From positions 1 through 47,605 of the forward strand of contig NZ_CAJXYK010000047.1 of NCBI RefSeq assembly GCF_913063425.1: a stretch of 47,605 nucleotides of DNA, read 5' to 3'. Numbering within the stretch: the first letter of the stretch is position 1; each line of letters begins with the position of its first letter. Source of the DNA: an uncultured Thiohalocapsa sp. (GTDB lineage: Bacteria > Pseudomonadota > Gammaproteobacteria > Chromatiales > Chromatiaceae). Positions 1 to 47,605 of this stretch are shown here, piece after piece. Below the pieces are notes generated by a model that saw only the letters and a list, made by a program, of their open reading frames with translations, was not told where the DNA came from and did no database searches. The position numbers and the translations under genes were made by a program.

Positions 1-11
1 TCCTCGCTGGT

Positions 12-33
12 TGGAACATGGCACCATGTTCCA
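12..33. repeat. Perfect 10-bp inverted repeat with a 2-bp spacer
   Basis: The arms TGGAACATGG (12-21) and CCATGTTCCA (24-33) are perfect reverse complements separated by CA. The element lies just downstream (minus sense) of the transporter remnant at 74-325. It could be an operator, a terminator stem without a T-run, or part of a dispersed repeat. No second copy was noticed in the window, so its role is open. Confidence 0.5.
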
Positions 34-73
34 GCTCCGGCACGGCCCGGGATAGATGTATTTCGCGGGACGC

Positions 74-325
74 TTACTGCGACCGGCCCGTATAGTAGGA
101 GCCCGTGCGCGGCAGGCGCTCCACGCCGTACTCTCTGCACGGTGCCGCGACGTCGGCGGTATCCTCGTCCATGTCGATCCGCAGCACGTCGCCGGCCGCA
201 AGCAGGCTGTCGTCGGTGCGCGGCAACAGGCGCCGGGCGCGGCCGGTGCCGCGCTCGATTTGATGGCGAACATGACGATTGCGGCCGCCAACAGCAGCAG
301 CACGAGCAACAGTTCGGTGGGCCAT
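74..325 (-). pseudogene. Remnant of an SLC13-family transporter (N-terminus joined to a TrkA_C-like tail)
   Basis: A strong Shine-Dalgarno (GGAGGAG) precedes an ATG at 325-323 on the minus strand. One base out of frame with that ATG the DNA reads PTELLLVLLLLAAAIVMFAI, which looks like the first membrane helix of SLC13/DASS-type permeases. In the ATG frame the sequence then reads RRLLPRTDDSLLAAGDVLRI and continues to a stop at 74-76; this resembles the TrkA_C (RCK_C) domain carried by the same permeases. A normal member is around 600 residues, so some 90% of the gene appears deleted and the two ends are joined out of frame. The family match comes from motif recognition only. A short unrelated hypothetical gene of 84 codons in the ATG frame is the alternative. 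Confidence 0.5.
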
Positions 326-453
326 GTGCTCCTCCTGCAAGGCGCAGCGACCAGCTGCGCGCGCTGGGCGGCGCGGGACGCTCGCACCGTCCTATCCGAT
401 GGGCGCGTGCGGCGCTGCCAAGGCCTCGCGGGCGCCACCCTGGGGCGCCGAGC

Positions 454-585
454 CTGGGGGCGCCGAGCTGCGCTCGGCGCAGGCCGCCGCCAGGCGGCCT
501 GTTTGCGGATTGCCGACGTTGAGCAACCCGGGGCGCCCTTGTCTTGCTTCGGGCGGGCTCGCCGAGCAGAGCTCGGCGCCCCCAG
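454..585. repeat. REPIN-like pair of inverted REP hairpins
   Basis: The gene-free stretch 326-628 contains two nearly identical hairpins in opposite orientation. The left one (454-479) is CTGGGGG followed by CGCCGAGC-TGC-GCTCGGCG; the right one (560-585) is CGCCGAGC-AGA-GCTCGGCG followed by CCCCCAG. Each has an 8-bp stem with a 3-nt loop and an outer G-rich head, and the whole is an inverted pair about 80 bp apart, the organisation of a REPIN. A partial third head (TGGGGCGCCGAGC) starts at 441. No RAYT transposase gene is in the window. Apart from this element I see nothing in 326-628. Confidence 0.6.
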
Positions 586-628
586 AGGCTCCCCAATGCC
601 TTGCCCAGGGTCTCCCCCAGGCGCACTG

Positions 629-2230
629 ATGCGCTTCTGGCCCGCGCTCTGCGCGCTGGCCCTGCTGGCGCTGGCCGGCTGCCAGTCGGCCCCGCCCCTG
701 CAACGGGGCGGGGCCGCCGGCCTGGACGATGCCGAGTTGGCGCCGGCGCTGTCCGCGTCCATCCACGCGCTGGCCGACAACCGTAACCGGCCCGGGCCCT
801 GGGCCCGCAGCGAAGCGCAGCATCGGCGGCTGCTCGCGGACAATCTGCCCCGGCTTCTGGACGCCGCTGAGCCGCCGCAGCCGCCGGCAGCGGACACGCC
901 GCCGGACGCCCTGCTCGACCCGGCCGAGCTGGACCGGATCACCCCGGTCCTGCGCACCCGCGCCAAGCCCGCCGGGCTCGCACGCTCCGGCGTGGGCCTG
1001 CCCGTGGTGGCCAGGCTGCCGGCACCGCAGGATCCGAACGCGCCGCGGGCCGGCTATCACCTGCCGGCGACCCTGGTCGCCCAGCCGGCGCGCCCAGCCC
1101 CCGGCGACCTGGGCCGCAACGACCCCGGCGGGCTTGCGCCGGCGCAGACCGCGCCTTTGCCTGGGGTCACGGCAAAGCCGCCGACCGACCCCTGCTGCCG
1201 CGCCGCACTGGTCGACCCGGATGCGGTGCAGACGCTCGGCACGGCGTCCGCCACCCTGCCCGTCGCCATGGATCTTGACGCACCGCTACGGGCGACCCGG
1301 GCCACCGGCGTCCGGCCGACGGCGGCCATCGCCAACCTCATGCGACCGGGGCGCTTCACCGGCGAGCCGCGCATCGTCTTTCTCCAGCCCTTCGACGCGG
1401 ACAAGATGCCGGTGGTGCTGGTGCATGGACTCCTGTCCACCCCCGGCATCTGGGAGCCCCTGGTGACCCGGCTGCTGGCGGACCCCCGCCTGCGCGACTG
1501 CTGCCAGCTTTGGTTCTTCTACTATCCCACCGGACAGCCGGTGCCGCTGTCGGCGCTGCAGCTGCGCGATGCGCTGGACGATGCCGCCCACGAGACCGGA
1601 CTGAATCGCAGGATGCTGCTCATTGGCCACAGCATGGGCGGCATCCTGTCGCGGGTACAGGTATCGCGGCTCGGCCCGGCGCAGGCGCAGCAGATCCTGC
1701 CCGGCGTTGCCGACCTGTCGGACTACAACCGGGTGCGGCGGGCGTTGATTTTCGAGCCGCGCACGGACGTATCCAGAGTGGTCTTCCTGTTCGTGCCCCA
1801 CCGCGGCAGCCAACTCGCCGCCAACGGCTTCGGCGCCCTGGCCATCCGCCTGATCCGGCTGCCGGACACCTTGCTGAACGAGACCGAGCACGCACTGAAT
1901 CAGCTCGCGGGCGCGGAGTCGCGGCGCCTGCCGACGAGTATCCACGGCCTCTCGCCGCGCTCGCCCTTCCTGCGCACCCTGAGCACCACGACGCCGACGG
2001 TGCCGGTGCACTCCATCATCGGCAACCGCGGTCGCGGCGACGGCACCCGCGGCTCCGATGGCGTGGTGCCGGTGCGCAGCGCCCGGCTGCCGGTTGCCGA
2101 GTCCGAGCTGATCGTGCCCACCGGCCACGGCGGTTTCCATCACCCCGACGCGGTGGCGGAGATCAAGCGCATCATCCTGTTGGAGGACGCACGGCAGCGG
2201 GCCGAGGACGCCGGGCCGCCCCAGGGCTGA
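629..2230 (+). CDS. Lipoprotein alpha/beta hydrolase (putative lipase/esterase)
   Basis: A 533-residue serine hydrolase predicted to be anchored in the envelope. The ATG at 629 starts a lipoprotein signal, MRFWPALCALALLALAGC, with a lipobox (LAGC); the frame is open back to 56, but that extension crosses the REP hairpins and has no protein-like character. After a Pro-rich linker of about 200 residues the hydrolase core begins near residue 245: an oxyanion-type VVLVHGLLS segment, the nucleophile elbow GHSMGG (Ser near residue 334), a candidate Asp in SDGVVPV and His in GHGGFHH. This matches the catalytic triad order of alpha/beta hydrolases. The substrate cannot be told from sequence. The next upstream element is a transporter remnant, so no operon partner suggests a pathway. 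Confidence 0.85.
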   Translation: MRFWPALCALALLALAGCQSAPPLQRGGAAGLDDAELAPALSASIHALADNRNRPGPWARSEAQHRRLLADNLPRLLDAAEPPQPPAADTPPDALLDPAELDRITPVLRTRAKPAGLARSGVGLPVVARLPAPQDPNAPRAGYHLPATLVAQPARPAPGDLGRNDPGGLAPAQTAPLPGVTAKPPTDPCCRAALVDPDAVQTLGTASATLPVAMDLDAPLRATRATGVRPTAAIANLMRPGRFTGEPRIVFLQPFDADKMPVVLVHGLLSTPGIWEPLVTRLLADPRLRDCCQLWFFYYPTGQPVPLSALQLRDALDDAAHETGLNRRMLLIGHSMGGILSRVQVSRLGPAQAQQILPGVADLSDYNRVRRALIFEPRTDVSRVVFLFVPHRGSQLAANGFGALAIRLIRLPDTLLNETEHALNQLAGAESRRLPTSIHGLSPRSPFLRTLSTTTPTVPVHSIIGNRGRGDGTRGSDGVVPVRSARLPVAESELIVPTGHGGFHHPDAVAEIKRIILLEDARQRAEDAGPPQG

Positions 2231-2251
2231 ATGACAGGGCCGCCGGCCGCA

Positions 2252-2544
2252 TCACCGCCCGCGGGTCAGGACGAAGCAGCGGCGCTGATCCGGCGTCTCC
2301 ACGAAATGCAGGCGGCGGCTCCGGGGCAGCCCGGTCTCGGTCAGGCGCAAAAACAGGTCGTCGAAAAATTCCGGGGTTTCGAGGCCGAAGTTGTGGAAGT
2401 TCCGGGGGCGATTGACGGGGGTGACATCCACCTGAGCCAGTCGCTCGGATTCAGTACCATACCGCGCCCCAGACTCGGCTCCACGGCGATGTCGAAGCTG
2501 CCGAGCGTGATGATGATCCGCAGTCGTTTTCTCGCCTCCAGCAC
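2252..2544 (-). pseudogene. Frameshifted gene remnant of unknown family
   Basis: Two minus-strand frames read like one protein once a single-base shift is allowed near 2430. The first (from the GTG at 2544) contains RLRIIITLGSFDIAVEPSLG and NPSDWLR. The second contains VDVTPVNRPRNFHNFGLE, TPEFFDDLFLRLTE and ends FVETPDQRRCFVLTRGR before a stop at 2254-2252. The composition is protein-like, and the plus-strand frame over the same bases is poor. I do not recognise the family; the shape is that of the C-terminal part of a roughly 100-residue or longer enzyme. The upstream end runs into the start of the channel gene, so the 5' part is probably lost. A sequencing error is an alternative explanation of the shift. 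Confidence 0.4.
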
Positions 2545-2592
2545 CGGTCCGCTCCGGTGAAAATCCCATCATACCCAGAGGACACCAGCACA

Positions 2593-5319
2593 GTGACAGA
2601 TTCGAGCGCCGCGCCGCGCCCAGACAGCATGTTGTTTCGCAGTGCGGCTGCGATGGCCCTGGGCCTGGCACTGCTCTTCGGGCTCAGCGCAGGCGCGGCC
2701 GAGGACGCCGGCTCCGCGACCGGCGAGTCAGCGGCCGAGGATGCCGACGCGGCGGCGGCAGCCACCGGCGATGCGGAGAATGCGGGCACGGCGACAGCGG
2801 CCCTCCCCTTCGACCCGGCACTCGTGGGGCTTCCCGGGCTGCCGGCGACCCTGGACAAGCCGGAGGACTTCGAGCGCGCCCTGACACTGATCGACGCGCG
2901 CCTGGAGGCCTTGCGCGCGCCACCCGAGCAACCGCCGACGGACGAGCGTCCGTCAGAGCAACCGCCCGCCCCCTCCGAAGCGATGGCTGATCAGGACGTG
3001 GGCATCGAGAGTGAGCTGTCCGAGGACGCAGCGACCGGCGCCCGGGACACCGCCGAAACGCAGACAACCGACCCGCGCATCGCCCTGCTCGAAACGCTGC
3101 GCTTCACCATCGAGCGCCGCGCCGCCCTCGTAGAGCAGGCGGCAACGGCGCGCGCCTCCCAAGCATCCGAGCAGGCGAGGCTTGCGCAGATCCAAGACGA
3201 AGGCATCGATCGCGAGGCCCCCATCGCCATCACCGTGCTTGACGCGCTCCGGGCAGAGCTGGCCCTGGCAGGGGCCAAGGAGGGGCACGCGGAGCGCCGC
3301 ATCGGGTCAGCGCGCGCACAGCTGGAAACCACCGAGCGGGCACTGCGCCAGGCGCAGCGGGTGCGCCGCGACGGCAGAGATGCCCTCGCCGGGGCCGACA
3401 CGGCAGACCGGGCGCGCCTGACACTCGCGCTGGAGGTGGCACGTCTGGAGACCCTGCTCGCGCTGCAGGATCACGCCGCCGCCGAGGCCCAGCTCGCGGC
3501 GGCGCGCGCCGAGGCCACGCTGGCCGAGACCGAGCAGAAGCGCCTGGCGGCCGAGCTGGCACTGCTGGGCGAGCGGGCCGTGCTCACCGAGGATCAGCTC
3601 GCCGCGCGGCTTGACACGCTCGGCGAGCGGGCGGAGGCCCTTTCCGCCGAGATCGACTCCCTGCGCCGCCGCGGCCACACCGCGGAATCCCGGCTGTACC
3701 GCATCCGCCGGCGCCTGGAGCAGGCGCAGACCGACGCCGAGCGCAGCGTCCTGAGCGAGCGGGCGGCGGCGCTCGAGGCGCAGGCCGAGGCCGCCCGCGT
3801 CGCAGTGGATTATCTCCAGCGCGCGGTGCTGAATCTGCGCGAGATGCGCACGCTCTGGGAGCGCAGACATAGGCTGCTGACAGATCCGGACCGCGCCGAG
3901 GTCAGCGCCTGGCTCGGGGCGAATCGCAACACCATCCTGGAGAGCAGGGACAGCATCAGCGTGCTGGAGACGGAGCTCAACAACATCCGCACGGCCTATC
4001 TGTCCCTGTCGAGCCGGCTCGCCGACAGCACGCTGAAGCCCGCGGTGGAGAACGCCCTGCGCCAGCGCCGGGAGGCGGCCGCCGAGGTGGAGCGCGCGGC
4101 GCGGCGGCTGCTGGAGACCCAGAACGAGCTGGCGTCACTGGCGCGGCGGGTGCAGGAGCAGCTGGAGCCGCTGGTGCGCGAGCGCACGCTCGCGATGCGC
4201 TGGCAGCAGGCCCAGGACCAGCTCCGTGATTGGTGGCAGGCGGATCTGCTGGTGGTGGACGACCAGGCCATCCGCGTGCGCGATGCCGTCATCGCGCTCA
4301 TCGTCTTCTGCGTCGTCGTCGCCGGCACCTGGGTCGTCAAGCTGGCGCTGCGCCGCGCCCTCGCGCGCCGGATGCCCAGGCTGCAGGAGGAACAGCAGGG
4401 CGGGCTGCGGCTGCTGCTGTCCACCCTCAGCCGCCACACCAGCCAGATCTTCGTGCTCATCGTCGCCTTCTATGTCGCCATGGCCGTCTCCGGCCTCGCC
4501 GGCGGCAAGCTCCAGAGCTGGCTGTGGACCCTGGTGGTGGTGGCGCTGTATCTGCAGATCGGCCTGTGGGTGAACGCCGCCGTGGTGGACTACTTCCAGC
4601 GCCGGCGCAGCCGCCTGGAGCAGCGCGACCCATCGGCGGCCACCGGCTACGGCCTGCTGCTGTTCTTCCTGCGCGTGGGCATCTGGATCGTCGTCGGCGT
4701 CTCTGCGCTTGCCTACTTCAAGTACCCCATTGCGGGCCTCATCGGTGCCCTCGGCGTCGGCGGCATCGCAGTGGGTCTGGCGGTGCAGAACATCCTGGGC
4801 GACATCTTCAGCTCCATGGCCATCGTGCTGGACAAGCCGGTGCGGGTGGGCGATTTCATCATGTCCGGAGAGACGCTCGGCGTCGTCGAGCACATCGGGG
4901 TCAAAACCACGCGCATCCGCAGCCTGTCCGGCGAGCAGGTGGTGCTCTCCAACACGGACCTGCTTTCAAGCCGCGTGCACAACTTCAAGCGCTTCGAAGA
5001 GCGGCGCGTGGTGTTCGAGGTCCGCGTGGTCTACCGGACGCCGCGCAGCGATCTGGAGCGGATACCCGAGATGCTCAGGGCGGCGGTGGAGGACGTTGCC
5101 CAGGTCCGCTTCGATCGCGCCCATTTCACGGAATTCGGCAGCTATTCTTTGAATTTCGAGGTGGTCTACTACGTGCTGAGCCCGGATTTCCTGCTCTACC
5201 GGGACATTCAGCAGGCCATCAACCTCGGCATCCACCGCCGCTTCGAGGAGGCCGGCATCGCCTTCGCCTACCCGACGCAGGTGCTGATCGTGCACAACAG
5301 CCAGGCCGCCGCGGCGTAG
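2593..5319 (+). CDS. Large MscS-family mechanosensitive channel with coiled-coil periplasmic region
   Basis: About 908 residues. The C-terminal quarter (roughly residues 705-880) is an MscS domain: the pore helix and beta domain contain GALGVGGIAVGLAVQNILGD, then VLDKPVRVGDFI and the typical NFKRFEERR segment. Upstream are several membrane helices, for example around IALIVFCVVVAGTWVVKLAL and IFVLIVAFYVAMAVSGLAG. Most of the N-terminal half is a long Ala/Glu/Arg-rich coiled coil, as in MscK/KefA and MscM-type channels, probably periplasmic after the signal MLFRSAAAMALGLALLFG. I prefer GTG 2593, which follows AGAGGA at about 2577; GTG 2557 and ATG 2629 are alternatives. The expected role is release of solutes on hypo-osmotic shock. 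It appears monocistronic. Confidence 0.88.
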   Translation: MTDSSAAPRPDSMLFRSAAAMALGLALLFGLSAGAAEDAGSATGESAAEDADAAAAATGDAENAGTATAALPFDPALVGLPGLPATLDKPEDFERALTLIDARLEALRAPPEQPPTDERPSEQPPAPSEAMADQDVGIESELSEDAATGARDTAETQTTDPRIALLETLRFTIERRAALVEQAATARASQASEQARLAQIQDEGIDREAPIAITVLDALRAELALAGAKEGHAERRIGSARAQLETTERALRQAQRVRRDGRDALAGADTADRARLTLALEVARLETLLALQDHAAAEAQLAAARAEATLAETEQKRLAAELALLGERAVLTEDQLAARLDTLGERAEALSAEIDSLRRRGHTAESRLYRIRRRLEQAQTDAERSVLSERAAALEAQAEAARVAVDYLQRAVLNLREMRTLWERRHRLLTDPDRAEVSAWLGANRNTILESRDSISVLETELNNIRTAYLSLSSRLADSTLKPAVENALRQRREAAAEVERAARRLLETQNELASLARRVQEQLEPLVRERTLAMRWQQAQDQLRDWWQADLLVVDDQAIRVRDAVIALIVFCVVVAGTWVVKLALRRALARRMPRLQEEQQGGLRLLLSTLSRHTSQIFVLIVAFYVAMAVSGLAGGKLQSWLWTLVVVALYLQIGLWVNAAVVDYFQRRRSRLEQRDPSAATGYGLLLFFLRVGIWIVVGVSALAYFKYPIAGLIGALGVGGIAVGLAVQNILGDIFSSMAIVLDKPVRVGDFIMSGETLGVVEHIGVKTTRIRSLSGEQVVLSNTDLLSSRVHNFKRFEERRVVFEVRVVYRTPRSDLERIPEMLRAAVEDVAQVRFDRAHFTEFGSYSLNFEVVYYVLSPDFLLYRDIQQAINLGIHRRFEEAGIAFAYPTQVLIVHNSQAAAA

Positions 5320-5594
5320 CCCGGCAGGGCAACGCCAGCCAGCACTGCGCGTCCGGGGTATGCCTGGCGACAGCCGCGCCGAGCCGGCGAGCGCCGGAGG
5401 GCTGCGAATATGCGTTGCGTCCATGCATCGATCCTCGGTAGAGTTCAGGGGAAAACCGGGGGGATGGCTCATGCGGTCGCCGGGGCGCAAAGCCTGTCCC
5501 GCTGAAGAGTATGAGGTCGCGACCGCTTTGCTCGACAGCCGCGGGACGGAGTCTGATTCGCAGCCGCAGTCGCGATTGACAAGGAGTTGCAGCA

Positions 5595-7619
5595 ATGACC
5601 AAGCCGCTCGTCGCCATGGTGCTCGTCGCGCTGCTTGCCGCTCATGCCGCGGTAAGCTTCGGTGAAAATCGGGCACCGCTGCTCCAGGACGGCAAAGACA
5701 CCCTGTACCGACGGGTGCTGACCCGCCCGGGTGCTGTGCTGGTGGTGGAGCCAGGCGGCACCGGTGGGACGCCGGTGGACGCATTCACACGCTGGTACGT
5801 GTACGGTGAGCAGGACCGGGCCGGCACGCGATGGCTTGAGGTCGGCGCCGATACCGAGGGCGCCCGGCTCGCCGGCTGGGTGAAGGCCGACAAGACCGTC
5901 GCATGGCGGCAGCAGCTGGTCGTGGCTTTCACCAATCCCGCCGCGCGCGAGCGCGCACTCTTCTTCGACGACTGGGACAGCCTCGCCGCGATGATGGCGC
6001 TGGAAGCCCCCGCGTCCGAGCTCAGGCCGCTCACCCGACGCCTCGTGGACGGCGGCACGGACCCACGCGTAGTCGCGATCGAGCCGAACCGACACATCGA
6101 CATCAACGACCGCTTCTACCTGCTGCCGATTCTCGCTTTCCAAGAGTATTTCTCCGACTCAGGACATCTGCTCCGCGGCCTGAAGGTCGCATCGGTCACC
6201 AAGGTAGCGTCGGTCACCCCGCAGGGGCACCGGCAGACGCCGCCGCGACAGCCACGGAGCAAGGGCCTGTCCGCGGCTGACGCCAAAGGCAAGGTACGCA
6301 AGCTCGCGCCGTTTCGCGCAGCGGTGGTCTTCGTCATCGATTCCACCATCTCCATGCAGCGGTACATCGACGAGGCCCGGGAAGCGGTCGAGGAGGTGTA
6401 CCGGAAGGTCCAGGACTCGGGTCCAGCAGATCGGGTGACGTTCGGGCTGGTCGCCTTTCGCGCCCCCAGCGACGACCCGGCGCGCAGCAGCAGGCTGGAG
6501 TACGTGGCGCGGATGTTTGTCGATCCTGCTCGTGTGCGCAGCCCGGCGGATTTCCTGGCGGCGGCCGCAGCCGTGCGCGAAGCGCAGACCACCACCGACC
6601 ACTTCGATGAGGATGCCTTTGCCGGCGTGCAGCTGGCGCTGGACGAGATTCCATGGTACCAGTTTGACGCCCGCTTTCTGGTGCTGGTCACCGATGCCGG
6701 TGCGCTCGAAGGCGATGCGTCGACCACCGGCCTGCGCGCCGCAGAAGTCCGCTCCGCAGCAGCCGCAAAGGATGTCGCCCTGGTTGTGCTGCACCTCAAA
6801 ACGCCCCAGGGCAGGGGTAATCATGCCCGGGCGGAGACACAATACCGTACCCTGGCCGACAATCCGGCGATCCAGGACTCCCTGTATATTCCGGTCAAGA
6901 CGGGCTCCGTTGGCCGCTACCGCCAGGCCGTCGCGGCACTGGCCGGGACCGTGACGGAACTGATTGAGCGCGCGGCGAGCGGCGCGCCCCCGCCGGCACG
7001 CTCAGCGCGCGCAGGCGACACGACACCCGCGGCGGACGACGAGGCGGCTCGAGTACGCGACCTCGTCGATCGGCTCGGCCACGCCATGCAGCTCGCCTAC
7101 CTCGGACGCCGGGAGCGTACCGCCGCACCGGAGGTCTTCGAGGCTTGGATCAGCGACCGCGACCTGGCTCAGCCGACGGTGCGCACGGTCGAGGCCAGGG
7201 TGCTGCTCACCAAGAACCAGCTGAGCACACTGCACGAGATCCTCAAGCGGGTCCTGGACACGGCCAACGCCGGACTGCTGGAGCCGGACGCCTTCTTCGA
7301 TAACCTGCGCTCGCTCGCCGCTCAGTACACGCGCGACCCGCGCCTGGCTGACAGGGCCGATGCCCGCTCGCTGGCAGATCTTGGTCTGCTCGCCGAGTAT
7401 CTGGAGGGGCTGCCGTATGAGAGCGAGGTCATGCGGGTGGATCTGGACACTTGGTCCCGCTGGGGCGTACAGAAGCAGCAGGACTTCATCGCACGGATCA
7501 AGTCAAAACTGCGCCTGTACGAAATCTACAACGCCGATGCCGACCGCTGGGTGAGTTTGGCGCCGGACAGTCCTCCAGGGACGCAGGTTTACCCGGTGCC
7601 TCTGCTCGACCTCCCGTGA
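5595..7619 (+). CDS. Periplasmic VWA protein resembling the C-terminal part of PpkA, without kinase
   Basis: A 674-residue exported protein. An AGGAG site precedes ATG 5595, and the first 25 residues (KPLVAMVLVALLAAHAA) form a signal peptide. Residues about 30-110 look like an SH3-type fold (RWYVYGEQDRAG, WLEVGAD, GWVKAD). A von Willebrand A domain follows with a MIDAS motif DSTIS near residue 248 and an Asp in LVTDAG; it may bind a metal ion. The following genes are tagT-, tagS- and tagR-like. In Pseudomonas aeruginosa tagQRST sits next to ppkA, whose periplasmic part carries a VWA domain. Here the protein starts directly with a signal peptide and has no Ser/Thr kinase. I infer a sensor subunit of the same envelope complex. 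Stop and next start are 9 bp apart, indicating an operon. Confidence 0.75.
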   Translation: MTKPLVAMVLVALLAAHAAVSFGENRAPLLQDGKDTLYRRVLTRPGAVLVVEPGGTGGTPVDAFTRWYVYGEQDRAGTRWLEVGADTEGARLAGWVKADKTVAWRQQLVVAFTNPAARERALFFDDWDSLAAMMALEAPASELRPLTRRLVDGGTDPRVVAIEPNRHIDINDRFYLLPILAFQEYFSDSGHLLRGLKVASVTKVASVTPQGHRQTPPRQPRSKGLSAADAKGKVRKLAPFRAAVVFVIDSTISMQRYIDEAREAVEEVYRKVQDSGPADRVTFGLVAFRAPSDDPARSSRLEYVARMFVDPARVRSPADFLAAAAAVREAQTTTDHFDEDAFAGVQLALDEIPWYQFDARFLVLVTDAGALEGDASTTGLRAAEVRSAAAAKDVALVVLHLKTPQGRGNHARAETQYRTLADNPAIQDSLYIPVKTGSVGRYRQAVAALAGTVTELIERAASGAPPPARSARAGDTTPAADDEAARVRDLVDRLGHAMQLAYLGRRERTAAPEVFEAWISDRDLAQPTVRTVEARVLLTKNQLSTLHEILKRVLDTANAGLLEPDAFFDNLRSLAAQYTRDPRLADRADARSLADLGLLAEYLEGLPYESEVMRVDLDTWSRWGVQKQQDFIARIKSKLRLYEIYNADADRWVSLAPDSPPGTQVYPVPLLDLP

Positions 7620-7628
7620 CACAGTCGG

Positions 7629-8450
7629 ATGTCTGGCATGATGGAGTGCTCAGCCGGCCTTGCCGAAATGGCCACCACAAGAGGCGGCCTATCTCCACGG
7701 CGCCGACCGGCGCCTGGACGGAGGCTCCTGGATATCCAGGACCTGCATTGTCGGCGCGGCGACGGCGTACGCGCCTACCACGTGGCGCTGCCGGATCTGC
7801 GCTTGGCCACCGGCGAAGTCATTGCGCTCACCGGCGCCAGCGGCAGCGGCAAGAGCACGCTGCTTGAGGTGCTCGGGCTGGCGGCACCGCCAGCACGCGC
7901 GGGACGCTTCCTCTGGTACGGGGGCGAAGGCGCGCTGGATCTCGTCGCGCTCTGGCAGCGCGGGACGGAGCGCCGCCTGGCGGGCTTGCGTGCGGCGCGC
8001 ATCGGCTTCGTCATGCAGACGGGCGGATTGCTGCCTTTCCTGACCGTCCGCGAGAATCTGCTCATCAACCGACGGCTGTTAGGGATGCCGGAGGAAGACG
8101 ACCACGTGGCACTGATTGTGGACAGCCTGGAGCTGGGCGACCTGCTCGGCGCGCTGCCGGCCGCCTTATCGGTGGGACAGCAGCAGCGCGCATCCATCGG
8201 TCGGGCACTGGCTCACCAGCCGGCGCTGCTGCTGGCCGATGAGCCCACGTCGGCCCTGGATCCACGCCTGGCGGACCGGGTGTTGTCTCTGCTGCTCGAT
8301 CTCGCCCGCCGCAGCGGAACCGCTGTCGTGCTGGCGACGCACGAGCAAGGGCGCGTACGCAGCCTGGCGTTGCGCCGATTCGCGGCAGAGCTGGAGCCGG
8401 CCGCCGATGACGCCCCTCCCGCCGCGCGCTTCGTGGAGCCGGCAGCATGA
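7629..8450 (+). CDS. tagT: ABC transporter ATP-binding protein, TagT-like
   Basis: A 273-residue ATPase of the LolD/MacB-like class. Visible motifs in order: Walker A GASGSGKST, Q-loop region VMQTGGLLPFLTVRENL, signature LSVGQQQR, Walker B LLLADEPTSALD and switch His in ATHEQ. It overlaps the permease gene by 4 bp (ATGA) and should form one complex with it. The assignment to TagT rests on context: a VWA/PpkA-like gene before it and FtsX-like and FGE-fold genes after it, the same set as the T6SS threonine-phosphorylation pathway of Pseudomonas. Another FtsX/MacB-type ABC function is possible. The first about 35 residues are Arg/Pro-rich and may not all be translated; ATG 7641 is an alternative start. 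Confidence 0.75.
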   Translation: MSGMMECSAGLAEMATTRGGLSPRRRPAPGRRLLDIQDLHCRRGDGVRAYHVALPDLRLATGEVIALTGASGSGKSTLLEVLGLAAPPARAGRFLWYGGEGALDLVALWQRGTERRLAGLRAARIGFVMQTGGLLPFLTVRENLLINRRLLGMPEEDDHVALIVDSLELGDLLGALPAALSVGQQQRASIGRALAHQPALLLADEPTSALDPRLADRVLSLLLDLARRSGTAVVLATHEQGRVRSLALRRFAAELEPAADDAPPAARFVEPAA

Positions 8451-9703
8451 CCCCCGCCGCCGCGTTCCCCACCCCGGGCCTTGTTACCGCGCTCACCGAG
8501 ACCTGGCGGATGGCCTGGCGCGACCTCGTGCACGACCGCCGCGCCGTGCTCGTCTTCGTGCTGACGGTCGCCGCCATCGTTGCGCCCTTATTGCTCCTGT
8601 TGGGACTGAAGAACGGCTTCATCGACACCCTGCGGCAGAATCTGCTGCGGGACCCACGTAACCTGGAGATCATCGTCTTCGGCAGTTCGGAGCTGTCGCG
8701 GCCGTGGCTCGACGCGTTGGCGGCGCGCGAGGACAGCCTGTTTGTGGTCCCGAAGACGCGCACCATCAACGCCAGCGTGGATCTGCTGGACCGCGAGCGG
8801 CGGCTGCATACCGCGGTGGAAGTCCTGCCCACCGGACCCGGCGACCCGCTGCTGCCGCAGGCGCTGAACGCACCACGGGAGCCCCGCCAAGTGCTCGTCA
8901 GCTCGATCCTGGCCGAGCGCCTCGGCATCCAAGAGGGTGTACCCGGCAGCGTTGTTGCCGTGATCAAGCGCCGGCACAACGGCCGCGCCGAGCACGCCCG
9001 CGTCCCCCTGGAAGTGCTCGGCATTGTTCCGGAGCGGCATTTCCCCCGCCCCGCGATCTTTGCTCATCCGGCGCTCCTGCTCGCCGCGGAAGATTACCGA
9101 GACGGCGTTCGGCACCTCGACGGCGACCCGCCCATCCGCCCCGAAGACGCGGATCGTCGCAGCACCTTCGCCAACGCCCGCGTTTACGCCAGCAGCCTCG
9201 ACGCGGTTGCGGGTCTGGCCGGCCACATGCGGGCTCACGGCATCGAGGTGCGTACCCAGGCTGAGCGCATCGCCGCGGTGCAGGCGCTCGAGCGGACCCT
9301 GTCGTTGCTGTTCCAGGCGCTTGCCGGCATCGGCATCGCCGGCTGCGTGCTGGCCCTGGGCGGAGCGTTGTGGGTGAGCACAGAGCGCAAGCGCCGCGCC
9401 GTGGCCATGTTGCGCCTGTTCGGCGCCAGTCGCCGCTCTGTGGCGGCCTTACCGGTCCTGCAGGCCGTGGTCATCGCCGTCGGCGGTCTGCTGATCGCCT
9501 TCGGCGTGTTCGCCATCGGCGCATCCATCTTCAACGGCCTACTCGCCGCATCACTCGGCGACACCCGCTATGCGGCGAGACTGGGCGCGGGGAACCTGCT
9601 CGCTGCAATGGCCGCAATGTTGTTGGTCGCGATCCTTGCATCGAGCGCGGCGGCATGGCACGCCTCGCGCGTAGCACCGGCGGAGGCCCTGCGTGATCCT
9701 TAA
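8447..9703 (+). CDS. tagS: FtsX/MacB-like ABC permease, TagS-like
   Basis: A 418-residue inner-membrane protein with the FtsX topology: one helix near the N-terminus (residues about 28-48, LVFVLTVAAIVAPLLLLLGL), a large periplasmic domain of about 230 residues, then three helices at the C-terminus (from about residue 280, including CVLALGGALWV and LLAAMAAMLLVAILASSAAAW). The cytoplasmic loop after the second helix contains ERKRRAVAMLRLFGASRR, the typical contact region for the ATPase. Translation is coupled to the ATPase gene by ATGA overlap and to the next gene by an 11-bp overlap. Family knowledge: such permeases transmit mechanical force across the envelope rather than pumping solutes; TagS is needed for T6SS activation in Pseudomonas. 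Confidence 0.78.
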   Translation: MTPAAAFPTPGLVTALTETWRMAWRDLVHDRRAVLVFVLTVAAIVAPLLLLLGLKNGFIDTLRQNLLRDPRNLEIIVFGSSELSRPWLDALAAREDSLFVVPKTRTINASVDLLDRERRLHTAVEVLPTGPGDPLLPQALNAPREPRQVLVSSILAERLGIQEGVPGSVVAVIKRRHNGRAEHARVPLEVLGIVPERHFPRPAIFAHPALLLAAEDYRDGVRHLDGDPPIRPEDADRRSTFANARVYASSLDAVAGLAGHMRAHGIEVRTQAERIAAVQALERTLSLLFQALAGIGIAGCVLALGGALWVSTERKRRAVAMLRLFGASRRSVAALPVLQAVVIAVGGLLIAFGVFAIGASIFNGLLAASLGDTRYAARLGAGNLLAAMAAMLLVAILASSAAAWHASRVAPAEALRDP

Positions 9704-11558
9704 AGCATACTGGAACGACGCCGCGAGCCATGCTGCGCCACGCCCGTGGGCCATGAGATTCACGCTCGTACTGATGACGGCAGCGGCACTCACCCCATCG
9801 GCCGGCGCCGCTGCGCCCAAAGCCCATCCCGGAACCCATTCCGGAGCCCGTCCCAGCGCCGCCGCTGCAAGCCCCATCGACTGGCCCACCAAGCTGTACA
9901 ACCCACATGCGGCCAAGGGCGATGTGCTGGTGCCCATGCCCTGTGGCGGGGCCATGACCTTTCGCGCCGTCGGCATCGACGGCGACGGCAGCAGCACAGG
10001 GCCACTGCGCGATCGCGTGGTCGAGCTCGGCAGCGACGCGGAAGAGACGGGTTATGCCGAGTACCGCCGCATGGCGCCGATCGCCGGCAGCTTCGGCGCC
10101 GATGAGCTGGGCAGCGCATCCGGCGTCGGCGACCGCAGTCTCCTGATCGGCAAGTACGAGGTCAGTACGCTGCAATTCGCTGCCGTGACGGCCGTGGCGG
10201 CGGATGCCCCCTGCCCCGAGCCCTCAGGACGTGGACGCATACCGCGTGGTGGTGTCGGCTGGCATGACGCCATCGACTTCGCGCACGCCTGGTCGCTCTG
10301 GCTGCGGCAGCACGCGGGCAGTCTCACCGACTGCGCCGACAGCTCAGCGCACGAGCCCTGCTTGCCCCGTGTTGACAGTGAGGCCGCTTTCGTCCGCCTG
10401 CCCACGGACGCGGAATGGGAGTACGTGGCCCGTGGCGGCGACAAGGTCAGCCCCGCCGATTTCCGCGAGCCGCGGTTTCCGATGCCGGAGGGCATGGAGC
10501 GCTATGTTTGGTTCAGCGAGAGCGCCGAGGGTCGGATCAGGCCCATCGGGGTCCTCGCCCCAAGCCCGACGGGCGTACATGACATCCTGGGAAATCTCGA
10601 GGAGATCGTGCTCGATCCGTTTCAGCTGCGCCGCCTCACCCGCGCCCATGGGCAAGTCGGCGGCTACATTGTGCGCGGCGGCAGCGTCCATTCCGGGCGC
10701 AGCGAGGTGCGGGCGTCTTTACGGCGCGAGGTGCCCATTTACGACGACCGCGGGGCCGTTGCCACCGCCGACACCGGGCTGCGGGTTGTGCTTTCGGCGC
10801 CTGTGCTCACCAGCACCGAGCGCCTGGCCGCCGTGCGCGAAGCCTGGTCGCACCTCGGCACCGACCCCGCGCTGCGCACGAGTGCCGAGGACCCGGCCGC
10901 GATGCCGACGGCCGCGCAGCCGGTTGCGGCGTCGGCAGATATGACGTCGGGGGCGGTCGCGCCGGCCCAAGCGGCATTGAGCGCAATGCCCTACCAAGAC
11001 CCGATGATCGAGCTGAGTCACTTGGCGCGCGTCGCCGACGATGCCGCGATGGCGGCCCGCCTGGAACGCTTGCGTGGGGTGATCCGCGCCAGCGCCGAAC
11101 GCCTGCATCAACAGCGCGCTCGGGCCGCACGCGAGGCGCTGCGCTTCGGGGGTCTGTTGTGCCAGCGCCTGGCCATGGAAGGCCACAATCTCAGCCTGCG
11201 CGAGCGGCGGCTTGAGCTGTGCACCCAAAACCCGGCCTATGGACCCGAGCATCCACGCTGTCTCGCCAATGATCGGCAACTCGCCGATGACCGCAAGGCA
11301 TTCCAAGACAACGCCGATTTTTATGCGGATACCGTCATCCGGACCTCGCGCACCTACCCGGACAGCCTCGCCGTGCTCCAGACCGAGCTGGGCGCACTCA
11401 AAGACGAGCGGATCGCCGCCGGCGCTGACCCCCGTGTATTCAAATACAATACGGTGTTTTTTGGGCAAGTAAGCAACTATACCGACGCTGGGCGCGTGCG
11501 CCGAACGCCATGGCGTGAAGCCTGCCGCGCGCTCGGACGGGACCTGCTGACGGATTGA
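9693..11558 (+). CDS. tagR: FGE/SUMF1-fold periplasmic protein, TagR-like
   Basis: A 621-residue protein. GTG 9693 overlaps the permease stop; an internal ATG at 9753 begins a signal peptide, MRFTLVLMTAAALTPSAG, and may be the true start. Residues about 60-360 carry a formylglycine-generating-enzyme (SUMF1) fold: VPMPCGGAMTF at the domain entry, GKYEVS, LPTDAEWEYVARGG near 236, DILGNLEEIV near 296 and VRGGSVHSG near 326. I do not see the FGE active-site Cys pair, so a binding rather than catalytic role is likely, as for Pseudomonas TagR, which acts with PpkA in the periplasm. The last 250 residues are an unusual extension, partly coiled coil (ARVADDAAMAARLERLRG), longer than expected for TagR. 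Confidence 0.75.
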   Translation: MILKAYWNDAASHAAPRPWAMRFTLVLMTAAALTPSAGAAAPKAHPGTHSGARPSAAAASPIDWPTKLYNPHAAKGDVLVPMPCGGAMTFRAVGIDGDGSSTGPLRDRVVELGSDAEETGYAEYRRMAPIAGSFGADELGSASGVGDRSLLIGKYEVSTLQFAAVTAVAADAPCPEPSGRGRIPRGGVGWHDAIDFAHAWSLWLRQHAGSLTDCADSSAHEPCLPRVDSEAAFVRLPTDAEWEYVARGGDKVSPADFREPRFPMPEGMERYVWFSESAEGRIRPIGVLAPSPTGVHDILGNLEEIVLDPFQLRRLTRAHGQVGGYIVRGGSVHSGRSEVRASLRREVPIYDDRGAVATADTGLRVVLSAPVLTSTERLAAVREAWSHLGTDPALRTSAEDPAAMPTAAQPVAASADMTSGAVAPAQAALSAMPYQDPMIELSHLARVADDAAMAARLERLRGVIRASAERLHQQRARAAREALRFGGLLCQRLAMEGHNLSLRERRLELCTQNPAYGPEHPRCLANDRQLADDRKAFQDNADFYADTVIRTSRTYPDSLAVLQTELGALKDERIAAGADPRVFKYNTVFFGQVSNYTDAGRVRRTPWREACRALGRDLLTD

Positions 11559-11626
11559 CACTGGGGCTGCCGGCGCCAGCCGGCAGCAGACATCGGTACG
11601 TCTATGAGGACGATGAGGGAAAGACG

Positions 11627-12373
11627 ATGAAGCGAGCCAAGCTCTTGAACGCACCAGCTCCGGCCATCCTGCCGACATCCCTGCTCATCGCCGCCTTGGG
11701 CGGCCTGAGCGGTTGTGTCTCCACCTTGCCATCGGGTACGCCCGAAGCCACGCCGGCCTCCTATACGCCGGCAGAGCGGAAGCTGCGCAGCGAATCGGAG
11801 CAGTTCGCCAAGACCTCGATGCAAGGCTGTCTCGCGGGCGCCGCCGCGGGCGCACTGATCGGGGCATTGGCGGGTGGGGACAGCGGTCGCAACGCCTTGA
11901 TCGGCGCAGCCGGCGGCTGTGCGGCCGGCTTCGCCGTCAATGCGTACGTGCAGAATAAGCGCAGTGAGTACAGCGATACTGAAGCCCGAATCAACGCGAT
12001 GATCGCGGACGTCCGCGCGGACAACGACAACATCAGCGGTCTGATCAACATCACCCGGGACGTCATTGCCGAAGACAAGGAGCGCATCGCGGCAGTCAAC
12101 GCCAAGATCCGCAGCAACGAGATCTCCGCAGCCCAGGCCCGCACTGAGCTGGCGCGGGTCAGGGAGAATCGCCGGGTGCTCGGCGAAACCATCGGCGGCA
12201 TCAAGGACAAGCAGGCGGGCTACGCTGAGGCGGCCAAGGTGGAGCGCGGCGCCGGCGCCGACACGACCAAGCTCGACGCCGAGATTCGCGAGCTCAAAGG
12301 CAAGGTCGCCACCCTGGAGGCCGAAGCCGAGCTCATCGACCAAGAGATCGCGGCCAGCCCGGTCGCCGCCTGA
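11627..12373 (+). CDS. Glycine-zipper lipoprotein with C-terminal coiled coil
   Basis: A 248-residue lipoprotein. ATG 11627 is preceded by GAGGGA at the right distance; the reading frame is open further upstream, but that part overlaps tagR and lacks a ribosome site. The signal ends in a lipobox, LSGC. Residues about 65-105 are a glycine zipper (GAAAGALIGALAGG and GAAGGCAAGFAV) likely to insert in a membrane. The remainder, from about residue 115, is a charged helical coiled coil. In Pseudomonas the outer-membrane lipoprotein TagQ accompanies TagRST. Position and lipidation suggest an equivalent role here, but I see no clear TagQ sequence signature, so the symbol is left empty. Confidence 0.75.
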   Translation: MKRAKLLNAPAPAILPTSLLIAALGGLSGCVSTLPSGTPEATPASYTPAERKLRSESEQFAKTSMQGCLAGAAAGALIGALAGGDSGRNALIGAAGGCAAGFAVNAYVQNKRSEYSDTEARINAMIADVRADNDNISGLINITRDVIAEDKERIAAVNAKIRSNEISAAQARTELARVRENRRVLGETIGGIKDKQAGYAEAAKVERGAGADTTKLDAEIRELKGKVATLEAEAELIDQEIAASPVAA

Positions 12374-12387
12374 GGGAGCCATCGACG

Positions 12388-12867
12388 ATGATCCGTACCC
12401 GACCCCTGTTCATCGCGTCATCAGCCCTGCTGCCCACGCTGCTGGCATCGGGCTGCGCCACGACCCCCGGCGCCTGCGACCCGACCCGCGCAGACTTCTT
12501 CTCCAACACCAGTTGCCTCGCCTCCGGTGCCTATCGGCAGCGCCAGCGTGATCTCCAATCCGAGCTGAGTGCAGAACAGGAGCGCAACCGGGCGCTTAAG
12601 GCGCTGCTCGCCGACCTCGAAGCGGAGCAGGCCGACGTGCGCTCAGACCTGCGCGCACGGCAGGCCGCGTACAATCGCGCCCGGGCCAATTGGCAGCGCC
12701 TGAAGCAGACCTTGGCCGCCGAGCGCAGCGCCAATGCAGCCTTGGACGCCCGGGTACGGCAAATCGACCAGGACTTCGGCAGCGCCGTGTCCGGCAGGCA
12801 GGCCGAGCGCGATGCCCTGCTCAACCAGGTCCGTCTGCTGGAGCAGGAGTTGGACGCCGGCGCTTAG
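12388..12867 (+). CDS. Small coiled-coil lipoprotein
   Basis: A 159-residue protein starting 14 bp after the preceding lipoprotein gene, with GAGGGAG upstream of the ATG. The signal peptide ends in the lipobox LASGC at about residue 23. After a short Cys-containing segment (GACDPTRADFF, TSCLASGAY) the rest is a continuous heptad-like helix rich in Arg, Glu, Gln and Leu. No catalytic motif is visible. Cotranscription with the Tag-like genes suggests an envelope scaffold or spacer. I do not recognise a named family. Confidence 0.7.
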   Translation: MIRTRPLFIASSALLPTLLASGCATTPGACDPTRADFFSNTSCLASGAYRQRQRDLQSELSAEQERNRALKALLADLEAEQADVRSDLRARQAAYNRARANWQRLKQTLAAERSANAALDARVRQIDQDFGSAVSGRQAERDALLNQVRLLEQELDAGA

Positions 12868-12925
12868 GCCGGAGCCCGCCGCTGCCAGCCCCTCCCCGCC
12901 AACCGAAGCACTCGAGCACCCGGCC

Positions 12926-13576
12926 GTGACCGCAGCTGCGAAGAATGAGCCTGACGCGCCCCAGAGGGCCCGCAGGTCCCGGCGCCGGTCGCGCCGGCCG
13001 CTGCTGCTCGGCGTGGGTCTCAGCGTGGGGCTGCTCGGGGCCGGCGCCGCGGCGGCTTGGTACCTCGGTTGGCTTGCCCCCTGGATGGAGCCGCCGTATG
13101 CATCGCGCACCGAGGAGCTGCCTGCCCACCGACAGGCACAGTCCGCGACTGCCGGCGACCCGACGTTGACAGGCCGCGCCTTCGCCGCCGACCTGCTGGC
13201 GGCCTCCCCATCGCCGAAAGATATCCTCGCCGCCGCCGGGAGCCGCTCCCAAGCCGGTGACTGCGACGCCGCGCTGATCCTGTACGCCAGCGCCGTCGAT
13301 GCAGATGGTGCCTTGGGCGCGCAGGTTGCACGTCTGTATGACCCCGCCAGCTATACCGTCGGAGGCTGCATCGATGCGCCCAGCGAAGACATGGCACTGG
13401 AATACCTGCGCATGGCCGCCGAGGCCGGCGTCCCGGCAGCCATGCGCCGCGCCGGGGAGATCCTGATGAGCCGCGCCGACTCCGGGCCGGTGCACGATGA
13501 AGGCCGCGCCTGGCTGCGTCGCGCAGAGCCCGTCCAGCAGGCCGTTAATGCAGAGGGCAGGATGCAAGGTGACTGA
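12926..13576 (+). CDS. Single-pass membrane protein with Sel1-like repeats
   Basis: The frame is open from 12734, but the upstream part overlaps the previous gene in another frame; GTG 12926 gives a 216-residue protein and is my choice. It begins with a basic cytoplasmic segment (RARRSRRRSRRP) followed by one membrane helix (LLLGVGLSVGLLGAGAAAAWYL), so the bulk should be periplasmic. The domain contains Sel1/TPR-like elements: AGDCDAALILYASAVDAD, ALGAQVARLYDP and MALEYLRMAAEAGVPAAMRRA. Such repeats mediate protein contacts. It is the last gene of the Tag-like block and faces the convergent transporter gene. The start codon is uncertain. Confidence 0.65.
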   Translation: MTAAAKNEPDAPQRARRSRRRSRRPLLLGVGLSVGLLGAGAAAAWYLGWLAPWMEPPYASRTEELPAHRQAQSATAGDPTLTGRAFAADLLAASPSPKDILAAAGSRSQAGDCDAALILYASAVDADGALGAQVARLYDPASYTVGGCIDAPSEDMALEYLRMAAEAGVPAAMRRAGEILMSRADSGPVHDEGRAWLRRAEPVQQAVNAEGRMQGD

Positions 13577-13750
13577 CCTTTCCTGCCGCGAAGCGCAGGG
13601 CCGGCGCGACTGCCGGCGCGGTGCCCGGCCTACGAAAGGCCCGCCCCGGCCAACTCGGACTCAGAAACCTGATTGATCCAACGACCGCATTCGTGGTGGT
13701 CACACGCCTGGTCTGGGCTCATTCTGCACCATGTCCGGCGCGGGCACACC

Positions 13751-14332
13751 TCATCCGCCGCTCAACGTCAGATGCGCGAGCGCCAGCAGGCCGAAGGCGA
13801 TGAACAGCACCGCCGCCCCGCGATGCACCCAGTGCGTCGGCACCCGCCGCAGGAGCGTGCAGCCGAACAGGATGCCGAGCAGCGACACCAGCCAGAGCGC
13901 GAGGGTCCCGCCGATGAGCACTGCCCAGATGTCGCCCGTGCCCGCGGCCAGCGCGACGATGGCCAACTGCGTCTTGTCGCCCAGCTCGGCGACGAAGATC
14001 AGCGTAAAGCTGACCACCAGCCCGCCACCGCCGGGGCCGGCCACCGCCGCGCCATCGTCCACCGCATCCGCCTCCCGCCAGGAGCGGTAGCCGAAGTACA
14101 GAAAAAGCCCCGCGGCGACCAGCAGCACCAGCGCCCTGGGCACCAGCCCGGCGAGCACCCCGCCCGCCAAGACACCCAGCAGGTTCAGCAGCGCAAAGGC
14201 CGCGAAGGTGCCGCCGATGACCGCCGGTGCCCGGTAGCGATGCGCCAGGGTCATCGCCAGCAGCTGCGACTTGTCCCCCATCTCTGCGAGGACAACGAGC
14301 GAGAAGGAGGACAGCAGGATGGAAGGGTCCAT
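13751..14332 (-). CDS. GDT1/TMEM165 (UPF0016) family cation exporter
   Basis: A 193-residue membrane protein with two homologous halves, each opening with the family's signature: EMGDKSQ near residue 17 and ELGDKTQ near residue 115. These Glu-x-Gly-Asp-Lys motifs form the cation site. Each half has three predicted helices, separated by a Gly-rich loop (AVAGPGGGG). Family members export manganese or exchange Ca/Mn for protons; Mn export is the usual bacterial role. Length is standard. The 13577-13750 gap to the convergent upstream gene contains GC-rich palindromic sequence (GCCGGCGCGACTGCCGGCGC) that may terminate transcription. Confidence 0.92.
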   Translation of the reverse strand: MDPSILLSSFSLVVLAEMGDKSQLLAMTLAHRYRAPAVIGGTFAAFALLNLLGVLAGGVLAGLVPRALVLLVAAGLFLYFGYRSWREADAVDDGAAVAGPGGGGLVVSFTLIFVAELGDKTQLAIVALAAGTGDIWAVLIGGTLALWLVSLLGILFGCTLLRRVPTHWVHRGAAVLFIAFGLLALAHLTLSGG

Positions 14333-14350
14333 GGCGGGGCCAGTCTGCGC

Positions 14351-14590
14351 TCAAATGACGCAGGACACCCCGAACAGCACGCACCCGGCCGAGAGGCGCA
14401 GCGTTGCCCCCTGCCCCCAGCTGATGCCGGTGCCGAAGCAGGAGCGCAGGATCAGCTCATCCAGCACCAGGCGCATGCGCTCCGCCGCAACATGCGAGAA
14501 GTTGCGGACCACCGGGTCCTGCGCGGGCACCGGGGAGATGAGCGTCAGCGCGGCGAGCCCGGCCGCCGCCATGCTGAGGATGCGTCGCAC
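14351..14590 (-). CDS. Small exported hypothetical protein
   Basis: A 79-residue open frame starting at GTG 14590, with AGGAGG just upstream. The first 23 residues (RRILSMAAAGLAALTLISPVPAQ) have the shape of a signal peptide with an Ala-x-Ala-type end. The mature part of about 55 residues has two Cys (SCFG and AGC) that could form a disulphide. It lies 18 bp upstream of the GDT1-type exporter and is probably cotranscribed with it. No family recognised. Confidence 0.5.
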   Translation of the reverse strand: MRRILSMAAAGLAALTLISPVPAQDPVVRNFSHVAAERMRLVLDELILRSCFGTGISWGQGATLRLSAGCVLFGVSCVI

Positions 14591-14802
14591 CGCGCCTCCT
14601 GTTTGTGGCGTTGCGCATTATCGTGATCCACGGTGATGCCCGGACAGCGCCGTCAGTGGTTGCGCCGGTCGGCGAGCATACTGCAACGCAACGGTCGCAT
14701 CCCGCCGCGATGACCAGTGCAGATGACACAGCGCAATGACTTCGCCATCTACACTTAAAGCACAGAGGTCGCTGCCGTGCGGATCGCGCACAGGTCTGTG
14801 GG

Positions 14803-15183
14803 ATGGGCATGCTGACGGCATTGCTGATGGTGGCGCTGCTGGCAGGGCGCGCCGTGCCGGCGGCCGACGGGCGCGCGCGCGAGGCCACCGAGGCCGAGTG
14901 GGCCGCCTGCATCGAGCAGGTGCAGGCGGAGCTGGCCCCGCAGGGCCTCTGTGGTGCATCGAACTGCTACGACGCGGCCGGGCGGGACCTGATCGACATC
15001 TGTGTCGGCCGCGTCGGCTACCCCAGACACACCGCGATGGAGACCGCGGGGCTGCTGCGGGACATCAGCGCCGGGGACATCAGCAACGTCACCCGAGCCA
15101 GGGTGCGGACCTATCCACCCGGGCATGCGGTGCGACAGGCCTACGAGAAAGCGCGGTCAACGCGGCGACCGCGGGCGGATTGA
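14803..15183 (+). CDS. Small exported Cys-containing hypothetical protein
   Basis: A 126-residue frame. The N-terminus MGMLTALLMVALLAGRAVPA reads as a signal peptide cleaved after AVPA. The mature protein has four Cys (AACIEQ, GLCGAS, NCYDA, DICVG) within about 45 residues, which suggests two disulphides in the periplasm. The C-terminus is basic. No conserved domain recognised and no operon partner: both neighbours are on the opposite strand. Confidence 0.5.
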   Translation: MGMLTALLMVALLAGRAVPAADGRAREATEAEWAACIEQVQAELAPQGLCGASNCYDAAGRDLIDICVGRVGYPRHTAMETAGLLRDISAGDISNVTRARVRTYPPGHAVRQAYEKARSTRRPRAD

Positions 15184-15345
15184 CGTCTTGGGCGCTGACG
15201 CCGTGCCTGGTTGAGGCTGCGATGCCTCGCCGGCAGACAGCACCCACCGACGCCCTGTCCGGCCAGCCGGAGCCCGCCGGCGGCCGCCGGCGAGGCAAGA
15301 GCGTCGGGTCGGCGCAGCGTCAGCGTCACCCGCCAACCAGGCCCC

Positions 15346-15783
15346 TCAATACTTGCCCAGCGCCTGCATGATCCACTTGTGGATGCTGTGGTAGGAGAAG
15401 CCCTGGGTCAGGTACATCACCGCACAGGTCCCCGTGCGCAGGTCGATGCCCCGCTCCGCCGCCAGCGCGACGGCCTCTGGGGTGTCATGGGCCATGTGCA
15501 CCCAGAGGTCGCGCACACCGGCATCCGCCGCGGCGGCCACCCAGTCCCGCGTCTCCTCCTTCGGCACCTCCAGGATCACGCCCTGCACCGATGTCGGCAG
15601 GCTCGCCAGGTCCGGATAGGCACGGTCCCCGTCGATGGCGTCCGTGCTCGGGTCCACCGCATACACCGTCTTGCCCTGCTGCTTGAGCCCACGATAGCTC
15701 AGCAGCGGAAAGGGCTTGGCGGCGGAGCGGCCGACCACAGCGAAGCTGTCCAGCGTGAAGAAGGTCTCGTAATTGGATGCCAT
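15346..15783 (-). CDS. CoA-binding (Rossmann) domain protein
   Basis: A 145-residue protein. ATG 15783-15781 is chosen because AGGAG sits 7-8 bp upstream; the longer open frame has no protein-like sequence. It has the CoA-binding fold of succinyl-CoA-synthetase alpha type: SFAVVGRSAAKP near the N-terminus, GKTVYAVDPSTDAIDGD, a VQGVILEVPKEET strand, and VRDLWVHMAHDT, ending in a segment with TGTCAVMYL. Stand-alone members of this family (YccU-like) bind CoA or acyl-CoA and have no settled role. The conserved Cys in the GTC motif is present. It is transcribed alone, next to tRNA-Ser. Confidence 0.88.
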   Translation of the reverse strand: MASNYETFFTLDSFAVVGRSAAKPFPLLSYRGLKQQGKTVYAVDPSTDAIDGDRAYPDLASLPTSVQGVILEVPKEETRDWVAAAADAGVRDLWVHMAHDTPEAVALAAERGIDLRTGTCAVMYLTQGFSYHSIHKWIMQALGKY

Positions 15784-16008
15784 GTCGATCTCCTGCGCTG
15801 GGTTGGTGCGCTGGGCTGATACGCTGGGCTGGTGCAGGGGCGGCATGCTCGGTCGCATCGCGCGTGCCTTCCATGCGGAAGCGCAAGTCCGGAGAGACTT
15901 CCAGGCCGCTTGCGCCGCAGCAGCGGCGATCAGGTGCAACGGCGCACGGCAGCGTCAGCCCGTTTGGGCCTGCGTCGGAGGCGGAACGCAGGCATGTCAG
16001 GCGGGGAT

Positions 16009-16099
16009 TGGCGGAGAGGGTGGGATTCGAACCCACGATAGGCTACTAACCTATACACACTTTCCAGGCGTGCTCCTTAAGCCACTCGGACACCTCTCC
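16009..16099 (-). tRNA. tRNA-Ser (anticodon GGA), CCA encoded
   Basis: The minus strand reads GGAGAGGTGTCCGAGTGG at the 5' end (16099 downward). It then has an anticodon arm with CTGGAAA, giving anticodon GGA, a long class II variable arm, the T-loop GGTTCGAATCC, and the acceptor CCTCTCC followed by discriminator G and genomic CCA (16011-16009). The acceptor stem pairs perfectly over 7 bp. The long variable arm and GGA anticodon identify serine (reads UCC/UCU). Confidence 0.96.
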
Positions 16100-16144
16100 G
16101 GAGGACGCGGGTTGCTGGCCTGGGCTTCAGCGGACACCGGGAGC

Positions 16145-16190
16145 ATGGACCCTGGGGGGATGGACCCTGGGGATATGGACCCTGGGGGGG
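16145..16190. repeat. 15-bp tandem repeat, three copies
   Basis: ATGGACCCTGGGG plus two bases is repeated at 16145, 16160 and 16175 with an exact 15-bp period. It lies between the tRNA-Ser gene and the methyltransferase gene. The period is a multiple of three, but the frame through it has no credible start or neighbours, so I treat it as non-coding. Confidence 0.7.
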
Positions 16191-16275
16191 TCGGCGCCGG
16201 GCGCTGCGCTGCCGTGGGGCAACCGCGAGCCGACTAGAATAGCCAAACCCGCTACTGGTTTCAATCGGACCCAGC

Positions 16276-17130
16276 ATGTCTCCAAAGCCTGCCGCAGGCC
16301 CGCGACGCGCCGCCGACCCCGCTCCGACCCACGCCGGGCAGGCCGACCCGCACCGCCTCTACGAGCGCGCTGTGCAGTGCCCGGAGGCGGAGGTGGACTT
16401 CCTCATGGAACGCTTCCGGCTGCTGCGCGGGCGCGACGCCCGCCGGCTGCGCGAGGACTTCTGCGGCACCGCCGCCGTCTGCTGCGAATGGGTGCGGCGC
16501 CACCCGCAGCACCATGCCCTGGGCCTCGACCTGGACCCCGCCGTACTCGCCTGGGCGGAGCGGCACAACCGCCGGGCGCTGCCGGCCGAGTCGCAGGCGC
16601 GCATGAGCCTGGTGCAGGCGGACGTGCGCGCGGCGCCCGCCGGCGAGCCGCCGGACCTGGTGGCGGCCATGAACTTCAGCTACTGGCTGTTTCTGGAGCG
16701 CGCCGCACTGCGGGACTATTTCCGCAGCGTGCATGCTGCGCTCGCCGCGGACGGCGTCTTCTTTCTGGACGCCTACGGCGGCTACGACGCCTTCCGCGAG
16801 ATCATCGAGGAGCGCGCCGTGGAGGACGACGCGGGCAGCTTCACCTACCGCTGGGAGCAGGCGAGCTACGACCCCATCAGCGGCCTGATGGACTGCCACA
16901 TCGACTTCGCCATGCCGGACGGATCGGAGCTCAAGCGCGCCTTCAGCTACCGCTGGCGGCTCTGGACCCTGCCGGAGATCCGCGAGCTGCTGGCGGAGGC
17001 CGGCTTCCGCCGGGTCATCGTCTACTGGCAGGGCTGGACCGAGGACGGCGAGCCGGACGGGATCTTTGAGCCCGCCGAGCGTGCCGACGCCGATGCCGGT
17101 TGGATCTGCTATCTGAGCGCCGAGAAGTGA
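16276..17130 (+). CDS. Class I SAM-dependent methyltransferase
   Basis: A 284-residue protein with a Rossmann methyltransferase fold in the middle: motif I is DFCGTAAVCCEWV (near residue 70), followed by the acidic loop ALGLDLDPAVLAWAERHN, then VQADVRA and AAMNFSYWLFLE (motif IV region), and DGVFFLDAYGG. The C-terminal half has an aromatic-rich segment (YRWEQASYDP, YRWRLWTLPEI) and ends EAGFRRVIVYWQG, typical of the small-molecule methyltransferase superfamily. The first 25 residues are Pro/Ala-rich and disordered. Substrate unknown. It stands alone between the tRNA and a REP pair. Confidence 0.9.
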   Translation: MSPKPAAGPRRAADPAPTHAGQADPHRLYERAVQCPEAEVDFLMERFRLLRGRDARRLREDFCGTAAVCCEWVRRHPQHHALGLDLDPAVLAWAERHNRRALPAESQARMSLVQADVRAAPAGEPPDLVAAMNFSYWLFLERAALRDYFRSVHAALAADGVFFLDAYGGYDAFREIIEERAVEDDAGSFTYRWEQASYDPISGLMDCHIDFAMPDGSELKRAFSYRWRLWTLPEIRELLAEAGFRRVIVYWQGWTEDGEPDGIFEPAERADADAGWICYLSAEK

Positions 17131-17153
17131 CTGAGCGCGGAGAAGTGAGCCCC

Positions 17154-17228
17154 GTGGGAGCGGCATTCCTGCCGCGACAGCCCCGCGCGCACCAGCACCC
17201 CACCTTCGCGGCCAGAGGCCGCTCCCAC
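17154..17228. repeat. Inverted pair of GTGGGAGCGGC-type REP hairpins
   Basis: The left element begins GTGGGAGCGGC at 17154 and ends in GCCGCGA; the right element begins TCGCGGCC near 17206 and ends GGCCGCTCCCAC at 17228. They are inverted relative to each other and separated by about 30 bp. A partial head, GTGGGAGCC, follows at 17240. The same family recurs as two direct copies at 24967-25026. It lies in the gap between the methyltransferase gene and the broken FGE gene. Confidence 0.65.
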
Positions 17229-17367
17229 GAACGGCGCCTGTGGGAGCCACGTAGTGCGGACTACAGAGCCCTGAACGCCGCCGCACGCGGGGGAGAGGGG
17301 CGCTGCACGTTCCCCGGACCCCCTCCCACGACGCGACCATGAAACAGCTCGTCCAGAAACCAGCAGC

Positions 17368-18027
17368 TCAGAATTCAGCATCCGCCAGGGACAACACCAG
17401 CCGGAAGCCGACGACGTTGCCGAAGATGTCGGGAGGGAGGCTGTAGCGGGACGCGGCCCGTGCGAGAGGCCAGTCGATGTATCACGCGCCCCCGCGCAGC
17501 ACACGGGGGTCGGTGCCGGCGGGGTCATCGCGGCCATCGCCGGGCCGCAGCGGGTAAAGGCGATAGCGGCTGGCGCGCCACTCCCAGCAGTTCCCGGCCA
17601 GGTCCTCGATACCCAGCGCACCGGCACCGGCCGAATAACAGCCGACCGGCGTCGTCGCGAGCACCTGCCCCTCGACACAGTTGGCGCGGTCCGCGGAGAA
17701 CCCGCCCCCGCCCGGCCAGGGATCACCTCGCCGCCGGGCGCCCGCCCGTGTCGCCCGCTCCCATTCCGCCTCGGTCGATAGGCGGCATGCACCCTGCAGC
17801 AGGTCCGCACCCGCGCCCCGGCTGCCCCGGCTGCCCCGGCGACACCGGCAGCGCGGCGCAGGCAAGTCGCCGAGCCAGCGCCCGCAGGCGCGCGCCTTTA
17901 GCCAGTTGACGCCGACGACGGGCTGGGACGGGTTGTCGAAGCGCGGGTCGTCCCAGAGGGCCGGGCGGTCCATCGGCCGGCTTGACTCGCTGTGCTTGAG
18001 CAGCCCGCGGACCGCGTACTCATCCAT
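17368..18027 (-). pseudogene. Broken FGE/SUMF1-domain gene (in-frame TGA, 5' truncated)
   Basis: The minus strand encodes an FGE-sulfatase-type fold: NPSQPVVGVNWLKARACGRW, then RLSTEAEWERATRAGARR, GIEDLAGNCWEWRASRY and DPRVLRGGA. There the frame hits TGA (17484-17482) exactly where the family normally has Trp in RGGSW. The same frame then resumes with YIDWPLARAASRYSLPP and ends FGNVVGFRLVLSLADAEF before a stop at 17370-17368, which is the normal end of the domain. The N-terminal third is missing: the first Met (18027) has no ribosome site and the frame abuts the mobB stop. An Arg-rich insertion sits between CGRWLGD and the STEAEWE motif. Read as a nonsense-mutated, truncated gene. Confidence 0.75.
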
Positions 18028-18060
18028 CGCCAGGTGTTTGCCGTGTGCCTGGGCGCCGCG

Positions 18061-19194
18061 TCACACCGACGCCTGCCGCCACAGGGCGTAGATCTCCGCG
18101 GAGCGCTCCAGCAGGGCGGCGCGGGTGAGGGCCTCGGTGAGGTCCCGGCCCCAGGTGTAGGCGCCCTGCCCGGCGACGATGCAGGCGCCGCCCGCGCCGA
18201 GTTGCTCGGCGATGGCGGCGGGGGCCTCGGCGGCCCTTGCGTCCAGGTCGAAGTCGAGTGCGGGGACGGCGCCGAAGGCGGCGCTGCCGTCCGGGTCCAC
18301 GGGCTCGAAGGAGCGCCCGCGGAAGCCCACCGCGGCGGCATAGGGCATGCGGGCGCCCACCACGGCCAGGGCCTTGGGCTGTGCGCTGTAGATGCGCCGG
18401 TGGATGGCCGCTTCCACCTGGGCCGGGTCCGGGCTCGCCTCGGCGTCGCCGTCGGCGGCGGTGTCCGCGTCTGCGTCGGGTGCCGTGATTGTGTGAATGC
18501 GGATGGCCGCGTGGGTCGGATCATCCCCTGCCAGTGCGATGGGGGCGAGCCAGCAGCGCGCGCCGACCCGCACGGAGAGCCAGCCGGCGCGGGGCTCCGC
18601 CGGTGAGATGCGGCACTGCCGGCAGCGCCGCAGCAGCTCCTCGCGGGGGTCTTCGCCGCTGAAGCGCCCGTCCGCGAGCCGCGCCTGGATGAAATCGGCG
18701 ACGGCGGCGGCGTCATCGAGCGGCAGGCGCTCGGGTGCCGCCCCCGCCGGCAGCTCGGCATCCGTGACGACGGCGATGATGTCCGGGTCGTCCGGATACA
18801 GCGGCGGCCTGGCGAGACTGCTGCGCTGCACCTCGATTTTCGGCAGGTGCTCGCCGCGGAAGCCCTCCACCAGCACCAGATCCAGGCGCGCGGCGTCGAA
18901 GCGCGCCAGCAGCTCGGTGAGCGGCAGCGCGCCGTCCGCATCCCGGCGCGGCGCATAGTCCATGAAGCCAAAGCCGTCGGCCGCCGCCAGCAGCACCTGC
19001 TCGGCGCCGGCGGCGGCCACCGCATGGCTGTCCTTGCCGGCATGGTCGATGCTGAGCGGGTGATGCGAATGCTTGACATAGCCCACGCGCAGCCCCCGCT
19101 CGCGCAGCAGCGCCACCAGCGCGCGCAGCAGCGTGGTCTTGCCGGTGCCGCTGGGGGCGACGATGCCCACCACCGGCACGAATCCTCTGGTCAT
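18061..19194 (-). CDS. mobB: MobB fused to a class II aldolase-like domain
   Basis: A 377-residue protein; ATG 19194 is chosen because GGGAGG lies 6 bp upstream. Residues 1-165 are MobB: the P-loop VAPSGTGKTT, VGYVKHSHHPLSIDHAGKDS, the LVEGFRGEHLPKIEV segment and VTDAELP, as expected for the GTPase that assists molybdopterin guanine dinucleotide formation. From about residue 195 there are four Cys-type positions (CRQCRIS plus others), then after an acidic linker (DADADTAADGDAEAS) a domain resembling class II aldolase/adducin: IHRRIYSAQPKALAVVGA, PALDFDLD and ACIVAGQGAYTWG. The stop (18063-18061) is followed in the same frame by the broken FGE gene. No other moco gene is nearby. Confidence 0.82.
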   Translation of the reverse strand: MTRGFVPVVGIVAPSGTGKTTLLRALVALLRERGLRVGYVKHSHHPLSIDHAGKDSHAVAAAGAEQVLLAAADGFGFMDYAPRRDADGALPLTELLARFDAARLDLVLVEGFRGEHLPKIEVQRSSLARPPLYPDDPDIIAVVTDAELPAGAAPERLPLDDAAAVADFIQARLADGRFSGEDPREELLRRCRQCRISPAEPRAGWLSVRVGARCWLAPIALAGDDPTHAAIRIHTITAPDADADTAADGDAEASPDPAQVEAAIHRRIYSAQPKALAVVGARMPYAAAVGFRGRSFEPVDPDGSAAFGAVPALDFDLDARAAEAPAAIAEQLGAGGACIVAGQGAYTWGRDLTEALTRAALLERSAEIYALWRQASV

Positions 19195-19369
19195 GATCTG
19201 CCTCCCGTCGCTCAGCGGCCCGGCCGGCGACCGCACAAGGACACAGCCTGTGAACCGCCTGCTTGGACTTTTGTCGGCCGAACGCGCAAAATTTCGCCTT
19301 TACCACTGACGGGCGCTGACCCGGCACGCCAGAGGCCCGCCGCGCCCGCCGACACCGCCGCACGCCGCC

Positions 19370-19508
19370 CCGCGGCGCTCATCCCAAACCTGCGGTGCTG
19401 ACCCCGGGGCCTGCGGCGCTGGTTTCGGGCCTGCGGCGCTGGCTCCGGGCCTGCGGCGCTGGTTTCGGGCCTGCGGCGCTGGTTTCGGGCCTGCGGCGCT
19501 GGCTCCGA
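19370..19508. repeat. 20-bp minisatellite, five close copies plus two diverged
   Basis: The unit CTGCGGCGCTGGTTTCGGGC repeats with an exact 20-bp period from 19411 to 19508. Inner variation alternates TTT and CTC (copies at 19411, 19431, 19451, 19471, 19491). Two more diverged copies precede it (about 19370 and 19390). The period is not a multiple of three, so frames rotate and a coding explanation is poor. It occupies the gene-free stretch 19195-19601 between divergent mobB and ettA. Nothing else is recognised in that stretch. Confidence 0.85.
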
Positions 19509-19601
19509 CTGCGGCCGGCCGGATGCCGCAGGCCCAGGTAAGCGGCTGCCGGGCGATTGCACCACCAACCACAGATCACGCCAAGTACCGAAAGACTCAC
19601 C

Positions 19602-21269
<1,668 letters not shown>

Positions 21270-21324
21270 GGCGTCGCCCGCCCCGCCCGGAGCCGCCGTC
21301 CCCCGCCGACCGCGCCGTCGCCGT

Positions 21325-24057
21325 ATGTCAACCTCCCGAGCCGGCTCCGCCACCGACGCCGCCGTCGAGCGTCGGCGGGTACGGGGCTGGCTGCTGATCG
21401 CGGGCACCCTGGTGCTCGCCATTGCCGTCTTCAATGTGGAGCACGGCGTGCGCCTGGCGCAGCTGGAGCACGCGCTCGCCGCCGAGCGCACGGCCAACGC
21501 CGTCGCGGCGCAGCTCGCCCTCGCCCTGCACCGCGAGGAGTCCCGCGTGCACCAGCTCCTGGACGCGGAGCTTGCGGTGCTCGCAGCCCTGTCCGCCGGC
21601 ACCGATACCGAGGCGCAGGTCGAGACCGTCGCGGCGCGCCTGCGCGAGCAGTTCCCCGACCTGCTGGCCCTGCGCGCGGCGCAGGCAGCGCCACCGCAGA
21701 CCCGCTCGGCCGCGGCCGGCGTGACGACGGAGCTGGTGGCCCACCACCCCGCAGCGGCGAGCATGGACGCGGCGTCGCAGGCACCCCGGCCGGTGCTCGC
21801 GCACCAAGTGCAGGTGCGAGGCACACCGCTGATGATGCATCGCCGGAGTGAGGAGCTCCTGCAGGCCACCGCGCCCGCTTGGGCGCAGGTGCGGCTCATG
21901 CAGGACGGGCGCTCCTGGCCCCTGGCGACCCAGCCGGCTGCGCAGGCGGCGCCCGCCGCGGACGCCCCCGCCACGGCAATGGCCGCGCAGCCCGAGCCGG
22001 CCGTCACCGCCAGCGCACCCATCCCACACCCCGGCGCCGCCGGCTGGCAGGTTGCGGTGCACCGCCCCTGGGGGCTCGCCACGCTGCCGTCGCTGCTGCC
22101 CTCCGTGGTGGCGTCCGTGCTCCTGGTCGGGCTCACCGCCGCCGGCGGCCTGCGGCTGTGGCGCTGGAGCCGGCGACGGGAGAAGGGCCTGCTGCGCGAA
22201 CAGCACCGCCTCACCGCCAACCAGCGCAAGCTGGAGGCCGTGCTGGACAGCACCACCGACGGCATCGTCATGCTGGACGCCCAGCACCGCATCGAGCTGC
22301 TGAACCCCGCCGCGGAGGTCATGTTCGGCCGCCTGGAGGCGGACGTGCTGGGCACCCCGATCACCGGGCTGCTGCCGGAGCTGCCGATGCCCGCGAGCCT
22401 TGACTCACACGCTCCGCTGCCCGCCGTCTACGACGCCCAGGCCCTGCGTGCCGGCGTGGACCGCTTCCCGACCCGCATCGCCGAGCGGCGCCTGGTGCTG
22501 GACGACGGCCCGCGCCGGCTGCTGCTGGTGCAGGATCTCACCGAGCAGGAGCGCCAGGCCGAGCAGATGGCCTACCTGGAGCAGCGCGACGTCATCACGG
22601 GGCTGCTGAACCGCAGCGAGTTCGAGCGGCGCATGGCACGGCTGCTGGCGGAGGCCGCCGGCAGCGAGACCTCGCACGTCCTCTGCTACATCGACATCGA
22701 TCAATTCAAGGTCATCAACGACACCGCCGGCCATGCCGCGGGCGACGCCCTCATCGGCCAGCTCGCGAAGATCATCGAGGTGAAGCTCCGTGTCGCGGTG
22801 CTGGTGGGTCGCCTCGGCGGCGACGAGTTCGGCGCGCTGTTCGCCGACTGCACCGAGGCGGAGGCACTGGCCGTGTGCGAGGACCTGATGCAGACGGTGC
22901 GCAACTTCCTGTTCACCTGGCGCGAGCATTCCTACGACGTGGCCGTCAGCATCGGGCTCACGGCCTTCCTGCCGGAGCACGAAAGCCCCGAGGCCGAGCT
23001 CGCCAAGGCGGATGTCGCCTGCCACATGGCCAAGCACGAGGGCCGCGACCGCGTACACGTCTACAGCGACAGCGACGTCTCCCTGATCCGCCACCACGGC
23101 GAGATGCATCTGGTCTCCGCCATCACCCAGGCGCTGAGCACCGGGCGCTTCCGTCTCTACGCCCAGCCCATCATCCCGCTGGCGGGCGCCGAGCCCGGCG
23201 GCGGGCGCACCCACTACGAGATCCTGGTGCGCATGCTGGACGAGCACGGCGAGCTGGTGGCGCCGGACGCCTTCATCCCCGCCGCCGAGCGCTACATTCT
23301 GATGCCCGCCGTGGACCGCTGGATCATCCACCAGCTCTTCAGCACCCAGCACGAGCGCATGCGGCGGTGGCATCGCGAGCACCCGGGGCAGTTCCTGTTC
23401 GCGGTGAACCTCTCCGGCACCTCTGTCAGCGACGAGGGCTTCCTGCCCTATCTGCGGCGCCAGTTCGAGGTACACGAGGTGCCGCCGGCGGCCATCTGCT
23501 TCGAGGTCACCGAGACCGCTGCCATGCGCAATCTGGCGCAGGCAAGGCGCTTCATCGGCAGCCTGGCGGCGCTTGGGTGCAGCTTCGCGCTGGACGACTT
23601 CGGCAGCGGGCTGTCTTCCTACGGCTATCTGCGCGAGCTGCCGGTGAGCTACCTGAAGATCGACGGCAGCTTTGTCCGCGACATGCACAACGACCCGGTG
23701 AACTACGCCCTGGTGGCCTCCATCAACCAGGTGGCCCATGTGCTCGGTCTGAAGACCATCGCCGAGTGGGCCGAGAACGAGTTCATCATCAACCAGCTGC
23801 GGGCGCTGAACGTGGACTTCGTGCAGGGCTTCGCCATCGGCACCCCGCTGCCCGTGGTGGGCTGCGATGCCGACTTCACCGCGGACATGCTGGCCACCGC
23901 CCGGCCCGCCGACGACGCCGCCGCGGCGGCGGATGCCCAGGGTGCAGACGACAGCGACACAGGGCCGATGACGCTCGCCGACACCGGGGCAGGCATTGGG
24001 GCCGGCCGGGAGCCGCCCGCAGCAACCGGCAGCACAGGCAGCAACAGCCATGGCTGA
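21325..24057 (+). CDS. Membrane-bound PAS-GGDEF-EAL cyclic-di-GMP protein
   Basis: About 910 residues from ATG 21325. Two membrane helices (LLIAGTLVLAIAVFNVE near residue 25 and LPSLLPSVVASVLLVGLTAA near 260) bracket a periplasmic region. A PAS domain follows (LEAVLDSTTDGIVMLDAQHR, LNPAAEVMFGR). The GGDEF domain is intact (GRLGGDEFGALFA) with the metal region YIDIDQFKVIND, but the inhibitory RxxD site is replaced by RVAV, so product inhibition is unlikely there. The EAL domain reads EILVRM at the signature, with FIPAAERY, CFEVTETAAM, ALDDFGSGLSSY and LKIDGSFV, so most catalytic residues are present. Both synthesis and hydrolysis of c-di-GMP are possible. The stop overlaps the next gene by 8 bp. 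Confidence 0.92.
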   Translation: MSTSRAGSATDAAVERRRVRGWLLIAGTLVLAIAVFNVEHGVRLAQLEHALAAERTANAVAAQLALALHREESRVHQLLDAELAVLAALSAGTDTEAQVETVAARLREQFPDLLALRAAQAAPPQTRSAAAGVTTELVAHHPAAASMDAASQAPRPVLAHQVQVRGTPLMMHRRSEELLQATAPAWAQVRLMQDGRSWPLATQPAAQAAPAADAPATAMAAQPEPAVTASAPIPHPGAAGWQVAVHRPWGLATLPSLLPSVVASVLLVGLTAAGGLRLWRWSRRREKGLLREQHRLTANQRKLEAVLDSTTDGIVMLDAQHRIELLNPAAEVMFGRLEADVLGTPITGLLPELPMPASLDSHAPLPAVYDAQALRAGVDRFPTRIAERRLVLDDGPRRLLLVQDLTEQERQAEQMAYLEQRDVITGLLNRSEFERRMARLLAEAAGSETSHVLCYIDIDQFKVINDTAGHAAGDALIGQLAKIIEVKLRVAVLVGRLGGDEFGALFADCTEAEALAVCEDLMQTVRNFLFTWREHSYDVAVSIGLTAFLPEHESPEAELAKADVACHMAKHEGRDRVHVYSDSDVSLIRHHGEMHLVSAITQALSTGRFRLYAQPIIPLAGAEPGGGRTHYEILVRMLDEHGELVAPDAFIPAAERYILMPAVDRWIIHQLFSTQHERMRRWHREHPGQFLFAVNLSGTSVSDEGFLPYLRRQFEVHEVPPAAICFEVTETAAMRNLAQARRFIGSLAALGCSFALDDFGSGLSSYGYLRELPVSYLKIDGSFVRDMHNDPVNYALVASINQVAHVLGLKTIAEWAENEFIINQLRALNVDFVQGFAIGTPLPVVGCDADFTADMLATARPADDAAAAADAQGADDSDTGPMTLADTGAGIGAGREPPAATGSTGSNSHG

Positions 24058-24931
24058 CGACCGCCTGCAAGCCCTGCTGGCGCGCGCCGAGGGCCTGCTC
24101 GGCCGCCTGGAGCAGCACTTCCCGGCGCCGCACGCCACCGACTGGAGCGTCCACGCCTGGCGCTGGCGCCGCGGCGGGCCCTTCGGCGCCGCCGGCCGGC
24201 TGGAGGCCGTACATCGCCCGCATGCGCTGACCCTGGGCGACCTCTGCTGCGTGGATGCGCAGCGCGACGAGATCGACCGCAACACCCGCCAGTTCCTCGC
24301 CGGCGCCGGCGCCAACAACGTCCTGCTCTCGGGCGCGCGCGGCACCGGCAAGTCCACGCTGGTGAAGGCGCTGTTCAACACCTACCGCCACCAGGGCCTG
24401 CGGCTCATCGAGGTGGACAAGGACGAGCTCGCGGACCTGCCGCGGATTCTGGGGCAGATCGACGGCCGCGACGAGCGCTTCATCCTGTACTGCGACGACC
24501 TCTCCTTCGAGGCCGGCGAGGGCAGCTACAAGGCGCTCAAGGCGGCGCTGGACGGCTCCATCAGTGCGCCGCCGGACAATGTGCTCATCTACGCCACGTC
24601 CAACCGCCGTCACCTGCTGCCGGAATTCCAGCGCGAGAACCGCGAGGCGCGCGTCATCGACGGCGAGATCCACCACGGCGAGAGCGTGGAGGAAAAGATC
24701 TCCCTGTCCGACCGCTTCGGGCTCTGGCTGTCGTTCCAGCCCTTCACCCAGGGCCAGTACCTGGCCGTCTGCCGGCACTGGCTCACGCGCTTGGGCGCCG
24801 CCGCCGTGGACGGCCCGGACGTGGAGCGCGCCGCGCTGCAATGGGCCCTGCGCCGCGGCTCCCGCAGCGGCCGCACGGCGTATCAGTTCGCCCGCGACCG
24901 CGCCGGGCGTGAGCGCGTTGCCCAGTCCTGA
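24050..24931 (+). CDS. DUF815 AAA-family ATPase
   Basis: A 293-residue protein; ATG 24050 overlaps the end of the GGDEF-EAL gene, implying translational coupling. Visible motifs: FLAGAGANNVLLSGARGTGK with Walker A GARGTGKST, Walker B FILYCDDLSFE, sensor-type IYATSNRRHLLPE and the family-typical ENREARVIDGEIHHGE, then SLSDRFGLWLSFQPF. These are the hallmarks of DUF815. The role of the family is unsettled. The last 20 residues are Arg-rich. The REP copies at 24967 follow the stop. Confidence 0.92.
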   Translation: MADDRLQALLARAEGLLGRLEQHFPAPHATDWSVHAWRWRRGGPFGAAGRLEAVHRPHALTLGDLCCVDAQRDEIDRNTRQFLAGAGANNVLLSGARGTGKSTLVKALFNTYRHQGLRLIEVDKDELADLPRILGQIDGRDERFILYCDDLSFEAGEGSYKALKAALDGSISAPPDNVLIYATSNRRHLLPEFQRENREARVIDGEIHHGESVEEKISLSDRFGLWLSFQPFTQGQYLAVCRHWLTRLGAAAVDGPDVERAALQWALRRGSRSGRTAYQFARDRAGRERVAQS

Positions 24932-24966
24932 GTCCGGCCGCGGGGCATCCCGCCCAAGCCCTGTTT

Positions 24967-25026
24967 GTCGCGGCAGGGACGCCGCTCCCACACACAGGTT
25001 TGTCGCGGCAGGGATGCCGCTCCCAC
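24967..25026. repeat. Two direct copies of the GTGGGAGCGGC REP element
   Basis: GTCGCGGCAGGGACGCCGCT followed by CCCAC (24967-24991) recurs at 25002-25026 with two-base differences, 35 bp apart, each preceded by TTT. Read on the minus strand each begins GTGGGAGCGGC and ends GCCGCGAC, the same family as at 17154-17228. It lies between convergent genes (DUF815 ATPase and birA) and could form stem structures in both transcripts. Confidence 0.7.
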
Positions 25027-25107
25027 ACGACGGCTGCGCGTGAGCTCTCGCATGGTTTCGGCATTCCGTGGCCCGAGCAGACATTTCGGCATACACCCCA
25101 CCCATGC

Positions 25108-26124
25108 TCAACGCACCGGCGCCGAGCGCAGGCTCACCTCCCCGGCATGGAAGGTGCGCCGCCCCTCGGCGGTCTCCAGCACCAGGCCGCCGTCCGCGGC
25201 GACACCGGCGCAGATGCCCGTGATGCGCCGCTCGCCCATGTGCAGCGTCACCGGCTCGCCCAGGTAGGCATCCAGGCGGTGCCAGTCCTCCAGGAAGGGG
25301 TCGAGACCGGCGGCAGCGAAGTCCATCAGCGCCCGCAGCAGGCCATCCACGAGCGCGCCCGCGAGCGCATTGCGCCCCGGCATGGCGGTGCCGAGCACGG
25401 TGGCGAGGTCCGCCCAGGGCTGATCGATGGCCGCGGCCTGGGCCCGGCTCAGATGCAGGTTGACGCCGAGCCCCACCACCACGTGGCTCGGCCCCTGGGA
25501 CTCGCCGACCACCTCCAGCAGCAGGCCGCCCAGCTTGCGGCGGCGCCAGTGCAGGTCGTTGGGCCACTTGAGGCCGATGTCCACGACGCCGTTGTCCCGC
25601 AGGGCGCGCGCCGCGGCCACCCCGCAGGCAAGGCTCAGACCGCCCAGCTGCGCCGGCGCCAGCGGCGAGCGCCAGAGGATCGACAGATAGATGTTGGCGC
25701 CGAAGGGCGACACCCAGCCGCGGCCCGAGCGCCCGCGCCCGGCGAGCTGGCGCTCGGCGAGACAGACGCTGCCCGACGGCGCACCCGCAGTGGCCGCCTG
25801 CATGAGCCGGGTGTTGGTGGAGTCGACGGCCTCAAGCACCTGGATGTCCGCGAGCGCCCCGCGCGCAGGCTCCGACAGTGCCACCTCGATGCGCGCGGCG
25901 TCCAGCAGCTCCAGTGGGCGATGCAGCCGGTAGCCCTGGCCGCGCTGGGTCTCGAGGTCCAGGCCCAGCTCGTCGGCGGCCCGGCGCAGGGTCTTCCAGA
26001 CGGCGGCGCGGCTGATGCCGAGCTGCGCCGCCAGCTCCGCACCGGAGTGCACCTCACCGTCGGCCAACAGCTGCAGCAGCGCACGGCGGCGGGAGCGACC
26101 CACAGCCTCGACCTGCGCGACCAT
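25108..26124 (-). CDS. birA: Biotin operon repressor / biotin-protein ligase BirA
   Basis: A 338-residue bifunctional protein. The N-terminal winged helix (about residues 10-65: LLQLLADGEVHSGAELAAQL, GISRAAVWKTLRRAADELG) binds the biotin operator. The ligase domain has the SNT-type VDSTNTRL, the biotinoyl-AMP loop GRGRSGRGWVSP, the LKWPNDL motif and KLGGLLLEV. The C-terminal SH3-like domain (about 290-338) contains GERRITGICAGVAADGGLVL. It charges acetyl-CoA carboxylase carrier protein with biotin and, as holorepressor, shuts biotin synthesis genes. Length fits the two-function class rather than ligase-only forms. Confidence 0.95.
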   Translation of the reverse strand: MVAQVEAVGRSRRRALLQLLADGEVHSGAELAAQLGISRAAVWKTLRRAADELGLDLETQRGQGYRLHRPLELLDAARIEVALSEPARGALADIQVLEAVDSTNTRLMQAATAGAPSGSVCLAERQLAGRGRSGRGWVSPFGANIYLSILWRSPLAPAQLGGLSLACGVAAARALRDNGVVDIGLKWPNDLHWRRRKLGGLLLEVVGESQGPSHVVVGLGVNLHLSRAQAAAIDQPWADLATVLGTAMPGRNALAGALVDGLLRALMDFAAAGLDPFLEDWHRLDAYLGEPVTLHMGERRITGICAGVAADGGLVLETAEGRRTFHAGEVSLRSAPVR

Positions 26125-26147
26125 GGCAAGCGCCGGACCAGCCCTAC

Positions 26148-28007
26148 TCAGGACGCGGCGACGCTCGCGAGCCAGGCCCGGCGCCGCTCCAGCACCGCCG
26201 CCGGCGCGTCATCGATAAGCCGCAGCTCGCAGACATCCGCCGGGGCCGGCGCCGGCGTAAGCTGAAAGGTCATCAGCTCGTCGCGGCGGAAGGCGTGCAC
26301 CGCCACCGCCCGCCCGATGGGCAGCCCGCGCAGGCGCTTGCCGGCGGACTGACCGTCCACCCGCAGCCCGTCCACGGCGATGATGACATCGCCGGCGGCG
26401 AGCCCGGCCTGCAGCGCCGGGCGGCCGTCCAGCACCACGGCCACCTTCGCCTCGCTCCCCGGCGCCAGCCTGAGTCCCACGTCGCCCACCGGCTCGATGG
26501 GCTTGAAGGTCTCCGCCACATTGCCGAAGTCCTTGGGCCCCGTGGCCGGGCGCAGGCGCATTTCCACACCGACGGTGGCCAACAGCCCCGGCAGGTCCAG
26601 GTCGTCGGTGCCGTCCAGGGCCTGCGCGAAGAAGTCCCCGAGGTCCAGCCCGGTGACCTCCGCCGCCAGTGCCTCGATGCCGCGCTCGGGCACGCCGGCG
26701 CCGGCGCGGCCCGGGCGCTCCCCATAACGCTCCCAGAGGGCGCGCATGACATCGTCCAGGCAGCGGCGCCCGTCCGTGTCGCGGCGGATGCTCAGGTCCA
26801 GCGCCAGGGCCGTCAGCGCCCCCTTGCCGTAGTAGCTGACAATGGCGTTGGGGGCGTTCTCATCCTGCTTGTAGAACTTGGTCCAGGCGTCGAAGCTCGA
26901 CTCGGCCACGCTCTGGCGCAGCCGGCCCGGATTGCGCAGCACCTTGGTGATGGTCTCCGCCAGCAGCTCCAGATAGCCCTTGGCGTCGATGCGGCGGCTG
27001 CGCACCAGCGCCAGGTCGTCGTAGTAGGAGGTGATGCCCTCGAAGGCCCAGAGCAGGCGCGTGTGCACTTCCCGCTCCAGGCCGCCGTCCAGGAAGGCCG
27101 CCGGGCGGATGCGCTTGACGTTCCAGAGATGAAAGTACTCGTGGCTGCAGAGGCCCAGGAACTTGCGGTAGTCGCCCTGGGCCTGCGTATCCTCCGGCTT
27201 GGCTGTGGTGTCCAGGGCCTGCGCCGGCAGGTCGTCGCGGCTGCAGAGCAGGCTGGACGAGAATCGGTGCTCAAGCCCGCCGTAGCCGTCGCCCACCACT
27301 TGCGTGAGGAACAGATAGCGGTCCGCCGGCAGCTCGCCGAACAGCGCCGCGTGCTCTTCGCAGATGGGTGCCAGGTCCGCGGCGATGCGCGTCAGGTCCG
27401 CCCGGTGGCGCCCGCTCACGGCCATCCAGTGCGGCACGTCGCGCACCTTGTAGGCGATGACGTCGAAGCGACCCATCTCCACCGGGTGGTCGATGAGATC
27501 GGCGTAGTCGTCGGCGCGGTAGCTGCCGAAGCTCCAGCGCTCGGCGCCGTCCCGCGCCAGGCTGGTGGCGAGGCTCCAGTCGCCGCACGCGGGGTCCGGC
27601 GGCGGCAGCAGCTCCACGCGGCAGGGCTCGTGGTCACGGCCGTGCACGCGCAGGAACAGGCTCGGCCCGTTGAAATAGCCGTGGCTGCGGTCGAGGTGCG
27701 CCGAGCGGACCGTGAGCTCCCAGGCATAGACCTCCCAGCGCACCACCAGCGCGCCGTCGCCCGCGGGCGCCTGCCAGGTCTGCTTGTCGAGCTTGGTCAG
27801 GGTCACCGGCGCCCCGGCGCGCTCGGCGGCGATGCTGACGATGTTGCGGGCGAAGTCCCGGATCATGTAGCTCCCCGGGATCCAGGCCGGCAGGGACAGG
27901 GTGACCGGCTCGGGGCCCGGGTCGGCGATGATCAGCTCCACGGCAAAAACGTGAGCGGCGGGTCGGGCCGGGGTGACGCGGTAGATGATGGGCGCGGTGT
28001 CAGGCAT
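26148..28007 (-). CDS. M61-family (glycyl aminopeptidase) metallopeptidase with PDZ domain
   Basis: A 619-residue protein. The N-terminal M61-N beta domain includes IPGSYMIRDFARNIVSI and VRWEVYAWELTVRSAHLD. The zinc site is SHEYFHLWNVKRIRP (HEXXH, near residue 285), followed by the downstream LLWAFEGITSYYDDL segment that supplies the third ligand Glu. A PDZ domain is at about 505-600 (LDGRPALQAGLAAGDVIIAV). No signal peptide is visible, so it is likely cytoplasmic. M61 enzymes prefer Gly or Ala at the N-terminus of substrates. Divergent from the SanA-like gene with a 349-bp gap. Confidence 0.94.
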   Translation of the reverse strand: MPDTAPIIYRVTPARPAAHVFAVELIIADPGPEPVTLSLPAWIPGSYMIRDFARNIVSIAAERAGAPVTLTKLDKQTWQAPAGDGALVVRWEVYAWELTVRSAHLDRSHGYFNGPSLFLRVHGRDHEPCRVELLPPPDPACGDWSLATSLARDGAERWSFGSYRADDYADLIDHPVEMGRFDVIAYKVRDVPHWMAVSGRHRADLTRIAADLAPICEEHAALFGELPADRYLFLTQVVGDGYGGLEHRFSSSLLCSRDDLPAQALDTTAKPEDTQAQGDYRKFLGLCSHEYFHLWNVKRIRPAAFLDGGLEREVHTRLLWAFEGITSYYDDLALVRSRRIDAKGYLELLAETITKVLRNPGRLRQSVAESSFDAWTKFYKQDENAPNAIVSYYGKGALTALALDLSIRRDTDGRRCLDDVMRALWERYGERPGRAGAGVPERGIEALAAEVTGLDLGDFFAQALDGTDDLDLPGLLATVGVEMRLRPATGPKDFGNVAETFKPIEPVGDVGLRLAPGSEAKVAVVLDGRPALQAGLAAGDVIIAVDGLRVDGQSAGKRLRGLPIGRAVAVHAFRRDELMTFQLTPAPAPADVCELRLIDDAPAAVLERRRAWLASVAAS

Positions 28008-28307
28008 GAGTCACGTGATGGGCTCGGCGAATAGGACAGGCGGCCCGGCGCGCTGGGCCATGGCGACGGGTCTGAAGTCAGCAGATGGGGCCGGCGAGCC
28101 TAGTCTGGACCCCACTGCGAGCACCCGCTGCCCCGTCGCCTGGCCCAGAGGCGGCGTGGGCCGCCGGCACCGGCCATGCGCCCGGCCCGCCCGCACGGAA
28201 CCCTGGACGCCGGTGACTGCCGCAGAAACCTGGCACCGGTCAGCATTTGGGCGCAATTTCGGGGCATCGCGCAAGGTTGGGGTGGCAACGGCCTGCAATT
28301 TTGTGTC

Positions 28308-28313
28308 TACAAT
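28308..28313 (+). promoter_or_regulatory. Candidate -10 element (TACAAT) before the SanA-like gene
   Basis: The 28008-28356 stretch between divergent genes has no coding signal. Just before the start at 28357 the sequence is locally AT-rich and contains TGTGTCTACAAT, a near-consensus -10 hexamer about 44 bp from the GTG; no good -35 is visible at 16-18 bp. Nothing else is recognised in this stretch. Confidence 0.3.
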
Positions 28314-28356
28314 CAGGCTTCAGCCGGCGATTGTCGGCCATCGAAGGACATCCACC

Positions 28357-29145
28357 GTGTCTGACGGTCTTCCAACGTCGCCTGAGTCCGGCGCGTCCCC
28401 GCCGAGCGCGACAGCCACAGCACAGCCGGATGCGGCGGCGCAGAGCCCGGCGGCCAAGCGCGCCCGCAGCAGCGGGCCGCGGCGCCTGCGCCTCGCCCTG
28501 CCCGCGGCGGCGGCGTTGCTCGCGCTCATCGCCGCGGTGTCCGCCGGCGTCGACGCCATGGTCTCCGCCAGCACGGCGCACGCGGTGGCGGACGGCGTGG
28601 AGCAGGTGGAGCCCAAGCCCGTGGCGCTGCTGCTCGGCACCGCCCGGCGCACCATGGCGGGCCGGCCGAATGCGTTCTATCAGGCGCGCATCGAGGCGGC
28701 GGCGGCGCTCTACCACAGCGGCAAGGTCCAGGGCATCCTGGTGAGCGGCGACAATGCCACGCGCTGGTACAACGAGCCCATCGCCATGCAGAAGGACCTC
28801 ATCGCCGCGGGCGTGCCGGCGGAGTTCATCACGCTGGACTACGCCGGCTTCCGCACCCTGGACTCCGTGATCCGCGCCAAAGAGGTCTTCGGCCAGGAGC
28901 ACGTCATCATCGTGAGCCAGCGCTTCCATGCCGAGCGCGCCATCTTCCTGGCGCGGCACTTCGGCATCGACGCCAGCGGCCTCGCCGCCGCGGACCCGCA
29001 GGATCAGGGCCTGATGAAGGTCCGCGCCCGGGAGGTGCTGGCCCGCGTCGCCGCGGTGCTGGACATCGTCATCGGCCGGGACCCGAAATTCCTCGGCAAG
29101 CCGGAGACGGTGCGGCTGCGGGCGGTGGCGGACGACGCCGTCTGA
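28357..29145 (+). CDS. SanA/YdcF-like DUF218 membrane protein
   Basis: A 262-residue protein. GTG 28357 has GAAGGA 7-10 bp upstream and yields a 45-residue disordered cytoplasmic tail, one membrane helix (LALPAAAALLALIAAVSAG) and a DUF218 domain: VALLLGTARRTMAGRPNAFY, GKVQGILVSGDNAT, YNEPIAMQKDL, LDSVIRAKEVF, VIIVSQRFHAERAIF and ARHFGID. The SGD and FRTLD motifs are the conserved acidic positions. This arrangement matches SanA (vancomycin exclusion at high temperature in enterics), a periplasmic-facing envelope-integrity protein. Another DUF218 role is possible. Confidence 0.85.
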   Translation: MSDGLPTSPESGASPPSATATAQPDAAAQSPAAKRARSSGPRRLRLALPAAAALLALIAAVSAGVDAMVSASTAHAVADGVEQVEPKPVALLLGTARRTMAGRPNAFYQARIEAAAALYHSGKVQGILVSGDNATRWYNEPIAMQKDLIAAGVPAEFITLDYAGFRTLDSVIRAKEVFGQEHVIIVSQRFHAERAIFLARHFGIDASGLAAADPQDQGLMKVRAREVLARVAAVLDIVIGRDPKFLGKPETVRLRAVADDAV

Positions 29146-29373
29146 GTGAGTCCGCCTGCGCCCCCCAGCGCGTGGCGGCGGCAGTCACGCCGCGACCCAC
29201 ACAGCTGTCGCGCCGCGGTCCGGCCAGAGGCCGGCGAGTCGCAGCGAGGACGCCCCGTGCACGCTGCGGCTGCGCCGTGACGCTCGCCGCGCTATCATCA
29301 TCGCTCGAACCGGCCGCCGAGCCGTGCCCCGAGCAGCAACCGCAACCACGCCGTCACGCCCGCCTGCCAAGGC

Positions 29374-30558
29374 ATGCCCTTCCGCCTCCTCCACACCGCC
29401 GACTGGCACCTGGGCCGCATCTTTTTCAACGTCTCCCTGCTGGAGGACCAGGCCCAGGCCCTGGAGCAGCTGGTGCACATGGCCCGGGAGACCCGGGCCG
29501 ATGCGCTGGTGATCGCCGGCGATGTCTACGACCGCGCCGTGCCGCCGGCGGACGCCGTGCGCCTGCTGGACGAAACCCTGGCGCGCCTGGCGCTGGACCT
29601 GAAGCTCGCCGTCATCGCCATCGCGGGCAACCATGACAGCGCCGAGCGGCTCGGCTTCGGCGCCGCGCTCATGGAACGGGGCCGCTGCTGGGTGCGCGGC
29701 CCCCTAGGCGCCGGCCTCGCGCCCATCGAGGTCGCCGGCCGCACCGGCAGCGCGCGCTTCCACCCCCTGCCCTATGCCGAGCCCGCGGAGGTACGCGAGC
29801 ACCTGCGCGAGCCCGATCTGCCGAGCCACGATGCCGCCCTGGGCGCCCTGGTGCGCCGCCTCGGCACCCTGCCCGATGACGTGCCGAACATCGCCGTCGG
29901 CCATTGCTTCGTCACCGGCGGCGCGGTGAGCGAGTCCGAGCGGCCCCTGAGCGTCGGCGGCGCCGAGCAGGTGGCGGCGGCGCACTTCGCCCCCTTCGAC
30001 TATACGGCGCTCGGGCATCTGCACCGCCCGCAGCAGGTGGGCGAGCGGGTGGCGTACTCGGGGTCGCTGCTCAAGTACAGCTTCTCCGAGGCCGGCCACG
30101 CCAAGTCGGTGAGCCTGGTGGAGCTCGCGGACGACGGCGTGCGGGTCGAGCGCCTCCCGCTGACGCCCCGACGGGACCTGCGCATCGTCGAAGGACAGCT
30201 CGCCGACCTGCTGCGCGGCCCGGCGCCCGGCGAGTCCGCCGACGACTACCTGCTGGTGCGCCTCGCGGACACGGGCGCCCTGCTGGACCCCATGGGCCGC
30301 CTGCGGGAGGTCTATCCCAACGCCCTGCACCTGGAGCGCCCGAGCCTGGAGCAGAGCGGCGACGGCCGCGGGCCGAGCCGCGAGCAGCTCGCCCGCGGCG
30401 ACGAGGCCCTGTTCGCGGACTTCTTTCGCGAGGTCACCGGCGACGCGCTGTCGCCTGAGCACCAGGCGGTGCTGCAAGAGGTGCTGGCGGGGCTGCGTCG
30501 GCAGGAGCGCGAGGCCGGGGCACCGCCACCTGCCCCAGCTGGCGCGCCGGGGGACTGA
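29374..30558 (+). CDS. sbcD: DNA repair exonuclease subunit SbcD (Mre11 type)
   Basis: A 394-residue calcineurin-like phosphoesterase with all metal-binding motifs: DWHLGR (near residue 10), AGDVYDRA, IAGNHDSAERL, and GHCF and GHLHRPQ further on. The start MPFRLLHTADWHLG is typical. With SbcC it forms the Mre11-Rad50 complex, which opens hairpins and trims DNA ends. The C-terminal 60 residues are the capping region. It is followed after 28 bp by sbcC, clearly an operon. Confidence 0.96.
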   Translation: MPFRLLHTADWHLGRIFFNVSLLEDQAQALEQLVHMARETRADALVIAGDVYDRAVPPADAVRLLDETLARLALDLKLAVIAIAGNHDSAERLGFGAALMERGRCWVRGPLGAGLAPIEVAGRTGSARFHPLPYAEPAEVREHLREPDLPSHDAALGALVRRLGTLPDDVPNIAVGHCFVTGGAVSESERPLSVGGAEQVAAAHFAPFDYTALGHLHRPQQVGERVAYSGSLLKYSFSEAGHAKSVSLVELADDGVRVERLPLTPRRDLRIVEGQLADLLRGPAPGESADDYLLVRLADTGALLDPMGRLREVYPNALHLERPSLEQSGDGRGPSREQLARGDEALFADFFREVTGDALSPEHQAVLQEVLAGLRRQEREAGAPPPAPAGAPGD

Positions 30559-30586
30559 CGCATGAGCACTGCCGAGCCTTAAGCCC

Positions 30587-33500
30587 ATGCGCCCGCTGAT
30601 GCTCAGCCTCCAGGCCTTCGGCCCCTTCGTCGCCCGCCAGACGCTCGACTTCGGTCGCCTCGGCGAGCAGCGCCTGTTCCTCATCTCTGGCCCCACCGGC
30701 GCCGGCAAGACCACGCTGCTGGACGCCATCGCCTTCGCCCTCTACGGCGTCTCGTCGGGCGATGAGCGCAGCGTCGAGCAGCTGCGCAGCCAGCGCGCAG
30801 ACCCGCACACCCGCACCGAGGTGCACTTCGACTTCGCCATCGGCCCCCGGCGCTATCGTATCCACCGGGTGCCGCGGCAGGAGCGCGCCAAGCTGCGCGG
30901 CAGCGGCACCACCACCGAGCCGGCCGCCGCCACACTTTGGGAGCGCACCGATGCCGTCGGCCCGGACGACGAGGGGCGCGTCCTGGCGAGCAGCTGGTCC
31001 AAGGTCACCGAGCAGGTGGAGGCCCTGGTGGGCTTCCGCGGCGACGAGCTCCGCCAGGTGATGCTGCTGCCCCAGGGCCGCTTCCGGGAGCTGCTGACCG
31101 CCGGCGGCCGGGAGCGGGAGCAGATCCTCCAGACGCTGTTCCGCACCGAGCGCTTCGCCCGCATCCAACAGGCCCTGAAGGCCCATGCCGAGGCCATCCG
31201 CAAGGCCGCCGACGCACTCGGCATCCGCCGCGAGACCCTGCTCGGGCAGAGCCGCTGCGACGACGAGGCGGCGCTCGCCGCGTGCATCGACGCCCTCAGC
31301 GGCGAGCTCAAGCGCCTGGACGCCGAGGTGCAGACCCGCAAGGCGGCCGAGCAGCAGGCCCGCGCCGCGCTGGACGCCGGGCGCAGCGCCGCCGAGCGCC
31401 TGGACGCCGTCGCCAAGGCCCGCACCGCCCTGGAGCAGCTCCTCGCGGAGCAGGCGGGTATCGACGCCGAGGCCGCCGAGCTGGACGCCGCCGAGCGTGC
31501 CGACAAGCTCCGGGACCTGCACGCCCAGCTCGCCGGCCGCCGCGACGAGCAGCGCCGGCTGACGCAGGCAAGCCAGGCTGCCGCGGCCGAGGCCGGGCAG
31601 GCGCGCACGGCGGCCGGCGAGGCGGCGGCGACCCTGCAACGGGAGACCGATCAGGAGGCGGAGCGCGATGCCCTGCGCAGCGAGATCCATCGGCTGGATG
31701 CGCTGCAGGCCGGCGTCGCGGCCCTCGCCGACGCAAGCTCAGCCGCGGCCGCCCGCCGCCGGGACGCGGAGCAGGCCGCGACCCGGCTGCGGCAGGCAGA
31801 ACAGGCAGCCGAAGCCGCCCGGCAGGCGCTGCGGGACGCACAGGCCCGCCGGGAGCAGCTGGCGCAGCCTGCCTCCCGCCGCGAGCTGCTGGCGGACCGG
31901 CTCGCGGAGCTGACTCAGCAGGCCGAGCGGCACCGCCGCCTGGACCGGGTGGACGCGGACCGTGCCGCGCTGGCGAGCCGGGTCAGCGCCGCCGCCGCAT
32001 CCGAATCCCAGGCCGAAGCAGCCCTCGCAGCCGCCCGCGACCAGCACGAGCTGCTGCTGCGGCGCTGGCGGGACGGGCAGGCGCAGCACCTCGCCGCTGG
32101 GCTCGAGGCGGGCGTCCCCTGCCCCGTCTGCGGCGCCACGGCGCATCCGGCCCCTGCCGTCGGCGCGGCGGACATCCCGGACGAGCCGACCCTGAACGCC
32201 GCCAAGTCCGGCGCGGCCAAGGCGGAGTCGACCCTCGACACCGCCCGCCGCCGACTCGCGGAGCTGCGCCGGCAGTCTGCACAGCTCGACGCCGAGGCGA
32301 CGGGCCTGCGCGACGCCCTGGGTGACTGGGCCGGGCGCGGCAGCGCAGACATGGACCAGGCCCTGGATGCACGCCGCGCGGAGCTGAGCCGCGCCCAGGA
32401 CGCGGCGGAAGCCCTCGCCCGCCTGGACGCGGAGCGTGCCGCCCTGGAGCAGCGCATCGGCGAGCACGAACAGGCCCTGGAGCAGGCCCGCCAGGCGCAG
32501 CGGCAGGCCGGCGAGGCCCTGGCGGCCGCCGAGCGCAGCCTGCAGGAGCGCAGCGCCGACATCCCCGAGCAATGGCGGGCTCCCGAGGCCCTGCGCGACG
32601 CGCTCACGGACCGGCGCCGCCGGCTCACGCAGTCCGAGCAGGCCCTCACCGACGCCCGCACCGCCGCCCAGCGCACGGCGCAGGCCCAGGCCGCTGCGGA
32701 AACGCGGCAACAGGCCGCGGCACAGCAGCTCGCGGAGGCCGAGGCCCGGCTCGCCAAGGTGACCGCCGACTGGCAACAGCGCCGCGCCGACGCCGGCTTC
32801 GCGACCGACGACGCCTTCGCCGCCGCCCGTCGGGACCAGGCCCAGCAGGCGGCGCTCGCACAGCGCATCAAGACCCATCAGGACGCCGTTGCCGCCGCGC
32901 GCACCACCCTGATCAATGCCGAGGCGGCGGCGCAGGGGCTCACCGCGCCGGACCTGCCGGCGCTCACCACCGCCGCCGAGCAGGCCACCGCCGCCCGCGA
33001 GCAGGCCGAGACCAGCCGCGGCGGCCAGGCCGCGGAGCACAAGCGACTGTCGGACCTGGCGGAGCAGCTCACCGGCGTCGCCCGGCAGCTCGACCACCAT
33101 CACACGCGCTACGCCGTCGCCGGGCGCATCGCCGAGGTCGCCAACAACGACAACCCGTACCGCCTGTCCTTCCAGCGCTTCGTCCTCGGCGCCCTGCTGG
33201 ATGACGTGCTGCGCGCCGCCAGCGAGCGCCTGCTCGCCATGAGCCGCGGCCGCTACCGCCTGCTGCGCAGCACCGAGGCCGGCGACCGCCGCAGCCTGGG
33301 TGGCCTCGACCTCATCGTCGAGGACGGCTACACCGGCATGACCCGCCCGGTCTCCACCCTCTCCGGCGGCGAGGGCTTCCAGGCCGCCCTGAGCCTGGCA
33401 CTCGGCCTCGCCGAGACCGTCCAGGCCTACGCCGGCGGCCTGCGCCTGGACGCCATGTTCATCGACGAGGGCTTCGGCAGCCTCGACCCCGAGGCCCTGG

Positions 33501-33652
33501 AGCTCGCCGTGGACACCCTCATCGACCTCCAGCGCGGTGGCCGCCTCGTCGGCGTCATCTCCCATGTGCCGGAGCTCAAGGAGCGCATCGACGTGCGCCT
33601 GGAGGTCACGGCAGCGCGTGGCGGGAGCATGGCGCAGTTCGTCTTGCCATGA
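30587..33652 (+). CDS. sbcC: DNA repair ATPase subunit SbcC (Rad50 type)
   Basis: A 1021-residue SMC-like ATPase. N-terminal: MRPLMLSLQAFGPFV and Walker A GPTGAGKTTLLDAI. A very long Ala/Glu/Arg coiled coil is interrupted midway by the zinc hook CPVCGATAHP (near residue 515), which dimerises two Rad50-type arms. C-terminal lobe: signature TLSGGEGFQAALSLALGLAE, Walker B MFIDEGFGSLD and VISHVPELKERI. Length is normal for bacterial SbcC. The coiled coil is unusually Ala-rich, as expected from the GC content. Partner: SbcD immediately upstream. Confidence 0.96.
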   Translation: MRPLMLSLQAFGPFVARQTLDFGRLGEQRLFLISGPTGAGKTTLLDAIAFALYGVSSGDERSVEQLRSQRADPHTRTEVHFDFAIGPRRYRIHRVPRQERAKLRGSGTTTEPAAATLWERTDAVGPDDEGRVLASSWSKVTEQVEALVGFRGDELRQVMLLPQGRFRELLTAGGREREQILQTLFRTERFARIQQALKAHAEAIRKAADALGIRRETLLGQSRCDDEAALAACIDALSGELKRLDAEVQTRKAAEQQARAALDAGRSAAERLDAVAKARTALEQLLAEQAGIDAEAAELDAAERADKLRDLHAQLAGRRDEQRRLTQASQAAAAEAGQARTAAGEAAATLQRETDQEAERDALRSEIHRLDALQAGVAALADASSAAAARRRDAEQAATRLRQAEQAAEAARQALRDAQARREQLAQPASRRELLADRLAELTQQAERHRRLDRVDADRAALASRVSAAAASESQAEAALAAARDQHELLLRRWRDGQAQHLAAGLEAGVPCPVCGATAHPAPAVGAADIPDEPTLNAAKSGAAKAESTLDTARRRLAELRRQSAQLDAEATGLRDALGDWAGRGSADMDQALDARRAELSRAQDAAEALARLDAERAALEQRIGEHEQALEQARQAQRQAGEALAAAERSLQERSADIPEQWRAPEALRDALTDRRRRLTQSEQALTDARTAAQRTAQAQAAAETRQQAAAQQLAEAEARLAKVTADWQQRRADAGFATDDAFAAARRDQAQQAALAQRIKTHQDAVAAARTTLINAEAAAQGLTAPDLPALTTAAEQATAAREQAETSRGGQAAEHKRLSDLAEQLTGVARQLDHHHTRYAVAGRIAEVANNDNPYRLSFQRFVLGALLDDVLRAASERLLAMSRGRYRLLRSTEAGDRRSLGGLDLIVEDGYTGMTRPVSTLSGGEGFQAALSLALGLAETVQAYAGGLRLDAMFIDEGFGSLDPEALELAVDTLIDLQRGGRLVGVISHVPELKERIDVRLEVTAARGGSMAQFVLP

Positions 33653-33728
33653 GGGACAGTCCCCGAGACGGCAACTCCTGCCCCGCCTGGCTGAAACGAC
33701 CCGGAATCCTGGGCGCGTTATGTATACC

Positions 33729-33765
33729 GTCACCGTTTCGTCACCGTTTCGAGTGTCACCGTTTC
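33729..33765. repeat. Three direct copies of GTCACCGTTTC
   Basis: GTCACCGTTTC occurs at 33729-33739, 33740-33750 and 33755-33765, the last two each followed by GAGT. Direct copies of this size in the gene-free stretch 33653-34039, upstream of the small membrane-protein gene, could be binding sites for a regulator or a chance slippage product. Nothing else is recognised in this stretch. Confidence 0.45.
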
Positions 33766-34039
33766 GAGTTGATGTGGAGCCCGCCGGCACGCCCGATGTG
33801 ATGTGCGCAGCCCGTCGCAGCCCGCGCCGGCGCCGCTGCCTAGCTTGAGAGTGAAGGGGAAGTGACGCGACGGCTGCGGCCTTCCCGAGCTGTCAGACGC
33901 GGACGCGCTGTCGGTCCTGCGGGCGTGATATTCCCGGCTGCATCGATGGCCCACCCTCTGACCCGGAACACCGCTGCGTCGCCGATGCCGCTCGCGCAGC
34001 GTCCCTTCGCGCGACGGCGCACAGCAGCGGGAGACGACA

Positions 34040-34201
34040 ATGACCTACATGGTGCTCTGGCTCGGTGGGCTCACCGGCTCGGCGTTTCTCTACGGCGTCG
34101 GCTGGGGCCTGTGCCTCTATCCGCCGGTGACCTGGGCCCTGCCGCCAAGGCGGCGGGCGGACAACGCCGGCACGACAGCAGAGCGAATTGCGCGGGCCTG
34201 A
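34040..34201 (+). CDS. Small (53-residue) membrane protein
   Basis: ATG 34040 is preceded by GGGAG at a 7-bp spacing. The product starts MTYMVLWLGGLTGSAFLYGV, continuing GWGLCLYPPVTWAL, and reads as one hydrophobic helix of about 27 residues followed by a basic tail (PPRRRADN) ending in ARA. That is the shape of a single-pass small membrane protein with the tail in the cytoplasm. No family recognised. Confidence 0.5.
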   Translation: MTYMVLWLGGLTGSAFLYGVGWGLCLYPPVTWALPPRRRADNAGTTAERIARA

Positions 34202-34238
34202 TCAGCCCGGCTGAGCGCCGCCGCGGCCACCTGAGCCG

Positions 34239-34568
34239 TTAACCGCCGAGCGGCAGCGGAATGCGCTCGCGCTCGATGATGCGGCGAAATCTGTCACTGG
34301 TCACCGACCAGTCGACGATGTCGACGCGCCAGGGCAGGTCGGATTCGGAGAAGGCCGCTTTCAGGGCCGCCATGCGCGGGATCGGCATGGGCGCGTCGGT
34401 GATGACGGCGAGGTCGAGGTCGGAACAGCGGCGGGCGCTGCCCCTGGCGCGGGAGCCGAAGGCCCAGACAGCGTACTCCGGCACATGCTGCCGGAGGATG
34501 TCGCGCACCATGGTCCAGTGCTCGGGCCTGATGTCGATGGGCGGAATGCTTTGCGCCGCGCTGCTCAC
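34239..34568 (-). CDS. mntA: MNT-domain nucleotidyltransferase antitoxin (MntA)
   Basis: A 109-residue protein from GTG 34568, which overlaps the HEPN stop (GTGA). The minimal nucleotidyltransferase motif is complete: WAFGSRARGSARR with Gly38-Ser39, then CSDLDLAVI with Asp50 and Asp52, and a later Asp in WRVDIVDWS. In HepT-MntA pairs this enzyme AMPylates a tyrosine of the toxin and silences it. The order (HEPN first, MNT second) and 4-bp overlap fit a translationally coupled operon. Confidence 0.9.
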   Translation of the reverse strand: MSSAAQSIPPIDIRPEHWTMVRDILRQHVPEYAVWAFGSRARGSARRCSDLDLAVITDAPMPIPRMAALKAAFSESDLPWRVDIVDWSVTSDRFRRIIERERIPLPLGG

Positions 34569-34966
34569 GACAGCCGCCCTGCGAGCTGCTGGCGCAGGTG
34601 CTCGGCCTCGGCAAGGAAGTCCGGGATGCCGGCGACCACCTGCAGCGCCGTCGCCTCGTCGTAGGTATGGCTGGTGCGGGCGCGCATCTCCCGGTAGCCA
34701 CGCCATTGCGGCCAGTCGCCGCGCAGGAGCCCCTGGTCGCTGCCGGCGCGAATCAGGTCCTGGAAGCTCAGCGCGTGGACCTCATCCGGCGACGCCGCCG
34801 TTGCGCTCAGGTAGCGCCGGAGCATCTTGTGGCTCAGCTCGTAGGTGAATTCAAAGCGCTGGATGAGCCCATCGCGAATCTGGATATCGGTGGTGTCCTG
34901 CCGGTAGCGTGCGAGTCCTTCGCGCAACCGGTGGACAGCGTTCTCCAGCGGACTGATGTCGAGCAT
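34565..34966 (-). CDS. hepT: HEPN-domain toxin (HepT, DUF86-like RNase)
   Basis: A 133-residue all-helical protein from ATG 34966. The ribonuclease motif RX4HXY is visible as RARTSHTY (Arg95, His100, Tyr102). Tyr102 is the residue expected to be AMPylated by the MNT partner. Other family landmarks: QRFEFTYELSHKMLRRYL and the segment ARTSHTYDEATA. Such toxins cleave RNA or tRNA and are carried as type VII toxin-antitoxin systems. The module is complete. There is no transposase nearby. Confidence 0.9.
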   Translation of the reverse strand: MLDISPLENAVHRLREGLARYRQDTTDIQIRDGLIQRFEFTYELSHKMLRRYLSATAASPDEVHALSFQDLIRAGSDQGLLRGDWPQWRGYREMRARTSHTYDEATALQVVAGIPDFLAEAEHLRQQLAGRLS

Positions 34967-35098
34967 GGATGGAGACTCGGTGATGCGCCACGCTTTCGGG
35001 TAAGCCCGGCACGCCGTTCTGCGCCCTGGTCGGCGCCGGCCCTGCCTGGAAGCCGGCTGCCCCGGGACCATGGATGCCGGTGAGGCCGGCGGACCGGC

Positions 35099-36229
35099 TC
35101 AGGTGAAGAGCGTCAGGACCCCCGTGTAGCCATACAGACGGTCGCGGGAGATCTCGCCGTTGGCATAGAAGCCCACCAGCGGGAAGTCGCCCAGCTGGTC
35201 GCGGATCTGCTTCAGCTCTTCGGAGTCGTCGCCGAAGAGATTGACGCCGCGGCCGAGGCAGGAGACGTAGACGCCGCCGCGGGGCGGGCCGTCGAGACGG
35301 GATTTGAGGTGCGCCAGCATGCGGGCGAGGTCCTCGCGGGCGGTGTCGGCGTCGCGGCGGCAGAACATGACCTCCCTGCCCTGCTCCACCAGGTCGCCGA
35401 TGGCAAGCAGGTTCTGGGTGGTGTCCACACCGATGAGGTTGCGCACCAGGTAATCGGCGGTGTCGGAGCCGGGGATGGGCAGGCCGGCGAAGATCGTCCC
35501 GCCGAGCCGCGCAATGTCCCGGGACAGCTCAGGCCCGATGTCCTCCTTGAAGACCTCTAGCGCAGGGCGGTTGTCCAGCGTCACCAGGATGTTGCGCTGG
35601 CTCTCGGTGATGGTGCGGTGCGGGCCGATGGGCGAGCAGCCCTGGCTCAGGTTGGTCTGCACGCCCACCGCCGCGGTGAACATGACCCCAGCGACGCCGC
35701 CCTGGGTGACGCCGTCGGCAATGAGCCGGGTATCCTCGTGCGCGCTGGCGAGCCCGCCCACCAAAAAGCCCGTGGCGGTGCGGGCGGCGAGCTGCTCGAG
35801 GAGGCCCTCGGTGGCCGGGTTGGATGGGTCGCCGTGCACCAGCCCGAGGAAGGGCTCCGCGTTGCCGAGCCAGTCCTGCTGCATGGCGTCATAGGCGCGC
35901 AGGTCTTCCGTGATGGCGGGAAAGACGCGGAAGGCGTCCTGCGGGAATTCCGCGACCATGGCGGCCATGGCCGGGCGCTCGTAGTACTCGACGCCGGTGG
36001 CGCAGATGCCGATGCCGACGGCGCCTACCCAGTGGTCCACGGCGGTGGCGTCACGGAGCATCGCCAGGGTCTCTTCCAGGTAGGGGGTGACGGCGTCGGT
36101 GACGTACAGGAAGCCGAGCCGCGCCATGCCGGGGCCCGGCGTGGGCAGCGAGCCGAGCCCCGTCACCACCTGCGAGAGGGCATCCCGCCAGTCATCCGCG
36201 GCGGCGTGGGCGTAGGGGAAAGAGGTCAT
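35099..36229 (-). CDS. FIST-domain sensory protein
   Basis: A 376-residue protein with FIST N and C domains: an N-terminal region with LGFLYVTDAVTPYLEETLAML and VGAVGIGICATGVEYY, a core GLVHGDPSNPATEGLLEQLA and GFLVGGLASAHEDTRL, and a C-terminal domain with GVYVSCLGRGVNLFGDDSEE and FPLVGFYANGEISRD. FIST proteins bind small ligands, proposed to be amino acids, and usually act in signalling. No histidine kinase or cyclase domain is attached or adjacent, so its downstream partner is not visible here. Confidence 0.9.
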   Translation of the reverse strand: MTSFPYAHAAADDWRDALSQVVTGLGSLPTPGPGMARLGFLYVTDAVTPYLEETLAMLRDATAVDHWVGAVGIGICATGVEYYERPAMAAMVAEFPQDAFRVFPAITEDLRAYDAMQQDWLGNAEPFLGLVHGDPSNPATEGLLEQLAARTATGFLVGGLASAHEDTRLIADGVTQGGVAGVMFTAAVGVQTNLSQGCSPIGPHRTITESQRNILVTLDNRPALEVFKEDIGPELSRDIARLGGTIFAGLPIPGSDTADYLVRNLIGVDTTQNLLAIGDLVEQGREVMFCRRDADTAREDLARMLAHLKSRLDGPPRGGVYVSCLGRGVNLFGDDSEELKQIRDQLGDFPLVGFYANGEISRDRLYGYTGVLTLFT

Positions 36230-36447
36230 GGGGCTACCTTGGGGTCTTGGTGGCTGAAGGCTGGCGGGCGCGTACTGACGGTAGGAAGTACGGAATACGG
36301 AGTGCGAGGTACGGCGGCGCCTGAGCGTTGATCCTACGCTGCAACATGATCCGCCGGATGCTTGCGTTTCGTAACGCCGGGTCGGGCGGAACGGCGGCGC
36401 TCGTTCGGGTCGTCACGTACCCCGGACTTCGGACTCCGGACTCATGA

Positions 36448-38334
36448 TCAAACCTCCGCCAAATCCCCCTTCTCCTGAAGCCAGGCGCGGCGATCGGCGG
36501 CGCGCTTCTTCGCCAGCAGCATGTCCATCAAGGTGCCGCTGCCGTCGTCGGGTTCAACCGTCAATTGCACCAGCCGGCGGGTGTCGGGGTGGATGGTGGT
36601 CTCGCGCAGCTGGGACGGGTTCATCTCGCCGAGCCCTTTGAAGCGCTGAACGCTGACCTTGCCCTTGAGCTTCTCGGCGGCAATGCGGTCCAGCACGCCC
36701 TGCCGCTCGGCGTCGTCCAGCGCATAGAACACCTGTTTGCCGACATCGATGCGATACAGCGGCGGCATGGCCACATACACATGGCCCTCCGCCACCAGCC
36801 GCGGGAAGTGCCGGTAGAAGAGCGCACACAACAGGGTCGCGATGTGCGCCCCGTCGGAGTCCGCGTCCGCCAGGATGCAGATCTTGCCGAATCGGAGCCG
36901 GCTCAGATCGTCCGAGCCCGGGTCCACGCCGATGGCAACGGCAATATCGTGCACCTCCTTCGAGCCCAGCACCTCTGCCGGGTCCACCTCCCAGGTGTTC
37001 AGGATCTTGCCCCGCAGCGGCATGATGGCCTGGAACTCGCGGTCGCGGGCCTGCTTCGCGGAGCCGCCGGCGGAGTCGCCCTCCACCAGGAACAGCTCGC
37101 TGCGCTCCGGGTCCGTGCTGGTGCAGTCGGCGAGCTTGCCGGGCAGCGCCGGACCCTGGGTCACCTTCTTGCGGGTGACCTTGCGTCCGGCGCGCAGCCG
37201 CGCCTGGGCGCCGGCGATGGCGAGCTCGGCGATGCGCTCGGCATCCGCCACGTGCTCATTGAGCCAGAGGCTGAAGGCGTCCTTGACGACCCCCGAGACG
37301 AAGGCCGCGCACTCCCGCGACGAGAGCCGCTCCTTGGTCTGGCCGGAGAACTGCGGCTCCACGAGCTTGACGGACAGAATCCAGCTCGCCCGCGCCCAGA
37401 CGTCTTCCGGGGCCAGCTTGACGCCGCGGGGCAACAGATTGCGAAACTCGCAGAACTCCCGCACCGCCTCCGTGAGCCCGGTGCGCATCCCGTTGACATG
37501 GGTGCCGCCCTGCACCGTCGGGATCAGGTTGACGTAGCTCTCGGTGACCGGGTCGCCGTCCTCCGGCAGCCAGGTGACCGCCCAGGCGGCGGCCTCGTTG
37601 TCGGACTCCATGGTGCCGACGAAGGGCGGTGACGGCACCGTGGGCAGGTCGGCGAGCGCCTGTTGCAGATAGTCCTTGAGGCCGTCCTGGTAGCACCAGG
37701 TCTGCTCCTCGCCGCTCGCTTCGTCACGGAAGCGCACCTCGAGACCCGGGCAGAGCACCGCCTTGGCGCGGAGCAGGTGCATGAGCTGGCGGGCGGAGAA
37801 CTTGGGGCTGTCGAAGTACTTCGGGTCCGGCCAGAAGTGCAGCCGGGTGCCGGTGTTGCCGCGGCCGACGTTGCCCACGGCTTCCAGGTTCGACACCTTG
37901 TCGCCGTGGGCAAAGGTCATGTTGTACTCCTGGCCGTCGCGCTTGATCCAGACCTCCAGATGCTGCGACAAGGCGTTCACCACGGACACGCCGACGCCGT
38001 GCAGGCCGCCGGAGAAGCGGTAGCTGCCGGCGCTGAACTTACCGCCCGCGTGCAGCTTGGTGAGGATCACTTCCACCCCCGGCAGCCCCTGCTGCGGATG
38101 GATGTCCACCGGCATGCCGCGGCCGTCGTCCGCGACCTCGCAGGAGCCGTCGGCGAACAGAGTCACGTCGATGCGCGTGGCATGGCCCGCCAGGGCCTCA
38201 TCGACGCTGTTGTCGATGACCTCCTGCGCCAGGTGGTTCGGGCGGGTGGTGTCGGTGTACATCCCCGGGCGCTTGCGCACCGGGTCGAGGCCGCTCAGGA
38301 CCTCGATGGCAGAGGCGTCGTAGGTGCCTTTCAT
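36448..38334 (-). CDS. parE: DNA topoisomerase IV subunit B
   Basis: A 628-residue type IIA topoisomerase ATPase subunit. GHKL motifs: EVIDNSVDEALAGHA, VADDGRGMPVD and SGGLHGVGVSVVNAL. The Toprim domain has the acidic EGDSAGG and ILADADSDGAHI, plus PLRGKILNTWEV. It lacks the long insertion of gram-negative GyrB and has ParE length, so parE is preferred. The partner parC is not in the window. It starts about 130 bp from divergent xseB; the nearby 36230-36447 gap carries ACGGA-type short repeats and no gene. Confidence 0.95.
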   Translation of the reverse strand: MKGTYDASAIEVLSGLDPVRKRPGMYTDTTRPNHLAQEVIDNSVDEALAGHATRIDVTLFADGSCEVADDGRGMPVDIHPQQGLPGVEVILTKLHAGGKFSAGSYRFSGGLHGVGVSVVNALSQHLEVWIKRDGQEYNMTFAHGDKVSNLEAVGNVGRGNTGTRLHFWPDPKYFDSPKFSARQLMHLLRAKAVLCPGLEVRFRDEASGEEQTWCYQDGLKDYLQQALADLPTVPSPPFVGTMESDNEAAAWAVTWLPEDGDPVTESYVNLIPTVQGGTHVNGMRTGLTEAVREFCEFRNLLPRGVKLAPEDVWARASWILSVKLVEPQFSGQTKERLSSRECAAFVSGVVKDAFSLWLNEHVADAERIAELAIAGAQARLRAGRKVTRKKVTQGPALPGKLADCTSTDPERSELFLVEGDSAGGSAKQARDREFQAIMPLRGKILNTWEVDPAEVLGSKEVHDIAVAIGVDPGSDDLSRLRFGKICILADADSDGAHIATLLCALFYRHFPRLVAEGHVYVAMPPLYRIDVGKQVFYALDDAERQGVLDRIAAEKLKGKVSVQRFKGLGEMNPSQLRETTIHPDTRRLVQLTVEPDDGSGTLMDMLLAKKRAADRRAWLQEKGDLAEV

Positions 38335-38468
38335 GAACGGGGCAGTGCTCCTTCGGGCGGGGCGCTGTCGGCTGCTGCGCCGGCGCCGGCCGGTTTGTCC
38401 GGGCTGCGGAAATCAACCGCAAAACCGCGCTAAACTACCCTACCCGCGGCCGATGGTACAGACCGCCC

Positions 38469-38801
38469 ATGACACGCCCCATGACTCGCCCAACCCCCAA
38501 GCAGAGCACACCGCAAGACACCACCGCGTCGACCACGTCCGGCGCGGCTGCCGCCGCGCAGCCCGCCCTCACGGAGCCGCCGCAGTTCGAGCGCGCCATG
38601 GACGAGCTGGAGCAGCTGGTGGACCGGCTGGAGGGCGAGGATCTGACGCTGGAGGAGTCGCTGGCGGTGTTCGAGCGCGGCATCGGCCTGACCCGCGCCT
38701 GCCAGCAGGCGCTGGATGCCGCCGAGCAGCGCGTGCGCATTCTCACGGAGCCGTCGGACAGCGCCGCCCCGGAGCCCTTCGGCGATGCCGCCGACGGCTG
38801 A
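38469..38801 (+). CDS. xseB: Exodeoxyribonuclease VII small subunit
   Basis: A 110-residue protein. The conserved helical core is at about 38-95: FERAMDELEQLVDRLEGEDL, TLEESLAVFERGIGLTRACQ and ALDAAEQRVRIL, the standard XseB pattern. A Thr/Ala-rich N-terminal extension of about 35 residues precedes it; a later start is possible. It works with XseA to degrade single-stranded DNA. ispA follows after 65 bp, the usual gene order. Confidence 0.94.
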   Translation: MTRPMTRPTPKQSTPQDTTASTTSGAAAAAQPALTEPPQFERAMDELEQLVDRLEGEDLTLEESLAVFERGIGLTRACQQALDAAEQRVRILTEPSDSAAPEPFGDAADG

Positions 38802-38866
38802 GCCCGCCTCCTGCGCACACCGCCGGCGCCAAGGCAACAAAGAGATACCCACCGCAGCAGCCCAGC

Positions 38867-39760
38867 ATGAGTCAAGACGCACTCGCATCTCTGATGGCGC
38901 AGTGCCGCGAGCGCGTCGAGGGCGTGCTCGAAACGGTGCTTCCCGCCGCTGATGCCTCACCCGAACGCCTGCACGAGGCCATGCGCTACGCCGTGCTCGG
39001 CAGCGGCAAGCGCGTGCGGCCGATTCTCGCGTACGCCGCCGCCCACGCCGTGGGCCTGGATCGGCAACGGGTGGACACAGCCGCCGCAGCGCTGGAGCTG
39101 ATCCACGCCTCCTCCCTCGTGCATGACGACCTGCCGGCGCTCGACGACGACGACCTGCGCCGCGGTCGGCCCACCTGCCACAAGGCCTTCGGAGAAGCCA
39201 CGGCGCTGTTGGCGGGCGACGCCCTGCAGACGCTCGCCTTCGGCGTGCTCGCCGAGGACAGCCACAACACGGCGCAGGCGCGCATCCGCATGGTCGCCCT
39301 GCTGGCACAGGCGGCGGGCGCCGCCGGCATGCTGGGGGGCCAGGCATTGGACCTCGCCTCCGAAGGCCAGCAGCTCGACCTGGACGCCCTCAAGAACATC
39401 CACCGTCACAAGACAGGCGCACTCATCCGCGCCGCCGTCGGCATGGCGCCCCTCGCATCTGAGCAGGCTCCCCAGGCGCAAGCCGACGCACTGGACCACT
39501 ACGCCGCCTGCATCGGCCTCGCCTTCCAGATTCAGGACGACCTGCTGGATGTGGAGGGGGATACGGCCGTCATCGGTAAGACGAGCGGCGCCGACGCGGC
39601 GCATCACAAGGCCACCTATCCGTCGCTGCTCGGGCTGGAGACAGCCCATCGGGCAGCACAGGACCTGGTGGACAGGGCGCTTGAGGCACTGGCCTCTTTC
39701 GACGCGGGCGCCGACCCCTTGCGCTGGATTGCCCGCTACATCATCAGCCGGGATCGCTGA
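38867..39760 (+). CDS. ispA: Polyprenyl (farnesyl) diphosphate synthase IspA
   Basis: A 297-residue prenyl synthase from ATG 38867. The first Asp-rich motif is HDDLPALDDDDLRRG and the second is FQIQDDLLDVEGDTAVIGK; GSGKRVRPIL and HKTGALIRAAV complete the pattern. The chain-length region before the first Asp motif fits short-chain (C15, perhaps C20) synthases. Condenses IPP with DMAPP and GPP. Often dxs follows in this operon; here it does not within the window. The 253-bp gap to folE2 has no gene. Confidence 0.95.
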   Translation: MSQDALASLMAQCRERVEGVLETVLPAADASPERLHEAMRYAVLGSGKRVRPILAYAAAHAVGLDRQRVDTAAAALELIHASSLVHDDLPALDDDDLRRGRPTCHKAFGEATALLAGDALQTLAFGVLAEDSHNTAQARIRMVALLAQAAGAAGMLGGQALDLASEGQQLDLDALKNIHRHKTGALIRAAVGMAPLASEQAPQAQADALDHYAACIGLAFQIQDDLLDVEGDTAVIGKTSGADAAHHKATYPSLLGLETAHRAAQDLVDRALEALASFDAGADPLRWIARYIISRDR

Positions 39761-40013
39761 CCCGGCCGTGTGACCACGGTCTGCGCAGGTGGGGCCCTCA
39801 GGCTGTCCGTCCGGGACCTGCGGGCATGATTTGCCCTGCCCGATGCGATGCCGGATAATCGGGAGACACGCAAGTACCGGTCCCGCCGAACAATATCCCT
39901 ACGGATTCCCGGTTTGATTCGACGCGCCGGGCGCAGATCTTTTCCCGCCGAGCACAGCCGGCACATGCCGGTAGCGCCCATCAGCGGGCCCCTGCCCTTC
40001 GAGGACGCAGTCA

Positions 40014-40829
40014 ATGGATTCCAGGCTTTCCACGGCCACAACCCACACCATCGCCGACGTGCAGGCGAGCGCCGACAGTCGCCGCATCGCCATCGACAAG
40101 GTCGGCATCAAAGACATCCGCCACCCTGTGCGCATCAAAGACCGTAGTGGGCACGAGCAGCACACAGTGGCCACATTCAACATGTTCGTGTACCTGCCGC
40201 ACAACTTCAAAGGCACGCACATGTCCCGCTTCGTGGCCATACTGAACGGCCACGAGGACGAGATCGGCGTCGCCACCTTCAAGCAGATGCTCGCGGAAAT
40301 GGCCGAGCGGCTGGAGTCCGAAGCGGGTCACATCGAAATGCGCTTCCCGTTCTTCGTCCGGAAGCAGGCCCCGGTCACCGGCGTGCCGAGCCTGATGGAC
40401 TACGACGTGACGCTCATCGGCGAGATCCGCGACGGCAAGCCGCAGATGTCCATCAAGGTCGTGGTGCCGGTGACCAGCCTCTGCCCCTGCTCCAAGGAGA
40501 TCTCAGACTACGGCGCGCACAACCAGCGCTCGCACATCACCGTGCAGGCCGCGACCCGTGGGTTTCTGTGGATCGAGGAGCTGATCGAGATGGTGGAGGC
40601 CGAGGCCTCATGCGAGCTCTACGGCCTGCTGAAGCGCCCGGACGAGAAGCATGTCACCGAGCGCGCCTACGATAACCCCAAGTTCGTCGAAGACACGGTC
40701 CGCGACGTCGCCAGCCGTCTCAACGATGACGAGCGCATCAGCGCTTATGTGGTGGAGGCCGAGAACTTCGAATCGATCCATAACCATTCGGCTTATGCGC
40801 TGGTCGCAAGAGAGAAGGAACCTCGGTAG
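40014..40829 (+). CDS. folE2: GTP cyclohydrolase FolE2 (type IB)
   Basis: A 271-residue protein with GAGGA before ATG 40014. Diagnostic features: the metal Cys in [35 protein letters not shown] and VAREKEPR-like end. FolE2 makes dihydroneopterin triphosphate from GTP, first step of folate synthesis, with a metal other than zinc and so works under zinc limitation. No Zur-like operator was recognised upstream. This is the last high-GC core-like gene before the composition changes. Confidence 0.96.
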
Positions 40830-41159
40830 GTACTTCGGTGCTTTGTCGCCTGTCCGTGTTGCGCGCTTGCAACCGCAGTTGTGGATTCGTCGCCGCACAG
40901 GGGCAACACCATGCGATTGCGCTGGCCATCTGAACTCAATGACCGCCAACTCGATACCGCCAGCACAAAGCCCCCGGAAAGGCGCTCGTAAGCCAGCAGC
41001 TGGTATTCCAAAAGGAACACACGTACACGCACTGTTGGAATCAGCACAATCCGGGCCGTAACAGCGGCATCCAGACCGACTGAGAGAACGTGAAACGTTT
41101 CCCCACTACTGCGCCCCGCGATCAGCATTCACTGTTGTCCGCGGCTTAACGGTGTCATC
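40830..41159. other. Gene-free boundary stretch before the lasso cluster
   Basis: About 330 bp between folE2 and the first lasso gene. Base composition starts to fall relative to the left side. No open frame here looks protein-like, no tRNA or integrase is visible, and no clear -35/-10 pair could be fixed. The promoter of the B1-B2 pair should lie in its right half. Confidence 0.4.
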
Positions 41160-41465
41160 ATGTCTACGGGAGAAACCCCTAGCCTGAGTATCGAGTGCAC
41201 CCTTCGCTTAGAGCCCCAAGTCGTTTCGCAAGCCATTGGCGACGAGGTCATCGTATTGCACCTAGGTACCGAGACGTACTTCGTGATCGATGGGACCGGC
41301 GCGCTGATCTGGTCAGGTATCCAGGAGCAGGTGTCGCTGTCTGCGATCCGTGATCGGATCATCCACTCTTACGCCGTGTCCAAACACCAGTGCGAGAGCG
41401 ACCTATTGTGCTTTGCGGGCGTACTGATCGAAAGCGGGCTCGCGTCAGTCGTTCGATCTGACTGA
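41160..41465 (+). CDS. Lasso peptide B1: PqqD-like RiPP recognition element
   Basis: A 101-residue PqqD-family protein. Beta strands QVVSQAIGDEVIVLHLGTET and the following YFVIDGTGALIWSGI form the winged-helix-like RRE. The helix-rich end (VSLSAIRDRIIHSYAVSKHQ, DLLCFAGVLIESGL) is standard. In lasso systems B1 binds the leader YxxPxL motif and hands the precursor to B2. The matching motif is present in the precursor at 45065. It ends 1 bp before the B2 gene. No strong ribosome site is seen. Confidence 0.9.
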   Translation: MSTGETPSLSIECTLRLEPQVVSQAIGDEVIVLHLGTETYFVIDGTGALIWSGIQEQVSLSAIRDRIIHSYAVSKHQCESDLLCFAGVLIESGLASVVRSD

Positions 41466-41466
41466 G

Positions 41467-41907
41467 ATGATATTCGCGATCAACCGCTTTCTCCGCTTGT
41501 CCTCGCAACGGCGCTCATTGCTCATTAAATCGTTTTTCCTGCTCCCAACCATTGACGTCCTACTGCGCGTCGCCGGATACAACCGTGCGCGTAAACTGCT
41601 GCTGAAAAGTTGTCTCAGCGTCCGGCCACTTCCGGCTTCCCAAGCCCAAATGGTGCGAGACGTTGCTTGGGCCGTACTCACAGCATCAAGGCGAGGCGCT
41701 TTGCGCGCAACCTGCTTACGCCGTTCACTGCTCATCGCTCATTTACTTCATTGTCGCGGCATCAGCGCGGAGATCCAGTTCGCCGCGCGACGCGGCCAAA
41801 AGGGCTTTGAGGCGCACGCCTGGGTAGAGTCGCAGGGAAAAGTCGTCGGTGATAGTCCAACAATCGGCGATTATTTCACAAAGTTGAGCGGCAGTCGGTC
41901 AAATTAA
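41467..41907 (+). CDS. Lasso peptide B2: transglutaminase-like leader peptidase
   Basis: A 146-residue protein of the McjB C-terminal type. The catalytic triad is visible: Cys83 in RATCLRRSLLI, His117 in FEAHAWVES and Asp129 in KVVGDS. The first 60 residues are helical and basic. B2 cleaves the leader after the residue following the conserved Thr(-2). Split B1/B2 proteins, as here, are common outside the McjB-type enteric systems. It is transcribed with B1. Confidence 0.92.
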   Translation: MIFAINRFLRLSSQRRSLLIKSFFLLPTIDVLLRVAGYNRARKLLLKSCLSVRPLPASQAQMVRDVAWAVLTASRRGALRATCLRRSLLIAHLLHCRGISAEIQFAARRGQKGFEAHAWVESQGKVVGDSPTIGDYFTKLSGSRSN

Positions 41908-42177
41908 CCCAATGCCGAAGATCCCGCCCCCTCTGAAGGGCAAGTCGATGCATAGCGTCCTGTAAAGTGAACGGTCCGATCCGGGTGACGGCCAAGCGCG
42001 TCGAGCACCGAATCGATCTCCGTTGCATTGCTTTAATCGAGGGGCAGTACACCGAATGCGCAACAGTATCCACTGAAAACCTGACCTCCCGAACGCCACC
42101 GGCGGCACTAGCGCAGTCGGCCTTGAGCCGAACCCTAGCGTGTGTTTCACTCCAGCAGGAAAGCAATCCCCAAAAAC

Positions 42178-43131
42178 TCAACCTGTTGCACTTCGCCCTA
42201 GAAGTCCCGACGCGATCATCGAGACAACCGAGGGCAACAACTCATACCGCCTCGGATAGCTGATGCGCACGACGGGCTTGGCCTCCACTACGCAGCCGAT
42301 CTTGCCCAAGATTCTGGATACATGCCCGCTGTCGCTCGTATCCAGCTTAAAACATTGCGACAGCAGATACGCCATCGCCTCCATCCGCGTTGTGGGCGAC
42401 AGTTCGATGTGCCCTGGGCCTCCTTCGACAGGTTGGTCAAGTAGGACGACGCCCCCCAGTGGTACCAGCTGCGCGGCTTCGGTTGATACCTCGGGGAGAC
42501 AGCGAAGCTTGGAGCTGACAGGTGATACCGGGGATTGCCGGTATCCGGAAATGTGCGTGCGCGCAACGGAATCCGGCCACAGTCGCATTCCGGGATAAGC
42601 ACCCACACACGATACTCCGGTTGCGCAGCAGTCCACGCGCAGCGCGTCGTCACAAAGAACGGTGCCACCTACGCCGACAAGGGCGGCGCTCAGTGTCGAC
42701 TTGCCGAATCCACTGGGGCCCATAAGGCAGATTGCAGAGCCCCACAACTCGACACCGGCCGCATGCAGAACCAGATTGTCCCGATGCGCGAACAGCCTTG
42801 GCAGAGCTTGGTCGATCAGCAACCGCCGCACTTCAGACATTGCAGCTCCCGCGTACCGTTCACAATCAATGCTGCACCCGTCGTCGTCGATTCGATAGGC
42901 CGCAACCCGCGGATAGTCCAGCAGGTAGCCGCCCTGGATACTTCCGGCTCGCACTTCCGGCACCGGGGCGGCGGCCGGCCACTCCACGTACCAGCATTTC
43001 GGGCGCTCAAGACCGGACTTCAGACGAACACGGATCTGATCCGTCGCCTCTTGCTCGGAAAGCATCGAGGGCAGTTCGGGAACCGGAAAGTCCACCAATA
43101 TGGGAAGATCAAAGAACCGATACCGATACAT
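42178..43131 (-). CDS. HPr-kinase-like lasso peptide kinase
   Basis: A 317-residue protein on the strand opposite to the other lasso genes. The kinase part has a P-loop GPSGFGKST (about residues 138-146) after NLVLHAAGVELWGSAICLM, then LCDDALRVD with the metal-binding Asp pair, and PGMRLWPDS, the HprK fold without its HPr-binding context. The N-terminal domain (YRYRFFDLPILVDFPVPELP) is also seen in these stand-alone HprK-like proteins. Known lasso kinases of this type (PadeK, ThcoK) phosphorylate the C-terminal Ser of the precursor; the precursor here ends in Ser. It starts 20 bp from the divergent cyclase gene. Confidence 0.88.
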   Translation of the reverse strand: MYRYRFFDLPILVDFPVPELPSMLSEQEATDQIRVRLKSGLERPKCWYVEWPAAAPVPEVRAGSIQGGYLLDYPRVAAYRIDDDGCSIDCERYAGAAMSEVRRLLIDQALPRLFAHRDNLVLHAAGVELWGSAICLMGPSGFGKSTLSAALVGVGGTVLCDDALRVDCCATGVSCVGAYPGMRLWPDSVARTHISGYRQSPVSPVSSKLRCLPEVSTEAAQLVPLGGVVLLDQPVEGGPGHIELSPTTRMEAMAYLLSQCFKLDTSDSGHVSRILGKIGCVVEAKPVVRISYPRRYELLPSVVSMIASGLLGRSATG

Positions 43132-43151
43132 CGTCTGTTTCCGCTCTGACT

Positions 43152-45044
43152 ATGGCAATCTTCGCACTCATCCTGCATCCACCCGGCGTCACGGCAAAGC
43201 CCACCGAAGTGCAGTCATTGTTAGAACCGATTGACTACATGGGCGATGGCGAACACCACCTGCACGCCGAGGGACGCGTTGCAGTCGGCACCATGCCTTA
43301 CACCGCAGAGGAGCTGGCCGATGACGGTGGCGCCCCAAAATTCGACTGCAGCGGCCGCTACTTGATTGTCGGGGACATCCGGCTGAACTGTCGCTCTGAG
43401 CTTGCCGCGCAGCTGCGTCTTGAATGCGGTGTGCCTCCGGCAGACTGTAGCGATCAGGACCTCGTATTAGCCGCGTTCCTACGGTGGGGTGACGATTGCT
43501 GTCGACATTTCGACGGCGACTACGCATTTGCCCTCTACGATTTGACACGGCAGCGACTCTTCGCTGCCGGGGATGCGCTCGCTTGCTACCGCATATTTAC
43601 CGTACATCTCGCGTCCGGAGCCTTGCTACTGACCTCGGAACTTAGCTGCGCTCTTGCCGCCCCAGGTATAGCGCTCGGGTTCTCCATGCCTGACTTACTC
43701 CTATCGCTCTCCGGACTTCCCTTGCGGACGCGCAGTCTATTCGAGGGAATCGGCATCATCCCGCCCGGCAGCAGCCTGATCGATCACCAGGGTGAGCGCC
43801 GCGTGACTTCATGGTGGTCGCCGGAGCACATCCAAAAACGAATTCGCTACGCGGACGCAAGGGAATACGGTGAGCACTATCGAGAACTACTTCAAGCCTG
43901 CGTTAACGATCGGATGCGAACCCGATCCGGAACGCTTCTGGTCGAGTTGAGCGGCGGCCTGGACTCGAGTTCCATCGCTGCACTGGCCCTGAGGCTAGCA
44001 CATGAGCAGAGCTTGGAAATCGTATGTATCTCGCACGTCTACGACGACCCGGATTGTAACGAAGAGATGCAGGTCATGCGCTCGCTTTGGCAGCACTTCG
44101 GCGTGCGAGTACTGACCCTGGATGGCACTGCGCTGACGCACGAATACCTGCCTCTGAAGGCAGCCCCGCGCCCCGAATCGCCCATGGCGCTCAACCATCC
44201 ATTCCAAATCCATGGCGCACGTGAAGCAGATGCAATCGGCGCCGACGTCATTCTATGCGGAACCGGTGGAGATGAAATGACCAAGGGTCGCCCAGGCGCG
44301 GACAGCCTTAACCTCCTCTTACAAGGAGATTGGTCACTGATACGCGGCGCTTGGCGAGACCGAGGCCATGGAGTGGTCGGACTTGCGGCCGCGATCACTC
44401 AAGCCGGGGCGGTGCCTCTACTCAAACACGCGATAGGACCCTCGGCTTCCATTACGGCGCGCCGTATGACCCGGCGTCTGCTGCCAACTACCAAGACCCT
44501 CGGCGGCATTTCACCACGCCTAAGGCAAGCGCATATCGCTGACGCGGAGGCGCTGCTTCGGGAAGCTATTCCTACCAGGGGACTAAATACATTCGAGCAC
44601 GAATTTTTGTTGCGGTTGCGGACCAGCGCGTCGCTCAACGCATGCGACGCGTACCGGCTGAACGCGGGTAGATACGGCATCACGGCGCAGCACCCGTTCT
44701 TTGACCTACGAATTGCGTCGTTTCAACTGAGCACACCGCCGGAGTTGTGGGGCCGCCTTGGACGCAGGAAACTCCTCCCACGCCAAGCCATGCGCGGGCT
44801 GCTTCCCAAAAGCGTCTGTGACGCCAGAAAATTCAACCTAATGCGCCCACAGCTGGACGCGTGGGATGCCGGTAAAGCGGCAGCGGCAGCACTTACTGCA
44901 AACCTGGATGGCAGCTCCAGGATGGGGAGACAGCTGAATGCAGCACTTGACTTTCCCCGACAAGTTCCACAAGATTTCCCCTATACGCTGCCGGCGCTGT
45001 ACGCTTTGACACTCGTCAGTTGGGTTCAGCAAAGATGTAACTAG
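43152..45044 (+). CDS. Lasso peptide C: asparagine-synthetase-like macrolactam cyclase
   Basis: A 630-residue McjC-type enzyme. ATG 43152 gives MAIFALILHPPG, the normal N-terminus of the glutaminase-like domain, but residue 2 is Ala rather than Cys, so glutaminase activity is absent as in lasso cyclases. The synthetase domain has the PP-loop LSGGLDSSSIAALAL (near residue 267) and CGTGGDEM. It activates the ring Asp as an adenylate and joins it to the new N-terminal amine. The longer open frame upstream is antisense to the kinase and not credible. No good ribosome site is visible. The precursor gene follows after 20 bp. Confidence 0.93.
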   Translation: MAIFALILHPPGVTAKPTEVQSLLEPIDYMGDGEHHLHAEGRVAVGTMPYTAEELADDGGAPKFDCSGRYLIVGDIRLNCRSELAAQLRLECGVPPADCSDQDLVLAAFLRWGDDCCRHFDGDYAFALYDLTRQRLFAAGDALACYRIFTVHLASGALLLTSELSCALAAPGIALGFSMPDLLLSLSGLPLRTRSLFEGIGIIPPGSSLIDHQGERRVTSWWSPEHIQKRIRYADAREYGEHYRELLQACVNDRMRTRSGTLLVELSGGLDSSSIAALALRLAHEQSLEIVCISHVYDDPDCNEEMQVMRSLWQHFGVRVLTLDGTALTHEYLPLKAAPRPESPMALNHPFQIHGAREADAIGADVILCGTGGDEMTKGRPGADSLNLLLQGDWSLIRGAWRDRGHGVVGLAAAITQAGAVPLLKHAIGPSASITARRMTRRLLPTTKTLGGISPRLRQAHIADAEALLREAIPTRGLNTFEHEFLLRLRTSASLNACDAYRLNAGRYGITAQHPFFDLRIASFQLSTPPELWGRLGRRKLLPRQAMRGLLPKSVCDARKFNLMRPQLDAWDAGKAAAAALTANLDGSSRMGRQLNAALDFPRQVPQDFPYTLPALYALTLVSWVQQRCN

Positions 45045-45064
45045 TCACCTCGGAGTATGACGAC

Positions 45065-45238
45065 ATGGCGAAAGAAGCCGAACCGCACACCAAGCCGCGA
45101 GAAGACGTGTCCGCTAACCGTAGAGTTCGCAAAGAATATGCCCCTCCACGACTGCAAACTCTCGACATCATGTCCGTACTGACTAAGGGCGGAGGCAACA
45201 TTCAGGGCGGCGACAACCCGTTCGTCAACGGATCGTAG
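45065..45238 (+). CDS. Lasso peptide precursor (A gene), 57 residues
   Basis: CGGAG lies 9 bp before ATG 45065. The leader (residues 1-41) contains KEYAPPRLQTLD with the YxxPxL motif (Tyr25, Pro28, Leu30) recognised by B1, and ends VLTK with Thr40 at -2. The predicted core (42-57) is GGGNIQGGDNPFVNGS: Gly1 and Asp9 can form a nine-residue macrolactam, leaving a seven-residue loop/tail NPFVNGS that ends in Ser, the acceptor for the nearby kinase. Computed monoisotopic mass of the cyclised core is 1470.65 Da, or 1550.62 Da with one phosphate. The core matches no lasso peptide I know. A less likely cut one residue later would give an eight-residue ring. Confidence 0.9.
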   Translation: MAKEAEPHTKPREDVSANRRVRKEYAPPRLQTLDIMSVLTKGGGNIQGGDNPFVNGS

Positions 45239-45254
45239 TTCAGACCGCGCGGAT

Positions 45255-45274
45255 TGGGGGAGGCTTCTCCCCCA
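45255..45274 (+). terminator. Hairpin after the lasso precursor gene
   Basis: TGGGGGAG-GCTT-CTCCCCCA forms an 8-bp stem with a 4-nt loop, 17 bp after the precursor stop. There is no T-run after it, so it is either a weak terminator or a stabilising 3' stem for the precursor mRNA. The remaining 45275-45429 holds no gene. Confidence 0.55.
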
Positions 45275-45429
45275 TCAGCAGTCACGCCGATCACGCGCGC
45301 CATTTTTCCGCCCAAAGAAGAGGCCGGACCAAGCCCCACGGCGTGCATGCCGCCAGGACCGTAACCGGGGGTCACGATGGCGCGCCGACCTGACCAGAAC
45401 TCCCGGCGACAGCGCGATCTCGCCCAGCG

Positions 45430-46239
45430 TCAAACCCCTGCACAGCGCTCTCGGCCGGACGTTCTCGCCGGCAACGCCCGGAAAGCCAGTATGGCCAGAC
45501 CAACAACAAACATGGCCGCAGTCGGTGGCACTGGCGTATACCGCAGATTAGCTACCGCGACGCCGGATGGGTCGTCACTGATGATAGATATCCCCGCTAT
45601 CGGTTGATTCGCCGATATGATGAACGGCTGCAGCAAAGCCCCACCCGTGGCAAGATCGGGAAAGATTGACGAACCTATAAACGCGCCATCACGCCCATAG
45701 GCATACAACTCCACGAAGCTCGTTGCAGACTCGACGCCGATGACGTCAAGACCGATAATCTCTTGGTCCAAGTCGTACAGGATTGAAAAGGCGCCGGGTG
45801 TCGACGTCCCGGCGAGTAGGCCACCAACCACATTCTTGCCGATCAGCGCTGAGCTAAGCAGACTGCCGTCTGCGATCAGCAGATTCCGATCTGCGCCTTG
45901 GCCGACCAACCGCAGGGGTGCCGCAGGGGTCGGCGGCGCGGGCACAAATCCCTCGTAGCTCGTTACGCCGCTTAAGGTTGTCGACTGGTCGGGGGCGAAA
46001 ACCCCCGACATTGTTGCGCCGCCGATGGCGACGGCGTCTGGGTACTGGAGGAAGGAGCCGCCGTTGTTCAACATGTTCACGCCGTCCTGGACCGCAGGAA
46101 CATCGGAAGAGCATGCACCCGGGTTGGTTATGCAATTGGTGACCGTAAGCACTGCGCCGACGTCCGCGGACATCGGGGCGATAAGGCAGAATGACGCCAA
46201 GAGATACTGTCGGACTTGCGATCTAAGCCGTTTCTGCAT
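45430..46239 (-). CDS. Exported PEP-CTERM-like surface protein
   Basis: A 269-residue protein with a signal peptide (RQYLLASFCLIAPMSADVGA). The mature part is Gly/Ser/Ala-rich, low in Cys, with beta-type repeats such as GVTSYEGFVPAP and YAYGRDGAFIGSSIF. The C-terminus reads PVPPTAAMFVVGLAILAFRA and then a basic tail (LPARTSGRER). That is a tripartite sorting signal (Pro motif, helix, Arg cluster) resembling PEP-CTERM/VPxP-type signals processed by an exosortase. No exosortase gene is in the window. It is convergent with the lasso precursor gene and probably unrelated to it. Confidence 0.75.
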   Translation of the reverse strand: MQKRLRSQVRQYLLASFCLIAPMSADVGAVLTVTNCITNPGACSSDVPAVQDGVNMLNNGGSFLQYPDAVAIGGATMSGVFAPDQSTTLSGVTSYEGFVPAPPTPAAPLRLVGQGADRNLLIADGSLLSSALIGKNVVGGLLAGTSTPGAFSILYDLDQEIIGLDVIGVESATSFVELYAYGRDGAFIGSSIFPDLATGGALLQPFIISANQPIAGISIISDDPSGVAVANLRYTPVPPTAAMFVVGLAILAFRALPARTSGRERCAGV

Positions 46240-47206
46240 TTTCTACCCTATGTGTTGTTTGAATTGCTGACGTCGGATTTCTGTTGGCAATGACTCGGCA
46301 TTGCCGCGCTCCCCACGGGGAGGCGGGCCCGGCCGAATCGCTGCTCGCGATGGTGAACGCCGAAAGGCGGCTCTGCGGTTTCGACGCCCACCGCCGGGGC
46401 GCCCCCTCCATCCGTCGCCGGGCAGTCACTCCTGGCGTTTCAGGGACGCTCCGATGCTCGTCCGATGCCTGCAAACGGTGCACCAGAACTCATAACCTAT
46501 TGCAAAACATATTTTTGTCCGCCATCTCATCCCGGCCCACTCCAGACTATGGCCTGCAATTGTAAAGAATTTGGACACCCGTTCCTCTGGCATCGGCGCC
46601 CTAACGGCGTTGCTTAGTCGTAACGCACTGAAAAATATCAAGACTTTACCCAGGCCACAGGAAGCCGGTTGGGCGCTCACAGTCTAAGCCAGCCTCCCAT
46701 AGTGTAAAGTTTGACCCATCAAAGTCTTCAGGCGCAGAAGAGCGTTGTTAGGCTGCATCGCTTACCGCAGGGTACTCCAACAACGTCCCCGGAATCCGAT
46801 TTTTGGGCTGCGGTCCAACTGGGGCAGGGCGGAACGCGGCTGCAAGCCCTCGATGCCCACCGATCACGGGCAACTGACGGGTTGCTAGCCTCAGACAGGA
46901 ACCAAATCACGCACCGGTTTTGTCCGCCGGATACTCGCCGCTCGCGTCGCAGACTGCTTCGTTGTCAATCGGGACATTGCTGTTCAAAACATGCACAGCT
47001 TCCTCGCGCAGTTGCGACAAGCGCTGGCGGGCCAGACGACCGCTTCCGGCGCTGTCTAGTGAACGGGCAGGCAGCCTAGACTCCGCAGCGATCAACACCG
47101 CACCCCGAAGTCGAGAGACCCGACAGGCTACTATGACTCGGGGCAAAGCTCGCGCCGAAGCGTCGTCGTTATCCGGGTAACGCAGCCGCAGGCATCAGTG
47201 GCCCGA
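46240..47206. other. Long stretch without a recognisable gene
   Basis: About 970 bp. Several frames of 60-120 codons exist on both strands, but none has a convincing ribosome site, domain or composition. I searched for transposase, tRNA and attachment-like repeats and saw none. The stretch could contain decayed genes: a minus-strand frame at 46907-47146 includes ARQRLSQLREEAVHVLNS, which is mildly protein-like. Confidence 0.4.
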
Positions 47207-47605
47207 TCAACCCCCGAGCAAGCGCTGAACCATCATGCGGCGCAACTCGCGACGCCGTTCAGATCGCCTGAAACGGTGCGGGAAAGATAGGTCCGGTGTA
47301 GGTAGTCCCAGAAAATCGCACAACGGCTTCCAGCCTGCGCCGCCCTCAATGTCGAGCTGGACGAAGCGTTCCTGCTCCGCAAAATGAGCTTTCGCACGGG
47401 CAGCATGCTCCCGAAACGATTGCCGACAGAGGTTGGCATCAAAGCGGTCGGTGCCGTAGAGATCTCGGTGGAGCTGCACTGAGAAGGGGTCGAGGCCGCC
47501 GGTCGCGAACTGATCCGCGAAGGAAGCCAGCCAAGCGTCCTCATCCCGCAGCGTGAGGATGAATTTCGCATCCGGATACCGCTCGTCCAGCTGGGGATAG
47601 ATCCG
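47207..47605 (-). CDS. Sulfotransferase family protein (C-terminal part, cut by window edge)
   Basis: The minus strand is open from the window edge (47605) to a stop at 47209-47207, 132 residues without the N-terminus. It reads LDERYPDAKFILTLRDEDAW, the 3'-phosphate-binding region of P-loop sulfotransferases, then ASFADQFATGG, a helix HAARAKAHFAEQERFVQLDI with the usual LDIEGGAGWKPLCDFLGLP segment, and FPHRFRRSERR. The last phrase is the standard 'L..FLG.P.P...FP' end of the family. The 5'-phosphosulfate loop must lie outside the window. Substrate unknown. Confidence 0.85.
   Translation of the reverse strand, partial: RIYPQLDERYPDAKFILTLRDEDAWLASFADQFATGGLDPFSVQLHRDLYGTDRFDANLCRQSFREHAARAKAHFAEQERFVQLDIEGGAGWKPLCDFLGLPTPDLSFPHRFRRSERRRELRRMMVQRLLGG

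Follow-up and report, generated by a model that had tools for sequence, protein, structure and literature searches.

What does a lasso-peptide cluster with its own HprK-like kinase make, and which residue does the kinase modify? The purpose of lasso-peptide phosphorylation is described as not yet worked out in the section of a review that bears on it (PMC9266682), and the question is posed again by the window analysed here, a stretch of 47,605 nucleotides from an uncultured Thiohalocapsa sp., which contains the following features.

41160..41465, plus strand: B1, PqqD-like leader-binding protein (RRE), 101 aa; PF05402 E 9e-11; lasso_PqqD_Bac 41 bits, below the cut-off of 80
41467..41907, plus strand: B2, leader peptidase with C83/H117/D129, 146 aa; NF033537 (lasso_biosyn_B2) 80.6 bits, above the cut-off of 33; PF13471 E 4.9e-22
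42178..43131, minus strand: K, HprK-like kinase of 317 aa, on the strand opposite to B1-B2 and C; GPSGFGKST, H123/K144/D161/D162
43152..45044, plus strand: C, lasso (isopeptide-forming) cyclase, 630 aa, SGGLDSSS at 267, without Cys2; NF033535 E 1.4e-46; PF00733 E 5.6e-27
45065..45238, plus strand: A, precursor, 57 aa, YAPPRL leader, T(-2), core GGGNIQGGDNPFVNGS
45430..46239, minus strand: likely partner, 269 aa, signal-peptide-like start and VPPT-hydrophobic-basic tail of the PEP-CTERM kind; convergent with A; homologues at lasso loci
47207..47605, minus strand: Sulfotransfer_4 protein, C-terminal piece truncated by the contig end; PF17784 E 8.4e-23; cluster membership uncertain

The locus is a real lasso-peptide cluster, comprising a PqqD-like B1, a transglutaminase-like B2 and an Asn-synthetase-like cyclase with an ATP motif. 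The five genes that an initial annotation had placed at 41160-45238 (B1, B2, kinase, cyclase and precursor) were all found there, and its more specific statements were borne out by the domain matches and motifs, including the PqqD-like character of B1, the Cys83/His117/Asp129 residues of B2, the GPSGFGKST motif of the kinase, whose minus-strand orientation had gone unmentioned, and a McjC-type cyclase that begins with MAIF and lacks Cys2. The cyclase scores 95.7 bits against Asn_synthase and 159.3 bits against lass_lactam_cya, the latter below the strict cut-off of 525, and its only match among plasmid records at E <= 1e-10 is a distant Gloeothece Asn synthetase. Kinase and cyclase genes are arranged head to head, with predicted starts 20 bp apart. 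The description of the cluster as ‘complete’ applies to A, B1, B2 and C and is limited to these, since no transporter was found among the proteins annotated in 40014-47605, the part of the window to which annotation was confined; no nucleotidyltransferase was found among the genes annotated near the cluster. Promoter and terminator scans of the locus gave signals at chance level only.

The precursor follows the rules for lasso peptides, with Thr at position -2, an N-terminal Gly1, an acidic residue (D9) within positions 7-9 and the leader motif YAPPRL, in agreement with the RRE motif [Y/W]xxPx[L/V/I/A/F/Y] given in the relevant part of PMC13381572. The predicted ring (GGGNIQGGD) joins G1 to D9 and leaves the tail NPFVNGS, in which the C-terminal Ser16 is the sole Ser/Thr/Tyr of the core. 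The predicted [M+H]+ is 1471.66, or 1551.62 with one phosphate.

Because its scores on Hpr_kinase_C (21.8; Pfam cut-off 33.3) and HprK_rel_A (32.7; NCBIfam cut-off 200) both fall below cut-off, the kinase is to be seen as a remote relative of HprK. Its profile gave only short P-loop-region matches to solved structures, HPr kinases included, and its AlphaFold model (pLDDT 32.1) was too poor for use. The residues H123-K144-D161-D162 are invariant in 13 of 13 aligned kinases, the window's included, and the His-Lys-Asp-Asp set is present in 36 of 40 kinase homologues. That the cluster carries a dedicated kinase, as first proposed, is supported by its relatives, which sit in lasso clusters: 36 loci were fetched, the window excluded, that combine the kinase with B2 and/or the cyclase. 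A first kinase scan of genome contigs returned no relative and a second returned three loci, among which L059 was usable; L060 apparently encodes an ordinary HPr kinase, and at L061 the kinase profile found no kinase.

A tree of 36 precursor-paired kinases (25 of the 36 kinase-bearing loci, L044, L037, L179, seven plasmid loci and the window) places the window's kinase in a group of 22 members with support 84/94. Eleven loci with no confident precursor were left out (L050, L054, L116, L119, L123, L136, L137, L144, L148, L151 and L152; L136 has a candidate ending in A), as were 20 phylum-wide loci. L052 has a further candidate precursor with a final A, which was left unused, and the one used of the two kinases at L048 has lost its His and last Asp. 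The L179 kinase is mistranslated in the tree (six internal stops) and is excluded from the comparison of 22 group members with 13 others, its core being kept among the eight non-group cores. Seven of the 36 precursors received no core assignment, and the core start of L124 is ambiguous.

The convergent gene at 45430-46239 lies outside the region that had been annotated initially and had not been mentioned. Its product has no Pfam or NCBIfam match and its AlphaFold model (pLDDT 36.7) was too poor for use; it fits the PEP-CTERM-like pattern, with a degenerate tail (VPPT), and its homologue at L040 exceeds the TIGR02595 cut-off. Homologues were found at the lasso loci L040, L121, L124, L129, L134, L053 and L110, and at L058 by way of L053. 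The first five are the five loci of genus g36 with kinases nearest the window's, all with a homologue; five of the eight partner loci thus belong to one genus and possibly reflect one inheritance. No partner gene was found in other group members at L038, L147 and L158 (stretches of 11-16 kb), nor at L039, L042 and L037 (contigs of 6-8 kb).

Counted by the strict tail pattern alone, such genes occur at 10 of the 36 kinase-bearing loci, with 12 matches in 498,278 bases against 5 in 742,121 bases of control stretches, an excess with a Poisson P of 2e-4 when every match is counted. The controls were chosen by the author at arbitrary positions within family genomes and were not paired individually with the loci. 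The pattern missed PEP-CTERM-like genes at L040, L124, L129, L178 and L182, which were recognized by homology or by eye and do not enter these counts. It is present in 12 of 22 members of the window kinase's group and in 0 of 13 elsewhere. Among the 29 lasso loci at which no kinase lay within reach, one of which (L126) overlaps the kinase-bearing L052, two matches were found, one beside the cyclase of L141 on a 5.4-kb contig and the other chance-like. From sequence comparison, the partner gene likely belongs to the cluster, and the new element is its likely dedicated exosortase-type partner; no description of a lasso cluster paired with its own secreted surface-sorted protein was found in the literature.

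The site of phosphorylation is the point at which the first proposal, C-terminal Ser phosphorylation of the PadeK/ThcoK type, stands only in part. The catalytic residues are in place and the window's own precursor ends in NGS, but the analogy is weakened by the tree, in which a C-terminal Ser occurs in 1 of 22 precursors of the window kinase's group (the window alone) as against 9 of 13 in the rest, and by BsfK, a published lasso kinase that, in the portion of PMC10368454 concerned, modifies ring Ser3 of a precursor ending in Asp. The notion of a C-terminal Ser in every precursor from a kinase cluster is rejected. The Paenibacillus kinase L161, whose precursor ends in Ser, falls outside the group, although with the same support of 84/94 only. 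It is thus conceivable, albeit unlikely, that the enzyme is a BsfK-like ring-serine kinase whose relatives hit a ring Ser/Thr, often at position 5, and whose site has been lost in the window, leaving weak, no or leader-directed activity. Among the 21 group cores that could be assigned, 18 carry a ring Ser/Thr, which the window ring lacks; at L134 and L040 the ring has one serine only, at position 5. LppK modifies Ser3, in a linear peptide (PMC13381572, in the part that describes it). Ser/Thr at ring position 5 is found in 11 of 21 group cores versus 1 of 8 elsewhere, a difference (Fisher P 0.09) that does not uphold this position as a separator of the two kinase groups and that is inflated by the shared ancestry of the relatives. 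Given these two counts, 1 in 22 and 11 in 21, the terminal Ser of the window precursor may be owed to chance. Against a lost ring site, however, the window kinase retains every catalytic residue, the sole hydroxyl of the core sits where known C-terminal kinases act, and the grouping has a support of 84/94 only, in a tree without BsfK. Since the core offers no other hydroxyl residue, Ser16 is still the likeliest site, and the kinase probably phosphorylates the lasso peptide.

The co-occurrence of kinase group and tail pattern could also mean that the kinase acts on another protein, such as the PEP-CTERM-like neighbour, and leaves the lasso peptide unphosphorylated. We regard this as highly improbable, as the partner is apparently exported whereas the kinase bears no sign of export, the kinase is also present in clusters where no PEP-CTERM-like gene was found, and its characterized relatives modify their own peptide in the descriptions available. 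A bystander role, in which the neighbour merely shares a genomic island with the pathway, is somewhat easier to entertain but still quite improbable: low GC does span the entire region up to the end of the contig, and PEP-CTERM proteins are common (241 PF07589 matches at E <= 0.1 in 20 genomes). However, when a relative's partner protein was sought in the same number of whole genomes, most of them picked for holding such clusters, 11 had no match and 8 of the 9 matches, the query's own included, lay at a lasso cluster. Moreover, the association persists while the position of the gene varies (after A, before C or between K and B2), and related cases occur outside the family, at L234 with a full cluster and at L149 beside a kinase only.

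We therefore favour, with somewhat better than even confidence, a horizontally exchanged lasso cluster whose precursor is phosphorylated, most likely at Ser16, and whose adjoining PEP-CTERM-like protein is its surface partner. In the pathway that we infer from the genes and motifs, B1 would bind the YAPPRL leader, the kinase would phosphorylate the linear precursor, probably with the help of B1 and most likely at Ser16, B2 would cleave after the Lys following T(-2), and the cyclase would link Asp9 with the Gly1 amino group and thread the tail. Sorted by a host exosortase (three matches in the window's own genome exceed the PF09721 cut-off), the partner may then be the peptide's companion at the cell surface, as carrier, receptor or immunity protein. 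More tentatively, and with the balance leaning against it, these loci may form a sub-kind of HprK-like-kinase lasso clusters, found in one proteobacterial family and a few cases outside, in which an exosortase-sorted surface protein of the cluster's own displays, receives or neutralizes the (phospho)lasso peptide.

The paeninodin-type systems (PadeK, ThcoK and PsmK) and the proteobacterial SyanK share with the window the A/B1/B2/C genes, a His-Lys-Asp-Asp HprK-like kinase and a Ser-ending precursor. Judged by their descriptions, the window is set apart by a kinase tree group otherwise devoid of C-terminal Ser, an antisense kinase gene, a PEP-CTERM-like gene alongside, and a nearby annotated gene set without transporter or nucleotidyltransferase. 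The BsfK/Bradymonadales clusters likewise combine an HprK-like kinase with B1, B2 and C, and the other precursors of the window kinase's group resemble BsfK's in not ending in Ser and mostly having a ring Ser/Thr; by description, however, BsfK has Ile(-2) where the window leader has Thr(-2), and the window core has no ring Ser/Thr. LppK systems, which yield linear polyphosphorylated peptides, share the RRE and HprK-like kinase but miss the macrolactam cyclase, whereas both B2 and a lasso cyclase are encoded in the window. The partner's signal-peptide-like start and tripartite tail, together with host exosortases, recall PEP-CTERM/exosortase systems, from which it differs in its degenerate tail and in the tie of its gene to a RiPP cluster. 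By the comparison of kinases and precursors, a lasso-cluster kinase alone is no predictor of C-terminal Ser phosphorylation, which is relevant to automated product prediction; a recurring surface-sorted partner offers a handle on the purpose of the modification and, if true, the pairing would link RiPP biosynthesis to the PEP-CTERM/exopolysaccharide surface system.

The lower GC reported for the locus was confirmed as a dip, from 70.7% over 1-40829 to 56-60% in the five genes, which does not stop with the cluster but continues at about 60% to the contig end at 47605. The acquisition that had been proposed is supported by the place after folE2, where the cluster lies and which in sister species is empty or holds other lasso clusters. 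The folE2-uup interval provides a natural series in which the site is filled, refilled or empty, suited to studies of lasso-cluster exchange. At this same place in genome G008 (L182), a relative of the Sulfotransfer_4 protein adjoins the lasso cluster (E 1.8e-48).

The window holds a genuine lasso peptide cluster, and the five genes that the initial annotation had placed there were all confirmed, together with the catalytic residues claimed for B2 and the lack of Cys2 in the cyclase. The surprises of the locus lie elsewhere, in a sixth gene whose product is likely a dedicated, surface-sorted partner of the cluster, and in a kinase which, judging from the kinase tree and the precursors, need not imply a C-terminal phosphoserine.

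Genes of the lasso locus and downstream
41160-41465, + strand: B1, PqqD-like, family match
41467-41907, + strand: B2, transglutaminase-like leader peptidase, family match; C83/H117/D129
42178-43131, - strand: kinase (K), remotely HprK-like; H123, K144, D161, D162
43152-45044, + strand: McjC-type cyclase (C), family match; starts MAIF, SGGLDSSS found on sequence check, without Cys2
45065-45238, + strand: precursor (A); leader YAPPRL, T(-2), predicted core GGGNIQGGDNPFVNGS
45430-46239, convergent with the precursor: sixth gene, 269 aa; signal-peptide-like start, tail VPPTAAMFVVGLAILAFRALPARTSGR
47207-47605: Sulfotransfer_4 protein, C-terminal part only, truncated at the contig end

Judged by its sequence, the kinase is only remotely HprK-like, because its matches to Hpr_kinase_C and HprK_rel_A both fall below the curated cut-offs. 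Its four listed residues show no variation across 13 aligned sequences, the window's among them, and are all retained in 36/40 homologues. Kinase and cyclase are predicted to start head to head, 20 bp apart (43131-43152), with no promoter space between them, and a kinase running opposite to B1, B2 and the cyclase is also found at three loci of relatives (L039, L121, L124). At E <= 1e-5, kinase matches occur in 26 of 190 related genomes, including the own genome, where the only match is the kinase itself, and B2 matches in 50 of the 194 genomes of the family. Of the loci fetched, 36 (window excluded) combine a kinase with B2 and/or a cyclase; plasmid-borne named relatives include Antarctobacter, Sulfitobacter, Paracoccus, Tistrella, a Paenibacillus and the archaeon Halopiger. 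A Halopiger xanaduensis plasmid (L163) carries archaeal B1, B2, cyclase, HprK-like kinase and nucleotidyltransferase genes with a flippase gene nearby, and two alphaproteobacterial lasso-kinase clusters (L158, L164) adjoin glycosyltransferase and other exopolysaccharide-type genes. Contig C1 of the own genome (L137) has a second kinase/B2/B1 set, with no cyclase or precursor found within 13 kb. Second kinase copies at L048:14672-15610 and L123:1214-2284, from which the catalytic His and final Asp have been lost, are possibly pseudokinases beside intact kinases.

Given these protein families, B1 would bind the leader, whose YAPPRL motif agrees with the published RRE motif (PMC13381572), the kinase would phosphorylate the linear precursor, and B2 would cleave it, with the ring closed between G1 and D9. 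The predicted core, with Gly1, Asp9 and a seven-residue tail, has Ser16 as its sole hydroxyl residue; the predicted [M+H]+ is 1471.656 when cyclised and 1551.622 with one phosphate. Phosphorylation of this C-terminal Ser had been proposed by analogy with PadeK/ThcoK. On the kinase tree, 36 precursors, each checked against its own locus, were paired with their kinases; they end in Ser (10), Pro (7), Thr (6), Gly (4), Glu (3) or six other residues once each. The window kinase belongs to a moderately supported group (84/94) of 22 rows in which the window precursor alone ends in Ser (1/22), versus 9 of the 13 usable rows outside it, Paenibacillus included (Fisher P 9e-5, inflated by shared ancestry). 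Ring hydroxyls matter here because BsfK targets ring Ser3 of a precursor ending in Asp (PMC10368454), and LppK targets Ser3 in the interior of a linear peptide (PMC13381572); within the window's kinase group, ring position 5 is Ser/Thr in 11/21 assigned cores and some ring Ser/Thr is present in 18/21. The presence of a kinase alone thus does not give the site. Unlike the BsfK substrate, the window core has no Ser/Thr in its ring and ends in Ser, as does the substrate of SyanK, according to two reviews a proteobacterial kinase acting on a C-terminal Ser. The analogy is therefore weakened by the company the kinase keeps, while the residue it named is retained by exclusion: as the lone hydroxyl, Ser16 is rather probably the site, provided that the core is the substrate.

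The tail of the sixth protein, which has no match in Pfam or NCBIfam, reads as a degenerate PEP-CTERM-like signal, and the own genome encodes exosortases. A strict tail pattern matches 10/36 kinase-bearing lasso loci; control background gave 1 match in 342,121 bases and 4 in 400,000, two of the latter four looking real. At kinase-bearing loci 12 matches were observed versus 3.4 expected in 498,278 bases (Poisson P 2e-4, counting all twelve, two of which look like chance), and lasso loci without a kinase in reach gave 2/29, one chance-like. A strict-pattern gene occurs at 12/22 loci of the window's kinase group (window counted) versus 0/13 others, or 12/20 versus 0/6 within the family only. Homology, rather than the tail pattern, adds L040, L124 and L129, so that all five loci with near kinases in one related genus (g36) carry a relative of the window protein. 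In the window's kinase group, no relative was seen at L042, L037, L038, L147 and L158, and L039 lies on a 6.3-kb contig too short to show one.

The putative partner protein from a related genome, G545, gave 9 matches in 20 whole genomes, one each in 9 genomes. Eight lie at lasso loci (G545, the query itself, G114, G512, G498, G000, G483, G536 and G053), and the ninth and weakest, in G002, lies away from a lasso locus; the lasso locus of G092 has a relative of the G053 protein, yet this fell below threshold. As 20 genomes (19 in common with the former search) hold 241 PF07589 matches at E <= 0.1, abundance does not explain the pairing. Other lasso loci hold two further sets of related PEP-CTERM-like proteins, one of which apparently has members beyond the family (L234, L149). 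L234 is a full cluster in the order PEP-A-K, as in L044 and L135; its PEP-CTERM-like tail scores above the TIGR02595 cut-off, and its likeness to their set rests on core and gene order. The cores of these three loci are nearly identical, of the GFxGSxPDExGxxTKRNPxQG type; together with the shared gene order, this likeness across two families belonging to one class suggests transfer. At L149 a PEP-CTERM-like gene with relatives at L044 and L135 adjoins a kinase, and neither B2 nor a cyclase turned up within 13 kb. Among the literature matches listed, titles and abstract openings held no description of a lasso peptide paired with PEP-CTERM/exosortase; 'lasso peptide' and 'exosortase' are unrelated in one paper with both terms, and the antiSMASH 5.0 paper also has both. 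The sixth-gene protein may act at the cell surface, where it would carry, receive or neutralise the peptide.

The suspected acquisition of the locus gains support from its site and composition. In the window, dxs, ispA and folE2 precede the cluster, and GC, lower at the locus as had been noted, drops from 70.7% to 56-61% and stays there to the contig end. folE2 was found in 9 of 10 genomes of the genus. In G003 and G006 a Uup-type ABC protein comes after it without intervening lasso genes, and another type of lasso cluster intervenes in G001, G005 and G008, in the order C-A-K-PEP-B2-B1 in the last two; the G001 cluster's precursor was not found. In G002 a cluster of other type adjoins folE2 and is cut by the contig end, in G004 a cyclase-like gene follows with other lasso genes not found, and in G009 the contig ends after folE2. 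On contig C79 the own uup starts, in fitting orientation, 305 bases from the contig end, consistent with the window cluster occupying the same folE2-uup interval. The favoured interpretation is that lasso clusters have been exchanged at a single site. Across the genus, the interval after folE2 (40014-40829; L176, L178-L180, L182, L183) holds differing lasso clusters or none, with the PEP-CTERM-like gene between kinase and B2 in sister clusters; the leaders of L179 and L157 tentatively have Val(-2) or Ile(-2). The window contig ends after the sulfotransferase piece; a Sulfotransfer_4 relative adjoins the G008 cluster (L182), and in Sulfitobacter (L159) and Thalassobaculum (L166) the annotation shows sulfotransferase genes a short way past the kinase or cyclase.
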